The translations under genes and the position numbers were made by a program. From Hyphomicrobiales bacterium (GTDB lineage Bacteria; Pseudomonadota; Alphaproteobacteria; Rhizobiales; Rhizobiaceae), in contig UBXM01000050.1 in the NCBI GenBank assembly GCA_900469445.1, forward strand, positions 1 to 64,000: 64,000 nucleotides of DNA. The letters are read 5' to 3'. The first letter of the stretch is position 1. Every line of letters starts with the position of its first letter. Positions 1-64,000 of the stretch are shown in pieces. The notes beneath the pieces are model-generated. The model ran no database searches. It worked only from the letters and a program-made list of their open reading frames with translations, and was not told where the DNA came from.

Positions 1-68
1 TTAAGCCCTCCCCCTTGTGGGGAGGGTTGGGAGGGGTCTTTTGCGAGATATTCGAAGGCTTCACGCAT
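1..68 (-). CDS. cysW: Sulfate ABC transporter permease CysW, N-terminal fragment
   Basis: An ATG at position 68 overlaps the cysT stop codon (reading GCATGCGTGA-like on the minus strand), the usual translational coupling of cysT and cysW. Only the first 22 codons lie in the window (MREAFEYLAKDPSQPSPQGG...). CysW would be the second membrane subunit of the sulfate/thiosulfate importer, pairing with CysT. The residues after codon 10 are encoded by a GC-rich palindromic repeat, so the N-terminus is low complexity and unlike a normal cytoplasmic lead-in. The identification rests on position and coupling, since the conserved domain is outside the window. Confidence 0.7.
   Translation of the reverse strand, partial: MREAFEYLAKDPSQPSPQGGGL
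6..38. repeat. GC-rich palindromic repeat element, rhizobial intergenic type
   Basis: Arms CCCTCCCC (6-13) and GGGGAGGG (19-26) form an 8-bp stem, followed by a further GGGAGGGG tract. Strings of this kind (CCCTCCC...AAGGGGGAGGG) are scattered in alphaproteobacterial intergenic DNA. Here it lies inside the predicted start of cysW and is in frame with it. Confidence 0.6.
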
Positions 69-918
69 TGCCATACCTCCTGCGGCTCCAGGCCTGGATG
101 AGGTTGATCACCAGAAGCATGGCAAAGGAGATCAGGAGCATGATCGTGGCGATGGCGGTCGCGCCGGCATAATTGAACTCTTCGAGCCGGATGACGATCA
201 GCAGCGGTGCGATTTCCGAAACGTAAGGGATGTTGCCGGCGATAAAGATGACCGAGCCGTATTCCCCGACACCGCGAGCAAAGGCGAGCGCAAAACCGGT
301 CAAGAGCGCCGGCGTGAGGCCCGGCAGAAGCACGTTGAAGATCGTCTGGAAACGGTTGGCGCCGAGCGTGGCGGCTGCCTCTTCCACTTCCTTATCGATC
401 TCCTCCATGATCGGCTGCACTGTGCGCACCACAAACGGCAGGCCGATGAAGATCAGCGCGATGACGATGCCGATCGGCGTGAACGCGATGCGGAACGGCA
501 TGAACAGCGAGCCGATCCAGCCATTCGGGGCATAAAGCGAGGCAAAGGCGATGCCTGCCACCGCCGTCGGCAAGGCAAACGGCAGATCGACCATCGCATC
601 GATCAGCCGGCGTCCGGGAAAGCGATAACGGGTGAGTACCCAGGCGAGCAGCGTGCCGAAGATGACGTTGACCAGAGCAGCAATAAAGGCCGTGCCGAAG
701 GATATGTAGAGGGCCCTGATCGTCCGTTCATCGGAGAGGATGGCGAAAAAACCGGACCAGCCGAGCTCTGCCGTGCGCCAGAGGAGACCGGCGATGGGGA
801 TGAGGATAATGAGCGACAGGTAGGCGAGCGAAAAGCCGAGCGTCAACCCGAAACCCGGGATAATGCTCGGCTGCTTCAATCTCCAGCCCGCCGTGGAAGC
901 GGAGGCAGATGCGGTCAT
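61..918 (-). CDS. cysT: Sulfate/thiosulfate ABC transporter permease CysT
   Basis: A 285-residue integral membrane protein, normal for the family. It has six hydrophobic segments (about 22-46, 70-95, 108-130, 147-166, 198-222, 252-276). The cytoplasmic EAA loop of ABC permeases is visible at about 179-200 (EEAAATLGANRF, then a G and LLPG), which docks on the ATPase CysA. With CysW it forms the inner-membrane channel for sulfate and thiosulfate taken from the periplasmic binding protein encoded just upstream. It follows sbp by about 100 bp and is coupled to cysW by stop/start overlap. The ATG at 918 fits the family N-terminus; the ribosome-binding site is weak. Confidence 0.93.
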   Translation of the reverse strand: MTASASASTAGWRLKQPSIIPGFGLTLGFSLAYLSLIILIPIAGLLWRTAELGWSGFFAILSDERTIRALYISFGTAFIAALVNVIFGTLLAWVLTRYRFPGRRLIDAMVDLPFALPTAVAGIAFASLYAPNGWIGSLFMPFRIAFTPIGIVIALIFIGLPFVVRTVQPIMEEIDKEVEEAAATLGANRFQTIFNVLLPGLTPALLTGFALAFARGVGEYGSVIFIAGNIPYVSEIAPLLIVIRLEEFNYAGATAIATIMLLISFAMLLVINLIQAWSRRRYGNA

Positions 919-956
919 GCGTGGTTCCGAATTCTGATTACAGGCCCAACATGGCG

Positions 957-983
957 ACGGTGCGGAAGAAACTACCGCACCGT
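957..983 (-). other. Perfect 9-bp stem-loop between sbp and cysT
   Basis: ACGGTGCGG (957-965) and CCGCACCGT (975-983) are exact reverse complements around a 9-nt loop. No U-run follows, so it is not a normal intrinsic terminator. Stem-loops placed after a binding-protein gene commonly stabilise its mRNA relative to the permease genes; that role is inferred here. Confidence 0.55.
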
Positions 984-1021
984 GCCGTCAGTGTCACTTG
1001 ATGGCTTTATCTGGCATGGCC

Positions 1022-2059
1022 TTACTTGGCGCCGGGCTTATAGATCTGATCGAAGATGCCGCCGTCACCAAAGTGTTCGGGCTGCGCCTTCTTCCAACCG
1101 CCGAAGAGCGGGTCGTCGATGGTGACGAGCTTGATCGGCGGTAGCTGCTTCAAGAGTTCCGGCTTGACCACTTCGGGCTTGGACGGACGATAGAAGTGCT
1201 TGGCCGCGATGTTCTGACCTTCATCGGAATAGAGATACTGCAGATAGGCTTCGGCAACCTTGCGGGTCCCCTTGGAGTCGACACTGGCATCGACGACGGC
1301 AACCGGCGGTTCGGCGAGGATGGAGATCGGCGGCACGACGATGTCGAACGCGTCCTTGCCGAATTCCTCACCGGCCAGATAGGCCTCGTTTTCCCAGGCG
1401 AGCAGAACGTCGCCGATCTGGCGCTGAGCAAACGTTACCGTGGAGCCGCGAGCGCCGGTATCGAGAACCGGGGCGCGTTTGTAGAGATCGCCGATATAGG
1501 CCTTGATCTTGTCCTGGTCGCCCTTGAACTCTTCATTGGCCCAGGCCCAGGCCGCGAGATAGTTCCAGCGGGCGCCGCCCGAAGTCTTCGGGTTCGGGGT
1601 GACGATCTGCACGTCGCCCTTCACCAGATCGCCCCAGTTCTTGATGCCCTTCGGATTGCCCTTGCGGACGAGGAAAACGATGGTCGAGGTATAAGGTGAC
1701 GCATTGTTGGGCAGGCGGCTGCGCCAGTCTTCCTTGATCTTGCCGGTCTTCTGGATGGCGTTGATGTCGCTTTCCAATGCCAGTGTCACGACATCGGCCT
1801 CAAGACCGTCGATCACGGAACGGGCCTGCGCGCCGGAACCGCCATGCGATTGGCGGATCGTCACGTCATCACCACCTTCGGCCTTCCAATGTTTGGCGAA
1901 TGCCGCATTGAAATCCTTGTATAGTTCGCGTGTCGGATCGTAGGACACGTTCAGAAGCTGGGTCGCGGCAAAAGCCGGTGCAACGCTTCCCGCAGCGAGC
2001 GTCACGCCGAGCGCGAGCACTGCAAGCCGCTTTCCAATCCCATCGGTGAAGTTCAGCAT
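1022..2059 (-). CDS. Periplasmic sulfate-binding protein of ABC importer
   Basis: A 345-residue secreted protein of the Sbp/CysP family. A cleavable signal peptide spans about residues 1-32 (hydrophobic [13 protein letters not shown] core, ending ...APAFAA). The mature part carries typical family phrases such as [12 protein letters not shown] near the start, [12 protein letters not shown] and [18 protein letters not shown], which line the oxyanion site. It captures sulfate or thiosulfate for CysTW-CysA. An upstream in-frame TTG exists, but the ATG at 2059 has a good AGGAGAG site 6 bp before it. It is the first gene of the leftward operon, with a candidate promoter just upstream. Sbp and CysP paralogues cannot be separated by eye. 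Confidence 0.92.
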
Positions 2060-2084
2060 AGGTCTCTCCTGTGATCTCAACTAA

Positions 2085-2112
2085 ACTCTATCGGTCAGGT
2101 CGTCTTAGTCAA
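2085..2112 (-). promoter_or_regulatory. Candidate sigma-70 type promoter of the sulfate importer operon
   Basis: On the minus strand, TTGACT (2112-2107) and TAGAGT (2090-2085) are 16 bp apart, about 26 bp upstream of the sbp ATG. The match is moderate and has no experimental support. Confidence 0.4.
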
Positions 2113-2265
2113 TTCACGGCGAAAAGAAGGCAAAACTGTTTCCCTTGACGGGGTTCAGGCGACAAAGAATGGGTTCCGTGAGCATCAGTTCACAGAACAG
2201 CTGCGTTGGAAAAATGCCGAACCGCAAAAACGCAATCCGCCGGAAATTCGTTCCGGAGAGCCGAT

Positions 2266-2778
2266 TCAGCTCAGGTGAGCCTCACGTTTCAGGAAAATTT
2301 CCGTATGCCTAACTGCTTCGAGTACCGGGCGAAAAGGTGGGCAGAAGTCGAAACCGAAGGCGCGATAGATCGAGATCGCATCCGTCATGTAGATGGTGGT
2401 GTGCGCTAGCAGCCTCGTCTTGTGGCGGATTTCGACGGCCGTGATAACCGCCCGCATCAATGCTCCGCCGATACCCTTTTGCCGGAATTCGGGGGTGACA
2501 AAGAACTTGTGAAGCTCGTCGGCGGTATCATCGAAAACGGAGAAGGCTAGGCATCCCGCCGGCCGGCCATCCCATCTGGCCAGCAGCATACGCGCTCCCG
2601 GCTGCTCGTAGCGGCGGGCAAGGCTCGCGGCAGCCCCGCCGTGATAGAAATCCATCGCCAGATGCGGATCTATGGCATGGATCTCGGCCATGGCGACGTC
2701 CCATTCCGCCAGCTCCCGGCAAAGCGCCGCGACGATCTCGAAATCCTCCGGCGATTTTGCAATGGAGACTGAGAACAT
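2266..2778 (-). CDS. GNAT family N-acetyltransferase
   Basis: A 170-residue protein with the GNAT fold. The acetyl-CoA binding motif A reads FRQKGIGGALMRAVI (R/Q-x-x-G-x-G/A form) at about 110-124, preceded by a beta-strand FFVTPEF. The N-terminal half (LCRELAEWDVAMAEI) resembles small uncharacterised rhizobial GNATs. It transfers an acetyl group from acetyl-CoA to an unknown amine. It stands alone between the sulfate operon and the Rrf2 gene, on the same strand as both, with about 80 bp to the latter. Substrate cannot be inferred. Confidence 0.8.
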   Translation of the reverse strand: MFSVSIAKSPEDFEIVAALCRELAEWDVAMAEIHAIDPHLAMDFYHGGAAASLARRYEQPGARMLLARWDGRPAGCLAFSVFDDTADELHKFFVTPEFRQKGIGGALMRAVITAVEIRHKTRLLAHTTIYMTDAISIYRAFGFDFCPPFRPVLEAVRHTEIFLKREAHLS

Positions 2779-2858
2779 GCCACGCCTCTCGACAACGAGA
2801 GTACATTAGCATGACGGATTGCAAGCCAATAGACGGCAATATCGATCGACGTCGAGCC

Positions 2859-3326
2859 TTACGCCGTCAGCAGTTCGCGTACCTGAGTGGGTTTCTGCGT
2901 GCCCTCGCCCGCACCTTCGATCGCGTCGGCGATCGTGGTGTTGAACAGGACCTCGCGTGTGGCATCGGCGACGCGAGCGAAGACGTGGCGGATTTCGCAG
3001 AGATGCTCGCCGTCGCAGTCATCGCATTTGCGGTAGGCGGTCTGGGAGAGACAGGGAAGCGGCGCGATCGGGCCGTCGACCAGCCGCAGCACTTCACCGA
3101 AGGAGATCGTGTTGGCGGGCTTCAGCAGAAGATATCCACCCTGCTTGCCGCGGCGGCTCATGACGATGCCGGAACGCTTCAGGTCAAGCAGAATCTGTTC
3201 CAGAAATTTCTTCGGGATAGACTGCTGGACCGCGATCTCGGAAATCAGCATGGGCTCGTCCGGGTCGGCCTGCGCCAGAGCAGCCAGGGCTCTCAGCGCA
3301 TATTTCGCTTTCTGGGATATCATCAC
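2859..3326 (-). CDS. Rrf2-family transcriptional regulator with cysteine cluster
   Basis: A 155-residue winged-helix regulator. The N-terminus (MMISQKAKYALRALAALA) and the wing (RRGKQGGYLLLKPA) are standard Rrf2. Residues about 96-115 hold four cysteines in a C-x9-C-x2-C-x5-C pattern, compatible with an iron-sulfur cluster as in IscR and RsrR, though the spacing differs from IscR. It is divergent from cysHDN across 360 bp. A role in controlling sulfate reduction, sensing sulfide/cysteine or Fe-S status, is therefore inferred. It is not RirA, whose N-terminus differs. A second possible start (codon 2) does not change the domain. Confidence 0.88.
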   Translation of the reverse strand: MMISQKAKYALRALAALAQADPDEPMLISEIAVQQSIPKKFLEQILLDLKRSGIVMSRRGKQGGYLLLKPANTISFGEVLRLVDGPIAPLPCLSQTAYRKCDDCDGEHLCEIRHVFARVADATREVLFNTTIADAIEGAGEGTQKPTQVRELLTA

Positions 3327-3686
3327 GCAACCATCAACAGCAACGCCGCCGCGAGGCCGATTTGAGCCTCACGTCGCCGCCTCACACTTCGTAATCCCAG
3401 CGCCTCGCGAACATCCTAAAAGCGGCATCCGCGGTCGCCTTTGTGCATGCAGCGATGCCGCATTGCACACTGACTTCTGAATTAGCGCAAACATGCAAAA
3501 ATTACAAACCTATGCGGGCATTTGCTGCCGCAAAAACAGTCACATTTGGTTAAGGCGGCAGGTTTTCTGTGTAGGCCGGGCTTTGGAGAGATATTTGCTC
3601 AACTGAACCGGCTGAAGAAACGGGTTTTCCTGTCCTCCACATCCGCAAGTGGCGATAATACAGCACTTGCTGATGAAAGAAGACCC
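3327..3686. other. Divergent intergenic region, rrf2 / cysH
   Basis: About 360 bp with no credible gene. It should hold the promoters for the Rrf2 gene (leftward) and cysHDN (rightward). An in-frame extension of cysH exists (from 3522) but is not conserved-looking. A short hairpin, CCACATCCGCAAGTGG, lies about 50 bp before cysH. I could not identify a convincing operator. Confidence 0.5.
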
Positions 3687-4484
3687 ATGACCCCGCATGA
3701 TGTGATTGAGCGTACCGCTTATGGTGAGGGTGCCGAGGCTCTCGCCGCCGAACTGAACGACAGACTTGCCAGCCTTGATCTTCCCGGCCGTCTTTCCGCC
3801 GCTGCCGAACTTGGACACGCCGTGTTCACGACATCGCTCGGCATAGAGGATCAGGTGATCACCGCTGCCATCGGCACACACCGTCTTCCGATCGAAGTCT
3901 CGACACTGGAAACCGGGCGCCTGTTCAAGGAAACGGTCGACCTGATTTCCGAGACCGAGGATCGTTATCACATCGCCATCCGTCGCTTTCGACCGGAACA
4001 GGACGATATCGACGCTTATGCGGAAAAATACGGCCTCAACGGCTTTTACGACAGTGTCGAAGCCCGTCACGCCTGCTGTCATGTGCGCAAGCTGATCCCA
4101 CTCGCCAAAGCGCTTTCGAGAGCGCAGGTGTGGGTGACCGGCTTGCGCCGCGGCCAGTCCGGCAATCGCGCTTCCACGCCTTTTGCCGAATACGATGCCG
4201 AGCGCGGCCTCATCAAGGTCAACCCGCTGGCCGACTGGGATATCGACAAGATCAACGCCCATGTGACGGCCGAGGATATTCCGGTCAATCCGCTGCATGG
4301 CCGCGGTTATCCGTCCATCGGCTGCGAGCCCTGTACCCGCGCCATCAAGCCCGGCGAACCTGAACGCGCCGGACGATGGTGGTGGGAAAATGACGAGAAA
4401 CGCGAATGCGGGCTGCATGTCCCGGACAACGCGTCTCAGCCGATACCGACTTCGGCTCCTCAGGCGAGTTCAATCGCCCGCTGA
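3687..4484 (+). CDS. cysH: Assimilatory adenylylsulfate (APS/PAPS) reductase CysH
   Basis: A 265-residue thioredoxin-dependent reductase turning APS (or PAPS) into sulfite plus AMP (or PAP). The PP-loop-like region TTSLGIEDQV lies at 48-57. The paired cysteines C130/C131 (HACCHVRK) and C213/C216 (GCEPC) are the [4Fe-4S] ligands that mark the bacterial APS-preferring type, and the C-terminal ECGLH supplies catalytic C241. The ATG at 3687 has a purine-rich AAAGAAG site and gives the family length; an upstream ATG (3522) would add 55 unlikely residues. It is the first gene of cysHDN, 53 bp before cysD. Confidence 0.95.
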   Translation: MTPHDVIERTAYGEGAEALAAELNDRLASLDLPGRLSAAAELGHAVFTTSLGIEDQVITAAIGTHRLPIEVSTLETGRLFKETVDLISETEDRYHIAIRRFRPEQDDIDAYAEKYGLNGFYDSVEARHACCHVRKLIPLAKALSRAQVWVTGLRRGQSGNRASTPFAEYDAERGLIKVNPLADWDIDKINAHVTAEDIPVNPLHGRGYPSIGCEPCTRAIKPGEPERAGRWWWENDEKRECGLHVPDNASQPIPTSAPQASSIAR

Positions 4485-4537
4485 GGCTCAAAATCCCACT
4501 CTTTGTGTGTAACGTTTAAGTACTACCGGAGACCGAA

Positions 4538-5491
4538 ATGTCCCTGTCTGCACAGGAAACGGAAATCAAGAACCCACCCGTTTCCCGCCCGCCGCTCGAT
4601 CCTCACCTCAAGGCTCTCGAAAACGAAGCGATCCATATCTTCCGCGAGGTCGCGGCCGAGTTCGAAAACCCGGTCATGCTGTATTCGATCGGCAAGGATT
4701 CATCCGTCCTTCTGCACCTCGCCCGCAAGGCGTTTTATCCGGGCCGTGTCCCCTTCCCGCTTCTGCATGTCGATACGACCTGGAAGTTCAAGGAGATGAT
4801 CGAGTTTCGCGACCAGATCGCGGAAAAATACGATCTCGATCTCGTCGTGCATACCAACAAGCGCGGCCGCGAAGAGAATATCACCCCGTTCACCCACGGA
4901 TCGGCCTTTTATACCGACGTGATGAAGACGGAAGCGCTGAAGCAGGCGCTCGATGCAGGCGGTTACGACGCGGCATTCGGTGGTGCACGCCGTGACGAGG
5001 AAGCCTCCCGCGCCAAGGAGCGTATCTATTCGTTCCGCACGCCCGACCACAAATGGGACCCGCGCAACCAGCGGCCGGAATTGTGGAACATCTATAACGG
5101 CATGATCAAGAAGGGCGAGAGCGTTCGCGCTTTCCCGCTGTCCAACTGGACCGAGGTCGATATCTGGCGCTACATCCAGGCGGAGGACATTCCGCTCGTG
5201 CCGCTCTATTACGCCGCCGAGCGCCCCTATGTGGAGCGCGACGGGATGATGATCCTTGCGGAAGATCCACGGCTGGAACTGAAGCCCGGCGAAGAAATCC
5301 AGCACGGCTCCATCCGCTTCCGTACGCTCGGCTGCTTCCCGCTGACGGGCGCAATCCGCTCGACCGCCTCCAATCTGGAAGAGGTGATTGCCGAGTTGGA
5401 AATCGCCACCGTCTCCGAACGTCAGGGCCGCGCCATCGACCGCGACCAGTCCGGCTCGATGGAAAAGAAGAAGCGCGAAGGATATTTCTGA
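4538..5491 (+). CDS. cysD: Sulfate adenylyltransferase small subunit CysD
   Basis: A 317-residue ATP sulfurylase subunit 2. The PP-loop motif SIGKDSS lies at about 50-56 and binds ATP; the R[10 protein letters not shown] region near 265-275 and the basic C-terminus ([10 protein letters not shown]) are standard. With the GTPase CysN it makes adenylylsulfate from sulfate and ATP in the cytoplasm. Its TGA stop is 1 bp from the cysN ATG, so the two subunits are probably translationally coupled. Confidence 0.97.
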
Positions 5492-5492
5492 G

Positions 5493-6998
5493 ATGAGCGC
5501 CACAGCAACTGCAAATGCCGCTTCGGCAAACGTCATCCCCTTCGCCGAGAGCGCAGCCCGCGTTTCGCGCGACACGCGACCGCTTCGCCTGATTACCTGC
5601 GGCTCGGTCGATGACGGAAAATCCACCCTGATCGGCCGGCTGCTCTGGGACACCAAGGCAGTGAAGGAAGACCAGGCGGCGACGCTTGCGCGCGACTCAG
5701 GCGCACAGAACGATCTCGGCCTGCCCGATTTCGCGCTGCTGCTCGACGGTCTTCAGGCGGAACGCGAACAGGGCATCACGATCGATGTCGCCTACCGCTA
5801 TTTCTCCACCGACCGGCGGTCGTTCATCGTCGCCGACACGCCCGGCCATGAGCAATATACCCGCAATATGGTGACCGGCGCCTCGACCGCCGATCTTGCC
5901 ATCCTGTTGGCGGATGCCCGCGCCGGACTGCTGGAACAGACCCGCCGTCATGCGACGATCGCGGCGCTGATGGGCATCCGGCAATTCGTTCTTGCGGTCA
6001 ATAAGATCGACCTCGTCGGTTACGACAAGGCCGTGTTCGAAAAGATCTCACATGAGTTTCGCGAATTCGCACTGGCACTCGGCGTGCGGCAGATCACCGC
6101 GATCCCGATGTCGGCGCTGAAGGGTGAGAATGTCGTTCTTTCCGGCGCATCGGGCATGCCCTGGTATGAAGGCCCGACATTGATCGAGGCGCTGGAGCTT
6201 GCCACCAGCCGCTCCACCCAGGCCGGCGGTTTCCGCCTTCCCGTGCAGCGCGTCGTGCGTCCCGGCGAGAGTTTTCGCGGATATCAGGGCACTGTTGCCG
6301 GCGGCTCGATCAAGCCGGGCGATTCGGTCGCGATCCTGCCTTCGGGTACCGTCGCCAATGTGAAACAGATCGTCACCTTCGATCTGGTGCGCAACGCAGC
6401 CGTTGCAGGCGACGCGATCACGCTAGTTCTCGACCGTCAGGTGGATGTGGCGCGTGGCGACTTGATCGTGTCGATCGACGGCCAGCCGATGACCGGCACC
6501 TCCTTCGATGCGCAGCTCGTGGCTCTGCAGCCAGGCGGCCTCGAGCCGGGCAAACGCTACTGGCTGAAAAGCGGGTCACGCCGCCAGCGCGTGGTGATCG
6601 AACCCATTTCGCAGCTCGACCTGCAGACCGGACAGTGGAAACCGCATGCATCGGTGCTTTCGATGAATGCGATCGGCAAGGTTCATCTGTCGTTTGAAGA
6701 ACAGGCGGTCTTCGACCCTTACGAGCAGAACCGCGCGACGGGCGCCTTCATTCTGATCGATCCGGATACGCTCAACACGGTTGCGGGCGGAATGGTGACC
6801 GCCAGGCGCGGCGACCTCGGCGGCATCCACCGGGGCCGCGATGGCGAACAGCGCGTCGTGCTTTCCCTTCCCGCCGATCTGGCCGAACAGTTGATGGCGA
6901 GCGATCTCTTCGCGAGCCGTCGCGACGAAACGGAAATCAGGCGGATGACTTCGGCGGAGGCTGCTGAGCTTTTTTCCGATGCCGGAAGCGATATCTAA
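5493..6998 (+). CDS. cysN: Sulfate adenylyltransferase large subunit, GTPase CysN
   Basis: A 501-residue EF-Tu-like GTPase that drives APS formation by CysD. G1 is GSVDDGKST (37-45), G3 DTPGHEQ (115-121) and G4 NKID (170-173); beta-barrel domains follow. The length ends shortly after the barrel domains, so it is CysN alone, not a CysNC fusion with APS kinase, which agrees with an APS-using CysH. The ATG at 5493 is used because it lies just past the cysD stop; a longer in-frame reading from 5388 only duplicates cysD sequence in another frame. Confidence 0.96.
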   Translation: MSATATANAASANVIPFAESAARVSRDTRPLRLITCGSVDDGKSTLIGRLLWDTKAVKEDQAATLARDSGAQNDLGLPDFALLLDGLQAEREQGITIDVAYRYFSTDRRSFIVADTPGHEQYTRNMVTGASTADLAILLADARAGLLEQTRRHATIAALMGIRQFVLAVNKIDLVGYDKAVFEKISHEFREFALALGVRQITAIPMSALKGENVVLSGASGMPWYEGPTLIEALELATSRSTQAGGFRLPVQRVVRPGESFRGYQGTVAGGSIKPGDSVAILPSGTVANVKQIVTFDLVRNAAVAGDAITLVLDRQVDVARGDLIVSIDGQPMTGTSFDAQLVALQPGGLEPGKRYWLKSGSRRQRVVIEPISQLDLQTGQWKPHASVLSMNAIGKVHLSFEEQAVFDPYEQNRATGAFILIDPDTLNTVAGGMVTARRGDLGGIHRGRDGEQRVVLSLPADLAEQLMASDLFASRRDETEIRRMTSAEAAELFSDAGSDI

Positions 6999-7011
6999 CG
7001 GAAACCAACGG

Positions 7012-7032
7012 AGGCGGCGCAAGCCGCCTTCT
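7012..7032 (+). terminator. Weak terminator-like hairpin after cysN
   Basis: GGCGGC-gcaa-GCCGCC, 14 bp beyond the cysN stop, followed by the pyrimidine-rich TTCTCCTC. The stem is short and the U-run imperfect. Confidence 0.4.
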
Positions 7033-7126
7033 CCTCGTGCGAGCGCATGGCAAAAACCAACCGGAAACAGTCCGCAATCGGTCCGTTGATTTGAAATGGC
7101 TTTTGCGGAGGAAATCTCTCGGGAAT

Positions 7127-7148
7127 GAAAACCCTTGCTCTACAAGGG
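7127..7148 (-). terminator. Intrinsic terminator of tRNA-Pro
   Basis: On the minus strand, CCCTTG-tagag-CAAGGG followed by TTTTCATT, starting 8 bp after the tRNA 3' end. Confidence 0.7.
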
Positions 7149-7155
7149 CTCTAAC

Positions 7156-7232
7156 TGGTCGGAGTGGCAAGATTCGAACTTGCGACCCCCACGTCCCGAA
7201 CGTGGTGCGCTACCAGACTGCGCTACACTCCG
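7156..7232 (-). tRNA. tRNA-Pro (anticodon CGG)
   Basis: A 77-nt cloverleaf. The acceptor arms CGGAGTG and CACTCCG pair perfectly and CCA is encoded. The D-loop is GCGCAGTCTGGTAGCGC, and the anticodon stem is CCACG...CGTGG-like with loop TTCGGGA, giving CGG. The T-arm contains GTTCGAATC. It is read leftward and has its own terminator. Confidence 0.97.
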
Positions 7233-7446
7233 TGACCAGTGGCGCCTCTATAGAACAGCATTTTTCCTTCGACAAGCACCGTTTTCGAAAAAAATGTGAC
7301 AAGGTGAATTTCGTTTGTCGCACCATGTTCAGACACCACGAATCCGTTGCAAAAAAGTGGCGCTTCGAGAATTTGATGTTGATGCCGTTCTGTGATCTCG
7401 CGGTGAGCCAAGAAAATCTGCTAGCTGGAACATTATAGATCGCCCT

Positions 7447-7476
7447 CAGGGGCATTGCTTCCAGGGGCATTGCTTC
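7447..7476. repeat. Perfect tandem duplication of 15 bp
   Basis: The unit CAGGGGCATTGCTTC occurs twice without a gap (7447-7461 and 7462-7476), 35 bp upstream of the small lipoprotein gene. It could be a slippage product or a paired binding site. Confidence 0.9.
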
Positions 7477-7510
7477 GGGCACACCCATCAGACAAGGAAT
7501 TTCACGGATC

Positions 7511-7867
7511 ATGAGCCGCCGCCTCATCGCATCGACCACGCTTCTTGCGCTCGTACTTTCAAGCTGCACGACCGTCACCATTTCCGACAGCCCGATCTCC
7601 AAGCGCTGGGTCGGCCGCTCCGCCGGCGAATTCTTCGCCAAGTACAATCCGCCGCTCGATGACGTGTCTTCCGGTTCCAGCACGGTCTACAGCTGGCGTG
7701 GCGGCTATAAGCGCATCAAGCTGGAGAACGGCAAGAGCGCCTCCGTCAGCTGCTCGGCCAAGCTCACCGTGTCTTCCGATTACACGATCCGCAATATCGA
7801 GATCACTTCAGACCGCCCCGGCGCAACCGGGCCGAGCTATTGCCAGGAACTTCTGGCCGGCGCTTGA
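7511..7867 (+). CDS. Small hypothetical lipoprotein
   Basis: A 118-residue protein with a type II signal peptide. The hydrophobic stretch ends in the lipobox LVLSSC, with the acylated Cys at about residue 18. The mature part contains VGRSAGEFFAKYNPP and a pair of cysteines (about 78 and 112) that could form a disulfide in the periplasm. No known domain is recognised. It is isolated between tRNA-Pro and the capsule export genes, so context gives no function. A weak hairpin follows it. Confidence 0.75.
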   Translation: MSRRLIASTTLLALVLSSCTTVTISDSPISKRWVGRSAGEFFAKYNPPLDDVSSGSSTVYSWRGGYKRIKLENGKSASVSCSAKLTVSSDYTIRNIEITSDRPGATGPSYCQELLAGA

Positions 7868-7881
7868 GGCACACGACTTCC

Positions 7882-7914
7882 GGAGTGGCGGGCTATCGGC
7901 CCGCGCTCCATTTG
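7882..7914 (+). terminator. Possible terminator hairpin after the lipoprotein gene
   Basis: An imperfect stem GGAG..CGGGC-tatcg-GCCCG..CTCC is followed by ATTTG. It lies 15 bp past the stop codon. The U-run is weak. Confidence 0.35.
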
Positions 7915-8046
7915 AAAAACCCGCATTGGCAGCAAAAGCGCTCAGCTATTTAGAGCGACCATCATTTCCGGTAGCATAAACCGTCGATTTGACATAATTT
8001 AGCGCCAGTTACCGCCAGTTTCATCAACCAGGGTCTCCAGACGCGT

Positions 8047-8817
8047 TTGTCCTATCTCGCAACTCATGCTCGTGTCGTCAGCGCATTGGTGATGCGCGAA
8101 ATGTCGACGCGCTTCGGAGCCAAGCCGGGCGGATATCTCTGGGCATTTCTCGACCCGGTCAGCCATATCGTCTTCCTGTCCGTCATCTTCATGGCGATCG
8201 CGCATATTCCGCCGCTCGGCACCAGCTTTCCGCTATTCTTCGCCACCGGTTATATCGGCTTCCAGTTCTATCAGGCGATGGCGGGTTATCTGAACAGTGC
8301 CGTCAGTGGCAACAAGGCCTTGCTCAGCTATCCGAGCGTGGCGCCGATCGACACCATTGCTGCACGTTATGCGCTGCAGATCGTCACGACCACGATCGTT
8401 GCCATCGTCGTGCTCGGTTATATCGTCTTCACGGTGCGCCATCCGGTTTCGATCCATCTGCCGCCGATCCTGGAGGCTATCGCCGCGGCAAGCCTGATCG
8501 CTCTCGGCATTGGGCTCGCCAATACCGTGCTGTTCATCATGTATCCGATTTACGAAAAGCTGTATGGCATCATCACCCGCCCGCTTTTCCTCGTGTCCGG
8601 GGTCTTCTTCCTGCCGGACTCATTGCCGCCGATCGCCAAGGATGTGATACTTTTTAACCCTTTGGCCCATATCGTCATGCAATTCAGGACCGGATTTTAT
8701 CCGCAATACCGGGCTTCAGGGTATGACGGGTTTTACGTCTGGTGCGTTGCAGCCAGCCTTATGTTCGTGGGGCTCGTGCTGTTTACGTCGTGCAGAGCAA
8801 GGCTGAGAGACAGATGA
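8047..8817 (+). CDS. kpsM: Polysaccharide ABC exporter permease, KpsM type (copy 1)
   Basis: A 256-residue ABC-2 permease. The cytoplasmic N-terminus REMSTRFGAKPGGYLWAFLDP is the hallmark of KpsM/RkpT/CtrC proteins, followed by six hydrophobic segments. It forms the inner-membrane channel for lipid-linked capsule-like polysaccharide. The start is a TTG at 8047; no in-frame ATG lies before the conserved region (the first ATG is residue 16). Its stop overlaps the kpsT ATG (ATGA). A paralogue lies two genes downstream (10883-11659). Confidence 0.92.
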   Translation: MSYLATHARVVSALVMREMSTRFGAKPGGYLWAFLDPVSHIVFLSVIFMAIAHIPPLGTSFPLFFATGYIGFQFYQAMAGYLNSAVSGNKALLSYPSVAPIDTIAARYALQIVTTTIVAIVVLGYIVFTVRHPVSIHLPPILEAIAAASLIALGIGLANTVLFIMYPIYEKLYGIITRPLFLVSGVFFLPDSLPPIAKDVILFNPLAHIVMQFRTGFYPQYRASGYDGFYVWCVAASLMFVGLVLFTSCRARLRDR

Positions 8818-9473
8818 TCCGATTGGAACGCGCCACCAAAGAGGTGCGCATGAAGGGTGTGAGAAAAATGATCATCGACGACGTGTCGGTGACCTTTCCG
8901 CGCGGCAAGAGCATCGGGCTTCTCGGGCGCAACGGCGCCGGCAAGTCGACACTGCTACAGATTATCGCAGGCACGCTCGAACTCGACCGCGGCCGCATCA
9001 TCCGCCAGGGAAAAATCTCCTGGCCGCTGGGTTTTCAGGGCAGTTTCCAGGGCAATCTCTCCGGCGAGCAGAATGTTCGCTTCGTTGCCCGCATCTATGG
9101 TGTGAATACCGACGAGCTTGTCGCTTATGTTGCGGAATTCGCCGAACTGGGGCAATTCTATCATGCGCCGGTGCGGACCTATTCGTCGGGCATGAAGGCA
9201 AGGCTGGCATTCGGCGTGAGCATGGGGATAAATTTCGACTATTATCTGGTCGACGAAATCACCGCCGTGGGCGACACCAACTTCAAGCGGAAATCGCAGC
9301 AGACCTTCAAGGAAAAGCTGAGCAATTCCGACGTGATCATGGTGTCCCACAGCACCGGGACACTACGTGACTATTGCCAGACGGGCATCGTTCTGGAAAA
9401 TGGTCAGATGACCTACTATGATGATATCAATGAGGCCATCGCCGTGCATGAAAGCAATATGAAAAGGCACTGA
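8814..9473 (+). CDS. kpsT: Polysaccharide ABC exporter ATP-binding protein KpsT
   Basis: A 219-residue ATPase. Walker A is GRNGAGKST (38-46), the signature is YSSGMKARLAFG (123-134) and Walker B YYLVDE (143-148). It ends soon after the nucleotide-binding domain and lacks the C-terminal carbohydrate-binding domain of O-antigen Wzt proteins. It therefore belongs to the KpsT/RkpS type that exports finished chains. The ATG at 8814 overlaps the kpsM stop. The next gene, kpsE, begins 3 bp after its own stop. Confidence 0.95.
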   Translation: MIRLERATKEVRMKGVRKMIIDDVSVTFPRGKSIGLLGRNGAGKSTLLQIIAGTLELDRGRIIRQGKISWPLGFQGSFQGNLSGEQNVRFVARIYGVNTDELVAYVAEFAELGQFYHAPVRTYSSGMKARLAFGVSMGINFDYYLVDEITAVGDTNFKRKSQQTFKEKLSNSDVIMVSHSTGTLRDYCQTGIVLENGQMTYYDDINEAIAVHESNMKRH

Positions 9474-9475
9474 CA

Positions 9476-10813
9476 TTGAACCAGACGGCTACGAACACCG
9501 TATCAGGCAATCAAGTTGCCCAGCCTTCTCCGGATCGGCCGACCGCCCAGCCGAGCAGAAACCTGCGACTGCTGGAATCGCTGCTTGAGCATCGTGCGCC
9601 GGCGCCGGTTCCGGCAGAACAGCCCGGTGCGCCCGAAATCACAGTTGCTCCGAAATCCGAGGAGCCGGTAAAGCGCGGCTGGCTGGCAACGCTAAAGACC
9701 CGACATATGGCGATCGTCGGCGGCTTCCTTGCGCTTGTTGCCGTGCCGTCCGTCGTCAGCACCGGTTACATGGCCTTTATTGCAGCCGACCAGTATCACA
9801 GCTTTTCGTCGTTCTCGGTGCGCAGCATCGAAGCCGCTCCGTCGAGCGACTTGCTCGGCATGTTCAGCCAAAGCTCGGCCGGCAGCACGCTTTCGGATTC
9901 CTATGTGCTCGTCGATTTCATCCTCAGCGAGCGGATGGTGCAGATGGTCGACGAGGCTTTCGGCCTTGATGCGGTCTTTGCCCGCCAAGGAGCCGACTTC
10001 TTCTACGGCATCACGCCGGACATGCCGATCGAAGACAGGCTCGCCTATTGGCGCGACATGGTAACGGTGAATTTCGACCAGACCTCGGGCATCATGGACC
10101 TTCAGGTCAAGGCATTCAGCCCGGAAATGTCGCAAAAGGTCGCCGATTTCGTCATCGGCCGAAGCGAAAAGCTGATCAACGAACTGTCGTTGACCGCCCG
10201 CAACGAGGTGCTGAGAACCGCGCGCGATGAAGTTCAGACCGCCGAAGACCGCCTCACCCAGACCCGGGCCTCCTTGAGAAGTTATCGAGACGCATCGCAG
10301 GAAGCCGACCCGATCGAAGGCGCCAAGCTTGCAGCCCAGTTGATCGGCTCGCTCGAAGAACAGCTGGTCAAACTTAAAACGGAACTTTCGACCGCGCTTA
10401 CCCAGATGAGCGGCGACACGCCGCGCGTGCGGGTGATCCGCTCGCAGATTTCCAGCCTGGAAAAACAACTTGCGCAGGAACGCCAGCGTTTCGGCAGCGG
10501 CTCCTCCGGAAAGGCTGGCCGCTCATCAGGCCAGGCAACCGATGTCGCCGGCCGTATCGCCTTGTATGAATCGATCCAGACCCAGAACGAGTTTGCCGAG
10601 CGCGCCTACACCGCCTCGCTCGCCTCGCTCGAAAAGGCCCGTGTCGAGGCCGGTGCAAAACAGCGGTATCTGGCCGTCTTCATCAAGCCGACCCTGTCGC
10701 AGATGGCGCAATATCCGCATCGCCTGCTGAACCCGATCCTAGTGACATTGGCAGGGCTGCTACTCTGGGGTGTTGCCGTCATGATCTTCTACAACATTCG
10801 CGACCGGCACTGA
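9476..10813 (+). CDS. kpsE: Capsule export inner-membrane protein, KpsE/RkpR family
   Basis: A 445-residue polysaccharide co-polymerase-like protein. It has a Pro/Ala-rich cytoplasmic lead (about 1-75), TM1 at about 78-102, a large periplasmic part with coiled coil (about 240-340, heptad-like LTQTRASLRSY... and LEEQLVKLKTEL), and TM2 near 418-440 preceded by PHRLLNP. It bridges KpsMT to the outer-membrane OPX protein. TTG at 9476 follows an AAAAGG site. Gene order kpsM-kpsT-kpsE-kpsM is translationally compact, so one operon is likely. Confidence 0.9.
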   Translation: MNQTATNTVSGNQVAQPSPDRPTAQPSRNLRLLESLLEHRAPAPVPAEQPGAPEITVAPKSEEPVKRGWLATLKTRHMAIVGGFLALVAVPSVVSTGYMAFIAADQYHSFSSFSVRSIEAAPSSDLLGMFSQSSAGSTLSDSYVLVDFILSERMVQMVDEAFGLDAVFARQGADFFYGITPDMPIEDRLAYWRDMVTVNFDQTSGIMDLQVKAFSPEMSQKVADFVIGRSEKLINELSLTARNEVLRTARDEVQTAEDRLTQTRASLRSYRDASQEADPIEGAKLAAQLIGSLEEQLVKLKTELSTALTQMSGDTPRVRVIRSQISSLEKQLAQERQRFGSGSSGKAGRSSGQATDVAGRIALYESIQTQNEFAERAYTASLASLEKARVEAGAKQRYLAVFIKPTLSQMAQYPHRLLNPILVTLAGLLLWGVAVMIFYNIRDRH

Positions 10814-10882
10814 CGATGGATGCAGGCGATCCGGGCATTAAAACCCGACCGCCTGTATCTTCTTGCCGTCTCGGTACGGGGC

Positions 10883-11659
10883 ATGCCCTTGAACCACCTG
10901 ACCACCCATCTGCGCATCGTTAGCGCCTTCGTGATCCGTGAAATTGCGACACGATACGGCCGCAGCCCCGGCGGATATGTCTGGGCTCTGCTGGAGCCAG
11001 TGGCGTTTATCGGGCTGATGTCCGTGCTTCTGGGAGCAATCGGGAGATTGCCGGCCTTAGGCACGAGCTTCACCCTGTTCTATGCCACGGGGTATCTCGC
11101 CTTCAACATGTATAAGGGCATGGAAGGTTATCTCGCGTCAGCCATCAGCGGCAACAAAAGCCTGATGAGCTATCCCAAAGTCTCGCCCTTCGATGCCATC
11201 GTAGCGCGGCTGATCCTGCAGGGAATGACATCCTGTGTCGTGGCTTGGGTCATTCTCTACGCGGCACTGTGGACGACCAGCCAACCGGTTACCATCCAAT
11301 GGTCCTGCATTGTCGAAGCGATCGCCTTCGCCTGGATTATGGCGCTTGGCGTTGCCCTCGGGAACACCGTGCTGTTCTTCAAGTTTCCGCTCTATCAGAA
11401 AATCTTCGACATCGTCATGCGGCCGCTTTTCTTGTTGTCGGGCGTATTCTACGTGCCGGCGCATATGCCGCATCCCTTCTCGGATATTCTTCTGGCCAAT
11501 CCCGTGACACAGATCGTCGTGCTGTTCCGCGACGGTTTTTACGTGCAACATGGAGATACCGGGCTGGACATGCCGTATCTGATCGCAATATCGGCAGGTC
11601 TTCTGTTTTTCGGAATGCTGCTCTTCACGCTTTTCCCGGTCGCTCGTGCGCGCGATTAA
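10883..11659 (+). CDS. Polysaccharide ABC exporter permease, KpsM type (copy 2)
   Basis: A 258-residue paralogue of the permease at 8047-8817, sharing REIATRYGRSPGGYVWALLEP, GTSFTLFYATGYLAFNMYKGMEGYL, AISGNKSLMSYP and FLLSGVFYVP. Start at 10883 (MPLNHLTTHL) aligns with copy 1 and has a GGGG-rich site; an upstream ATG at 10820 would add 21 residues. Two KpsM-like subunits flanking KpsT-KpsE could form a heterodimeric channel or serve alternative substrates. It converges on the glycosyltransferase gene at 11671 with an 11-bp gap. Confidence 0.9.
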   Translation: MPLNHLTTHLRIVSAFVIREIATRYGRSPGGYVWALLEPVAFIGLMSVLLGAIGRLPALGTSFTLFYATGYLAFNMYKGMEGYLASAISGNKSLMSYPKVSPFDAIVARLILQGMTSCVVAWVILYAALWTTSQPVTIQWSCIVEAIAFAWIMALGVALGNTVLFFKFPLYQKIFDIVMRPLFLLSGVFYVPAHMPHPFSDILLANPVTQIVVLFRDGFYVQHGDTGLDMPYLIAISAGLLFFGMLLFTLFPVARARD

Positions 11660-11670
11660 GACACAAGCGC

Positions 11671-12759
11671 TCAGCGCCGGAAGATCGCCTTGAACAGTCC
11701 CAGAGCGGATCTGCGCTGCGCCTGCATGCGGTAGCTGACGACCCGTTTTGCCCGCTCGGAGGATAGCAAAAAGGTCAGGACGAAAAACACCGACATCGAA
11801 AGCTTGATCTTGGCGGAATACGGGTAGGCCCAGAGGAGCGTCAGCAGAAAGAGAAACTGGCGAACCCCGACGCGCACGCTGTTGGCGATCGCCAGATAGA
11901 AGCTGCGCTCCTGATAGAAATAGGCACGATCAGCGGTCACCAACCGGGATCCGAGGTCTTTTTCATTCAGAAGCCGGCGAAGATGTTCAAGCCGGTGCTC
12001 GAACCGTTCCGCTTCGCGCTTGAGCGGTATCGGGTTCAATTCCCCGCTGAAGCAGGAATCATTGCGGCCATGGACACGGTAAAGGCCGAGCGGTTTGGAC
12101 AGGCTGATTATGTCGCCCATGAAAGGCGCCACGAAAAGAATGACGCCATCGACCGCGCGTTCGTAATCCGCTTCCTCGATGAACCGGCAGACATCCCGAC
12201 GGAATACGTTTCCGGATGTCGGTGGACTTGTATAGTCGCCCGTCTTGAGAACATGTTCGGCCAGCTGCCGCCCGCGGAAATCAGCAAGCGGCGGCACCGG
12301 GCCACTGATGACCCTCCGCTGCGCATCCATTCTGAGCAAGGGAAACTGAAGTTTCGCCACATCCTCGTCAAGACGGGAGAGGATTTCGGTCAATGCTCCG
12401 GGCAGCAACTCGTCATCGGCATCGAGAAACAGGACGAAGGGAGCCGTAGTTTCCTGAAGACCACGCAGGCAGGCGAGCCTTTGCCCTCCGTTTTCGGTGC
12501 GGTAGGCACGCACGCCCGTCCGGCATATTTCAACCCAGGAATTGTCGGTCGAGCCGTCATCGATGACGACCAGTTCACAATCCCTGCGCCCCTGCTTTAT
12601 GACGCTCTCAATCGCGTCGACGACATAATCCGCATAATTCCAGCAGGTTACGATAACTGAAAGCCTCGGAGACCGCGCGCGGCTCGTTCCCACGGAAAAA
12701 CTGCTGCTCGAGTCCGCCGCCAGAGTCTGATGGGGTCTCAACGCAGCATTGTCTCTCAT
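11671..12759 (-). CDS. Family 2 glycosyltransferase
   Basis: A 362-residue GT-A enzyme. The nucleotide-sugar domain begins LSVIVTCWNYADYV, followed by VVIDDGSTDNS and LFLDADDEL (DxD-type motif). The C-terminal hydrophobic stretch FLFLLTLLWAYP suggests membrane association. It adds one sugar of the repeat unit on the cytoplasmic face. The ATG at 12759 overlaps the stop of the Wzc-like gene (ATGA), so the two are coupled; a longer in-frame reading upstream only overlaps that gene. Confidence 0.88.
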   Translation of the reverse strand: MRDNAALRPHQTLAADSSSSFSVGTSRARSPRLSVIVTCWNYADYVVDAIESVIKQGRRDCELVVIDDGSTDNSWVEICRTGVRAYRTENGGQRLACLRGLQETTAPFVLFLDADDELLPGALTEILSRLDEDVAKLQFPLLRMDAQRRVISGPVPPLADFRGRQLAEHVLKTGDYTSPPTSGNVFRRDVCRFIEEADYERAVDGVILFVAPFMGDIISLSKPLGLYRVHGRNDSCFSGELNPIPLKREAERFEHRLEHLRRLLNEKDLGSRLVTADRAYFYQERSFYLAIANSVRVGVRQFLFLLTLLWAYPYSAKIKLSMSVFFVLTFLLSSERAKRVVSYRMQAQRRSALGLFKAIFRR

Positions 12760-14402
12760 GATCGTTGCCTGTTGATGACGTAGCCAACGAGATTGGCGCC
12801 GGCTCTGCGCAACTGTTGTTCGGCATTCTTGACGGCTTCCCGCGTGGTGCGGCCCCAACGCGTCACGATGACGACGACATCGGCCTGAGATGCCAGGGCC
12901 AGAGCATCAAGCGAACTGTCCAATGCCGGCAGATCGATGATCACATCGCCCTTCTGGCGGGCTGCCTCGATGATCTCGCGAACGCGCGGATGGCGGAAAT
13001 TGGAATAAACGTTGGTTACCGTATCGCGAGACAGGACCGGCAGGATCGTAATCCCATCCCGCTGCTCGAAAACCATATCGGCGATATCGGCATTCGAGAT
13101 CGCGGCATCGGCAAGCGATGCCAGCGGACCACCCGACACTCCCTTGGTCTGCTCTCCGCACCAGAATACGGTTACAGCCCGTCCGCTTCGCTTCAGCATA
13201 TCGGCCAGATTGAGCGCAAGGGCAGATCCGCCCGCGTCCCGAGAATATCCGGCCAGTGCGATCACGGCGTTCTTCTCACCTTTCTTGTGGGTATGCGAGA
13301 TATCGATCAGTGTGCGCAAATCGCGGATCGCCGCTCCGTGGCGCTGCATCCGTTGGCCCGCCGCGACCCGCGTCGCCAGCTGCAGCCTGCCACCGACCTC
13401 CGGGATTTCCGCCATGCATGGCAACGTGGTTTCGAGCTCGAGATCCTTGGGACTGCGGACCCTTCTATCGAAGGTGATGCTCAGCGCCAGCACGGCCATG
13501 CCGCAAAACAGGCCCAATATTCCGCCGAAGGCGACGATGAGCGAGGTTCTGGGACTTGATGGTGCAAGCGGAGAAAGGGCCGCACCGGTGATCTTGGCGT
13601 CGGCATCCGGCGTTGCTGCCTTTGGCAGCGTGCCTTCCGTCATCGCTTGCTTGGCCGTCTCGATCTGGGCCGCCAGCACATCGAGCCGCCCCTGCAGGGT
13701 TTCCGTGCCGGCACTCGCAACCTGCTCCTTGGATGTAACCGATTGCAGGATATAACCGGAGATGATGGCGTTGGCGACGCGCGCAGGCTGCGCCGGATCC
13801 GTCGACCAATATTCGACCGCAACGACGTAGGACTGGCCGACACGACGCGCGGAAACCCTGTCGACAAAATTGGCAAATGCAATCCGCTTGAGGTTTTCCT
13901 CCGGGCTTTGGGTCAGCGTGGAGGTCTCATCTTCTGCGGGTTGACCCGAAAATGTCGAGCGGACCCACTCGATCGTGCCGGTGATGGCCAACTTCAACAG
14001 CCCTGCAGGCTGCGGAGCAAGTTCCGGGCTTTCATAGAGTTTCAGGCTCTCGAACACCGCGGAAAGCAACCGCTCCGAAAGAATGATCTGCAATTCGCTT
14101 TCGGCGCTGTTCAGGTCAAGCCCCTGCTGCAGCACCGAGCTGCTGGCATTGGCGAACTGACGCGGCTCAAGCAGCATTGTTGCCGTCGCATCATAGGTGC
14201 GTGGCAGCGAATGCGCGTAGAGCGCTGCCAAAACGATGCCGGAAAACATGCAGGCAAGCAGCCGGATCTTGTATTGCCATGCGATCGCAAAGATCAGCTT
14301 GAGGAACATGACAGGGCCATCAACCCTGTTATCCTTCGACGCATTATCCAGCGGCCAGATGCGCGACGCTCGCTCGACGGGGCCTGGTCTATCAAAAGTC
14401 AT
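12756..14402 (-). CDS. Wzc/ExoP-like polysaccharide co-polymerase with degenerate kinase domain
   Basis: A 548-residue protein with a Wzz-type N-terminal part (TM1 about 45-65, TM2 about 287-309) and a C-terminal cytoplasmic domain (about 340-548) matching BY-kinase/ParA-like ATPases. The expected P-loop (G-x4-GKS/T) reads GYSRDAGGSA at 385-394, with Gly in place of the catalytic Lys. Walker A' is VTVFWC instead of LLIDAD. Only the Walker B-like VIIDLPALDS (487-496) is kept. There is no C-terminal tyrosine cluster. It probably controls chain length without kinase activity. It overlaps neighbours by 4 bp at both ends. Confidence 0.85.
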   Translation of the reverse strand: MTFDRPGPVERASRIWPLDNASKDNRVDGPVMFLKLIFAIAWQYKIRLLACMFSGIVLAALYAHSLPRTYDATATMLLEPRQFANASSSVLQQGLDLNSAESELQIILSERLLSAVFESLKLYESPELAPQPAGLLKLAITGTIEWVRSTFSGQPAEDETSTLTQSPEENLKRIAFANFVDRVSARRVGQSYVVAVEYWSTDPAQPARVANAIISGYILQSVTSKEQVASAGTETLQGRLDVLAAQIETAKQAMTEGTLPKAATPDADAKITGAALSPLAPSSPRTSLIVAFGGILGLFCGMAVLALSITFDRRVRSPKDLELETTLPCMAEIPEVGGRLQLATRVAAGQRMQRHGAAIRDLRTLIDISHTHKKGEKNAVIALAGYSRDAGGSALALNLADMLKRSGRAVTVFWCGEQTKGVSGGPLASLADAAISNADIADMVFEQRDGITILPVLSRDTVTNVYSNFRHPRVREIIEAARQKGDVIIDLPALDSSLDALALASQADVVVIVTRWGRTTREAVKNAEQQLRRAGANLVGYVINRQRS

Positions 14403-16438
14403 CGTGCAACACCTCCGCCAAGGCCTTCAAGCTTGGTCGGCGGGACATCCAGGGAGGCGGCCGTTTCAGGATTGATCCGGCCGCGGAGAAGATCGAGCAA
14501 AGCCGCAAGATTACCCCTCACCCTGCCCCGGCGATCGATGAACGGCTCGGGCCGCAGGGACTTCGCGAAATTCATCGACATGTTGCGCCAGATCTGGCCG
14601 ATCGCCTGTTTGGTCGTCATCGTTCCCTTCCGACGTAGATAAATGGGATTGATCACCTGCGAATATCCCAAGCGCTGGCCGCTGACCCGGCCGACCTTCA
14701 CCCCCATGTGAACACCATAGGCTTCAGCGCATTTTACCAGATCCCCGCCTTTTTTCGCGAGGGAAGCGCCGAAATCCCGATCCTCCAGCCAGCCATAAAG
14801 GACAAGACGTTCATCAAAGCGATTATCGCCTATGGCCGACACTCTATACGCCATGTTGCAGCCATAGGGGCTGAACTGCCGCTCCCAACCTGGTCCGTTA
14901 ACCGGCGGGGCCTCCTCGACCAGCCTGACCGCTTCAAAAAACGATATGCCCGGTCCCTTGATCCCATCGGCCACAACGCGGCCGGTAAATCCGACTATAC
15001 TGCTTTCGTCGGCAAAAGTGCGGGCCGCGGTTGCAAGCCAGTTCGGATCCGCAACGAAATCGTCGTCCAGAAAGACGAGAACGTCAATTCCCGATGGTAA
15101 CTGGTCAAGCACATTGTTGCGCTGTGCCGGCAGCCCGGCCTTGCCGGTGATAACCTCGACACGATCGTCATCGGCGAGATCTCCGGCGTCACTGCGGTCG
15201 ACGCAGGACAGGATCACCCGTTCGGGGGCCAGCGTCTGCGTATCCAGCAGATGACGAACGGTCTGTGACACGACAGCCGGACGACCACGGGTGGCGATGG
15301 CGACCGCAACCTTGCCGATGGGCGCTGGCGCCGGCTGGGGAGGCGCAAGGCGGGTCGTCGGCTCTTCCAGCAGTTCACGATAGCCGGCGGCGGTGTTTCG
15401 CCAGGAGAATTTCTGCATCTGGACGAAACCTTTTGCACGCAGATCATCCGCAAGCGAGCCTGAGTTCTTCAAGTTTTCTATATGCCTTAGCCATTGAGCG
15501 GGATCGAAGGGCGAGGCCAGCAGCGCGGCATCGCCGCAGACCTCGGCCATGCTCGAATGGTATGAAGACACGACCGGGCAACCGAGGGCCATCGCCTCGA
15601 CGACCGGAAGACCAAAACCCTCGTTCAGCGAGGGAAAAGCAAGGCAGAGGGCATGTTTGAGGAAATAGGCGATATCGTCATCCGAGACACGTCCGGCGAT
15701 TATGACGTTGCTATGCTGCTCGGCCGTGCCTTCGTTGAAAATGCCGAAATCCCCGCCGGCGACGACAATATCTATGCCAAATGCATCCAGCTCTGCGGCC
15801 ATTTTCGACAGAAGCGAGAGGTTCTTGTGTTTGGCGCGCGACCCGAGCGCAAAAACATATCGGCGTGACCGCGAAGCGATCGACGCAACGATCCGCGGCG
15901 CAATATCCGCCGCATCTGCATTCCATTGCAGGACATGTTCATAGCCGTTGGGCAGGACCGCGATATCCTTCGCATCGATCGGCAGATAGCGGGCAAGCTG
16001 GCGCGCCGAAGCATGCGAGACGGTCGCGATCCTCGTCGCACGCTTCGCAAGGACTGGCTGGATGGACTTGTAGGCGGTGCGGAAGGCAAGACTGTAACTG
16101 TCGGGGGCCGCAAAGACATTGCCGTCATGAATGCAGACGATCTGGCTCTTCTTCAGAACCGGGGCCGTGTTGCAGAGATTGAGCAAAGGCCCGCGCCAAC
16201 TCAGCGGCAGGGCGCATTGTTCCCAGGCATGACCTTTCAGGCGGCTTCCGATCTCCAGCCTTTCGAAAGACTTGAGGCCCGGATCGGCAGCACCGGGCGG
16301 AACGAGAAGCGGCGTGAGCACATCACCATCGTTTGCCTCATCCAACGCTTTGAGCACATTCAGGGCATAGCGCTGCACGCCGGTCGGCGTCTGGGTCAGA
16401 AAGCGGCCATTAACTGCGAAACTATCCTTCAGGCCCAT
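14399..16438 (-). CDS. Two-domain glycosyltransferase, GT4 fused to GT2
   Basis: A 679-residue fusion. Residues about 1-365 are a GT-B enzyme of family 4 (TGVQRYALNVL near the start, a VLPNGYEH strand, and the E-x7-E region FPSLNEGFGLPVVEAMALG at about 268-286). Residues about 375-680 are a GT-A enzyme of family 2 (KVAVAIATRGRPAVV, then FLDDDFVADP as the DxD motif). Such bifunctional enzymes add two consecutive sugars in cell-surface glycans. It sits between the ExoY-like gene and the Wzc-like gene in the leftward cluster. Confidence 0.9.
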   Translation of the reverse strand: MGLKDSFAVNGRFLTQTPTGVQRYALNVLKALDEANDGDVLTPLLVPPGAADPGLKSFERLEIGSRLKGHAWEQCALPLSWRGPLLNLCNTAPVLKKSQIVCIHDGNVFAAPDSYSLAFRTAYKSIQPVLAKRATRIATVSHASARQLARYLPIDAKDIAVLPNGYEHVLQWNADAADIAPRIVASIASRSRRYVFALGSRAKHKNLSLLSKMAAELDAFGIDIVVAGGDFGIFNEGTAEQHSNVIIAGRVSDDDIAYFLKHALCLAFPSLNEGFGLPVVEAMALGCPVVSSYHSSMAEVCGDAALLASPFDPAQWLRHIENLKNSGSLADDLRAKGFVQMQKFSWRNTAAGYRELLEEPTTRLAPPQPAPAPIGKVAVAIATRGRPAVVSQTVRHLLDTQTLAPERVILSCVDRSDAGDLADDDRVEVITGKAGLPAQRNNVLDQLPSGIDVLVFLDDDFVADPNWLATAARTFADESSIVGFTGRVVADGIKGPGISFFEAVRLVEEAPPVNGPGWERQFSPYGCNMAYRVSAIGDNRFDERLVLYGWLEDRDFGASLAKKGGDLVKCAEAYGVHMGVKVGRVSGQRLGYSQVINPIYLRRKGTMTTKQAIGQIWRNMSMNFAKSLRPEPFIDRRGRVRGNLAALLDLLRGRINPETAASLDVPPTKLEGLGGGVAR

Positions 16439-16599
16439 CGATTAATTCCAACGCTTTCCCTGCTACAGAAACTATTGTTGAAATTCCTCTCCAGTAAAAA
16501 TACTGGAGACCGCAATAGCATTAACACAATAAATTCCAGCTGCAGCACTGAATATTTAAAATAGTTAATGCAGCGGGAGAGAAAATCTCGGAGATATGC

Positions 16600-16631
16600 A
16601 AATATATCAATCAGGCGCACAGAGCGCCTGA
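16600..16631 (-). terminator. Terminator-like hairpin after the exoY-like gene
   Basis: On the minus strand TCAGGCGC-tctgt-GCGCCTGA (perfect 8-bp stem, 16611-16631) is followed by TTGATATATTT, 33 bp beyond the exoY-like stop. It may separate exoY from the downstream glycosyltransferase genes or only attenuate readthrough. The 226-bp gap 16439-16663 is otherwise AT-rich and empty. Confidence 0.55.
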
Positions 16632-16663
16632 GAAGTATGCATAAAGCCAAAAATTCGCCCCCC

Positions 16664-17362
16664 TCAATAACTTCCACGCGCATTCAATACAGCGGGAATG
16701 GTCTTCGCCATGATGACGATGTCGCCGACGAGGCTGCGGTTGGCGACATAAAGTGAATCGAGCTGGACGCGCTTGACATAGTCCGCATCACTGCGCCCGC
16801 TTACCTGCCAGAGCCCGGTGAGGCCTGGGCGCACGCGGATATAGTCGGCGTAATTTTGACCATAATAGACCGTCTCACTCGGAACGATCGGCCGCGGACC
16901 GACAATGCTCATGTGACCCATCACGATATTAATGAGCTGCGGAATCTCATCGATACTGCTCTTGCGCAGGAAGGCGCCAAAAGGGGTGATGCGCGGATCG
17001 TTCTTCAGCTTGCGCGTTGCGGCCCATTCCGCACGTTCAGCCGGATTGGCCGCCAAGTATTTCTCAAGCAACTCTTCATTATTGTTGACCATCGTACGAA
17101 ACTTCAAACAGGGGAACATCCCTCCACCACGTCCAATTCTGCGGTGAGCAATGAAGATCGGACGCCCCTGAAGCAGGAGCAATATAAGCGACGTCATCAA
17201 GATCAAAGGCGCGAGAACAAGCAAAGCGGCAAGAGAAACAAGAAAATCCAACGTACGCTTTACAAATAAAGACAGCCTTGGCGACAGTCTTAACTTAGTT
17301 TTTTCGGAGACAAACAATCGCTGAACGCCACTTTCATTGGCGCTTGCATTAATGTCACGCAT
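16664..17362 (-). CDS. Undecaprenyl-phosphate sugar phosphotransferase, ExoY/WbaP type
   Basis: A 232-residue initiating transferase that places the first sugar phosphate on undecaprenyl phosphate. It has a single membrane hairpin at about 36-64, then the conserved KFRTM (87-91), a LRKSSIDEIPQL segment, GPRP and RPGLTGLWQVSGR. The short form, without the extra four TM helices of WbaP, matches rhizobial ExoY. It is divergent from the GT4 gene at 17644 across a 281-bp AT-rich region. It defines the start of a Wzx/Wzy-type pathway in this locus. Confidence 0.93.
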   Translation of the reverse strand: MRDINASANESGVQRLFVSEKTKLRLSPRLSLFVKRTLDFLVSLAALLVLAPLILMTSLILLLLQGRPIFIAHRRIGRGGGMFPCLKFRTMVNNNEELLEKYLAANPAERAEWAATRKLKNDPRITPFGAFLRKSSIDEIPQLINIVMGHMSIVGPRPIVPSETVYYGQNYADYIRVRPGLTGLWQVSGRSDADYVKRVQLDSLYVANRSLVGDIVIMAKTIPAVLNARGSY

Positions 17363-17418
17363 TGACGCACTCCATATCAGCAGATGTGATTAAAGGTCAG
17401 TCGATTTGCATGCACTGC

Positions 17419-17462
17419 TTAACATTGTTAATCATTGCTAACAAATGCTTAAAAGTTTGACA
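17419..17462. promoter_or_regulatory. Palindromic site and -35-like element in the exoY / GT4 divergent region
   Basis: TTAACATTGTTAA (17419-17431) is a perfect inverted repeat (TTAACA-T-TGTTAA) and is followed by a related half-site TTGCTAACA. TTGACA lies at 17457-17462, rightward. The site could be an operator for the divergent polysaccharide promoters. The regulator is unknown. The rest of 17363-17643 is AT-rich with no gene. Confidence 0.4.
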
Positions 17463-17643
17463 ATATATTTATTGACTGTAGTCTACTGAAAAATGATTGA
17501 TGCTCCAGAAAGTCTTCTACGATGATTTCTGGCCTAGTTCCGTTCAGGTCTTCTTTGGAACAAATCAACAGTAAAGATTTATCCTCAGAAGTCTCACGCA
17601 TTAATACGGTTTAGAGAATATAACGGTTCTCGTGAGGTTGTTC

Positions 17644-18768
17644 ATGCGCGTGGCAATTATCCATTATTGGCTCGTAGGGATGCGAGGCGGTGAGAAAGTC
17701 CTTGAGGCAATCTGCAAGATTTATCCCCAAGCTGACATCTACACACATGTATATGACAAGGATTCCATATCGCCTGCAATCAATTCACACACAATTTATC
17801 CGACGTTTATCAATTCTTTGCCATATGCAAAGCGGATGTATAAAAAATACCTGCCATTGATGCCAATGGCTCTGGAGCAACTGGATCTAAGTCAATATGA
17901 TCTGGTAATCAGTAGCGAATCCGGTCCTGCAAAGGGTGTTATTCCGAATTCACCCGCCGTTCACATCTGCTACTGCCACTCTCCGATGCGATACGTCTGG
18001 AATATGTATCACGAATACTATCGGAAGTCAGGTATTATGACGCGGCTGATGATGCCGCCGCTCGCACATCGTCTCAGAGCCTGGGATATCGGCACGGCAA
18101 GCCGCGTCGACCACTTCGCCGCGAATTCGGTCACCGTCGCCAACCGGATCAGAAGCTATTATCGGCGGGATGCCGATGTCATTCATCCCCCGGTCGACAC
18201 CCAGGCTTTCCGCCCGGTACCGATACAGGAGGTCGGCGACTATTACCTGATGGTCGGCGAACTCGTCGGCTATAAAAGGCCGGACCTGGCGGTGCAGGCC
18301 TTCAATCTGACAAAGAAAAAGCTTGTCGTCATCGGCGGCGGCGAGATGCTCGACTATATTCGCAAGATTGCCGGTCCAACCGTGACAGTCTTGGGATCAC
18401 AGTCTTTTGATGTTCTCAAGTATCATTATGCCCGTTGCAGAGCTCTCATCTTCCCGGGGGAAGAAGATTTTGGTATCGTACCGCTGGAAGCCATGGCGAG
18501 CGGACGACCTGTGATCGCGTTCGGTCGCGGAGGGGCAACCGAAACGGTCATAGACGGCAGGACAGGCGTCTTCTTCAAGGATCAATCCGTCGAGACACTG
18601 ATCGACGCCATTGACCGGCTGGAACGCATGGACTTCGACCCGGCCGATGCAGTGACACGCGCCGCCGATTTTGCGACGCCTGTTTTCATCAGGAAATTCA
18701 GTAACTTTGCGTACAAGGCCTTGGGCACCGAACCGCCGCCGGCCGTGAGACCCGCGCAGATCGCATGA
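17644..18768 (+). CDS. Family 4 glycosyltransferase
   Basis: A 374-residue GT-B retaining enzyme. The N-terminal domain starts RVAIIHYWLVGMRGGEKVLE; the central part has CYCHSPMRYVW, and the donor-binding domain carries FPGEEDFGIVPLEAMASGRPVIA (E-x7-E). The ATG at 17644 has a GAGG site 6 bp upstream and beats the GTG at 17632. The first ~400 bp are visibly richer in A/T codons than the rest, see findings. It stands alone upstream of the OPX gene, 33 bp apart, and probably shares its transcript. Confidence 0.92.
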   Translation: MRVAIIHYWLVGMRGGEKVLEAICKIYPQADIYTHVYDKDSISPAINSHTIYPTFINSLPYAKRMYKKYLPLMPMALEQLDLSQYDLVISSESGPAKGVIPNSPAVHICYCHSPMRYVWNMYHEYYRKSGIMTRLMMPPLAHRLRAWDIGTASRVDHFAANSVTVANRIRSYYRRDADVIHPPVDTQAFRPVPIQEVGDYYLMVGELVGYKRPDLAVQAFNLTKKKLVVIGGGEMLDYIRKIAGPTVTVLGSQSFDVLKYHYARCRALIFPGEEDFGIVPLEAMASGRPVIAFGRGGATETVIDGRTGVFFKDQSVETLIDAIDRLERMDFDPADAVTRAADFATPVFIRKFSNFAYKALGTEPPPAVRPAQIA

Positions 18769-18801
18769 CACAGTTGAAATAGCTGAAGGAGCATCGGGAC
18801 C

Positions 18802-20118
18802 GTGACGCATACCAATTCTTCCTGTCACCGCCGCCGCAAAGCAATCTCTTCTTTTTCTGCAAGCGCATGGTTAGTTGCTCTTGCTTCTACCGTGCTTGTG
18901 TCTGCCTTCGGGCCGGCGATTGCCGCCACCTATCTTCTCGGACCGCTCGACGTGCTGAAAATCCGCGTCTTCGAATGGCGGCCGAGCGCCGGCGTCGCCT
19001 ATGAATGGGTGCCGCTCACCGGAGAGTTCACCGTTTCGGCCTCCGGCACGTTGTCACTGCCGATCGTCGGCGCGATCCCGGTTGCCGGCAAGACGCCTGA
19101 GGAAGTCTCCGAAATCATCGGCGAGCAGCTGCAGGCGCAGATCGGGCTGCAGAAACGGCCGAATGCGTCGATCGAAATCTCGAGCTACCGGCCATTCTTC
19201 GTTACCGGGGCCGTCGGAGCCCCGGGGAAATTTAACTTCCTTCCCGGCCTCACCGTGACGCAGGCGCTCAGCATGGCCGGCGGCACCGGAAGCGTCGACC
19301 CGCGGGTTATGGAGATACAGCGCGAGGCACTGGTCAACCAGGGAGACATGCGAGGGTTCGAAGCCGAGCGCGTCGGCCTTTTGGCCAGGCAGGCACGCGT
19401 GGACGCCATGCTGGCAAAGCACAGCAAGATCAGCTTTCCGCGCGAGCTGACGGACCGCTCCTCCCAGGCTGCGGTAATGCAGGTGATGCGCAACGAGCAG
19501 GCGCTTCTCGACAGCCGCCTGCGATCGATGGATTCGGATCTTTCGGCGCTTGAACAGTCCAAGGTTCTCGCCAAGAACCAGATCGAAGGACTGAAGCAGA
19601 AGGAAGCGTCGCTGACCAAGCAGATCGATCTTGCCAACAAGGACCTCAGCTCCGTCAACAAGCTTGTGTCGCAGGGCTTGACCGTGTCGTCGCGTCAGCT
19701 CGGCGCCAACCAGAACCTTGCGGATCTTGAGAGCCGCAACCTCGACGTATCACTTGCGCTTTTGACCACCCAGCAGGATTTGACCAAGCTCGATCAGGAT
19801 GCGCTGGCGGTTGTCGAAAAATTCCAGGCGGCCGCTCTGATGGAGGCCGCCGATCTCAGGGACAAGCTGACGGCGAATGAGGAGAAGATGAAGACCTCGC
19901 ATGCCCTGATGCTGAACATCGAGATGCGCTCGCCCGCCGCCCTTTCGGCACTGAGCGCCGAGGGACGCCCGCGCACGATCACCAAGATCAGCCGCAATAT
20001 CAACGGGGCGACGGAGACTTTCGTCGTCAAGGACGATGATCCCGTTCAGCCCGGCGATGTCATCCGCGTAGAGCCACAGCTGAACGCCCTGACGCAGAAC
20101 GGCGGCGCTTCGCAATAA
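18802..20118 (+). CDS. Outer-membrane polysaccharide export protein (OPX, ExoF-like)
   Basis: A 438-residue secreted protein. A signal peptide ends around ...GPAIAA (about 41). The Poly_export domain follows (YLLGPLDVLKIRVFEW...), then an SLBB-like region with VTGAVGAPGKFNFLPGLTVTQAL (about 132-154). A long helical/coiled-coil part lies at about 195-375, with a second SLBB-like end (VQPGDVIRV). This layout matches rhizobial ExoF/RkpU rather than the octameric lipoprotein Wza, and no lipobox is seen. It would be the outer-membrane-side conduit for either export system here. Start is GTG at 18802. Confidence 0.9.
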   Translation: MTHTNSSCHRRRKAISSFSASAWLVALASTVLVSAFGPAIAATYLLGPLDVLKIRVFEWRPSAGVAYEWVPLTGEFTVSASGTLSLPIVGAIPVAGKTPEEVSEIIGEQLQAQIGLQKRPNASIEISSYRPFFVTGAVGAPGKFNFLPGLTVTQALSMAGGTGSVDPRVMEIQREALVNQGDMRGFEAERVGLLARQARVDAMLAKHSKISFPRELTDRSSQAAVMQVMRNEQALLDSRLRSMDSDLSALEQSKVLAKNQIEGLKQKEASLTKQIDLANKDLSSVNKLVSQGLTVSSRQLGANQNLADLESRNLDVSLALLTTQQDLTKLDQDALAVVEKFQAAALMEAADLRDKLTANEEKMKTSHALMLNIEMRSPAALSALSAEGRPRTITKISRNINGATETFVVKDDDPVQPGDVIRVEPQLNALTQNGGASQ

Positions 20119-20235
20119 CCGACGTCAACCTTAATCGACAGGAAAAACTTGAAACGACGACAAGCAGGACTTGATCGGAGGCAGGCGAACATGCGATATT
20201 AATATTAGAGAAAACTAATTAAAGTTGAGTAATGA

Positions 20236-20544
20236 ATGGTTACTTGGGTCTTGCTCCTGTCCGCCGCTATCGGCGCCGTGTGCGGAATCTGGCTCCATGT
20301 TGTTGTCTTTACTATACTTTCCGTACTCGTTGCGATCGCCTACCTGGTGACAGCCATGATCTCCGGGCTTTCGTTCGGATCGACCATGCTGTGGATCGTG
20401 ATGCTGAGCGTCGCGCTCTGTGTCGGCTACATTAGCGCCCATCTGTTGCGATACGCGTTTCATATCCGGGCACAGAAAGCCAAGGAGCGGCATCCGCAAC
20501 TGGACCCCGGCAGCAAATATCTTCACGATCAGCAACAACCGTGA
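20236..20544 (+). CDS. Small hypothetical inner-membrane protein
   Basis: A 102-residue protein with three predicted membrane segments (about 3-22, 24-44, 50-68) and a short basic, polar tail (IRAQKAKERHPQ). No family is recognised. It lies about 117 bp after the OPX gene and just before a good terminator, so it is probably the last gene of that unit and may accompany polysaccharide export. Two ATGs four bases apart (20232, 20236) are in different frames; only the second gives the hydrophobic protein. Confidence 0.65.
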   Translation: MVTWVLLLSAAIGAVCGIWLHVVVFTILSVLVAIAYLVTAMISGLSFGSTMLWIVMLSVALCVGYISAHLLRYAFHIRAQKAKERHPQLDPGSKYLHDQQQP

Positions 20545-20551
20545 CGACCGC

Positions 20552-20574
20552 AGCGCGTGTAAACGCGCTCTTTT
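20552..20574 (+). terminator. Intrinsic terminator of the GT4-OPX unit
   Basis: AGCGCG-tgtaaa-CGCGCT followed by CTTTTATTA, starting 8 bp after the small membrane protein stop. Perfect 6-bp stem with U-run. Confidence 0.75.
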
Positions 20575-20875
20575 ATTAGAACCAGCCCTTTCCAGAATTC
20601 GGCGGAGCTGAGCGACCTGCGCATCTGCAGGCCCTTAAAGCCGCATGGCAATAACTTGCGCGCACGGGCGCAACGATCAAAAATACGTATTCGTGTCTAA
20701 TTTCGATAGACGCCATGTCTATTGCTGATCTAATCTATCAATACATAGGCTTACTCTGAATACCTGATGTTTACATCACAGAATTACGACAAATCCGGCT
20801 ACAACAAATCAGTATAGATCGTCCATCCGAGTATGCGCGCCTGAACATCCGCAAATCCCACTTGCGGAGGAGCGC
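20575..20875. other. Intergenic region before the GH16 gene
   Basis: About 300 bp, AT-richer than the surroundings toward its right half, with no coding sequence. It presumably holds the promoter of the GH16 gene. An imperfect palindrome (GTGTCTAATTTCGATAGAC region, about 20690-20712) is visible, but no clear promoter. Confidence 0.4.
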
Positions 20876-21817
20876 GTGATCTCATTGCAGATAGGATCCG
20901 ATATGTCGAAGTTGCCACGCAGAACATTCGTCAAGGCATCGATGCTGGCGGGTGCCGGGATGATGTTTGCTGGTCCGACGCGGGCAGCCACCGACCCGAC
21001 CAGCGGGCGGCGCCTGATCTTCGACGAGCAATTCAGAACGATCGACTGGACGGTGTGGGAAGCTGGGCGGAAAGCGACGACATTCGACCCTGGCTTTTAC
21101 GGTCGCTCGGCCTTTGCCCGCAGCACAGGCGAGGAAGGCTTCAACCCCTATGCCATCGTCGACGACCCGACGACCGCGAATGGCAAGGCGCTGCAGATCT
21201 CGGCCAAGCATATCGGGCGAGACATGTCCGTGCCGCATTATTTCGGCAACCAGCAGCCGGAATATCAATGGATCTCCGGTAACCTTCAGACAGCTCGTAG
21301 TGACGGCACGATCATGCGGGGATGGCGGACCGGCTATTTTGAGACCCGGATGATCTTTCCGAAACACCCCCTTACCTGGCCCGCCTTCTGGCTGATGAAC
21401 GGCCGCAGTATTCTTTTCCCCAAGACCAGTATCGAGATCGACGTCGTCGAGCAGAAGGGTTTCGAGCCCACCAATTACGGGGCATATCTGCATGAATGGG
21501 GTGAGCCCGGGGAACGTCACGCCGAGGTGGGTGTCAGGACGCCGGTCGACATGACGACGCAATATTGCCGATACGGCGTGCTGGTGACGGAAACCGATTG
21601 CAGGCCGTATTTCGAGCGGGAACCGGTCATCGATCCAGCAACCGGCAAGCCGACGATCTGGCCGATCAGCCGCGCCGCGGAAATCAAGACCAATAACGAT
21701 GTCTTCTGGCCGCTTATCACACTCGCGCTGCGCGCCGACATTCCCTATCCGAACCCGCTGCTGCCCGAAGATACGGAGACTTCGATGCGGGTGGACTATT
21801 TCAAGGTCTATGCCTGA
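20876..21817 (+). CDS. Tat-exported family 16 glycoside hydrolase
   Basis: A 313-residue secreted glycanase. The N-terminus carries a twin-arginine signal (LPRRTFVKAS, then a hydrophobic MLAGAGMMFAG ending near ...RAAT). The GH16 active site EIDVVE lies at about 188-193 with both catalytic glutamates, and flanking aromatic strands (PAFWLMNGR) fit. It would cut beta-glycans, as ExoK does for succinoglycan, to adjust chain length of the secreted polymer. GTG at 20876 has a strong GGAGGA site; ATG at 20903 would only trim nine residues. Its end overlaps the convergent Wzy-like gene by 10 bp. Confidence 0.88.
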   Translation: MISLQIGSDMSKLPRRTFVKASMLAGAGMMFAGPTRAATDPTSGRRLIFDEQFRTIDWTVWEAGRKATTFDPGFYGRSAFARSTGEEGFNPYAIVDDPTTANGKALQISAKHIGRDMSVPHYFGNQQPEYQWISGNLQTARSDGTIMRGWRTGYFETRMIFPKHPLTWPAFWLMNGRSILFPKTSIEIDVVEQKGFEPTNYGAYLHEWGEPGERHAEVGVRTPVDMTTQYCRYGVLVTETDCRPYFEREPVIDPATGKPTIWPISRAAEIKTNNDVFWPLITLALRADIPYPNPLLPEDTETSMRVDYFKVYA

Positions 21818-23202
21818 ATGGCTGCGGGCGCGAAAGACGGCTCGCGCTCCTCAACCGGAACTGCCGTCGCCAATCCCGCCATGACGAAAAACAGAAGGCC
21901 GGTATCCACCGTCGATCCCGAAACCGATGCGCCGATGAGAAGGCAGAGGCAGCCGTTGCGGCCCGCCAGCCGGACATCGCCTTCGAATGTGCGCGGTGTT
22001 CCGCGTTTCATGTAAAAGGCCGTCAGGAAGAACAGGCCGAAGAAGATTACGCCCGGTATGCCGACATTCGAGAGAAGTGCTATAACGAAGCTCGATGTGC
22101 GGGATGTGCCGAGCCCGACGCCCAGCCCGTAGGATTCGATGAAGTTGTTCCAGCCATAAGCATTCCACATGCCCCGTTCGACACCGGATGCGGAAGTCGC
22201 CTTGCTGAACAGCAGGAGATCAAAATAGGCGTAGAGCTGGCGGAAGATGTCTTCGTTCATCACGATCACCATCCCGATCAGGATGACGATCATTGGTGCA
22301 AAGAGCACGACGCCGGCACTCATGCGCGTGCCGGTCTGGCCTCCGCAGCGAAAGAAGCATGTGACATAGAGAATTGCGAGACATACCGGCAGGCCGAACA
22401 GGCCGGCCGACGAGGTCGACCGGATGACCATGATCGATGTCAGCAGGAACAGGAAGCCGGTCAGCTTGCTGTAGCGTCCGCAGATGCGCATCGTGCCGGT
22501 AAAGCCGACCACACCCAGGCTGACGCCGGCAAATGTCGAAGCCTCCGGCCAGGAGCCGACCACGCGCTTGACGCCGGCGACAATCGCCTCGTCATGAAAG
22601 GCATAGGGCGCATTGCGTATATAGCTGAAAAGTTCCTGGATCGGCGTGCCGTAAGTGACCAGGTCGGCGATGCCGAAAAACAGGTTGGCAGATGCGAAGG
22701 CCAGGGCGGTGCTGGTCGCCGCACGAAATCCGGCCATGGTCGAGGCCATTCCAACGATCACGACGAAGGTGACGATATTGGCCGTATTGTAGATGGCCTG
22801 GGTAAAGTTGCTGGAGACCGGGCCGAGAGGCACCGCTCCACCGGTCTCGGGATATTCCGACGAGCCAAGCGGAATGATGTCCATGGTCTGGGCCCAGAGC
22901 CTTGGAGCGAAATATCCGACAATGACGCCGTAGGTCAGAAGGCAGAGGAGCCAGAAGGCCGGATGCGGAAAGGCCAGTGCATTGATTGCAACCTTCATCT
23001 TCTCGCGGTGGGTCAGCGTCGCGAGCGCCAGGAAGCCGACGAAAAGATGGCCGGGCTGGATGCCGGCCCCGCCGATCATCACCGCCGCAGCACCGCCGAA
23101 GACGGTCATCACGCCAAAGGCAATGGCTGTCGCCCGGTAACCGGATATCAGGCAGAGGATGCCGATGATAAGCGTGAAAACGCCGACGGGCGGGATACTC
23201 AT
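21808..23202 (-). CDS. Wzy-like O-antigen/exopolysaccharide polymerase
   Basis: A 464-residue membrane protein with about ten to eleven hydrophobic segments and one long periplasmic loop (around residues 85-125, with SSNFTQAIYNTAN after it), the usual O-antigen polymerase/ligase layout. The family is recognised from topology and context, as sequence conservation is low. It would join lipid-linked repeats in the periplasm. It is the last gene of the leftward operon, 48 bp after the flavoprotein gene. It could instead be an O-antigen ligase. Confidence 0.75.
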   Translation of the reverse strand: MSIPPVGVFTLIIGILCLISGYRATAIAFGVMTVFGGAAAVMIGGAGIQPGHLFVGFLALATLTHREKMKVAINALAFPHPAFWLLCLLTYGVIVGYFAPRLWAQTMDIIPLGSSEYPETGGAVPLGPVSSNFTQAIYNTANIVTFVVIVGMASTMAGFRAATSTALAFASANLFFGIADLVTYGTPIQELFSYIRNAPYAFHDEAIVAGVKRVVGSWPEASTFAGVSLGVVGFTGTMRICGRYSKLTGFLFLLTSIMVIRSTSSAGLFGLPVCLAILYVTCFFRCGGQTGTRMSAGVVLFAPMIVILIGMVIVMNEDIFRQLYAYFDLLLFSKATSASGVERGMWNAYGWNNFIESYGLGVGLGTSRTSSFVIALLSNVGIPGVIFFGLFFLTAFYMKRGTPRTFEGDVRLAGRNGCLCLLIGASVSGSTVDTGLLFFVMAGLATAVPVEEREPSFAPAAIQA

Positions 23203-23250
23203 CGATGAGACCCCGCCGCTTTCGCCACGCGATTTTCGCGCCTCGCCACG

Positions 23251-24579
23251 TTATTCCTCGACCGTGCCGGCAAGGCCGAGTGCTGCACGCGCCGCACGTT
23301 CGCCACTCAGGAATGCAGCATCCGTCCAGATATAGCCCCACTGGCCGAAGCGCCCGCAATATTCGATGCCGACCTCATCGAGATAGGCATGCACGGTCTC
23401 GACGGCAGCCTTGCGGTCGAGGTCGAAGATCACGTTGCCGAAGGGCAGCATGATGGCGCTCTGGTGGATGATCTCGGCGCGCGACTGGACGACGCCGGAC
23501 TTGATCAGCGCGTCGATTGCCGGCTCGATCCACGCGTCCGGGCTACCGGTCAGCGGCCGGTATTTCTCGCTGAAATAGATCTCCGCCTGCAAGGCGCCGC
23601 AGCCTTCAGGAACGCTTTTCCTCGACAGGTTTCCGCGATAGCTGACGCGGGCAAACGGAATATCCTCATCGTAGAAATAAGACCATTGCGGCTTCGTTTC
23701 GATCGGGCGGTTGAGGCCGATATTGACGACCACGACCTGGGTGCAGGCAAGCCTGGCCGCGGCTTCGCGAACGTCGTCCGGCACGCCCTTGATCAGCGGA
23801 ATGACGACGGGAAGCGGCAGCGACGAAATCAGCTTCTTGAAGTCGTGCGTGGTGCCGTCCTTGAAGGTCAGTTGCTTTTCCTTCGTGTCGATCGCCGCGA
23901 TCTCGTGATCGCAGAGAACTTCCGCCTTGTCATAGAAACCGCTGATGAAGGATTCAAAGCCGCCTTCCGTCGGGTAGCGGAACTCGTTGACATAAAAGAC
24001 GTCGAGCGGCTCGTGTTCCAGCGCGCCGCGCAGAACTTCTTCGAGATTGGGCCTATAGAGGCGCGGTCCCAGCCAGTCGGTCGACATGTTGCTGGCATCC
24101 GTCGTGTGGTATTTGCGGGTATAGACCGCGGGAAAGGTTTCCGCGAAAGTCTTGCCGAAGGCGGCCAGCAGCCAGTCTTCGTAATTGGCGATCTTCGGGT
24201 TTTCGATCTGCCGCGCCTCGATGAAGTCCTTGATGCAGTTGACCACCAGATCGGCCGGCAGGCCATGCAGGTTTACCTGCGCCGGATGCTTGATCCAGTG
24301 GCCCTGCCAGTAGTTGTTGCAATAGACATTGCCGGTCTCGAACTTCTGACCGGTCGATTCCGCAAACAACTCCTTCACGCGGGGGTTCTTGGTGAAGGAA
24401 ATGTGCACACCCTCGTCGAAGACAAAGCCGTCGCCATTGCCGAAACTTGAGGTCAGACCGCCCGGCCGCGACCGCTTGTCATAAATCCTGGCCCGTATGC
24501 CATTGGCAAACAGAACGTTGGCGGCGCCGAATCCGGCCATTCCGCTACCCAAGATCGCGTATCCCTGATGCTCCATCAT
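23251..24579 (-). CDS. UDP-galactopyranose mutase-like FAD-dependent oxidoreductase (copy 1)
   Basis: A 442-residue flavoprotein. The dinucleotide-binding motif ILGSGMAGFGAANVL starts near residue 8, followed by RPGGLTSSF (the second-glycine region). The C-terminal GQWGYIWTDAAFLSGERAA is the FAD-contacting helix seen in UDP-galactopyranose mutases and protoporphyrinogen oxidase-like proteins. Family membership is clear but the substrate is not. The ATG pair at 24579/24576 has an AAGGGA site; an upstream ATG at 24609 would add ten residues. It sits in the nucleotide-sugar operon. Confidence 0.8.
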   Translation of the reverse strand: MMEHQGYAILGSGMAGFGAANVLFANGIRARIYDKRSRPGGLTSSFGNGDGFVFDEGVHISFTKNPRVKELFAESTGQKFETGNVYCNNYWQGHWIKHPAQVNLHGLPADLVVNCIKDFIEARQIENPKIANYEDWLLAAFGKTFAETFPAVYTRKYHTTDASNMSTDWLGPRLYRPNLEEVLRGALEHEPLDVFYVNEFRYPTEGGFESFISGFYDKAEVLCDHEIAAIDTKEKQLTFKDGTTHDFKKLISSLPLPVVIPLIKGVPDDVREAAARLACTQVVVVNIGLNRPIETKPQWSYFYDEDIPFARVSYRGNLSRKSVPEGCGALQAEIYFSEKYRPLTGSPDAWIEPAIDALIKSGVVQSRAEIIHQSAIMLPFGNVIFDLDRKAAVETVHAYLDEVGIEYCGRFGQWGYIWTDAAFLSGERAARAALGLAGTVEE

Positions 24580-24634
24580 CGTTCCCTTGTCACCATTCGC
24601 TTGTCGCATTCCGCCGTCTGCATACGGGCGCCGT

Positions 24635-25681
24635 TCAGTTCACCCAGCGAACATCGTCGGAAAGACGGCCCGCATCCATAAGGCGTTCGAGCGTGGCCAG
24701 ACGCTTGGCCGCGGCCGGAACGACTTCACGCCCGGCCTCTTTTGCGCTGGTCAGGCCATTCACCAGCCGCTCGATCGATTCCGACAGGGACACCGCCGGC
24801 TGGTGATCGGGTGCCGACTTGGCATATCGGGTGAAATCCACCTGATAGGAGCGCAGATCCGGCAGTGCATCCTTGTTGATCGAGACACGTGTGCCGGGGA
24901 TCGCCTTGGCGACCGCTTCGGCAAGCTGGAAGACCTGATAGTTGTTTTCGTTGCGGCCCGCGTTGATCGATACGAACCGGCCGCCATTCTCCGCATCGCG
25001 CTTGATCGCCCATTCCATGGCGCGCGCCATGTCCTTGACGTCGATGAGCGGGCGCCAGGGCGTGCCGTCGCTCAAGACCTTGATCTCGCCGGTCGCCAGC
25101 GCCGTGGCGACAAAATCGTTGAGCACCAGATCCAGCCGCAGCCGCGGGGACTGGCCGCAAGCGGTGGCAAAGCGGAGGCAGGTGATCGTCATGTCCGGCG
25201 CTTCCAGCTGTTCCAGCGCCTGTTCGGTGGCGATCTTCGAGCGGGCATAGGCGGTGAGCGGCGTCAGTGTATCCGTCTCCTTGCGCGGGCCACCCTCGGC
25301 AAAACCGTAGACGCTGCAGCTGGAGGCGAAAACGAAGCTCTTCACGCCGGCGTCAGCGGCGGCTGTCGCGATATCGACGCTGGCGCGGTAGTTGATGCCT
25401 TCCGTCTGCTTTTCGAAACGGGCGCCGATCGGATCGTTGGAAAGGGCGGCGAGATGAACCACGGCATCCACGCCTTCCAGCAGTTTCACCGGAAAATCCC
25501 GGACATCGCCGAATACCTGTTTGTCGAGTACACGCTCGGGGAACTCGTCAGGCAGGGTGAGGCACTGGGCAAAATAACCGCTGTCGAAACCGATCAGCTC
25601 GGCATCCGGCCAGACTGAGCGAAAATGTGCTGCCACGACCGGGCCGACATAACCCATATTTCCGGTGATCAGGATACGCAT
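24635..25681 (-). CDS. NAD-dependent epimerase/dehydratase (extended SDR)
   Basis: A 348-residue short-chain dehydrogenase/reductase. The Rossmann motif GNMGYVG lies at 7-13, VVHLAALSN near 72-80, SSCSVYG near 118-124 and catalytic YARSK near 144-148. Such enzymes epimerise, dehydrate or reduce nucleotide-linked 4-keto sugars. The gene lies in an operon headed by glucose-1-phosphate cytidylyltransferase, so its substrate is probably a CDP-hexose derivative. It does not look like RfbG (CDP-glucose 4,6-dehydratase), which begins with a different GHTGFKG motif. Start at 25681 gives the family N-terminus MRILITG. Confidence 0.87.
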   Translation of the reverse strand: MRILITGNMGYVGPVVAAHFRSVWPDAELIGFDSGYFAQCLTLPDEFPERVLDKQVFGDVRDFPVKLLEGVDAVVHLAALSNDPIGARFEKQTEGINYRASVDIATAAADAGVKSFVFASSCSVYGFAEGGPRKETDTLTPLTAYARSKIATEQALEQLEAPDMTITCLRFATACGQSPRLRLDLVLNDFVATALATGEIKVLSDGTPWRPLIDVKDMARAMEWAIKRDAENGGRFVSINAGRNENNYQVFQLAEAVAKAIPGTRVSINKDALPDLRSYQVDFTRYAKSAPDHQPAVSLSESIERLVNGLTSAKEAGREVVPAAAKRLATLERLMDAGRLSDDVRWVN

Positions 25682-25694
25682 ATACGACCCGCCT

Positions 25695-26633
25695 CTATCT
25701 TGTGGTTGTCGAGAAAACTTTGACGGCGGGGCCGGCCCCGACCGCCTTTTCAAGCTGTACCGGCCGGTAGCCGATCTGGGTGATGGTACGCATCAGCATG
25801 CCGTAGCCGACCCTTCTGACATCCGACGAGCTTCGCATGGCGCTTGCTATGCGAAGGAGATGCAGGCCATTACGGATATTGGCTTCGATGCGGCCAACCT
25901 TGCGTCCGCTCAGGGTGATGCCGCCATAGATCAGCTTCGGCAGCGGCAGACCGCGGAAACTGCTTCTGATCTCCTTCAGGTCGCCTTCCGGATTCATGCC
26001 CAGTTTTTCGAAGGTCTTGTACACGGCTCCGGTGTAGAGCGGCCTTGTATGCAATATCGGCGATGCATCGATGAAGGCCGCGCGATAGGCAGGTTTTGCC
26101 ATCATCATGGTCCAGATGTCATCCTGCCCCCAGCCCGTCGGCCAGCGATCGAGCACAGGCAAAAGCATGCGCAGATAGGCCGTGCGGATGATCGGGCACA
26201 TCGGCTCGACATAGTTCGCATAACGAAGCCGGAATTCCGGGCAATGCGCCGTAACCGGATAGGAGATATGGCTGGACGGCAGAAGTGACGGCTGGCCGAT
26301 GTCGAGATCGTTCGCCGCCATGATCTCGAACAGGTTCGACAGGCCGTTCGGCTCGAACAACAGGTCGTCATCCGGGAACATGATGTAGTCGTACCGGTCG
26401 AGCAATCCGGGATTGGCCCGCAGGTAGCGGCAGACGCTATCCCATTTCGTGCCCGTGTCGACCGAGAGCGGGAAATCTCCGCCATCGAGATCGGACAGCT
26501 TTTCATCATAGGTGCTCAGTTGCAGGTCCCAGTTTCGCGTCGTCCTGGCTTCGAGCAGCCAGTTGCGATGCAGGGACAGGCCACCGACACGTGCGAATAC
26601 GAGGTTACGGGCTACATGGATGTCAGACATCAC
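25695..26633 (-). CDS. DUF707 family protein, glycosyltransferase-like
   Basis: A 312-residue protein with the DUF707 pattern: KWDSVCRYLRANPGLLDRYDYIMFPDDDLLF near 64-94, a DIGQPSLLPSSHISYP block, RYANYVEPMCPII and WPTGWGQDDIW. The DDD motif and the fold suggest a GT-A glycosyltransferase, but the activity of this family is not established. The ATG overlaps the methyltransferase stop by 4 bp, and the SDR gene follows after 13 bp, so it belongs to the sugar operon. Confidence 0.82.
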   Translation of the reverse strand: MMSDIHVARNLVFARVGGLSLHRNWLLEARTTRNWDLQLSTYDEKLSDLDGGDFPLSVDTGTKWDSVCRYLRANPGLLDRYDYIMFPDDDLLFEPNGLSNLFEIMAANDLDIGQPSLLPSSHISYPVTAHCPEFRLRYANYVEPMCPIIRTAYLRMLLPVLDRWPTGWGQDDIWTMMMAKPAYRAAFIDASPILHTRPLYTGAVYKTFEKLGMNPEGDLKEIRSSFRGLPLPKLIYGGITLSGRKVGRIEANIRNGLHLLRIASAMRSSSDVRRVGYGMLMRTITQIGYRPVQLEKAVGAGPAVKVFSTTTR

Positions 26634-27907
26634 GGCACCTCGATTTCCTGCGGATAAGGGATCGCCTTCAGGAAGGTCCCACCCTTCTTCTTGTAATCCG
26701 CCTGCTGGACGACGATTTCCTCGGCAAAATTCCAGGGAAGGATAAGCAGATAGTCGGTCGGCGCGGAGACGAGTTCCTCCACCGGCTTGATCGGCAGCCG
26801 CACGCCCGGCATGAACTTGCCGACCTTGTGGGTGTTGCGGTCGACGACATAGGAAATCGTTTCGGGCGGCAGATCCGCATAGTTCAGAAGCGTGGCACCC
26901 TTGGCGGCCGCACCATAGGCGGCGATTGTCTTGCCGGCCGAGCGGAATTCGCCCAGCATCCGGCGCAGATCGTCACGGATGCCCGAAACGCGCAGGCCGA
27001 AATCCCGGTAGCATTCGAAACCGGTCAGGCCCATCGCGGCTTCCTCATCCTGCATTTTCTGCAGGCGATCGGTCTTGCCCGGCGTCTTGCTGACCCGAAG
27101 GCGCAGCGAGCCGCCATGGATATCGAGCTTTTTCGCATCGTTGAGATAGAGCCCGTGGCGCGCCATCAGAGGCTCGAGCGCGGCCAGCGAATAATAGAAG
27201 AAATGCTCGTGATAGATCGTATCGAAGGCGCAGGTCTCGATCAGATCCTTGACGTAAGGGAATTCGAATTCGGCAATGCCGTCATCGGCGAGCAGGATCG
27301 CGAAACCTTCAACGAAATAGTTGATGTCGTTGACATGGGCGAGCACGTTGTTGGCCAGCATGACCGACGCACGCTTGCCTTCCGCGACAAGCTTCGTGGC
27401 CACATCCTTGCCGAAGAAATCGATGACCGTCGGCACACCGATCGAGATCGCCGCCTTGGCCGGGCCACTGGCGGGATCGATGCCGAGCACCGGAATGCCG
27501 TTCTCGACGAAATTCTTCAGAAGATAACCGTCATTGCTGGCGATCTCGACGACGAGATTGTCGGCGCCGAGCTTGCGTTCCTCGATGAGATCGAGCGCAT
27601 GCTCGCGGCTATGGGCGAGAAGGGCCGGGATGAAGGAGGAGAAATACGGATAGTCCTGGCCGAAGAGGATTTCCGGCGGCACGTCCTCGCTGACCTGAAG
27701 CAGCCCGCATTCCTGACACAATACGACTTCGAGCGGGAAAAGCGGCTCCTGAACGCCGAGCTGTTCGGGTTCGAGCAAGGCGTTTGCGAGCGGCTGCTGG
27801 CCGAGATTGAGGATCGTGTCGAGATGGTCTCCACCGCATGACCGGCAGGCGGTGATGCGGCCGGCTTTCGGCGATGATGCTTCCACTTGAATGCTTGCAA
27901 TGGTCAT
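26630..27907 (-). CDS. SAM-dependent nucleotide-sugar C-methyltransferase
   Basis: A 425-residue three-part enzyme of the TylC3/TcaB9 type. The N-terminal zinc module has CRSC near 21-24 and CQEC near 66-69. The SAM-binding Rossmann domain shows VVEIASNDGYLL near 119-130. The C-terminal part carries AAYGAAAKGATLLNY near 314-328, a nucleotide-binding motif of sugar C-methyltransferases. It should add a methyl group to a ring carbon of a 4-keto nucleotide sugar, making a branched-chain deoxysugar. Flanking genes overlap it by 4 bp on both sides. Confidence 0.9.
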   Translation of the reverse strand: MTIASIQVEASSPKAGRITACRSCGGDHLDTILNLGQQPLANALLEPEQLGVQEPLFPLEVVLCQECGLLQVSEDVPPEILFGQDYPYFSSFIPALLAHSREHALDLIEERKLGADNLVVEIASNDGYLLKNFVENGIPVLGIDPASGPAKAAISIGVPTVIDFFGKDVATKLVAEGKRASVMLANNVLAHVNDINYFVEGFAILLADDGIAEFEFPYVKDLIETCAFDTIYHEHFFYYSLAALEPLMARHGLYLNDAKKLDIHGGSLRLRVSKTPGKTDRLQKMQDEEAAMGLTGFECYRDFGLRVSGIRDDLRRMLGEFRSAGKTIAAYGAAAKGATLLNYADLPPETISYVVDRNTHKVGKFMPGVRLPIKPVEELVSAPTDYLLILPWNFAEEIVVQQADYKKKGGTFLKAIPYPQEIEVP

Positions 27908-29235
27908 GGCCGAACCTCCGTGATTAATTCAGCTTCCAAACATAAATCTGCTGCGGCACGTATTCTCGAAAACGGCGCCTTGGCGCGTTCCGCGATATCG
28001 AGAAGCGAGCGGTTGCCGTCGCACTGGTTCAAGACCCAGAGCAGGTCCATCTGCGAGGCACCACCGGCTTCCTTCTGCCCGGCAATGGCGCGGTAAAGGC
28101 CGCGCCGCCCGAGTTGCGGCTCGCCCCTGCCGTCGACGCGGCGATAGGTGGCGTTGCGCTGAAGCAGATTGAGCAAGTCGGCGAGCAGCCGGAACGACTG
28201 GCTAAGCGCCTCCGAGGTGACGAAGTCGCAATTGTCGAGCGAGGTGTGATATTCCGGAAAGGTGCCATGGATGGCGCGCATCAGGCAGCCGACCGGAAGC
28301 GCCAGACCGGGCGAACCGTATTGCCGCTCGTCATATCCATAGGGCGAAAATTCAAGCACCTCGAAAGCCTGACCGCTGTGGCGAAGCACATGCTCCGTCG
28401 CCACATCCACAACGGCGCCGCTGACGGTTTTCTTGTAATGAAACGGTCCCTCGTCGCCAATGCAGGTGAGCACCAGTCCGTGCGTGATCCGATCGAGATG
28501 ATCTTCGTTGCGGGCAAGCCAGGTGATCGCGCCGATCGTGGCCGGCAGGAACAGAAAGCGGATGCCGAGCCGCGGCCTTGGCTGAGCCAGAAAATGCCTG
28601 GCAAGCGCCGTTGCGACGACGATGCCGGACAGGTTGTCGTTGGCAAGGCTTGGATGGCAGACATGGACGGAGATCAGGATCTCCTCATCGGTCTCGCCGG
28701 GAATGAAAAACTCGCCATAGGTGAGCGATCCATCAGCCAGATCGCTGTCGATCTCGACCTCGTAAGCCTCATCCTGCATCGACTGCCACAGTCTATGCGG
28801 CAGGCAGAAACCCCAGTTCTCTGCGTAGTAGGAAGTGCGATACGGGATCGCATCCGGCTGGTCGGGCAGCGTATGGATATGTGAGGACAGTTCCTGACGT
28901 GTGAAGGTGCCGCGAACGGGCACGCTGTAACCGACGACATGCAGGTTGTTGGCGGCGAAATCGACAAGCACCCGGCCATCCAGCGCCTTGATCCTTGCCG
29001 AGCGGATATTCCATTCGCGCGGCACGTCCCAATCGAAGACACGCGTGCCGGTCGGCACTTCCCGAATATCGAGCGGGACATGCTGTTTCAGTGCCTGCAG
29101 CGTTGCACGCACGCCATCACCGGTAAGGCTGCGCGGCAGCGGGAACAGTGCCTTGAGCAAGGACATCATGTCGATCGGCGGCAGGGTGCCACCGTCTTCA
29201 TTGCCTGCAGTCTTGAATACACCATCCAGCATCAT
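27904..29235 (-). CDS. DUF4910/DUF2172 aminopeptidase-like protein with winged-helix tail
   Basis: A 443-residue protein of a family related to M28 zinc aminopeptidases. ISVHVCHPSLANDNLSG near 189-205 holds the His and Asp expected for metal binding, with EGP and SPYGYDERQYGSPG further on. The last ~80 residues form a winged-helix-like domain (LLWVLNQCDGNRSLLDIAERA). Members recur in O-antigen and nucleotide-sugar clusters next to cytidylyltransferases, but no reaction is known to me. It overlaps its neighbours by 4 bp each side, so its product is probably needed in step with them. Confidence 0.85.
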   Translation of the reverse strand: MMLDGVFKTAGNEDGGTLPPIDMMSLLKALFPLPRSLTGDGVRATLQALKQHVPLDIREVPTGTRVFDWDVPREWNIRSARIKALDGRVLVDFAANNLHVVGYSVPVRGTFTRQELSSHIHTLPDQPDAIPYRTSYYAENWGFCLPHRLWQSMQDEAYEVEIDSDLADGSLTYGEFFIPGETDEEILISVHVCHPSLANDNLSGIVVATALARHFLAQPRPRLGIRFLFLPATIGAITWLARNEDHLDRITHGLVLTCIGDEGPFHYKKTVSGAVVDVATEHVLRHSGQAFEVLEFSPYGYDERQYGSPGLALPVGCLMRAIHGTFPEYHTSLDNCDFVTSEALSQSFRLLADLLNLLQRNATYRRVDGRGEPQLGRRGLYRAIAGQKEAGGASQMDLLWVLNQCDGNRSLLDIAERAKAPFSRIRAAADLCLEAELITEVRP

Positions 29236-29792
29236 GCGACGCTCCGTTGGAGCCAGGGCATTCTCGCCTCAAGATCAGGCCAAGCCCGATCCTTGTCGGA
29301 GATTTCCGTTACCGGTTCCGGCCATTTGATCGACAGGAGCGGGTCATCGTATCGCGCCCCATCGTAGAGTTCCGGATAGTAGGCCTCGCCCATCAGGTAT
29401 TCGACGATCGCGTCTTCGCTCAGCGCCTGGAACCCGTGCGCGAAGCCTGCCGGAATGAACAGCATCCTTCCATCGTCGGCTCCGAGATCGACATGGAAGC
29501 TTTCACCCAGTGTCTTCGATCCTTCGCGAAGATCGACAATCACGTCATGGATGCGCCCATGGCTGCAACGGACGACCTTGGCATCGGCATGCGGCGCCCT
29601 TTGAAAGTGCATTCCGCGGACGGCGCCGCGCGTCTTGGTCAGGGACGTATTTCCCTGAATGGGACTGAATGCGATGCCTGCATCGTCAAAAAGCTTCGTG
29701 CACCATACGCGGGCAAAACTGCCGCGGCTGTCGCCGTGAACCTTGAGATCGATAAGCTTCGCATCCGAGCCGCCGAGAGAGGTGAAGTTCAT
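29232..29792 (-). CDS. dTDP-4-dehydrorhamnose 3,5-epimerase-like protein (RfbC family)
   Basis: A 186-residue cupin-fold epimerase. It shows DSRGSFARVW near 21-30, RGMHFQRAPHADAKVVRCSHGRIHDVIVDLR (with catalytic His of the RfbC family near 62 and the FQ-x5-KLV-like strand) and FIPAGFAHGFQAL near 112-124. It should epimerise C3 and/or C5 of a 4-keto-6-deoxyhexose nucleotide. As the operon's sugar is likely CDP-linked, the natural substrate may not be the dTDP compound. It lies 20 bp after the cytidylyltransferase gene. Confidence 0.88.
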   Translation of the reverse strand: MNFTSLGGSDAKLIDLKVHGDSRGSFARVWCTKLFDDAGIAFSPIQGNTSLTKTRGAVRGMHFQRAPHADAKVVRCSHGRIHDVIVDLREGSKTLGESFHVDLGADDGRMLFIPAGFAHGFQALSEDAIVEYLMGEAYYPELYDGARYDDPLLSIKWPEPVTEISDKDRAWPDLEARMPWLQRSVA

Positions 29793-29812
29793 GACGCCTC
29801 CTCAGCCTGCTT

Positions 29813-30586
29813 CTACCAGACTTTCCACTGTGCCGAGCGGGATGCCCACATGTCGTTCAGCACCGTCTTGTCGCGCAGCGTATCCATCGGATGCCAGAAG
29901 CCATGGTGGCGGTAGGCCATCAGCTCGCCCTGCTTGGCCAGCTCGTCCATCGGGCCCCTCTCCCACATGACCTCATCGCCTTCGATGAGGTTCAGGACCG
30001 ACGGGTCGAGGACGAAGAAACCACCGCTGATCCAGGTACCGCCGTTTTCCGGTTTTTCGTTGAAGGCGTGAACCCGCGGATCCTGGTCTTCCAGATACAT
30101 CGCGCCGAAACGTCCGACCGGCTGTACAGCGGTCACGGTTGCGCTCTTGCCGTGGTCGTTGTGGAATTTCAGCAGCGCCGTCAGGTCTATGTCGCCGACG
30201 CCGTCGCCATAGGTCATGAAGAACGGCTCGTTGCCCAGAAGATGCCGGACACGGGCAAGCCTGCCGCCGGTCATGGTCTCTGCGCCCGTATCAGCCAGCG
30301 TGACGCGCCAGTCTTCGCAGGGCGGGTCGAGATAGGCGACTTCCGATGTCGCAAGATCGAAGGTTACGCTCGATCCCCGCATCCGCAAGTCTTCAAAGAA
30401 CTTCTTGATCAGATGCCCCTTGTAACCACAGCATACGATGAAGTCTTTTACCCCATGCGCAGCGTATATCTTCATGATGTGCCAGAGAATTGGCTGTCCG
30501 CCAATCTCGACCAAAGGCTTCGGCACAGTCGACGTCTCTTCAGAAAGTCTTGTTCCAAGACCTCCTGCCAAAATCACTGCTTTCAT
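29813..30586 (-). CDS. rfbF: Glucose-1-phosphate cytidylyltransferase
   Basis: A 257-residue nucleotidyltransferase making CDP-glucose from CTP and glucose 1-phosphate. The signature KAVILAGGLGTRLSEET lies at residues 2-18 and KPLVEIGGQPILWHIMKIY follows; FMTYGDGVGDID and the downstream GGFFVLDP are typical of RfbF. The ATG at 30586 gives the normal N-terminus; an upstream in-frame ATG at 30634 would add 16 residues. It is the first gene of an eight-gene leftward operon running to the Wzy-like gene. Confidence 0.94.
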   Translation of the reverse strand: MKAVILAGGLGTRLSEETSTVPKPLVEIGGQPILWHIMKIYAAHGVKDFIVCCGYKGHLIKKFFEDLRMRGSSVTFDLATSEVAYLDPPCEDWRVTLADTGAETMTGGRLARVRHLLGNEPFFMTYGDGVGDIDLTALLKFHNDHGKSATVTAVQPVGRFGAMYLEDQDPRVHAFNEKPENGGTWISGGFFVLDPSVLNLIEGDEVMWERGPMDELAKQGELMAYRHHGFWHPMDTLRDKTVLNDMWASRSAQWKVW

Positions 30587-30935
30587 AGTAAAACACGCCA
30601 TCCGCTTAGCGATATCCACAAGTGGATTTCGCATTTAGATACAAAGGTTACTGGAATGCTGGCTATTTCACGTGATGGATCAAGAAAAACATAAATCAAC
30701 GGGGCGAGCAAGCGCTTTTTAGTTATTGTTAAGCTTTAAAGAAAACAGCAACAGTAATAAAAATGTCATGCCGACAATTAAGCAAAGATATCGACGGAGA
30801 CAGCAAGATAGTCGCCGCCGATCGCATGTCGAAACTGCAGCGCTGACGGCCCGTCAGCGGCTTTTAAAGCAAGCCACCCGCCGATCAGGCAGAATGGCAA
30901 AAGAGGAAGAAAGGCGGCTTGAACACGTGCAACAA
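30587..30935. other. Intergenic region between flippase and rfbF
   Basis: About 350 bp without a convincing gene. The left half (30640-30780) is AT-rich and is the likely promoter region of the rfbF operon. A near-perfect palindrome CGCTGACGG-c-CCGTCAGCG occupies 30842-30860, followed on the plus strand by GGCTTTT. It could be a terminator or a protein site, although no rightward gene precedes it. Confidence 0.5.
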
Positions 30936-32393
30936 TCAATGCGCGTCAAACAGCTCAAAACGGCCGCCACCGAGCTTTACTCTCAAGCCCAGCGCCAGGA
31001 GCGTCGCGCCGTAGCTGATCGCGCCGAAACCTGCGACCACCACCATTTCCAGGAAATCGGGGATTTCCTGCCCGACAAGCTGCGTCCGCAACCAGTAAAC
31101 CGCAATCACCATGACGGCGCCGGCCGCCCCGACCTTCCAGAGGTTCTGGATCTGTCGGCGAAAGCCCAGAGTGAGAAGACGCCGGACCTGAAACGCGTAA
31201 AAGCCTCCCATGCCGGCGGCCATGAGCAGCCTCGCATAGATGACACCCTCGATTGAAAAGAAATAGAAGCCGACCGAAACCGCGGTCGTGCGCAGGATGA
31301 AATCGATCAGATTGATCCGGAACAGAACGTCCGGCCGATCGAGCGCCAGGCTCAAGGAGATGAGCGTCTGGAAATAGGGTACCGGCAGCATCGAAATGGA
31401 CAGAAGCGCCAGATAAGGCGCAGCTTCCGCCCATTTCGGTCCGAGCAGAAGATTGGTGACCAGATCCGCAGTCAGAGCGATGCCGAGCGTGGCCGGAACA
31501 CAGATCAGCATTGCGATGCGGATCGCCTTCAGAAAGGCCATGCGCACCCGGCCAAGGTCGGAGCTCATCTTCGAGAATGCGGACATCAGCGGCTGCAAGG
31601 CCGGCCCGATGAAGCTCTGCGTCGGGATCAGCGATACGTCGTTCGCGACCGTGTAGCGACCGAGTATTGTTTTCGGAACGAAAGCACCGATCATCAGGCG
31701 ATCATATTGCCAGTTCAGCGCAGACACGACCTGAGAGGCCGTGAACCAACCCATGAAACCGGCAAAATCCCCTAGGCGCTGAAGAGAGAAGGCGGGGCGA
31801 TAGCGGGCGAACACATAGGACATGATTGTCGTGACGCTTGCGGCGACGACATAATTGGCGACCAGCGCCCAATAGCCGCCCTCCGTATAGACGATCACGA
31901 TGGCGGCGATCAGGCCGCAGACCTTGCTGGTCGTTTCAGCAAGAAAGGTCGGCCGGAAGTCGATATTGCGGGCGAAATAGACCATCGCCGGGCTGTACAA
32001 TCCCTTCACGACCGTGCCGATCGCAAGGATGCAGACAACCGGTATCAGTTCCGGGTCGCCATTGATCCAGGAATAGGGCCAGGCGCAGCCGATCGTCAGG
32101 ATTGCAACCGCAATGCTTCGCAAAACGGCAAGCGTGAAGCCCGTATCCAGATGCTGCTTGTCTATGGAAGGGAGGCGCACGAGGGCCTGGGTGACCGGCA
32201 CTTCCAGCACGCTGTCAATGATCAGGACCAGAGCCATGGCCAGCGCGGTCACGCCGAAATCGGCAGGGACAAGCAGGCGGGCCAGAATGAGCAGATTGAG
32301 GAAATCGACAAGGCGACCAAACAGGCGCGAGAAGATCAACCAGGACGCGCCTCTCAGCGTGGCAAATGCAAGCATTGACGACCCAATCCTCAA
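30936..32393 (-). CDS. Polysaccharide flippase, Wzx/ExoT-like
   Basis: A 485-residue polytopic protein with 12-14 hydrophobic segments and the N-terminal pattern RGASWLIFSRLFGRLVDFLNLLILARLL-like seen in lipopolysaccharide flippases (PST family). LLVPADFGVTALA follows. It moves undecaprenyl-linked repeat units to the periplasm for the Wzy-like polymerase. It stands alone, leftward, divergent from the flavoprotein gene at 32790. Confidence 0.88.
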   Translation of the reverse strand: MRIGSSMLAFATLRGASWLIFSRLFGRLVDFLNLLILARLLVPADFGVTALAMALVLIIDSVLEVPVTQALVRLPSIDKQHLDTGFTLAVLRSIAVAILTIGCAWPYSWINGDPELIPVVCILAIGTVVKGLYSPAMVYFARNIDFRPTFLAETTSKVCGLIAAIVIVYTEGGYWALVANYVVAASVTTIMSYVFARYRPAFSLQRLGDFAGFMGWFTASQVVSALNWQYDRLMIGAFVPKTILGRYTVANDVSLIPTQSFIGPALQPLMSAFSKMSSDLGRVRMAFLKAIRIAMLICVPATLGIALTADLVTNLLLGPKWAEAAPYLALLSISMLPVPYFQTLISLSLALDRPDVLFRINLIDFILRTTAVSVGFYFFSIEGVIYARLLMAAGMGGFYAFQVRRLLTLGFRRQIQNLWKVGAAGAVMVIAVYWLRTQLVGQEIPDFLEMVVVAGFGAISYGATLLALGLRVKLGGGRFELFDAH

Positions 32394-32789
32394 ACAAAAG
32401 AGACCGTCAGCGAGCCTCTAGAAACAAGGCTCCCTCTTCGGGAAGCCCTATCCGCCACCCGGACACGATGACACGACACTAAAGACTTCACAAACGCAAA
32501 CTATACGAACCCGACCTCGCCGAAGCGGCATATTTTCAAGGGACAAGCCTGGTTGCTCTCGAAATAAATATCAACAGCCCGGCGTTGAGCTTAACGATAC
32601 ACACAACCAAATAATAATCTATACTAAAATCAAAGATATCCGCCCCAGATACAGAATGCATCACTTCTTACAACACTATTTATTGTGGACCTCCTCCATT
32701 GACACGGCAGTATTTATGGTGAGGATTTACTCTCTGTGGTATTTCCTCAAAGTATTGTTAGCCTTCCAGTCAACCGTGAAGGGGAATCG
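32394..32789. other. AT-rich divergent intergenic region, flippase / flavoprotein
   Basis: About 400 bp without a gene. It must carry promoters for both divergent genes. A TTGACA hexamer lies at 32699-32704 (rightward), but no matching -10 is obvious at normal spacing. AT content is well above that of the flanking genes, as in the other polysaccharide-locus gaps. Confidence 0.45.
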
Positions 32790-34199
32790 ATGCATGATTC
32801 TTACGAGTTGCAGCAGGAAACGGTATCCGAAGCCGAGGCCTATGATGCCATTATCCTGGGCGCAGGCATAAGCGGCCTCGTGGCAGCATCCGTTCTCGTT
32901 CGCCAAGGCAATAGGCGCCTCGCCGTTGTCGACGAATACGAAAACATCGGCGGAAACCATATCGACTGGTCCGCGAACGGCTTCACGTTCGATGTCGGAA
33001 GCCTTGTCTTTCAGGATGATTCACCGCTTCTAAGGCACTTTCCGGAACTGCTCGAACATTACATCCACATCCATCCCACCTGGGGCAGGCTCAATCCGCA
33101 GAGGAAAGTCACGCGCTACCCGATTTCGGTGGCGGATGACATCCTGCGCGCCGGGCCGCTGGTGATCTGCCGGATCGCGCTATCAGTCATCCATGCCCGC
33201 CTGTGGCGGGGGCAATTGCGCAACGCCAAGGATTTTGCCACGTTCTGGATCGGCAGCTATCTGCTCAAGCGTTCCGGCCTCGAGAACTACATGGCGCGCT
33301 TTTACGGCCTGCCACCGGAACATATCGACCTGGAACTGGCAGAAAAGCGCATGATGTGGATCAAGGAGCACTCGTCGCTCCGCAGCCTGCTCAAGAAAAT
33401 GCGCCAGAAGAAGCTGCCACATATGCAGAACAAGCAGCTTGCAAGACCGAAGGCAGGTTACGCAGCGCTCTACGAGCCAGCCAGACGCGGCCTTGCAGAA
33501 AACGGCGTCACCTTCAGGCTCGGAACCCAGATTTCAAAGGTCGAGAAAGACGAACAACACTTTATCGTGATCCCGGCACATGGTGAGCGTATCGCCGCCA
33601 AGCGCATGATCTCGACCGTGCCGATCAATATCGCCCATCAATTGTGCGGATTGAGCCAGGAAAAACCGCTGAAGACGATCACACTCATCAGCCTTTATTT
33701 CAGCTTCTCCGGCGATCGCGGTTTTGCGCAGTCGATCCTCTACAATTTCTCCTACGAAGCGGCCTGGAAACGACTGACCATCTATTCCGATTTCTACGGC
33801 CGAACCGATGGCCGCGAGTATTTCGCTGTCGAAGTGGTCAGCAACGATACGATTACCAGCATCGAACTCGCCGAGGCAGAATTCAGGACCCATGTTGCCG
33901 GCAACAATATCTTCACCGGCGACCTGAGGCTCGAAGGCGGCCAGATCCTGGAAAACGCCTATCCGATTTACACACATGGCGCACCGGCGGAAGCCGCCAG
34001 ACAGATCGAGCGGCTGAAGCAATTCGGTATCGAGTCATTCGGCCGCCACGGAGCCTTCAACTACCAGCCGACAGCCCGCGTTTCGACATTGGAAGCGGAA
34101 TGGGCTTTGGGATACCGTCACCCGGAGCCGGCCAGCGATGCGCCAAACCGGGAGCGGCATGACAAGAGACTAGAGCTTATTCCATGTGAAAGCGGATAA
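32790..34199 (+). CDS. UDP-galactopyranose mutase-like FAD-dependent oxidoreductase (copy 2)
   Basis: A 469-residue flavoprotein. The FAD motif IILGAGISGLVAASVL is near residues 20-35, followed by YENIGGNHIDW and a FDVGSLVFQDD stretch. The rest resembles UGM/protoporphyrinogen oxidase-like amine-oxidase-fold proteins common in polysaccharide clusters. It may make a furanose or oxidise a lipid-linked sugar; neither is proven. The ATG at 32790 has an AAGGGGA site 4-5 bp before it. A glycosyltransferase follows after 6 bp, so the two form an operon. Confidence 0.8.
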   Translation: MHDSYELQQETVSEAEAYDAIILGAGISGLVAASVLVRQGNRRLAVVDEYENIGGNHIDWSANGFTFDVGSLVFQDDSPLLRHFPELLEHYIHIHPTWGRLNPQRKVTRYPISVADDILRAGPLVICRIALSVIHARLWRGQLRNAKDFATFWIGSYLLKRSGLENYMARFYGLPPEHIDLELAEKRMMWIKEHSSLRSLLKKMRQKKLPHMQNKQLARPKAGYAALYEPARRGLAENGVTFRLGTQISKVEKDEQHFIVIPAHGERIAAKRMISTVPINIAHQLCGLSQEKPLKTITLISLYFSFSGDRGFAQSILYNFSYEAAWKRLTIYSDFYGRTDGREYFAVEVVSNDTITSIELAEAEFRTHVAGNNIFTGDLRLEGGQILENAYPIYTHGAPAEAARQIERLKQFGIESFGRHGAFNYQPTARVSTLEAEWALGYRHPEPASDAPNRERHDKRLELIPCESG

Positions 34200-34205
34200 C
34201 CGGCC

Positions 34206-35294
34206 ATGCGCATCATGCATCTTCTCAATCACACATATCGGCTGAACGGACATGTACATGCCGCGGTCGATCTCGCATGCGAGCAGAGGAGGCTCGGTCA
34301 TGATGCGTGTATTGCCAGTGGCGGCGGTGATTTCGACGCGCTTTTGGCAAGCAATCAAGTGGCAACCCGGATTATCGATCACGAGCGGCGAGCTCTGACC
34401 GTCATCCGTTCGATCGCGGCGCTGAAGCGCCATGTCAACGACTGGAGGCCCGATGTCATCCACGCGCATATGATGACGAGTGCCGTGCTTGCCTATCCGG
34501 TCTGCAAGCTTTCCGGCATTCCGCTGATTACCACCGTTCACAACGAATTCGAAAAGAGCGCCATCCTGATGGGGCTCGGAAAACGTGTCATCGCCGTCAG
34601 CGAATCCGTCAGCCGCTCCATGCAGAAGCGTGGCATCCCGGCGAAGAAACTGCATGTCGTGCTGAACGGCACGATCGGAACAGCGCGGTTCGCAAATCGG
34701 AATGCGGCCCCAGCAAACCTTGCGCATCCGAACATCGTGTTTGTCGGCGGACTTCACCCGCGCAAGGGCGTCGTGGACCTCATCCAGGCCTTCAAGACGG
34801 CACACGCTGCATTCCCGATGGCGCGACTCTATATTGTCGGCAGCGGCCCGATGGAAGACGAATACCGGGATCTCGCCAGACAGACCGGTTGTGGCGATGC
34901 GATCACATTCGTCGGTTCGGTCGACGATCCCTATCCCTACATGCTGGCTGCGGACATATTCGTGTTGCCGTCACTTGCCGATCCGGCGCCGCTGGTGATC
35001 TCCGAGGCCCGTGAAGCGCGCTGCGCGGTTATCGGAACCAAGGTGGACGGCATTCCGCAATTGCTGGAATTCGGGGAAGCGGGAATTCTGGTTCCCCCGG
35101 CCTCGCCCGAGATGCTGGCTGCCGTACTTGCCGAGCTCCTCGACGATCCGGCCAAGCTTCTTGCATGGAAGGAGAAAAGCCAGCTTCGCATCGACAACCT
35201 GACGATTGAACGCGTCGCCCTCGAAACGACCGCCGTTTATCGATCCGCGATAAAGAAGCCGAAGCTCGTCAGCGCCACCCACCAAGCGGTCTGA
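34206..35294 (+). CDS. Family 4 glycosyltransferase
   Basis: A 362-residue GT-B enzyme: MRIMHLLNHTYRLNGH at the N-terminus, RPDVIHAHMM near 82-91, VFVGGLHPRKGVVDLIQAF near 179-197 and FVLPSLADPAPLVISEAREARC near 258-279 (E-x7-E-type site). It adds a sugar to the lipid-linked repeat at the inner face of the membrane. It follows the UGM-like gene by 6 bp, so a furanosyl donor is an appealing but unproven substrate. The short CCCCTT-tc-AAGGGG hairpin after its stop lacks a U-run. Confidence 0.92.
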   Translation: MRIMHLLNHTYRLNGHVHAAVDLACEQRRLGHDACIASGGGDFDALLASNQVATRIIDHERRALTVIRSIAALKRHVNDWRPDVIHAHMMTSAVLAYPVCKLSGIPLITTVHNEFEKSAILMGLGKRVIAVSESVSRSMQKRGIPAKKLHVVLNGTIGTARFANRNAAPANLAHPNIVFVGGLHPRKGVVDLIQAFKTAHAAFPMARLYIVGSGPMEDEYRDLARQTGCGDAITFVGSVDDPYPYMLAADIFVLPSLADPAPLVISEAREARCAVIGTKVDGIPQLLEFGEAGILVPPASPEMLAAVLAELLDDPAKLLAWKEKSQLRIDNLTIERVALETTAVYRSAIKKPKLVSATHQAV

Positions 35295-35684
35295 CGCCCC
35301 TTTCAAGGGGATCATCCAGTCCCGCTTTGAAGCAAGAATATCTCAGGTTGCAGCCGCACCCATGTGCGAAAATGCACATTCCTGCCGAAAATTTCGGCTT
35401 CATATCTCGTTTTTGAATATTTTTTTGGCGAATAACCGCGATGGAATACACCCTCAGGTTTATTATCAACCTGTTGATTCATTAAATTAATATTTTTTCG
35501 CTTCGCGCGCGATGAATACTTTCGGCGACAAATGCGCCATACTTGGCGCAATAAATATTGCCGCCCATATTCACTTTAAAAAAAAATTCATTTAACATAA
35601 CGTCGTAAATACATTGTAAATAAACTTATACGCAGGCCGAACCCAAAGCACAGTTCAGAATCTATAGTATTGAGGCTAGATTCG
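35295..35684. other. AT-rich intergenic region with inverted repeats
   Basis: About 390 bp without a gene. It holds two exact inverted repeats: CAGGTT-tattatc-AACCTG (35455-35473) and TGCGCCA-tact-TGGCGCA (35533-35550). Long A and T runs lie around them (about 35577-35586). This is the probable regulatory region of the FemAB-like gene. Confidence 0.55.
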
Positions 35685-36677
35685 ATGATCACGCGTAGCA
35701 AGAGTATTGACCAGCACAGCCAGATAAAAGCCGCTGCAGCGACGGCGTTCGATAAGCTCACACCAACAATATTTCACGAGCACTGGTGGCTGGAAGCCGC
35801 TACCCACGGGCGAGTCGATTTCATCGAAGTGACCGATGGCGGGCGCACCGTGGGGCGTCTTCCCTATATGGTGAACTCCCGCTACGGGCTGGCGAGCAGC
35901 AACATGCCGACGCTTACCCACTTTCTCGGACCCGGTATCGATGACGGCGGTGGCAGCGAAGCCAATCGCTATGTCAAACGCCACTCGATCACACAGGAAC
36001 TCATCCGCAAGCTTCCGACGCTTTCATCCTTTCGCCAGAAGATGCATCGCGGCATTTGCGACGCCCTGCCCTTCCAGGCACAGGGATATGGTGTGCAGGT
36101 CCAGTTCACCTTCGAGATAGAACCCTATCCGGAAACCGTGATCTGGAAGGGAATGCGCGACAAGACGCGCAATGTCATCCGTCGCGCAGCCGAGAATTTC
36201 GAGGTACACGAAAGCTCGGATCCGGAAGCCTTCTTCCATCTTTCGGCGGCCCATCTCGCGCAGAAGAACCAGCAGCCGAATATAGACTTCAACACCTGTC
36301 AGGAGATCGCGGTCCAGGCGATCAATCGCGGACGCGGCCATATCTGGGTTGCACGCGAGATCGGCACCGGCGAGGCCAAGGCGGCGATATTCTGCGTGTT
36401 CGACAACAATACCTATTATTACCTGATGTCGACCCGCTGCGCGGATGCAGGCAATGGCGTCGTGCCGCTGCTGCTCTGGAACGCCATCCAGTCTGCCGCG
36501 GCCATGGGCTATGTCTTCGACTTCGACGGGATCGTTAACGCCGGTTCGATCCTGCTTTTCTCCGGCTTCGGCGGCAAGACATCGCCACGCTACATCGTCA
36601 CCAAGGCCAGCATGCCCTATCGAGTGTTGCGGCAGATCCGCCGGATGGATTCCACGGTCCAGAACTCGTTCTGCTGA
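35685..36677 (+). CDS. FemAB/GNAT-fold acyltransferase (BioF2-like)
   Basis: A 330-residue protein with the double-GNAT layout. The central KGMRDKTRNVIRRAAENFEVHE (about 152-173) is the helix-turn typical of FemAB-like, Acetyltransf_6 proteins, and the C-terminal FDFDGIVNAGSILLFSGFGGKTSPRY is their glycine-rich motif. Similar proteins N-acylate amino sugars or transfer amino acids in polysaccharide clusters. ATG at 35685 was chosen with GAGG about 10 bp upstream; TTG at 35670 is the alternative. It is the last gene of the locus and has its own AT-rich promoter region. Confidence 0.82.
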   Translation: MITRSKSIDQHSQIKAAAATAFDKLTPTIFHEHWWLEAATHGRVDFIEVTDGGRTVGRLPYMVNSRYGLASSNMPTLTHFLGPGIDDGGGSEANRYVKRHSITQELIRKLPTLSSFRQKMHRGICDALPFQAQGYGVQVQFTFEIEPYPETVIWKGMRDKTRNVIRRAAENFEVHESSDPEAFFHLSAAHLAQKNQQPNIDFNTCQEIAVQAINRGRGHIWVAREIGTGEAKAAIFCVFDNNTYYYLMSTRCADAGNGVVPLLLWNAIQSAAAMGYVFDFDGIVNAGSILLFSGFGGKTSPRYIVTKASMPYRVLRQIRRMDSTVQNSFC

Positions 36678-36709
36678 GCACCGGGCGATACCGGCTGAAA
36701 ATCGTTGAG

Positions 36710-36739
36710 AGTAACAAACGACCGCCTTATGGCGGATCG
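36710..36739 (-). terminator. Terminator-like hairpin after tRNA-Gln
   Basis: CCGCC-ataa-GGCGG on the minus strand with CGA/TCG extension, followed by TCGTTTGTTAC. It directly follows the tRNA 3' end and also lies 40 bp past the rightward acyltransferase stop, so it could act in both directions. Confidence 0.5.
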
Positions 36740-36814
36740 TGGCTGGGGCGCCAGGATTCGAACCTGGGAATGCCGGTACCAAAAACCGGTGCCTTACCGC
36801 TTGGCGACGCCCCA
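36740..36814 (-). tRNA. tRNA-Gln (anticodon TTG)
   Basis: A 75-nt cloverleaf read leftward. The acceptor arms TGGGGCG/CGCCCCA pair perfectly and CCA is encoded. The D-arm is GCCAAGCGGTAAGGC, the anticodon loop TTTTGGT (anticodon TTG, codon CAA) and the T-arm GGTTCGAATCC. Confidence 0.97.
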
Positions 36815-36977
36815 ACACGTTCGTGACGGCATGAATAAGCCGCACGACAGGCGCCTCCTCTAGCAAAGCTTTATCCCGTCCTCAACGGCTATCTTCGTTC
36901 ATCCGCCTATTTTCCTTATGATCGTTTTTGGAATAAAGCGGGGAAGCACGAAGTAAAGGGTTGGCAAGACGCAAGGC

Positions 36978-37889
36978 ATGGCAAGCGATATCGATTTCGA
37001 CACCGAGTTTTCTCCGGCCTATGGCAATGCCGTTGCAATTGCGGACGGCGTCCAGCGGCTGACGGTGAACAACCCCTCACCCTTCACCTTTTACGGCACC
37101 AACAGCTATATCGTCGGCAAATCATCGTTGGCGATCATCGATCCCGGCCCGGATGACGAAGCGCATTTCGATGCGCTGATGAAGACCATCGACGGGCGGA
37201 CCGTCAGCCATATCTTCGTCAGCCATACGCATCGGGATCATTCGCCGCTCGCCAGGCGCCTGAAGGATGCGACCGGCGCATTGACGGTTGCCGAAGGTCC
37301 GCATCGCGCGGCACGGCCGCTGCATGAAGGCGAGGTCAATCCGTTTTCCGAAAGCGCCGATACGGATTTCCTGCCGGATATCGCCATTGCCGACGGGCAG
37401 GTGATCGAAGGTGACGGCTGGGCGCTTTCGGCCATTCACACGCCTGGACACACGGCGAACCATTCGGCCTTCGCGCTCGACGGTACCGGCATCGTGTTTT
37501 CGGCCGACCACGTGATGGCCTGGGCGACAACGATCGTGGCGCCGCCGGACGGATCGATGGCCGATTTCATGGCCTCGGTCGAAAAGCTTCTGACCCGCAC
37601 CGACCGGATCTATTTTCCCGGCCACGGCGGCCCTGTGCGCGAGCCCGCCTCATTTTTGCGGGGGCTTCGAACGCACAGAAGGATGCGGGAAAGAGCTGTG
37701 ATGGAGCGTATTCTCGCCGGCGATACGCTGATCGCAGATATGGTCAAGACGATCTATGCGAAGACCGATCCCCGGCTGCATGGCGCAGCAGCGCTTTCCG
37801 TCCTCGCCCATATCGAGGATCTTCTCGAAAAAGGACGGGTGACGACCGACGGTCCTCCATCGCTTCATGGGATCTACAGACCGGCCTGA
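36978..37889 (+). CDS. MBL-fold metallo-hydrolase
   Basis: A 303-residue metallo-beta-lactamase-fold enzyme. The metal motif HTHRDH is at 83-88, a further GHTANHSAF histidine near 157, FSADHVM near 178 and PGHGGPV near 215. The C-terminal winged-helix-like region (AALSVLAHIEDLLEKGRV) matches LACTB2-type hydrolases/endoribonucleases. Its substrate is not known. It converges on the DUF1499 gene with 9 bp between stops. Confidence 0.88.
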   Translation: MASDIDFDTEFSPAYGNAVAIADGVQRLTVNNPSPFTFYGTNSYIVGKSSLAIIDPGPDDEAHFDALMKTIDGRTVSHIFVSHTHRDHSPLARRLKDATGALTVAEGPHRAARPLHEGEVNPFSESADTDFLPDIAIADGQVIEGDGWALSAIHTPGHTANHSAFALDGTGIVFSADHVMAWATTIVAPPDGSMADFMASVEKLLTRTDRIYFPGHGGPVREPASFLRGLRTHRRMRERAVMERILAGDTLIADMVKTIYAKTDPRLHGAAALSVLAHIEDLLEKGRVTTDGPPSLHGIYRPA

Positions 37890-37898
37890 GAGAAAACT

Positions 37899-38792
37899 CT
37901 AGCCGCCAGCAAGCCCGAGCAGTTCGGTATCCAGCCGGTCGAGGAAATCCTCGGCGATCTCGGCGCCGAAGCCAAGGTCGTGCGGCCCGTAACGGGACAC
38001 GACGCGGATATCGACAAAGGTCGTTTCGGCATCCTCGCGCAGTCTGATCACCACATCGAAACGCAATCCGGCAACCAGCGTGCGCGTCGCCCCCTGCAAC
38101 ACCACTTCGGTCGGATTGCCGATGGCAGCATCCAGAGAGGGTTCCGGCCGCGGCAAGGGCACCGGCGCGATATCCGGTACCGGGGCCTGATCGTCCTTTG
38201 GCGCACTGCGCTCGGCAAGATCCGGCTCGACCAGCGAAAGACCTTCCGTCTTGGCGATCGCGATCCGGGCGGAGAGCGACGCCTTGCGGACGCCGTCATA
38301 AACCCTGTCGAGCGCGCCTTCGTATCGCCTGCCGATCAGGCCGGGATAGGCCGTGAATTGCGCGCGCCGCTCGCCTGCGGCAGGCGCGGCAGGCCTCGGA
38401 AGCCAACGCTGGGCGAAATGCGGTTCGGAGATGAAGGCCGGCGGATCAACAAGATCGGTCGAGATGTCGTAGATTGCCGGCATCGTATAATATTGTACGG
38501 CCCCATAAGCGACTGTGCCGATCGGCAAGGCCGCATAGATCAGTCCTTTCGTGGCGGCGACACCGCCATCGGCCCCAACCTGCCACAGGCGCGCAAGGCC
38601 GATCAGCGAAAGCGGCACTGATACGACCGCGATAGCTGCAGACAGGAACAGCAGAGCCAGAAAATCCGGTTCGCTCAACGGGCCGAAGCGATGGGCAAGC
38701 GCTGAAAGCAGGAAGAGCAGCAATGCCGACAAGGCCAGCCGCCGACCAAGATAGGCGGATTGGGACACGGGCCGGACGAAACGGACTGTCAT
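37899..38792 (-). CDS. DUF1499 membrane protein
   Basis: A 297-residue protein with three N-terminal membrane segments (about 19-38, 45-70, 80-100) and a C-terminal DUF1499 domain (EGALDRVYDGVRKA ... DVVIRLREDAETTFVDIRVVSRYG). A Pro-rich spacer splits the domain. The domain is of unknown function and common in Rhizobiales. The start is uncertain: MTVRF at 38792 removes a non-conserved 70-residue extension that would begin at 39002. No strong ribosome-binding site is visible. Confidence 0.75.
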   Translation of the reverse strand: MTVRFVRPVSQSAYLGRRLALSALLLFLLSALAHRFGPLSEPDFLALLFLSAAIAVVSVPLSLIGLARLWQVGADGGVAATKGLIYAALPIGTVAYGAVQYYTMPAIYDISTDLVDPPAFISEPHFAQRWLPRPAAPAAGERRAQFTAYPGLIGRRYEGALDRVYDGVRKASLSARIAIAKTEGLSLVEPDLAERSAPKDDQAPVPDIAPVPLPRPEPSLDAAIGNPTEVVLQGATRTLVAGLRFDVVIRLREDAETTFVDIRVVSRYGPHDLGFGAEIAEDFLDRLDTELLGLAGG

Positions 38793-39000
38793 TTTGCGGT
38801 GCCAAGCTCCGGACGAAACAATCATGACTGTGTAGGACAGGTGTTGACGAAATGGAAACTCAAAGCACCGCAGACGGTCGCGACTGCCGCTTGCAACCTG
38901 TTTTTCCACCTCGATTTTTGCGCAATACCCGCGCATTTTCACATCGGATGCTCTACATACCGATAAGCGGCTCACCCGCGCGATCTGATGGAGCATGACC

Positions 39001-39270
39001 ATGCGTCTTCACCGACTTCTCATTCCGTCCGCACTGCTTCTGCTTTTGGCCTCCTGCCAGACGATGACACCGGAGGAACGGCGAGCGGCCGACGAGCGGA
39101 CCTGCGCCGGATACGGTTTCCGCGCCAAGACAGATGCCATGTCGCGTTGCCTGCTCGATCTTGAACTCGACCGGCGCGCTCAAACCCGCTCGATGATGGA
39201 ACGCAATGATTCGATGTTCTGGCAACAGCCGGTCGTGATAGAGCGTCGGGTGATCGTGCACCGGCGGTGA
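39001..39270 (+). CDS. Small hypothetical lipoprotein
   Basis: An 89-residue protein with a type II signal peptide, lipobox LLASC with the acylated Cys near residue 18. The mature part has CAGYGFRAKTDAMSRCLLDLELDRR, a two-cysteine pattern repeated in many rhizobial small lipoproteins, and an Arg-rich tail. ATG at 39001 is preferred over 38995 because GGAG (38990-38993) is properly spaced only for it. It probably sits on the periplasmic face of a membrane. Function unknown. Confidence 0.75.
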   Translation: MRLHRLLIPSALLLLLASCQTMTPEERRAADERTCAGYGFRAKTDAMSRCLLDLELDRRAQTRSMMERNDSMFWQQPVVIERRVIVHRR

Positions 39271-39276
39271 TATCCG

Positions 39277-39636
39277 CTATTGCCTGTATTGCAGCTCGAT
39301 CCTGATCCCTTCGGGGCCATAAACGAATATCTGGCCTATGCCTGATCCGGGTATTTCATCACTCTCCAGCCGGAAGCCCGTCGCTTGCGCCCGTCTCATC
39401 GCATCATCGCGATCGTAAAAGGCGAAGGCGGCATGGTTGAGCATGCCTTGCGGAAATTCAGCTTGACGTTCCACGACATTGAGATGGATTGCCGGGTGGC
39501 CCTCGAGATAAAGCCAGTGGCCGGGCATGTCGAAAGGCGGACGATAGCCCTCCTCCACCCCAAGCAGCGTCTTGAGGAAGTCGATCATCACTGCCGCATC
39601 ACGAGTATGGATGTTGACATGATCCAGTCGCGGCAT
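39277..39636 (-). CDS. VOC/glyoxalase family protein
   Basis: A 119-residue single-domain protein with the paired beta-alpha-beta-beta-beta modules of the vicinal oxygen chelate fold. LDHVNIHTRDAAVMIDFLKTLLG gives the first metal His (H6), HLNVV and NHAAFAF further His residues, and FVYGPEGIRIELQYRQ the last ligand Glu near 115. It is a metal-dependent lyase or dioxygenase-like enzyme of unknown substrate. It converges on the small lipoprotein gene. Confidence 0.85.
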   Translation of the reverse strand: MPRLDHVNIHTRDAAVMIDFLKTLLGVEEGYRPPFDMPGHWLYLEGHPAIHLNVVERQAEFPQGMLNHAAFAFYDRDDAMRRAQATGFRLESDEIPGSGIGQIFVYGPEGIRIELQYRQ

Positions 39637-39722
39637 CGGCCCCTCCCAAGCTTTACTGCCAAGGGCTTACGATAACACGGCAAGACAGGTCGGGGCCATC
39701 GCGCCGCACCTCAGACAAGAGG

Positions 39723-42395
<2,673 letters not shown>

Positions 42396-42779
42396 TCCTG
42401 CCTCCCCGCGCATTTTTCTCTGAAATTCAGAGCTTTTGCAACAGCTTGGGAAATCATGACGGCAGGATTATGTGCGCTGCAGCATTATGCAACAGGCAAT
42501 TTGGCGCAATTCGCAGGGAGGCCGAAAAAAGGTGGGAAATAAAAGCTTTGCGGGGCCGGATCACACTCGGCCCCGCAAAGCCTTCCGCGCAGGACAGGAA
42601 ACCCACGCGGGGGGTACATATTCGCCGAGATGGCCTTTGCGCCTGATAGACGCCCCCCAGCCCCCGCCGAATCCGTAATTCTGCATAGCCATATACCACA
42701 TTATGCGCATCCCCTATATGGGTGAAACAACATAGATGTGACGACAATCAATTGTGATGCGAAAATTGATCGGTTTTTG
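42396..42779. other. smc-ppdK intergenic region
   Basis: About 380 bp. It contains the strong smc terminator described separately. The ppdK promoter should lie between 42400 and 42535; CATAAT sequences occur there without a clear -35. On the minus strand 42692-42561 holds a 43-codon Gly-rich reading frame that runs into the terminator stem; I do not call it a gene. Confidence 0.5.
42537..42581 (-). terminator. Strong intrinsic terminator downstream of smc
   Basis: A perfect 14-bp GC-rich stem (arms 42545-42558 and 42568-42581, loop of 9 nt) is followed on the minus strand by TTTTATTT. It lies about 200 nt after the smc stop and before the ppdK promoter region. Confidence 0.85.
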
Positions 42780-45700
42780 TCAGCTTGCTTCCCGCAGCAG
42801 TTCCGCGGTCTGCAGATCGACGGAGACCAATTGGGAAACGCCCTGCTCGGCCATGGTGACGCCGAAAAGGCGGTTCATGCGCGCCATGGTAATCGGATTA
42901 TGGGTGATGATGACGAAACGCGTTTCCGTCGATGCCGCCATCTCATCCATCAGGTTGCAATAACGCTCGACATTGTGGTCGTCGAGCGGTGCATCCACCT
43001 CGTCCAGCACACAGATCGGTGCAGGATTGGTGAGGAAGACCGCAAAGATCAGCGCCATTGCGGTGAGCGCCTGCTCGCCACCTGAAAGAAGCGTCATCGT
43101 CTGCGGCTTCTTGCCGGGCGGACGGGCGAGAATTTCCAGTCCGGCTTCCAGCGGATCTTCGGACTCGATCAGTTGCAGTTCCGCCGTGCCGCCGCCGAAA
43201 AGATGGGTGAACAGGCGCTGGAACTGGGTATTGACCACGTCGAAGGCAGCGATCAGCCGCTCGCGGCCTTCCTTGTTGAGGCTCTGAATCGCGCCGCGCA
43301 ACTTGCGGATTGCGTCGACCACATCGTCGCGCTCGCGGGTGAGCGTCTGCAGCTTGTCGGAAAGCTCCTTTTGCTCCTCGTCGGCGCGCAGGTTGACGGC
43401 GCCGAGCCGCTCACGCTCCATCTTCAACCGGTCGACCTCGCGCTCGATGGCGCGGATATCCGGCACCGACTGGCCGGGCTGAAGGCCTGTCAGGCGCAGC
43501 ACTTCCGGCGGAGAAACATTCAATGCCTCGCGGATACGCTGCTCGCCCTCGCGACGGCGTTCGGCGGCTGACACCAGGCGTTCCTCGGCACGGCCGCGTT
43601 TTTCGCGCACATCGGCAAGTTCCGACAATGCAGTTGCGGCGCGCTGATCCGCCTCGCGCTGGCGGGTTTCGGCCACGACCAGCTCATCGGAGGCGAGCTT
43701 GCGGGCGTTTTCGGCCTTTTGCAGTTCGGACATCAGGCTGCGGCGGCGGTCGTCCACCTCTTCGGGTGCCGCCTCAAGCTCGACGATTTCGTCGCGAGCT
43801 TCTTCCTCGCGTTCACGCAGACTGTCGATATGGTGGGCGGCGCTGTCGGCACGCGCCTTCCAGGAAGAGCGCTCCTGAGCGATCGCAGCAATACGTCGCT
43901 TGCGGGATTCCAGCTCCCGGCTCAGGCCTTCGTAACTGGCGCGCGCTTCCGCCAGACGACCGCGATCGGTGGCGACAGTTGCCTGCTGATCGCGCAAGCG
44001 GTTGTCGAGATCGGAAATATCCGGCGCGTTTTCGAGTTCGATACGGGCATTTTCACCCTGCGCCTCGACATCCTCGATCTGCGCATCGACCTGGCTCAGA
44101 GCTTCGGCCACGACATCACGGCGGCGCATGAGATCGCCGGAAGCGCGTTCCGCCGCAGCAAGCGCTTCGCGGGCATCGGCCACCTGACGGGTTGCAAGAC
44201 GCACCCGGTCGCGGGCATCGGCAAGCGTACGTTCGCTTGAGGCGATCTCGGCCACGGCATCCGCGAGCAGGCTTTCACATTCGGAAAGCACGTCACGGGC
44301 TTCATCTATCTCTGCTTCGAGTTCGGACAGGCGGTTTTTCTGCGACAGGCGAAGGGCGGCGGCACCCGGCGCCTCCGAACCGGTGACATGACCATCCCAG
44401 CGATAAACGGCGCCGTCTTTCGTCACCAGACGCTGGCCGGGCTTCAGCGACGCCCTGAGTTTTTCGGCGTCGCCAGCGGAAACGATGCCGATCTGAGCAA
44501 GCGCGCGCGCCAGTTCCGGCGGAGCGGTGACGCGGGCCGATAGCGGCTCGACGCCTTCCGGCAAGCGCGGATCGGCGGAGGCATCGCCATTGACCGACCA
44601 ATAGCTCGGAGCCGCGTCATCGACCGGGCTTTCAAGGTCGTCGCCAAGGGCAGCACCAAGAGCTGCCTCGTAACCGCGCTCGACATGCACCATTTCGGCA
44701 ACGGGAACGTAATCACCAGAAGCCGCACCGGCGGCCAGCATTTTTGAAATCGTGCGGGCTTCGGTCTCCAGCCCGTTCACCTTAGTCTTCGCATCCTCGA
44801 CAGGACGGCGGGCCGAGAGTTCAGCGGTGCGTGTCGAGGCAAGCGCCGCTTCAGCTTCCTCGGCGGCGGCGGTCGCGTCTTCCAGCGCGATCTCGGCGGC
44901 TTCGACCAGTTCGGCCTTTTCCGCCGGATCATCCAGTGAAGACAGGCGTTCGGAGACTGCGTCGAGTTCGGCGGATGCATCCTGCCGCTGGCGATCGAGA
45001 CGCTGGCGGCGTTCGGAAAGATCACGGATCAGGCGATCGAGCTGATTGCGACCGGCAGCGGCCTCGGCGCGCTCACCGGTGATCGCAGCCAGCAATTGTT
45101 CGCTGTCGGTAAGGGTCGCACCTGCCGCCTCGAATGCCTCACGCAGATCGGCGCTTTCTGCACCGCTGTCCGCCAGCATGTCGTTAAGCTCGGCTTCTTC
45201 CTCATCCAGCTTTTCGAGAAAGGCCGTGTTGTCGGCGGCGAGCTGTTCCTCGCGACGAATGTCTTCCGCCAATTGGGCAAGACGGCGGGTCAGTTCGTCG
45301 CGGCGTTTCAGCAGGCGTCCGGCCTCCTCTTCCAGCTGGCTGCGAGCGATCTGCAGACGTTGAAGCGCAGCACCGGCTTTTGCCTCTTCCTCTCGCAGTT
45401 CCGGCAGTTTGAGGCTGGCGACGGCCTGATCCTTGGCCGCTTCCATCTGGGCCTGCGCCCTTTCGGCCACCACGACGGTGATCTGGTTGAGAGCGGTCTG
45501 GGCTTCCAGCTCCGCCTGCTCCGCCTCGACCCAGCGGATATGCAGGAGCATGGCCTCGCGGGCGCGGATATCCGCTGACAGCGACTTGAAGCGGTTTGCC
45601 TGCCTCGCCTGCCGTTTCAGGCTTTCAATCTGGCTTTCCAGCTGGACGACTACATCTTCCAGCCGTTCCAGATTGGTTTCAGCGGCACGCAGGCGAAGTT

Positions 45701-46241
45701 CCGCCTCATGGCGGCGGGAATGCAGGCCGGAAATACCGGCAGCTTCTTCCAGCAATTGCCGGCGCGCCTGCGGCTTGGCGTTGATCAGTTCGCCTATACG
45801 CCCCTGTCCGACCATGGAGGGCGAACGGGCGCCGGTGGATGCGTCGGCGAAGAGAAGCTGGACGTCCTTGGCGCGGCTTTCCTTGCCGTTGATGCGATAG
45901 ACGGAACCATTCTCCCGCTCGATACGGCGGGTGACCTGAATCTCGTCGGCATCATTGAAGGCGGCGGGAGCGGTGCGATCGGAATTGTCGAGGAAAAGCC
46001 CGACCTCGGCGGTATTGCGAGCCGGACGGTTGCCGGAGCCCGAGAAAATCACGTCATCCATGCCGGACGCGCGCATGTTCTTGTAGGAATTTTCGCCCAT
46101 AACCCAGCGAAGCGCCTCGACAAGGTTGGACTTGCCGCAGCCGTTCGGCCCGACCACGCCGGTCAGGCCGCGCTCGATGAAAAACTCCGTCGGCTCGACG
46201 AAAGACTTGAAACCGACAAGGCGCAGCTTGTTGAACTTCAT
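42780..46241 (-). CDS. smc: Chromosome segregation protein SMC
   Basis: A 1153-residue ATPase of the bacterial condensin SMC-ScpAB. The Walker A motif GPNGCGKSNL lies at 31-40, long coiled coils occupy about 165-490 and 660-1000, the hinge about 500-650, and the C-terminal ABC signature LSGGEQALTAMAL and Walker B CVLDEVDAPLDD lie near 1055-1095. It organises and separates chromosomes. It lies 33 bp after the DsbA-like gene on the same strand, so the two probably share a transcript that ends at 42537-42581. Confidence 0.98.
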   Translation of the reverse strand: MKFNKLRLVGFKSFVEPTEFFIERGLTGVVGPNGCGKSNLVEALRWVMGENSYKNMRASGMDDVIFSGSGNRPARNTAEVGLFLDNSDRTAPAAFNDADEIQVTRRIERENGSVYRINGKESRAKDVQLLFADASTGARSPSMVGQGRIGELINAKPQARRQLLEEAAGISGLHSRRHEAELRLRAAETNLERLEDVVVQLESQIESLKRQARQANRFKSLSADIRAREAMLLHIRWVEAEQAELEAQTALNQITVVVAERAQAQMEAAKDQAVASLKLPELREEEAKAGAALQRLQIARSQLEEEAGRLLKRRDELTRRLAQLAEDIRREEQLAADNTAFLEKLDEEEAELNDMLADSGAESADLREAFEAAGATLTDSEQLLAAITGERAEAAAGRNQLDRLIRDLSERRQRLDRQRQDASAELDAVSERLSSLDDPAEKAELVEAAEIALEDATAAAEEAEAALASTRTAELSARRPVEDAKTKVNGLETEARTISKMLAAGAASGDYVPVAEMVHVERGYEAALGAALGDDLESPVDDAAPSYWSVNGDASADPRLPEGVEPLSARVTAPPELARALAQIGIVSAGDAEKLRASLKPGQRLVTKDGAVYRWDGHVTGSEAPGAAALRLSQKNRLSELEAEIDEARDVLSECESLLADAVAEIASSERTLADARDRVRLATRQVADAREALAAAERASGDLMRRRDVVAEALSQVDAQIEDVEAQGENARIELENAPDISDLDNRLRDQQATVATDRGRLAEARASYEGLSRELESRKRRIAAIAQERSSWKARADSAAHHIDSLREREEEARDEIVELEAAPEEVDDRRRSLMSELQKAENARKLASDELVVAETRQREADQRAATALSELADVREKRGRAEERLVSAAERRREGEQRIREALNVSPPEVLRLTGLQPGQSVPDIRAIEREVDRLKMERERLGAVNLRADEEQKELSDKLQTLTRERDDVVDAIRKLRGAIQSLNKEGRERLIAAFDVVNTQFQRLFTHLFGGGTAELQLIESEDPLEAGLEILARPPGKKPQTMTLLSGGEQALTAMALIFAVFLTNPAPICVLDEVDAPLDDHNVERYCNLMDEMAASTETRFVIITHNPITMARMNRLFGVTMAEQGVSQLVSVDLQTAELLREAS

Positions 46242-46274
46242 GCTGCGCCCCTCACGCTCTCAGGTGAGAGAGTG

Positions 46275-46979
46275 TTATCCGATGCTGTCGAAAAGCGCCG
46301 ACATGGATTCAACCGACATGTCTCCAGAATACTTCTTCCCGTTGATCAGGAAGGTCGGCGTGGAGTTGATGTTGAATTCATCCGCGCCACGCTTAACCGA
46401 CGCATTGATTTCATCGAGAAGCGTCTGGTTCGTCAAGCAGGCCTCGAAAGTCTGCTGTGTGTAACCGGCGATCTTTACGCTCTGCATCAGTGCATTGCGT
46501 ACATCCTTGTCGGCCGGAGCCGCCCAGGCGCGCTGCTGCTTGAACAGCATGGAGACCATGGCGAAATACTGTTCCGACGTTGCATGTTCGGTCGGGTTCT
46601 GCGGGTTCGAACGCGCCAGCATGAAGGCAGCGGTCGCGACCGGATCAAACGGGAACTCGCGGATGATGAACTGCACCTTGCCGCTATCGATGTACTTTTC
46701 CTTGATCGGCTCGAAGGTGGTGATGTGGAAATGAGCGCAATGCGGGCAGGTCATCGACATGTATTCGATGACCTTGATCGGTGCATCGTCCTTGCCGAGC
46801 GCCATTTCCGGCAGGGTGCCGGGCTTCAGCGCCGCAGCCATGTCGACATCGCCCTGGGGTTCCGGCTTTTCCTGAGCGAAAGCGTTGGTAACGCTGAACG
46901 GAAGGGCCAAGGAAACTGCAGTGACGGCCACACCGCCGAGAAGCGCGCGCCGTGTCGTGGTGATTTCGTTCAGAAGCAT
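46275..46979 (-). CDS. DsbA-family periplasmic thiol-disulfide oxidoreductase
   Basis: A 234-residue thioredoxin-fold protein. The N-terminus TTTRRALLGGVAVTAVSLA is a signal peptide with an Arg pair (possible Tat), ending near NAFAQ. The active site CPHC follows IEYMSMT near 84-87 of the translated protein. A conserved cis-proline region appears as STPTFLINGKKYSG near the end. It should oxidise or isomerise disulfides of secreted proteins. Start at 46979 (MLLNEIT) has a GGGTG site and replaces the longer reading from 47000. It lies between DUF721 and smc, all leftward. Confidence 0.9.
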   Translation of the reverse strand: MLLNEITTTRRALLGGVAVTAVSLALPFSVTNAFAQEKPEPQGDVDMAAALKPGTLPEMALGKDDAPIKVIEYMSMTCPHCAHFHITTFEPIKEKYIDSGKVQFIIREFPFDPVATAAFMLARSNPQNPTEHATSEQYFAMVSMLFKQQRAWAAPADKDVRNALMQSVKIAGYTQQTFEACLTNQTLLDEINASVKRGADEFNINSTPTFLINGKKYSGDMSVESMSALFDSIG

Positions 46980-47121
46980 GGGACACCCGTGTGAGAGCAA
47001 AAAAGAAAGATTGGAACCTCCGTATCGCGGCGCTCAATCCTCGGCAAGTTGCCGATATGTAACTTACTTCAAAGAATTGTGACAAAAGCTGGGAAAAACG
47101 GGGCTTCTTTTCCCCTTCACC

Positions 47122-47640
47122 TCAACGTGTGCGCTTTTGTTGCATGACGGCTGTACCAAGACGTTCGACCGCCTTGCGCAATGCCTCGCTCTCGATCCCT
47201 TCCATCATTTCATGCAGCTTGCGCGCCGGCTCGCCCTTCAACGGGCGGGGCGTGCGGGAATGCCTGACGGGCGGCGAGACGGGTTTCTGGACGATGCGGA
47301 TCTGGCGCACGGCTGGAAAACCGAAAAAGCTGTTGATGCGCCCGATCAGCTCGCCCTGCGCATGGGTGAGAAAAAGCGCACGAGCGCCTTCGCAGGCGAT
47401 CGTCAGCACGCCCGGCGTATAACCGTCATCCCGATACCCGTCATTGCGGGCCCAGGTGATCTTTTCCGGGCGGGTGCAATCGGCAAATTCTTCGCCGGCG
47501 ATTTCGTCCCAGGAGCCCAGCAGCGCGGTGGAAATGCCGGCGCGCTTCGCCAGCACCGGATCGATGATGCCGTTGGCGATCTCGGCGATCTGGTTTGCAC
47601 CCTTGCGGATGAAAGGCGTCTTCTTCGGCGGGTAATTCAT
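47122..47640 (-). CDS. DUF721 / DciA-like protein
   Basis: A 172-residue protein with the DUF721 domain (LAKRAGISTALLGSWDEIAGEEFADCTRPEKI near 27-58, then GVLTIACEGARALFLTHAQGELIGRIN-like strand-helix). In many bacteria this domain belongs to DciA, the loader of the replicative helicase DnaB; I infer that role. The ATG at 47640 removes 30 unrelated residues of a longer reading. It is divergent from mutY (93 bp). Confidence 0.85.
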   Translation of the reverse strand: MNYPPKKTPFIRKGANQIAEIANGIIDPVLAKRAGISTALLGSWDEIAGEEFADCTRPEKITWARNDGYRDDGYTPGVLTIACEGARALFLTHAQGELIGRINSFFGFPAVRQIRIVQKPVSPPVRHSRTPRPLKGEPARKLHEMMEGIESEALRKAVERLGTAVMQQKRTR

Positions 47641-47733
47641 CGCTGGATAACCGGTCCCACAGGCTTGAGCCGTCCTTGATGCCGGCGCATTCATCTTCCA
47701 AGTATAGGGCACAGACCCCCAAAACGGCAAACG

Positions 47734-48825
47734 ATGCTCGATACCTTATCCCCGATACCCACGCTCACCCATGCGGCAAAGCTGCTCTCCTGGTACGATC
47801 GCCACCACCGGGAGCTGCCGTGGCGTGTCAGCCCGTCGGCGGCGAAGGCCGGAAAACGGGCAGATCCCTATCATGTCTGGCTGTCGGAAGTGATGCTGCA
47901 GCAGACCACGGTGCAGGCGGTCAAACCCTATTTCGCCAAATTCCTCGACCGTTGGCCGAAGGTGACGGATCTGGCGGCCGCGCCTTCCGAGGACGTGATG
48001 GCTGCCTGGGCGGGGCTCGGCTACTACGCCCGTGCCCGCAACCTGAAGAAATGCGCAGAAGCCGTGGCCGGCGACCATGGCGGCATTTTTCCCGATACTG
48101 AAGAGGGGCTGCGCGCGCTCCCCGGCATCGGGGATTATACATCCGCAGCTGTCGCGGCCATCGCCTTCAACCGACCGTCGGCCGTGATGGACGGCAATGT
48201 CGAGCGGGTAATTTCTCGCCTCTATGCGATCGATGATCCCCTGCCCGGCTCCAAGCCGGTGATGAAAGCCAGGGTGCGAGAGCTGACGCCGACCGACCGG
48301 CCCGGTGATTTTGCTCAGGCGATGATGGATCTGGGTGCTACGATCTGCACGCCGAAGCGGCCCGCCTGCGCGCTCTGTCCCTTCCGCGACGACTGTCTGG
48401 CGCTTGCGCAGGACGAGCCCGAGCGTTTTCCGGTGAAGGCGGCGAAGAAGGAAAAGCCGATCCGCGTCGGCGCAGGCTTCGTTGCCGTGACGGAAGATGG
48501 CGAGATCATGCTGAGGCGGCGGCCGGAGACCGGCCTTCTCGGCGGCATGACGGAGGTGCCGACAACCGCATGGACGGCGCGGATCGATGGCGGCACCGAT
48601 GCGGAACATGCCCCTTTCGCAGGCGAATGGGAGGCATGTGGCGTCATCACCCATGTCTTCACCCATTTCGAACTGAGGCTTTCGGTTTTTCGCACGCGGA
48701 TTGCTGCCGGCAAACAACCTGCAGGCTGGTGGGTGCCGGTCGAGAAACTGAGTGACGAGGCTTTGCCGACCGTCATGAAAAAGGTAATCACTCAGGCTAT
48801 TCCGACAGCCTTCGTGAAACACTGA
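47734..48825 (+). CDS. mutY: A/G-specific adenine DNA glycosylase
   Basis: A 363-residue base-excision repair enzyme removing adenine opposite 8-oxoguanine. The helix-hairpin-helix and Asp region reads LPGIGDYTSAAVAAIAF then VMDGNVERV (catalytic Asp near 153). The [4Fe-4S] ligands have the spacing C-x6-C-x2-C-x5-C (CTPKRPACALC, then C). A C-terminal NUDIX-like domain (from about 245, GGMTEVPT...) recognises 8-oxoG. Divergent from DUF721 and followed by the HAD gene at 31 bp, the usual alphaproteobacterial neighbourhood. Confidence 0.97.
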   Translation: MLDTLSPIPTLTHAAKLLSWYDRHHRELPWRVSPSAAKAGKRADPYHVWLSEVMLQQTTVQAVKPYFAKFLDRWPKVTDLAAAPSEDVMAAWAGLGYYARARNLKKCAEAVAGDHGGIFPDTEEGLRALPGIGDYTSAAVAAIAFNRPSAVMDGNVERVISRLYAIDDPLPGSKPVMKARVRELTPTDRPGDFAQAMMDLGATICTPKRPACALCPFRDDCLALAQDEPERFPVKAAKKEKPIRVGAGFVAVTEDGEIMLRRRPETGLLGGMTEVPTTAWTARIDGGTDAEHAPFAGEWEACGVITHVFTHFELRLSVFRTRIAAGKQPAGWWVPVEKLSDEALPTVMKKVITQAIPTAFVKH

Positions 48826-48855
48826 TCCCTCAATTCAAGGACCCCGGAAAACATC

Positions 48856-49470
48856 ATGGCAGACAAGATCGACCACATCGTCTTCGACATCGGCAAGGTT
48901 CTCATTCACTACGATCCGAACCTGCCCTACAGCCGTATCATTCCCGATGCCGAAGAGCGCAAATGGTTCTTTCAAAACGTCTGCACCCATGACTGGAACC
49001 TGGAGCAGGATCGTGGCCGCAAGTGGGAGGACGCGGAGGCGCTGCTGATTGCCCAATACCCCGACCGCGAAGAGCATATCCGCGCCTTCCGCAAGCATTG
49101 GCACGAGATGGTCTCGCATTCCTATGACGACAGCGTCGCGATCATGCTCGGGCTGATCGAGACCGGCCATGACGTGACGATGCTGACCAATTTCGCCGCC
49201 GACACATTCGTCGAAGCCCGCAAGATGTATCCGTTCCTGAACAAGACGCGCGGCGTCACCGTGTCGGGCGAGATCGGACTGATCAAGCCGGACGTGGCGA
49301 TTTACGAGCGGCATGCGAAGGATTTCGGGCTGACACCGGAAAACTCGATCTTCATCGACGATACGATGGTGAATGTCGAAGGCGCGCGGGCGGCCGGCTG
49401 GAAGGCCGTGCAGTTCACCGATGCCGAAACGCTCAAGCGTGATCTTATCGCGCACGGCATCGAGATTTAA
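48856..49470 (+). CDS. HAD-superfamily hydrolase (YihX-like)
   Basis: A 204-residue phosphatase of the HAD class. Motif I is FDIGKVLIHYD (D11-x-G, the variant seen in YihX and haloacid dehalogenases, with Gly where DxD enzymes have Asp), motif II is MLTNF near 112 and motif III/IV KPD with FIDDT near 152-172. The substrate may be a small phosphate such as a sugar phosphate or a 2-haloacid. It follows mutY by 31 bp and probably shares its transcript. Confidence 0.88.
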   Translation: MADKIDHIVFDIGKVLIHYDPNLPYSRIIPDAEERKWFFQNVCTHDWNLEQDRGRKWEDAEALLIAQYPDREEHIRAFRKHWHEMVSHSYDDSVAIMLGLIETGHDVTMLTNFAADTFVEARKMYPFLNKTRGVTVSGEIGLIKPDVAIYERHAKDFGLTPENSIFIDDTMVNVEGARAAGWKAVQFTDAETLKRDLIAHGIEI

Positions 49471-49497
49471 AGACTAAAAAGCTTGGCGCAGCTATCG

Positions 49498-50265
49498 TCA
49501 GCAGGCGATGGCTGCGCTGCGCACACGGCCGATAACTTCGAGTTCGGTGGAGACGGATTCGCCGATCTCTTGCGGCGGATAGGCGGCATTGTTGTCGGCC
49601 AGAAGCTGCAGCCCTCCCCCGACCAGACGCTGGACACGCCGGATGACAAGGCGGTTTTCGATCCGCAATGCATAAATGCCGCCATCGGCAAGATCGCGGT
49701 CTGCGGTATCGACGAAGACCGGCGACTGGTCGGCGATCGTCGGAACCATGCTGTCACCTTCCGCCAGCAAAGTTGTGACCGTATCGGGGTTGAGACCTAA
49801 TCTCGACCAATAATCCTCGATCACTGCAGTTGCAGCCGCAGATGATGGCCTGATCTCGTCATAGCCGTGAATATAGGGCTGAGTCGGATTGTCCATCAGG
49901 CCGGGCGGCGAGGGAAAGCGCATCGCTCCGCCCTGCTCGAACAGGTCTATCCGAATACTATCCGACTCGAACGACCACTCCCCTCCGAGATAGCGCGAAG
50001 CGATACCGGCTTTTTCCGCCATCAGCCCCAATGTGGCGTAGGTCGGATCCTTTACACCATGACGATAGTTGTCGAGCGTATTGTCGGAGAGCTCCGCCGC
50101 CTCGGCCGCCTTCGTGCGGCCGCCCAGTATCTCGCAGAGCACCAGAACCTTGAAGGATGTCGCGCGCCTCAAAGGGTCCAGATCCAGCTTCGTCCAGCCG
50201 CGCGAGAACTTGGCGAGCTTCGCCTCAATCTTCGCCGCGACATCCCCTTCGAGTGGAATCTTCAT
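49498..50265 (-). CDS. CI/LexA-like transcriptional repressor with S24 peptidase fold
   Basis: A 255-residue protein. An N-terminal HTH-like part includes RTKAAEAAELSDNTLDNYRHGVKDPTYATL (about 50-79). The C-terminal S24 domain has EGDSMVPTI with Ser172. The general-base Lys of LexA-type self-cleavage (37 residues on) is replaced by Arg209 in RLVIRRVQRL. So it may bind like a phage-type repressor but not self-cleave. ATG at 50265 was preferred over an upstream TTG. Many rhizobia carry such an S24 regulator near mutY; I cannot name the target. Confidence 0.8.
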   Translation of the reverse strand: MKIPLEGDVAAKIEAKLAKFSRGWTKLDLDPLRRATSFKVLVLCEILGGRTKAAEAAELSDNTLDNYRHGVKDPTYATLGLMAEKAGIASRYLGGEWSFESDSIRIDLFEQGGAMRFPSPPGLMDNPTQPYIHGYDEIRPSSAAATAVIEDYWSRLGLNPDTVTTLLAEGDSMVPTIADQSPVFVDTADRDLADGGIYALRIENRLVIRRVQRLVGGGLQLLADNNAAYPPQEIGESVSTELEVIGRVRSAAIAC

Positions 50266-50297
50266 TTCGACCAAAACCCTGAGTAGAAATCAGTTTA

Positions 50298-50323
50298 CAG
50301 GTGAAAATATTTTTACTAGCCTG
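50298..50323. promoter_or_regulatory. Imperfect palindrome upstream of the S24 regulator
   Basis: CAGG (50298-50301) ... CCTG (50320-50323) bracket an A/T-rich core (TGAAAATATTTTTACTAG), 33-58 bp before the regulator ATG. It may be a self-regulating operator. Symmetry is partial. Confidence 0.35.
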
Positions 50324-50468
50324 CAGATGCTTCACCGCTCGCAGGTCAATACCTCGTTCAGATTAGCCGCCGCAATCACAACCGCAAGTCGATTTCGCAT
50401 ATATGAACCGCTCACTGTCGCGACGGTGGCCGGAAAGCCACTCATCAGCTCACAGCGACACCGCGTTG

Positions 50469-50765
50469 ATGCCTCATACCGACAAGCTCCAGCAGACATT
50501 CGAGACATCCGAAGACGGTTTTATCCGGACCTACGCCTTTGACATGGAGGACGGGTTGCGCAAGTCCATCATGCTAGCCCGAGCAGGTCGAAGCTTCATG
50601 GTTGAGATCACCTATGCGGATGGGGCCGTGGTGGATACGACGACGGAGACATTCGAGACCGATGGATCGGTGCGGATCAGCGTAACCGAAGGCGGCGTCT
50701 ATCTGACCAGCTACTGCGCACTTCTTGCAGACCGGGTGCGGCTGCGCAGAACACGTTTCTTCTAG
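50469..50765 (+). CDS. Hypothetical protein
   Basis: A 98-residue protein (start MPHTDKLQQ at 50469) in good GC-rich codon use. No signal peptide, no membrane segment, no recognised domain. The middle (FMVEITYADGAVVDTTTETFETDGSVRI) looks like a small beta-rich fold. An in-frame ATG at 50403 would add 22 residues, and neither start has a clear ribosome-binding site. It lies divergent from the S24 regulator, which might control it. Confidence 0.5.
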   Translation: MPHTDKLQQTFETSEDGFIRTYAFDMEDGLRKSIMLARAGRSFMVEITYADGAVVDTTTETFETDGSVRISVTEGGVYLTSYCALLADRVRLRRTRFF

Positions 50766-50906
50766 GTTAGTGGATGACGGTTTTCGGCCTATATGCCGGC
50801 GGCATCACGAAGGGCAACTCCGTGATGCACTTTTGCTCGGTCAATCCAAGGGGGCGGGCCAAGGGATCGGGCCAAAGGATCAAGGCCAAGGAAGCTGATA
50901 GTTCGT

Positions 50907-52028
<1,122 letters not shown>

Positions 52029-52033
52029 TCAGA

Positions 52034-54244
52034 TCAAAGTGCGCAGGATACGCAGCCCTGCACTTCCGTGCCGGTCAGCGCCATCTGGCGAAGGCGGATG
52101 TAATAGATGGTCTTGATGCCCTTCTTCCAGGCGTAGATCTGCGCCCGGTTGATGTCGCGGGTCGTCGCCGTATCGCGGAAGAACAAGGTCAGCGACAGGC
52201 CCTGATCGACGTGCTGGGTGGCAGCCGCATAGGTGTCTATGATCTTTTCCGGGCCGATCTCGTAGGCGTCCTGATAATAATCGAGATTGTCGTTGGTCAT
52301 GAAGGCTGCCGGGTAATAGACACGGCCGATCTTGCCTTCCTTGCGGATCTCGATCTTCGATACGATCGGATGGATCGAAGACGTCGAGTGGTTGATGTAG
52401 GAGATAGAGCCGGTCGGCGGCACGGCCTGCAGGTTCTGGTTATAAAGCCCGCCTTGCATGACGGCGGCCTTCAGTTTTGACCAGTCGTCCTGGGTCGGAA
52501 TGTGGATGCCTGCCGTTTCGAAAAGCTCGGCGACGCGTTCGGTCGCAGGCAGCCATTCCGCTTGCGTATATTTATCAAAATATTCACCGGAGGCGTATTT
52601 CGAACTCTCGAAGCCCTTGAAATTTTTGCCTTTCTCGACCGCCAGCCGGTTCGAGGCACGGATGGCGTGATAGGTCACCGTGTAGAAGTAGATGTTGGTA
52701 AAATCGACGCCTTCTTCCGAACCGTAGAAGATGCGCTCACGAGCGAGATAGCCGTGCAGGTTCATCTGGCCGAGGCCGATGGCGTGGCTGTCTTCATTGC
52801 CCTTGGCAACCGAGGGCACCGAGGTAATGTTGCTCATCTCCGACACGGCTGTGAGTGCCCGGATCGAGGTCTCGATCGTTTTGCCGAAATCGGCTGAATC
52901 CATCGCGGCAGCGATGTTCAGTGAGCCAAGATTGCAGGAAATGTCCTTGCCGAGATGATCGTATGACAGGTCAGCCGTGTAGGTGCTGGCATCGCTGACC
53001 TGAAGAATCTCGGAGCAGAGATTGCTCATGGTGATACGGCCGGCGATCGGATTGGCGCGGTTCACCGTGTCCTCGAACATGATGTAGGGGTAACCGCTTT
53101 CAAACTGGATTTCGGCGATCACCTGGAAGAATTCGCGCGCCTTGATCTTCTTTTTCTTGATCCGGCTGTCGGCGACCATCTCCTCGTATTTTTCGGTGAC
53201 CGAAATCTCGCTGAACGCCACGCCATAGACGCGTTCCACATCGTAAGGCGAGAAAAGGTACATGTCCTCGTTGTTCTTAGCGAGTTCGAAAGTGATGTCC
53301 GGCACGACGACACCAAGCGACAATGTCTTGATGCGGATCTTTTCGTCGGCATTCTCGCGCTTGGTATCGAGGAAGCGCATGATGTCCGGGTGGTGGGCGT
53401 TGAGATAGACCGCCCCTGCCCCCTGACGCGCGCCAAGCTGGTTGGCATAGGAGAAACTGTCCTCCAGGAGCTTCATCACCGGGATGACGCCGGAAGACTG
53501 GTTTTCGATCTGCTTGATCGGCGCACCCGCCTCGCGAAGGTTGGTCAGCGACAGGGCGACACCGCCGCCGCGCTTGGAGAGTTGCAGGGCGGAATTGATA
53601 CCGCGCGCGATACTTTCCATGTTGTCTTCGATCCGCAGCAGGAAGCAGGAGACAAGCTCACCGCGCTGCTTCTTGCCGGCGTTGAGGAAGGTTGGCGTCG
53701 CAGGCTGGAAACGGCCGGAAATGATCTCGTCGACCATGTCGCGGGCATGTTGTTCATTACCCCGTGCAAGCGTCAGCGCCACCATGCAGATCCGGTCTTC
53801 GTAACGCTCGAGATACCGTTTCCCGTCAAACGTCTTCAGCGTGTAGCTGGTGTAATATTTGAACGCGCCCAAAAATGTCGGGAAGCGGAATTTCCTGTCA
53901 TAGGCGTGATCGAACAGGTCGCGAACGAAATTGAAGGAATACTGATCCAGCACTTCCCGCTCGTAATATCCCTCGGTCACAAGGTAATCGAGCTTTTCCC
54001 GCAGGTTATGGAAGAACACCGTGTTTTGGTTGACGTGCTGCAGAAAATACTGCTTTGCCGCCTGCCGGTCACGGTAGAGCTGGATCTTGCCGTCCTCGTC
54101 ATAGAGGTTCAGCATGGCGTTTAGCGCATGATAATCGAGGGCAGCTTCAAAACCTTTGACCGAAGACTTTCCGGCCGAGTGAGGCACGGTTTCGAGCGGG
54201 ATTTCGCTCGCATCCCGAATTACAGAATTGCTTGTCGCGTCCAA
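52034..54244 (-). CDS. nrdE: Ribonucleotide reductase class Ib, large subunit
   Basis: A 736-residue catalytic subunit. The N-terminus [15 protein letters not shown] leads into [18 protein letters not shown], then [28 protein letters not shown] (active-site Cys near 201) and an [24 protein letters not shown] region. The C-terminus is GCVSCAL with the redox pair C-x2-C. It reduces ribonucleoside diphosphates with electrons from NrdH. A TTG at 54244 gives the family length and overlaps nrdI by 25 bp; the open frame extends further upstream but that part is nrdI in another frame. First ATG is far inside (codon about 41). Confidence 0.94.
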
Positions 54245-54633
54245 AATCGTTCCAATCCGTGTTTGACCTGATCGACATCTTCCTGCGTGCCCAGAAGCTC
54301 GAACTTGTAGAGAAAAGGCACCTGGCACTTGGCGGAAATGATGTCCCCGGCGATGCAATAGGCTGCGCCGAAATTGGTGTTTCCCGCGGCAATCACGCCA
54401 CGGATGTTTTTCCGGTTGTCCGCATCGTTGAGGAAACGGATCACCTGTTTCGGCACGGCGCCCTTCTGTTCGCCGCCACCATAGGTCGGAACGATCAGGA
54501 CAAAGGGCTCCGGTGCCTGCAGCGTCTCGTCGCTGCTGATCGGAATACGCCGGGCGTCCACCCCCAGCTTTTCGACAAAGCGGTGGGTATTTTCCGATTT
54601 CGTGGAGAAATAGACGACCTCGCCCATTGCCAT
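54220..54633 (-). CDS. nrdI: Ribonucleotide reductase flavodoxin NrdI
   Basis: A 137-residue flavodoxin-like protein. [19 protein letters not shown] near 6-24 is the phosphate-binding loop, VPTYGGG near 48-54 the second FMN loop, and [14 protein letters not shown] the third. It assembles the Mn(III)-tyrosyl radical of NrdF by supplying oxidant. ATGs at 54633 and 54627 are both possible. It lies 6 bp after nrdH and overlaps nrdE, so nrdHIE is translationally coupled. Confidence 0.95.
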
Positions 54634-54639
54634 CACGCG

Positions 54640-54861
54640 TCAGGCGAGCGCGCTGATCATGTCCGGGCGGAACCCGGCCCAATGCTGTTCACCGGCGATA
54701 ACCACCGGCACCTGACGGTACCCGAGGCCCTGCACCAGCTCATAAGCTTCGGCATCGGCGGAAACGTCGACGATCGTGTAGTCGATGCCCTGCCGGTCAA
54801 GTGCGCGGGTAGTTGCGGTGCATTGGACGCAGGCGGGCTTGCTGTAAACGGTTATGGTCAT
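54640..54861 (-). CDS. nrdH: Glutaredoxin-like electron donor NrdH
   Basis: A 73-residue glutaredoxin-like protein with thioredoxin-like activity. The redox pair CVQC lies at 11-14 in the start region [13 protein letters not shown], and the C-terminal [16 protein letters not shown] is the NrdH signature. It reduces the C-terminal cysteines of NrdE. It is the first gene of the nrdHIEF operon, about 260 bp downstream of the riboswitch, so its mRNA carries a long leader. Confidence 0.96.
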
Positions 54862-55123
54862 CGGTATTCCTCGTTTCGATAGGCGTGCAAAGGCGTTCGG
54901 ACATCTGCCGATGTCCGGGCAAAAATATGGGGAATGAAGGCAGGCGCAGACGCTGGCCGGGCTGTTAACGGCCCGTCATTCGCGCTGACGCAACTGGATA
55001 CTCGAATTCATAAGACTTCACCCCGAAGTGGCTCATGCGGACTGTTCGGGGAAGCGCACATGCGGAAACATCCCGCACGCATACGCGACCTTCCGGACAC
55101 CCCGCCCGTGGACGTTTTCGTTT
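54862..55123 (-). other. nrdH leader between riboswitch and start codon
   Basis: 262 bp of untranslated leader (minus strand) with no open gene. Weak hairpins are visible, for example ACTTC-accccg-AAGT-type pairing near 55015-55035 and a GGGC..GCCC pair around 54955-54975. These may form the expression platform, but I cannot pick the regulatory hairpin. Confidence 0.4.
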
Positions 55124-55314
55124 GAGGCAGGTCTCCTGGCTTGCGGGTCGTCACATCCATCTCACCTTCCCGAGGCCTTTGGGGCCTCAGTGGTTACCGA
55201 GCGGATGCTCGTCGCTCACAGTTGCGGGGGCAGCTCCGGCATTGCCTAGCCTGTCATGGGCTAGACGCACCGTATTCCCGTCTTAGCTTCCGACGCGAAT
55301 CGGAAGAACCTCGA
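55124..55314 (-). promoter_or_regulatory. Cobalamin (B12) riboswitch upstream of nrdHIEF
   Basis: Read leftward, the element shows the class-I cobalamin layout: GGTTCTTCCG then GGAAG, a TAAGACGGGAA segment, the conserved core GCCGGAGCTGCCCCCGCAAC, and the 3' B12 box AGCCAGGAGACCTGCC (revcomp of 55126-55141). Adenosylcobalamin binding is expected to shut down expression. That would turn off this B12-independent reductase when a class II enzyme can work. Confidence 0.9.
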
Positions 55315-55330
55315 ACACTAGATATAGTAG
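55315..55330. promoter_or_regulatory. NrdR-like box at the nrdH promoter
   Basis: ACACTAGATATAGTAG closely follows the NrdR consensus acaCwAtATaTwGtgt. NrdR represses ribonucleotide reductase genes when dATP is high. It abuts the 5' edge of the riboswitch. A second, weaker match at +31 bp (from about 55346) would give the usual pair. nrdR itself is not in the window. Confidence 0.6.
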
Positions 55331-55506
55331 ACGGCATGAATTTTCCGTCAACAGATATGAGGACTGAGTTTGGAAAAGTTTGGGGATTGGTTTCGCGCGA
55401 TGTCTCGATCGAGATCCATCTGCAACCCTGGCGGCGGTTGCAGGCATGATTTTTCCCCAACAGGGGAAGTGATCAAATCATACCTGAACTGCGGCCGTAT
55501 CGATAG

Positions 55507-56661
55507 TCATCCGAGATCAAGCGGCGGCGCGGAAAATAGACGCGAACTCAAGCGCGCAAAAGGCCGAGACAGCATGATCGGCAAGATCCATGCCTGTAAC
55601 CGCATGCCGAGACGGCTCTGGGGAATGTAATGACCGCCGATCTTGCGTGATACCGCTTGCATCTTCGTCACCAGCGGGCGTAACCGAGCCTCGTAGGCCC
55701 CGAACGCCTCGGCATGGGGCTTTTGCGCCAGCTCCTGTGCAAGAATATACGCACCCGCCATGGCTGTTGATGTCCCTTGCCCGGCGAGGAAAGTCAGGCA
55801 CCAGGCAGAATCGCCGAGAAGAACGACGCGCCCCTTCGACCATTGCGGCACTTCGATCTGCGAGACCGTGTCGAAGAAGGCGTTCTCCCAATCGATCGGC
55901 GCCTCCAAGGCAGAACGGACCGGTTCCGGCCATTTCCCGAACTCATCGACCAGAACCCGCCGCCTTGCATCCGCATCAAGCCGCTCGGTTCGACCGTCGC
56001 GCCAGCAGAACAGGGTTGCCGCATGCCCATCGCCTATATCGTAGAGACCGCCCTGGTGGTCGACATCCATCATGCCGACAAAGCTTGCGCCGAGCGGATA
56101 CTCAATCGGCATGCGCCACGCGCTGGCGCGATAACCGAGTGGACGCAGGAAGTCTTCATGTGGACCGAACACCTCAGCGCGCAATGCGCTGCGATAACCG
56201 TCTGCACCGACAACGAGATCGAATCGATCGATACCGCCATCGGAAAAGGTCACGTCGACACCGGCTCCGTCATCGTGAATGCCGGACACTGTCGTCTCGT
56301 AGCGAATGTCGACATCGGCTTCGACATGACGGGTGACGACATCCTGAAATCGGTCCCGCATGATCGCAAGCATCCGACCTCCCGACGCTTCCGCGAGCGT
56401 GCGGTAATCGTAGGAGAACAGTTTTCTGCCTCGTCTGTCGCGATGCAATGCCGGACCGAGCGGCATGGCCTTCGCCTTGAACTCGTCGATCAGGCCCAGC
56501 CGTTCGGCTACATTCCAGCCATTGATATGCAATCCGATCGAATAACCGCCGGTTCGCCCTTTTTCTGCCTTTTCGACAATGATGCAATCGATGCCCTGTT
56601 TTTTGAGGCACGCAGCAAGAGTGAGGCCGGCGGGACCGCCACCGGCAATGAGAATACGCAT
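55507..56661 (-). CDS. FAD-dependent monooxygenase (PHBH/TetX-like)
   Basis: A 384-residue flavin monooxygenase. The N-terminal GxGxxG reads GGGPAGLTLAACL near 7-19, the DG motif appears as VGADGYRSALR near 150-160, and the GD motif as VVLLGDSAWCLTFLAGQG near 268-285. Such enzymes use NAD(P)H and O2 to hydroxylate a small aromatic or lactone. It is the last gene of the leftward siderophore-uptake set, 10 bp after the TonB receptor, so its substrate may be the imported siderophore or a related compound (inferred). Confidence 0.85.
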   Translation of the reverse strand: MRILIAGGGPAGLTLAACLKKQGIDCIIVEKAEKGRTGGYSIGLHINGWNVAERLGLIDEFKAKAMPLGPALHRDRRGRKLFSYDYRTLAEASGGRMLAIMRDRFQDVVTRHVEADVDIRYETTVSGIHDDGAGVDVTFSDGGIDRFDLVVGADGYRSALRAEVFGPHEDFLRPLGYRASAWRMPIEYPLGASFVGMMDVDHQGGLYDIGDGHAATLFCWRDGRTERLDADARRRVLVDEFGKWPEPVRSALEAPIDWENAFFDTVSQIEVPQWSKGRVVLLGDSAWCLTFLAGQGTSTAMAGAYILAQELAQKPHAEAFGAYEARLRPLVTKMQAVSRKIGGHYIPQSRLGMRLQAWILPIMLSRPFARLSSRLFSAPPLDLG

Positions 56662-56671
56662 CAGTCCGCCC

Positions 56672-58672
56672 TCAGAATGTCATGTTGAGGCGGGCGCCGA
56701 ATGCGCGACCCTCGCCAAGCTGATAGACATTGCCATAAGGCGCAACGTTGAAGCCGTAGGTCGTATAGGTCTTGTCGAACACATTGGTGACGAAGGCTTC
56801 AGCGGCGACATTCTTGTCCAGTTCCCACTTCACGCCGAGGTCGACGAGGCCGTACCCCTTCTGGCCGATCGTGTTTGTCTCGTCGAAATAGACTTCGCTG
56901 ACATAGCTGAGAGCGGCATAGGGGATGATTGCACCAGCATCATTCTGCAGCTCGAACCGGTAGTCCAGCATGAGGTTGGCGGTAAACTCCGGCGCATAGG
57001 GCACACGATTGTCGGTGAGGTTCGTGCCCGGCGTAACCGGATTGCGGTAATCGGTGAATTTCGTATCGTTGTAGCCGAGGCCAACGGTGATACCCAGCGC
57101 ATCCGTCGGCTTGGCGCGAAGCTTCAGGTCGACACCCCTGGCGGTCACTTCACCGACATTCTGCAGATATTGCAACGGCTGCACGCCGACGAACATCTGA
57201 TAATCCTTGGTAACATTGTAATAGGCGGAAAGCTGCGCCTCGAGCGTGCCGTCGTCATTGCGATATTTGAGGCCGACCTCGCCATTATAGGTCTTTTGCG
57301 GATCATAAGTGTAGGCGATATTGGCAGTCGTCAGCGTTCGGGTGAAACCGCCAGCCTTGAAACCCGTGCTGAACAGACCGTAGAGCCGCAGGTTATCGGT
57401 CAATCCGTAGCTTGCACCCAGTTTCGGTGACAGCGCGCTGAAATTGTCGTCGTCGTCGAGTGTTACCCCACCCGTCGCCCTAGCCGCTGCTTCCTCGTAG
57501 TCAAACCGGAGGCCTGGTGTGATGTCGAGACGATCGGTAGCATGCCAGGTGACGTCGGCGAAGACGGCGTAGGAATCGATCTTGTGCCTGGCGATCTGAC
57601 CGTAGGCCGGAATGCTGCGGGTGAAATCGAGATGCTGGTAATAGAGACCGGCGACATAGTCGATCGCATTGCCCTCATCCGGGTTCGAGGCGATGCGTAG
57701 CTCCTGGCTCAGGGTCCATTGCTTTTCCGGCGTATAGGTGCCGAACACGGTGCGATCGAAATCGCTCTTCTGGTAACCGGTCAGCGCCGTCACCGTTGCC
57801 GGCCCAAGGTCGTAGCTGGCATTGATACCGAAATTCCACGTATCGAGCGTGTATTCAGATGGAACCGGGAGCGCGATCCGGTCCTCGAGCATCGATTCCA
57901 TGACGAAATACTCTTCCGTCGATGTCACACGGCCACGCCCGGCTGAAATCATCACGTCGAGCGGACTATCGTCCGGCGCGTATCGCAGACGCACCTGACC
58001 GTTCAGATCGTCGGTTCCGCCAACGCCCTCGCCGGTCAGCATATCCGTGTACTGGTCCTTGTGACTGATACCCGTGAAAGTGACGTCACTGAACAGCACT
58101 CCATCAACGAGCGGCATGTTGGCGTGAAACGAGCCGCCGGCGCCTTCCGAATTGACGTCACCATCGAAACCGAAACGCAGATCATCATCCGGCTTGCGGG
58201 TGGTGATGTTGATGACGCCGCCGATTGCGCCTCGGCCATAAAGCGTGCCCTGCGGCCCATACAGCAATTCGACGCTTTCAAGACCGCCCGGCAGACTGCG
58301 CGAAAGGTTGAAACTATCCTGCGGCAGACCATCGACATAGACCTGCGTACTCGGATTGTAGAAATCCAGAGATGCCTGTCCGCGGATGGTGAAGTTGGAA
58401 TAGGCGCGACTGGACCGGGTGCGGATATTGACGTCGGGGAAAACCCGGTCGAGATCGGCGACGCTGTCGATATTGCGCACCGACAGTTCCTCGGCATTGG
58501 CAACATCGACGGTCGAAGGCAGCAGGAAATAATCTTCCTGGCGCTTGGTCGCGGTAATGACGATCGGTGCCAGCACCGTGTCGTCCGATGCGCCCTGAGC
58601 ATTCGCCACTTTCGGCAGCATGACGGCGATAATGGCGAGGACGGAAACGCCCGAGAGGCGATGGCGCATCAT
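56672..58672 (-). CDS. TonB-dependent outer-membrane siderophore receptor
   Basis: A 666-residue receptor. A signal peptide ends near PKVANAQ. The plug domain shows LAPIVITATKRQED (TonB-box-like region), then RGQASLDFYNPSTQVYVDGLPQ and YGPQGTLYGRGAIGGVINITTR. The beta-barrel ends GRAFGARLNMTF with the terminal Phe needed for outer-membrane assembly. The start at 58672 has an AAGGTC site; a longer reading from 58906 includes unrelated sequence. It overlaps the MFS gene by 4 bp and likely takes up a hydroxamate-type siderophore, judged from its RhtX-like partner. Confidence 0.9.
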   Translation of the reverse strand: MMRHRLSGVSVLAIIAVMLPKVANAQGASDDTVLAPIVITATKRQEDYFLLPSTVDVANAEELSVRNIDSVADLDRVFPDVNIRTRSSRAYSNFTIRGQASLDFYNPSTQVYVDGLPQDSFNLSRSLPGGLESVELLYGPQGTLYGRGAIGGVINITTRKPDDDLRFGFDGDVNSEGAGGSFHANMPLVDGVLFSDVTFTGISHKDQYTDMLTGEGVGGTDDLNGQVRLRYAPDDSPLDVMISAGRGRVTSTEEYFVMESMLEDRIALPVPSEYTLDTWNFGINASYDLGPATVTALTGYQKSDFDRTVFGTYTPEKQWTLSQELRIASNPDEGNAIDYVAGLYYQHLDFTRSIPAYGQIARHKIDSYAVFADVTWHATDRLDITPGLRFDYEEAAARATGGVTLDDDDNFSALSPKLGASYGLTDNLRLYGLFSTGFKAGGFTRTLTTANIAYTYDPQKTYNGEVGLKYRNDDGTLEAQLSAYYNVTKDYQMFVGVQPLQYLQNVGEVTARGVDLKLRAKPTDALGITVGLGYNDTKFTDYRNPVTPGTNLTDNRVPYAPEFTANLMLDYRFELQNDAGAIIPYAALSYVSEVYFDETNTIGQKGYGLVDLGVKWELDKNVAAEAFVTNVFDKTYTTYGFNVAPYGNVYQLGEGRAFGARLNMTF

Positions 58673-59925
58673 GATTGCAAGACCTTTTCTGCGGATGGGA
58701 ATGGAGAAGACGGGCGGGCGGACGCCGGCAGGAACCGCCGCGAGATCAACATGGCAAGAAGGATAAACAGTGCGGAAGCGCCGAAGAGCGTGCCGTATCC
58801 GACAGCCTGGCCCAGCAATCCGGCCACCGATGATGCGGCAATGGCGATGATGGCATCCAGGCTTTGCAGAACGGCGAAATCCGTGGCCGTGCGCTGAGGG
58901 TCGCACCAGTTCATCATTGCGGCGTAAAGCGCGACAAAGGACATCGCGACCGCTGCGACCTGCGCCACCATCAGGCAGACGGCGACCGTCGGCGACACCG
59001 CGCTCCAGAGTTCGAGCGATGCCAGCGCCAATAAGAGAACGGCATTGAGGCCCGCGGCGGCGAGGATCGCCTTGCGGATGCCAATTGCCTGGACGATGAG
59101 GGCCGCGAGCGTCGACGCGATGAACCCGGCCACCGCGCCACCAGCACCACGCAAGCTGCCAATCATCTCCAATGACAGACCCTTGTCGACAAGGTAGGGG
59201 CCGGTCATGGCCGAGCCCATCCGCAAGCCGATCTGGTAGATCGTCAGGAAGACGAGACCCGTCATCAGTGTCCGATTGGACAGCGTCGCGCGCAACAACA
59301 TCGGCTGGCCGGCGTGACGTGTTGGTTCTCGCGAGACGGCCAGGCTGGAAGAGAGCATGACCGGAACGCTGAGAATGGCAACGAAACCTGCCATCGCCGC
59401 CATCGAAACGGCCTACCCGGCATGGCTATAGACGATCAGCCATATTCCACCTCCCAGAAGAAATCCCAGATAGGCGCCGGCTGTCGAGGCACCGCTTGCA
59501 GCACCTCTGGTCTCTTCGCTTGTTGCGCGAACAGCAAGCGAATCCGTGGCGATATCCTGCGTTGCGGCAAGCGTCGCCATCACCAGCAATATACCGGCCA
59601 ACGGCATCAAATGCGTCTGCGGAGGAAATGCCATAGCCGCCAAAAAGCAGGCAATGACGCCAGCTTGGCAGAACAATATCCAGGATCGCTCGTTGAAATA
59701 GCGGTCCACCAGAGGCGCCCAGAGAAACTTGAGAGCCCAGGGCAGGAACAGGATCGCCAGAAAGCCGATCTGGTCGAGCGGCATTCCGGCATCGCGCAGC
59801 ACGACCGGCAAGGCTGATTGAACCATGCTGCCGGTAACCGACTGAGCCGCGTAAAGCCCCGCCAGAAGGCCAAGGACGAGCCAGGCGCTCGATCGCGACC
59901 CGATATTGGTGAATGTCGTGGACAT
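58669..59925 (-). pseudogene. RhtX/FptX-like siderophore MFS transporter, interrupted by an amber codon
   Basis: The frame encodes a 12-segment major-facilitator protein in one continuous reading frame: the N-terminal half (GLYAAQSVTGSMVQSALPVVLRDAG; DRYFNERSWILF) and the C-terminal half (ATLSNRTLMTGLVFLTIYQIGLRMG...) are in phase. Between them a TAG occurs at 59413-59415 (minus strand GGG TAG GCC), flanked by SHAG and AVSMAAMAGF. A single TGG-to-TAG change is the simplest cause. RhtX/FptX proteins import ferri-siderophores without an ABC permease. It overlaps the receptor gene by 4 bp. Both halves have plausible ATG/TTG starts, but a split functional protein is less likely. Confidence 0.82.
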
Positions 59926-59974
59926 TGCCCCTCGCAATGAAATTCACGACCTCAATAGATTGACGACTTAAACT

Positions 59975-60016
59975 TGACTATTGCAATCAGGTTCATGACT
60001 ATCGCGATCCGGTCCA
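59975..60016. promoter_or_regulatory. 21-bp direct repeat, candidate AraC-type operator
   Basis: Two adjacent 21-bp units, TGACTATTGCAATCAGGTTCA (59975-59995) and TGACTATCGCGATCCGGTCCA (59996-60016), agree at 17 of 21 positions. They lie in the gap between the MFS gene and the divergent AraC regulator. Two helical turns per unit fits two monomers of an AraC protein on one DNA face. Confidence 0.65.
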
Positions 60017-60033
60017 TTTTTTGACCGTCGGAA

Positions 60034-61044
60034 ATGGGGCAAAATATGAATTTGCGCGTCGAGCAGAGGGCACTGGCCCAATCGGACCAAGGGGATATCG
60101 TCGTACTGGGTCCAAGCCCGGAGGACACGACGTTTTCCACGACGTCCACCGAAGGAACCTACAAGATCCTTGGTGTCCGACCCGGCCTCACGATATCCGT
60201 ATTCGACATGGTGATCGGTGCCGATTTCGTTGGCCGTTTCGCGACGGAACCCTGCATTGCGATCGACTTCCTGTTCGAGGCCGCCGGCCAAGGCTGGCTC
60301 CTGGACGCCGATGGACAGCAACTATCGAGCCTGCCCTACCGCCCCGGCCGTATCTACGTGATGGCAGCTCCCAACGGAGCCGTCGGATTTTACGATGTGC
60401 CCATCGGCACTCGGTTCAAGGGCATGGATATCCGCGTAAACATGGCCCTCTGGCAGAAACTGGGCGCCGGAGACATACTTTTATCGCTCGACGAGAGACA
60501 TAGTCTGCATGTCGCCTCCGGCAACGGGACTTGGGTCGGCATCCTTCCAGTTCCGCCGCAACTGCTTGCCGTTGCCCGCGCCCTGTTCGACAGCGCCATG
60601 GTGGAAAACGACGATCTTGCTTTCGAGGCACGGGCCCTCGACATCATCAATGCCTCGATCAGCGCCATGCGAAGCGTCAGGACGGAAGTTGCGGTCCCGC
60701 CGCGTGATCGTCGTCCTTTACAGCGCGCCCGGGACATGATGATCGCCGACCTCTCAGCTCCATGGAGACTTGATGAACTGGCGCGCGAAATCGGGCTGAC
60801 GCAGAAACGCCTGAAGGCAGGTTTCAAGGCCATGTACGGCTTTTCGGTTTATGCTTTCCTGCAGGAGCAGCGCTTGCTTGAGGCCCGTCGCGCAATCGAA
60901 GCAGGCGAGACGAGTGTCACCCAGGCAGCACTTGCCGTCGGCTATGGCAATCCCAGCCATTTCTCCCAGCTTTTCCTTCGGCGGTTTGGAATACAACCTT
61001 CGCGCCTTCGACCAATCGGTCGCCAGAAAATCCGATCGGCATGA
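60034..61044 (+). CDS. AraC-family transcriptional regulator (RhrA/PchR-like)
   Basis: A 336-residue activator. The C-terminal two-HTH domain (about 235-330) has APWRLDELAREIGLTQKRLKAGFKAMYG and AALAVGYGNPSHFSQLFLRRFGIQPSRLR, the AraC signature. The N-terminal part is a ligand-binding domain, as in PchR and RhrA, which sense the ferri-siderophore. It is divergent from the MFS/receptor/monooxygenase genes and probably activates them through the 21-bp repeat in the shared intergenic DNA. Start ATG at 60034. Confidence 0.88.
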   Translation: MGQNMNLRVEQRALAQSDQGDIVVLGPSPEDTTFSTTSTEGTYKILGVRPGLTISVFDMVIGADFVGRFATEPCIAIDFLFEAAGQGWLLDADGQQLSSLPYRPGRIYVMAAPNGAVGFYDVPIGTRFKGMDIRVNMALWQKLGAGDILLSLDERHSLHVASGNGTWVGILPVPPQLLAVARALFDSAMVENDDLAFEARALDIINASISAMRSVRTEVAVPPRDRRPLQRARDMMIADLSAPWRLDELAREIGLTQKRLKAGFKAMYGFSVYAFLQEQRLLEARRAIEAGETSVTQAALAVGYGNPSHFSQLFLRRFGIQPSRLRPIGRQKIRSA

Positions 61045-61162
61045 ATCGTCCGGGGAGTTGACACCACGTCCCTAATGCGGACGCCCGGCGCTCATGTTTC
61101 TTGACAAAGCGAAGGGATGGGAGGCCTATCTTTGTGTTAGCGTTTCATTGAGGGAGTACGCA

Positions 61163-61471
61163 ATGCACAGGAACAGATGCTGGGCATTGGCGCTGGCTGT
61201 TTGCCTCATGTTGCCGATCTCGCCGGCTACGCCAGCTCATGCCGTGACGGTCAATATCCAGGTCGGATCCAACCTCAATTTCGGACGCGCAATCACTTGC
61301 AGTCAAGGGCAGCAACTTATTCGAAACCGAGGTTTTCGTGACGTTCGAAGAGTGGACTGCAGAGGCAGGTTTTTCATCTATCATGCCCGACGCGGCAACA
61401 GCCGGTTCGAAATAGCGCTCAGTTCCAGAACCGGTCGGGTGGTCGATATGCGACGGATCGGCCGTCGCTAG
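61163..61471 (+). CDS. Small secreted hypothetical protein
   Basis: A 102-residue protein with a Sec signal peptide (LALAVCLMLPISPATPAHA, cleaved near residue 27). The mature part (NIQVGSNLNFGRAITCSQGQQLIRNRGFRDVRRVDCRGRFF) is basic and has two Cys that may form a disulfide. Similar small basic exported proteins are frequent in rhizobia, but no function is known. The ATG at 61163 has a clear AGGGAG site. It lies alone, 118 bp after the AraC gene. Confidence 0.75.
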   Translation: MHRNRCWALALAVCLMLPISPATPAHAVTVNIQVGSNLNFGRAITCSQGQQLIRNRGFRDVRRVDCRGRFFIYHARRGNSRFEIALSSRTGRVVDMRRIGRR

Positions 61472-61481
61472 CGGGGTTTAT

Positions 61482-62510
61482 TTAACTTGGCGGCCGGTCG
61501 GATCCACCGCATATTTCCGCAACCCAGCGCGTAGACGAAAACTGAAAAAGGAAGCTAAGGACCGCGATTGTAACGGGAACGCCGATAAAGGCCCCGAAGA
61601 TGCCCCAGAGGTACGACCAGAGGAATACCGAAAAGAGCACCAGGAACGGAGACATCGCGAGTGCGTAACCTGCGACCCGCGGCTCGATATAGCTTCCGAT
61701 AATGAACTGGATGACGTTAAGGCCGGAGAAGATAAGAACCGCGGCAATCGGTGATCCAAATTGGGCCAAGGCATACGCGCTCGGCAGAAGGGTCGCCACG
61801 AATGGCCCCATGAATGGGATATAGTTGAGCGCAAAGGCGATAACGCCCCACTCCGCCGCAAAATGAAGGCCGAATGCTGCCGAGAGTGCCCAGACCAATG
61901 CGCCGGTTGCGATGCTCATGATGGTGCGAACCAACATGTAGCGCCGCAACTTTGACGCCGTCTGGCAGGCCCCGGCGATTACAGCGCTGGCGTTTTTCGG
62001 GGAAAGCGCTTTCTGAATGTTCCTTGCTATGGATTCGACATCGAGAAGCCCAAGCAAGACATAGACGATCACAACAATCCAAAATGAGATTGTTGTATTG
62101 AGCCGCGCTGTGGCACCTTGCAGCATCCGGAGCATCCACCCGACATTGAAGTGTTCGGCCCACACACCGGCGACAATAATGCCATGTCCCTCCAGCCATT
62201 CGGTCAGTTGTCCATAGAGGAGCTGAAACCGGGCGCTATCGGCGACAACAGAGCGGCCGATCCGGCCAAAGCCCCAAGCCGTGATCGAAGTCAGGGTCAA
62301 GAAAACGCAAACAACGACGCCAAGAACAAGCGCAAGCGCCAATAACTGCGGAACGTAGCGCTGCAACATCTTTTGAAATGGCCACACCAGCGCGATGATT
62401 AGAAGCGCGCAGGCCACTGGCGCGAACACGGCTTCTGCGATCTTCAGGGCAGAGACAAGCGCAATTATCGCGATGAGGAGTAATGGAGCGACCACCGATT
62501 GGTTATTCAT
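61482..62510 (-). CDS. AI-2E family membrane transporter
   Basis: A 342-residue PerM/TqsA-like protein with about eight membrane segments. The conserved C-terminal motif reads NYIPFMGPFVATLLPS (near 230-245) followed by EPRVAGYALAMSPFLVLFSVFLW. Members export small molecules or ions; AI-2 is only one example. It converges on the small secreted protein gene. No other signalling gene is near, so quorum sensing is not implied. Confidence 0.88.
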   Translation of the reverse strand: MNNQSVVAPLLLIAIIALVSALKIAEAVFAPVACALLIIALVWPFQKMLQRYVPQLLALALVLGVVVCVFLTLTSITAWGFGRIGRSVVADSARFQLLYGQLTEWLEGHGIIVAGVWAEHFNVGWMLRMLQGATARLNTTISFWIVVIVYVLLGLLDVESIARNIQKALSPKNASAVIAGACQTASKLRRYMLVRTIMSIATGALVWALSAAFGLHFAAEWGVIAFALNYIPFMGPFVATLLPSAYALAQFGSPIAAVLIFSGLNVIQFIIGSYIEPRVAGYALAMSPFLVLFSVFLWSYLWGIFGAFIGVPVTIAVLSFLFQFSSTRWVAEICGGSDRPPS

Positions 62511-62775
62511 GCATATGATCTTTCCAGGGCATCATGCAGTCGTCTACCTCGCCGGATGACGCCAAGATGAAACCGCCAGAAAGCCAAGGCTTCATCGTTG
62601 ATTACGAACGATCCATCATGCCGCTACACCAGCGGTTCAGGCCCCCGCAATACGGGGTCTGTGGCCGGTACAGGCAACAATCATCGCAAAGATTGCCGCA
62701 GCAACAAGTAGCCAATCATCCCAAAAACAGGCGCTCCGTCCTTAAGCGAGCCTCCGCTCAGCCCTGACAATCCCG

Positions 62776-64000
62776 CTAAATTGAAAGTGGCCAGATCAGA
62801 GGCACGATAACAACAGTCACGAACAGGTACCAAAGCATCAATGGTAGGCCGAGCTTCCAGTAGTCGCCAAACTGATAACCGGCCGGCCCCATCACCATCA
62901 TGTTGGTCGCAGTCGCTATCGGCGTCATGAAGGATGCGGACCGGCGACACAAAGGCCAATCAGTATCGGCTGTGGCGCAACGTGCATGCCTGCAGCTGCG
63001 GCCATCGCAATCGGAATAACCAGCATCGTAGTCGCCGTGTTGCTCATGATTTGCCCAAGGAATGCGGTAAGAACGAAGAGCCCTGCCATCAGTCCGATAG
63101 GGCCGGCGGAGCCGACTAACGATACGAGTTCGTCGGCCACGAATTTCGCCGTACCGGATTCGATCATCGCAGTGGAAATCGGCATCATCGCACCAACCAT
63201 GATCACGGTGGTCCAGTGTATGGCGCGATAGGACTGCTCAACAGTAATAACTCTGCAAATTACAAGCATGCAGGCACAAATCAGGCGTGCAACCGCGGGA
63301 GGCACGATATTGCTGGCCAGCATCAGCACGAGACCAAGCAGAGCCCCAACGGCGATCTTGGCTCCCGGCCCCATTGGAACGGCCTGCCTGCGCACGAGAT
63401 CGGGGGAATCGACGACCAGCACATCTGGATCGCTCAGCCGCAGGTCGAGGGCTTCCCAACTCCCCTCCAGAAGAATGGTGTCGCCAACCTTCAATTCGGC
63501 ATTCGTATAGTCGATCTCATAGCCGCCCCGCTGGACGGCAAGGACCACCAGATCGCCGCTTTCGGTTGTCAGTCCCGGATATACCGAGCGGCCCACCAGG
63601 TTCGAGCGCGGAGGGACCATCACTTCCGCAAGCCCCGAACGGCGGTTGAAGGCCGCGGGTTTTGCTTCGGACGGGACATCCTCTCGAATGGCCAGATGGA
63701 GCCTGCCTGCGACTTCCGCGACGGCCTGCGTATCGCCGCGAACCAACAGATAATCATTGGGCATGATCGCCCGGTCGCGAACCGGCAGCTCGGATGCCGG
63801 GGCCTGAACCGCCAATAGCTTCAGCTCGCCGGAACCTCCAAGTTCAAGTATGCTCACCGGAACCCCGACGAGCGATGAGCTCTCGCGAATGCGGAGCCGG
63901 AACAAGCCATCTCGCAAGCCGTAATGTTCAACGAGGGTTTGCGCATGTTGGCTAAAATCGGCAGGAAGCCTCACACTGCTTCTATGCGGCAATAGGAATT
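62776..64000 (-). pseudogene. SLC13/RCK-domain anion symporter, frameshifted and truncated by the window end
   Basis: The frame coming from beyond 64000 encodes two RCK_C (TrkA_C) modules (LFRLRIRESSSLVGVPVSIL; then VPPRSNLVGRSVYPGL) and the Na+/anion symporter core up to QPILIGLCVAG. It then stops at a TGA after HPS. Removing the effect of one lost base near 62940-62945 restores SASFMTPIATATNMMVMGPAGYQFGDYWKLG-like sequence, ending at TAG 62776-62778. So a single-base deletion (or sequencing error) breaks the last ~60 residues. The N-terminal part lies outside the window. Confidence 0.8.

Follow-up and report, generated by a model that had tools for sequence, protein, structure and literature searches.

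We lean towards the view that the nrdHIEF operon described here backs up the class II ribonucleotide reductase (RNR) NrdJ when B12 is short, that adenosylcobalamin represses it through a translational riboswitch acting by way of a short upstream ORF, and that NrdR probably controls it as well. This soil bacterium holds a spare, B12-free enzyme for DNA building blocks, which plentiful B12 probably switches off. Positions refer to the window, the whole stretch of 64,000 nucleotides that was analyzed.

From 5′ to 3′, the minus strand carries a promoter-like pair, an NrdR box, the cobalamin aptamer, a leader of 247 nt, and then nrdH, nrdI, nrdE, and nrdF (Table 1). The aptamer matched the RF00174 covariance model over the full model length, scoring 121.2 bits where the gathering score is 31.5, with an E value of 7.3e-30; this is the covariance-model check by which a preliminary description of this DNA had proposed to examine its cobalamin riboswitch. 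The class Ib RNR operon reported there was borne out as well, as NrdH, NrdI, NrdE, and NrdF each scored above the curated NCBIfam cut-off within one gene cluster, NrdI, NrdE, and NrdF by class Ib models. Its figure of 260 nt for the long leader was about right, because the distance from the aptamer end (55109) to the nrdH ATG (54861) is the 247 nt given above. The riboswitch, the class Ib operon, the NrdR box, and the long leader are thus all confirmed at the locus. Among the loci compared, the nearest NrdE (93% identity) and NrdH plus NrdI (94%) identify the genome as a Neorhizobium-like member of the Rhizobiaceae. On the strand of the riboswitch and upstream of it, positions 55507-58906 of the window hold FAD-dependent monooxygenase-like and TonB-dependent siderophore-receptor-like genes, whose best family matches lie below the curated cut-offs.

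Table 1 Features of the nrdHIEF locus in the window, in minus-strand order
Feature	Position	Strand	Evidence
Weak candidate second NrdR box	55346..55361	(-)	Spacer 15 bp, 6/16 consensus matches, overlaps -35
-35 element TTGACG of the nrdHIEF promoter	55346..55351	(-)	Promoter scan
NrdR box CTACTATATCTAGTGT	55315..55330	(-)	Overlaps -10 and aptamer 5′ end
-10 element TACTAT	55324..55329	(-)	Promoter scan
Cobalamin riboswitch aptamer	55109..55328	(-)	RF00174, 121.2 bits
Loop L5 CCCCCGC	55224..55230	(-)	Sequence
B12 box AGCCAGGAGACCTGCC	55126..55141	(-)	Sequence
Candidate L13 GGGCGGGG	55100..55107	(-)	Near-invariant alignment block and folding
Anti-Shine-Dalgarno segment CCCCGAA	55045..55051	(-)	Sequence and folding
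Shine-Dalgarno sequence GGGGTGA of the short upstream ORF	55018..55024	(-)	Sequence and leader scan
Short upstream ORF, 11 codons, MNSSIQLRQRE*	54976..55011	(-)	Shine-Dalgarno sequence and start in 47/48 leaders
C-rich, G-poor stretch from short ORF to nrdH, candidate Rho loading region	54862..54975	(-)	C>G in 46/47 leaders
nrdH	54640..54861	(-)	TIGR02194, 102.2 bits
nrdI	54220..54636	(-)	TIGR00333, 172.8 bits
nrdE	52034..54136	(-)	TIGR04170; extent from family match and stop codon
nrdF	50907..51881	(-)	TIGR04171, 480.9 bits; start is a chosen internal ATG, mechanical ORF from 51923

A backup role requires an enzyme to back up, and the nrdJ that had been predicted elsewhere in the genome is present as a single copy (C68:42490-44883). 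An order-wide sample contained class Ib nrdE in only 4 of 130 genomes, and family samples were therefore used; within the family, nrdE was found in 16 of 151 genomes, which makes nrdHIEF an accessory operon of patchy distribution. Two genomes of the same genus in the sample (G254 and G346) are without class Ib nrdE. In the 80 nearest nrdE loci, a pattern scan placed a riboswitch before nrdH in 47, all of them confirmed with Rfam, which was run on 57 of the 80; NrdJ scored above the cut-off in 44/49 and 1/30 genomes of the two sets drawn from these loci. NrdJ was also found in 31 of 38 further nrdE genomes, with a riboswitch before nrdH in 30 of the 31 NrdJ-positive and 0 of the 7 NrdJ-negative genomes.

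Both samples were joined with the window into a table of 88 alphaproteobacterial class Ib genomes. L029 was left out; L097 and L098 were excluded because they give the same NrdJ coordinates as the L061 and L044 genomes; G371, in which nrdE has internal stops, was set aside; and G213 was counted as NrdJ-negative, its match to the NrdJ model (251.5 bits) being below the cut-off. NrdJ and the nrdH riboswitch were concordant in 86 of the 88 genomes: 74 have both and 12 neither, one has the riboswitch only, and one (G405) has NrdJ only (Fisher p 8e-13, ignoring kinship). The genomes reached by way of loci are of unstated completeness. Well-supported branches provide only four independent NrdJ contrasts, of which about three are concordant and none opposed (sign test p 0.25). 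Within the genus Devosia, L058 has both NrdJ and the riboswitch, and L057, L059, and L060 have neither. Neither was found in 28 non-alphaproteobacterial genomes, where riboswitches were sought with Rfam at five loci (L064, L070, L074, L067, and L068) and by pattern scan at the other 23. Taken across these relatives, co-occurrence supports the backup logic of the preliminary description, in which nrdHIEF stands beside a B12-dependent NrdJ. One contig filed as an Arenimonas (Lysobacteraceae) MAG (L015) carries a rhizobial nrdHIEF with the same leader and 92% NrdE identity, and is possibly mis-binned.

NrdJ was not found in 13 alphaproteobacterial genomes, of which 12 are without the riboswitch and one has it in decayed form. 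The latter is Brucella rhizosphaerae (L034), whose aptamer (L034:2619-2837) is altered in the core loop, in L13, and in the B12 box and scores 76.5 bits, against 116-135 bits in its five tree neighbors (L036, L039, L052, L053, and L066). This looks like decay after loss of NrdJ, in a genome of unstated completeness. The pattern bears on the idea that the riboswitch is a passive relic, brought in together with the operon by gene transfer and without a function today. Transfer is plausible because nrdHIEF is so patchy in the family; a functionless riboswitch is nevertheless very hard to credit given that the scores of aptamers before nrdH in NrdJ genomes are 94-148 bits, with a single exception at 83.5, and that the aptamer with an altered core belongs to a genome in which NrdJ was not found.

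The same genome carries cobalamin riboswitches at nine places and encodes one full-length MetH. One of these riboswitches heads mesX (PF08908, 590.7 bits; C37, L001:1501-2791), and the ORF after mesX was read as mesD from its sequence. MesD and MesX are described in the available excerpt of PMC7857596 as a B12-independent methionine synthase system; B12-free alternatives to both MetH and NrdJ therefore carry B12 riboswitches in this genome. The mesX-mesD riboswitch resembles that of nrdH in its post-aptamer block GTCCACGGGCGGGGTGTCC and in a C-rich segment before the start region, and like the nrdHIEF riboswitch it heads a B12-independent backup enzyme. Unlike in the nrdH leader, mesX itself starts 120 nt after its own B12 box, with no short ORF between. 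CCCC and GGGG stretches precede the mesX start, as though a sibling platform sat on the methionine backup.

The other genes downstream of cobalamin riboswitches in this genome encode three periplasmic binding proteins, a DUF1636 protein, and a nitroreductase-family protein resembling BluB, together with a CbtA/B-like pair and a Rieske-type oxygenase recognized by eye. Two of the riboswitches are divergent and about 60 bp apart (C43:29486-29984), before the DUF1636 gene and the CbtB/CbtA-like genes. The ninth (77.6 bits; L133:581-837 (+), C42:17580-17836) precedes a 448-aa mechanical ORF read as the Rieske-type oxygenase, an unusual target. Three rhizobial loci have a second cobalamin riboswitch, placed about 2.8 kb upstream of that on nrdH (L023:82-295, L028:1-160, and L037:9-188).

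What sets the nrdH leader apart is a short ORF that the preliminary description had overlooked and that may explain the length of the leader. When 48 leaders were aligned (the window and 47 loci), two conserved blocks stood out. The first, GTCCACGGGCGGGGTGTCCGG, adjoins the aptamer; the second, CTTCGGGGTGAAGTC followed by an ATG, lies about 100 nt further on and is the Shine-Dalgarno (SD) sequence of a short ORF together with its start codon. This second conserved block was viewed directly for alignment rows up to L037, and the remaining rows were covered by SD and start scans. The SD sequence and start are present in 47/48 leaders, the exception being Devosia elaeis (L058), which keeps the riboswitch, and Rhizobium johnstonii 3841 (L051), a laboratory rhizobium, is among those with this arrangement; a stricter SD-plus-ATG pattern matched 39/48 leaders as against 0.7% of shuffles. 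The L13 block is altered in L031, L034, L044, and L058. The 38 extra loci contributed 13 long riboswitch-bearing leaders, in which the short ORF was recovered by pattern in nine (two of them duplicates), by a looser pattern in L094, L104, and L106, and by eye in L101.

The position of this ORF is more regular than its sequence. Its start codon follows the B12 box by 102-133 nt in 46 of 47 loci; the remaining locus, L031, has an insertion and a distance of 223 nt. In the window the distance is 114 nt, with nrdH at 264 nt. For 17 relatives with short leaders (family f41), the corresponding distance to the start of nrdH itself is 115-130 nt, and CGGGGTGCAAGAGACATG is present in three of these. 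Since these distances match one another and that of mesX, the short ORF occupies the position held by the start of the regulated gene in sibling riboswitches. Its length clusters at 20 codons (16 loci) and 11 codons (13 loci). Differences by codon position are flat in these two large length classes (0.52/0.57/0.57 and 0.52/0.50/0.59), and a lean towards position 3 is confined to a Brucella-like group of four and an Agrobacterium-like group of three; a conserved peptide was therefore rejected as a general statement. Pro-Pro, a possible pause site, occurs in the short ORF at 15/47 loci and at several of the extra loci (GPPF, APPF, and FPPG), for instance in L034, L039, L066, L052, L053, L104, L106, and L110-L113, where it is clustered by kinship.

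Based on these features, we propose that in the long-leader clade the riboswitch would act on the short ORF and not directly on nrdH. Without B12, L13 and its neighbors would pair with the anti-SD segment, leaving the SD sequence of the short ORF free and the 11-codon ORF translated. With B12 bound, L5 would take up L13, the anti-SD segment would pair with the SD sequence, and the short ORF would fall silent. Loss of its translation would lower nrdHIEF expression, most likely through Rho ending transcription on the untranslated, C-rich leader RNA, and B12 would in this way be expected to lower nrdH expression.

The candidate L13 is partly complementary to both L5 and the anti-SD segment, as the proposal requires. 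CCCCGC of L5 can pair with GCGGGG of L13 in a possible kissing contact; L5 hardly varies among the relatives and offers no covariation for or against it. In free folding, L13 pairs with the segment before the SD sequence with a mean probability of 0.63. Blocking L13 in silico raised the mean SD:anti-SD pairing from 0.18 to 0.49 over 47 loci, a rise of 0.31 as against 0.04 when the middle from L13 to the SD sequence was shuffled, and the observed value was the larger in 40/47 loci. The modeled effect is not specific to L13, because blocking other 8-mers downstream of it also raised SD:anti-SD pairing, to 0.39. Total SD accessibility changed little under the L13 block (from 0.35 to 0.29 in the 47 loci, with a drop of more than 0.15 in 10), as the SD sequence also sits in a small local hairpin. 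Among 19 short leaders, SD accessibility was lowered by random blocks in 7 and by the L13 block in 8. A comparison of SD accessibility with shuffled upstream sequence gave no signal, and the structure of the leader as a whole is not unusual (z -0.25). The modeled folding is thus compatible with a partner exchange that hides the SD sequence of the short ORF, with a modest effect and no strong on/off switch.

This modest effect, the absence of general conservation in the peptide, and the occurrence of the riboswitch with no short ORF in 17 short-leader relatives and in Devosia elaeis would all fit a simpler account, in which the riboswitch controls the nrdHIEF backup, the short ORF is incidental, and the long leader acts by transcription termination or by long-range sequestration of the nrdH SD sequence. 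We consider this account rather unlikely. It leaves the SD sequence and ATG in 47/48 leaders, at the very position of the platform, to coincidence; the nrdH ATG of the window lies far beyond the 115-130 nt that separate it from the B12 box in short leaders; and a simple scan of the minus strand from the aptamer to nrdH found no hairpin with a U run. A riboswitch with an intrinsic terminator was rejected on the last ground.

In the reading in which the riboswitch acts through the short ORF, Rho would end transcription, and base composition suits a candidate Rho loading region in the C-rich stretch. C exceeds G after the short ORF in 46/47 leaders and before it in 1/47. Measured over the last 100 nt before the nrdH SD sequence, the excess was again present in 46/47 leaders, with 8/12 riboswitch-free alphaproteobacterial, 8/17 short-leader, and 7/27 other controls. 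We entertain, as a possibility to which we give slightly less than even credence, that the riboswitch never touches the enzyme genes: an ORF fixed in position and variable in sequence would be its target, and passage of the ribosome would license the backup RNR past Rho, with pausing at Pro-Pro codons perhaps contributing.

Elements of such a relay have been reported in Mycobacterium tuberculosis. The excerpt of PMC11260477 available describes B12 riboswitches with upstream ORFs at ppe2 and metE. On that description, ppe2 shares with our proposal a translational B12 riboswitch whose first target is a short ORF, and the logic of L5-L13 and anti-SD pairing; the likeness was drawn without sequence comparison, the gene is different, and the ppe2 upstream ORF overlaps the gene start, unlike the gap of about 100 nt or more found here. 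The order of the parts, which is the same in that source, would suit a mechanism in which ribosomes finishing the short ORF go on to reinitiate at nrdH. We regard termination-reinitiation as improbable here, because the stop codon and nrdH are 114 nt apart in the window and 98-224 nt apart over the 47 loci, unlike the AUGA overlap of ppe2, and because most of the 47 loci, like the window, give nrdH an SD-like ACGAGGA of its own. The relay through Rho has a closer counterpart in the M. tuberculosis pe20 Mbox, for which the portion of PMC12810186 available describes a translational platform on a small upstream ORF together with Rho-dependent termination. The mechanism is the one we propose for the nrdHIEF leader; the Mbox differs as a Mg2+ sensor for which the Rho step is reported, whereas for nrdHIEF we infer it. 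The short ORF suggests that alphaproteobacteria, too, may relay a riboswitch signal by translating a small ORF, as mycobacteria are reported to do.

A second layer of control is suggested by the promoter. TTGACG and TACTAT, 16 nt apart, form a promoter-like pair that is overlapped by the NrdR box, with 0.5 such pairs expected by chance in that 1 kb; TTGACG stands at fixed spacing in nearly all of 47 aligned promoters, exceptions including L058 and L021. Searching the window for the consensus ACACTATATNTAGTGT with up to three mismatches returned five rows at three places, as against 0.16 rows expected by chance, and the best of the three places, with two mismatches, is the nrdH promoter. At up to one mismatch, WTACTATATNTAGTGT occurs at two places in the 6.29 Mb of the genome, the nrdJ and nrdH promoters, and the reversed-pattern control at 0, which upholds the NrdR-like box of the preliminary description. 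The nrdR gene for which that description had advised a search is present in one copy (C66:43829-44266; 153.9 bits against a cut-off of 124.65). A pattern allowing four mismatches returned the box in 47 of 51 sequences, those not returned being L034, L057, L059, and L060; the L034 box was found in another scan.

In the excerpt of PMC12051234 available, NrdR requires two boxes, and our two-box test for the NrdR regulon used a spacer of 15-17 bp. The nrdJ promoter has, as read from the sequence, a second, weaker, AT-rich box 32 bp on, at spacer 16. The nrdH promoter has one strong box and a degenerate candidate at spacer 15, in which an A at position 6 is nearly invariant in the aligned promoters and the G at position 13 belongs to the -35 element; taken alone, this candidate is non-significant. 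Because NrdR needs two boxes and nrdH has one strong box, control of nrdH by NrdR is no more than likely, and binding of NrdR to this promoter is what we would expect. In Streptomyces, NrdR binds the promoters of both RNR operons, according to the part of PMC9110341 available.

B12 control of a backup RNR is not new as a principle, having precedents in nrdABS and NrdDG. The B12 riboswitch of Streptomyces coelicolor nrdABS was reportedly described by Borovok in 2006, and we know of no upstream ORF for it. The excerpt of PMC4991794 available places nrdABS under this riboswitch beside NrdJ and reports transcription control; it is the Streptomyces class I reductase to which the preliminary description had correctly alluded. 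Like nrdHIEF here, nrdABS thus combines a B12 riboswitch on a class I RNR with a class II NrdJ, and unlike the class Ib nrdHIEF it is a class Ia enzyme of an actinomycete. The NrdDG of Desulfovibrio vulgaris and Desulfuromonas is a class III enzyme. It lies under B12 elements beside NrdJ, and repression by B12 while NrdJ is used has been predicted (PMC545781, excerpt), as we predict for the B12-independent nrdHIEF; unlike for the nrdHIEF leader, the available text of that source mentions neither NrdR nor an upstream ORF.

Among the titles, abstract openings, and passages listed, our literature search found no report of a B12 riboswitch before nrdHIEF in rhizobia, although Rodionov 2003 may well list it, and none of a short ORF in a rhizobial nrdHIEF leader. 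What is new here, if real, is the short-ORF relay between the riboswitch and nrdHIEF. Cofactor-dependent swapping of enzymes for an essential reaction can be tested at this locus, and the distribution across genomes amounts to a natural experiment. The platform comes in two forms, one placed directly on nrdH and the other on a short ORF ahead of it, which can be compared side by side. If ribosome passage does license the operon, a single leader would make the supply of DNA precursors depend on B12, dATP, and translation capacity. Downstream of nrdHIEF, two Rhizobium loci carry group II intron matches (L022:8356-8432 and L027:7475-9649).
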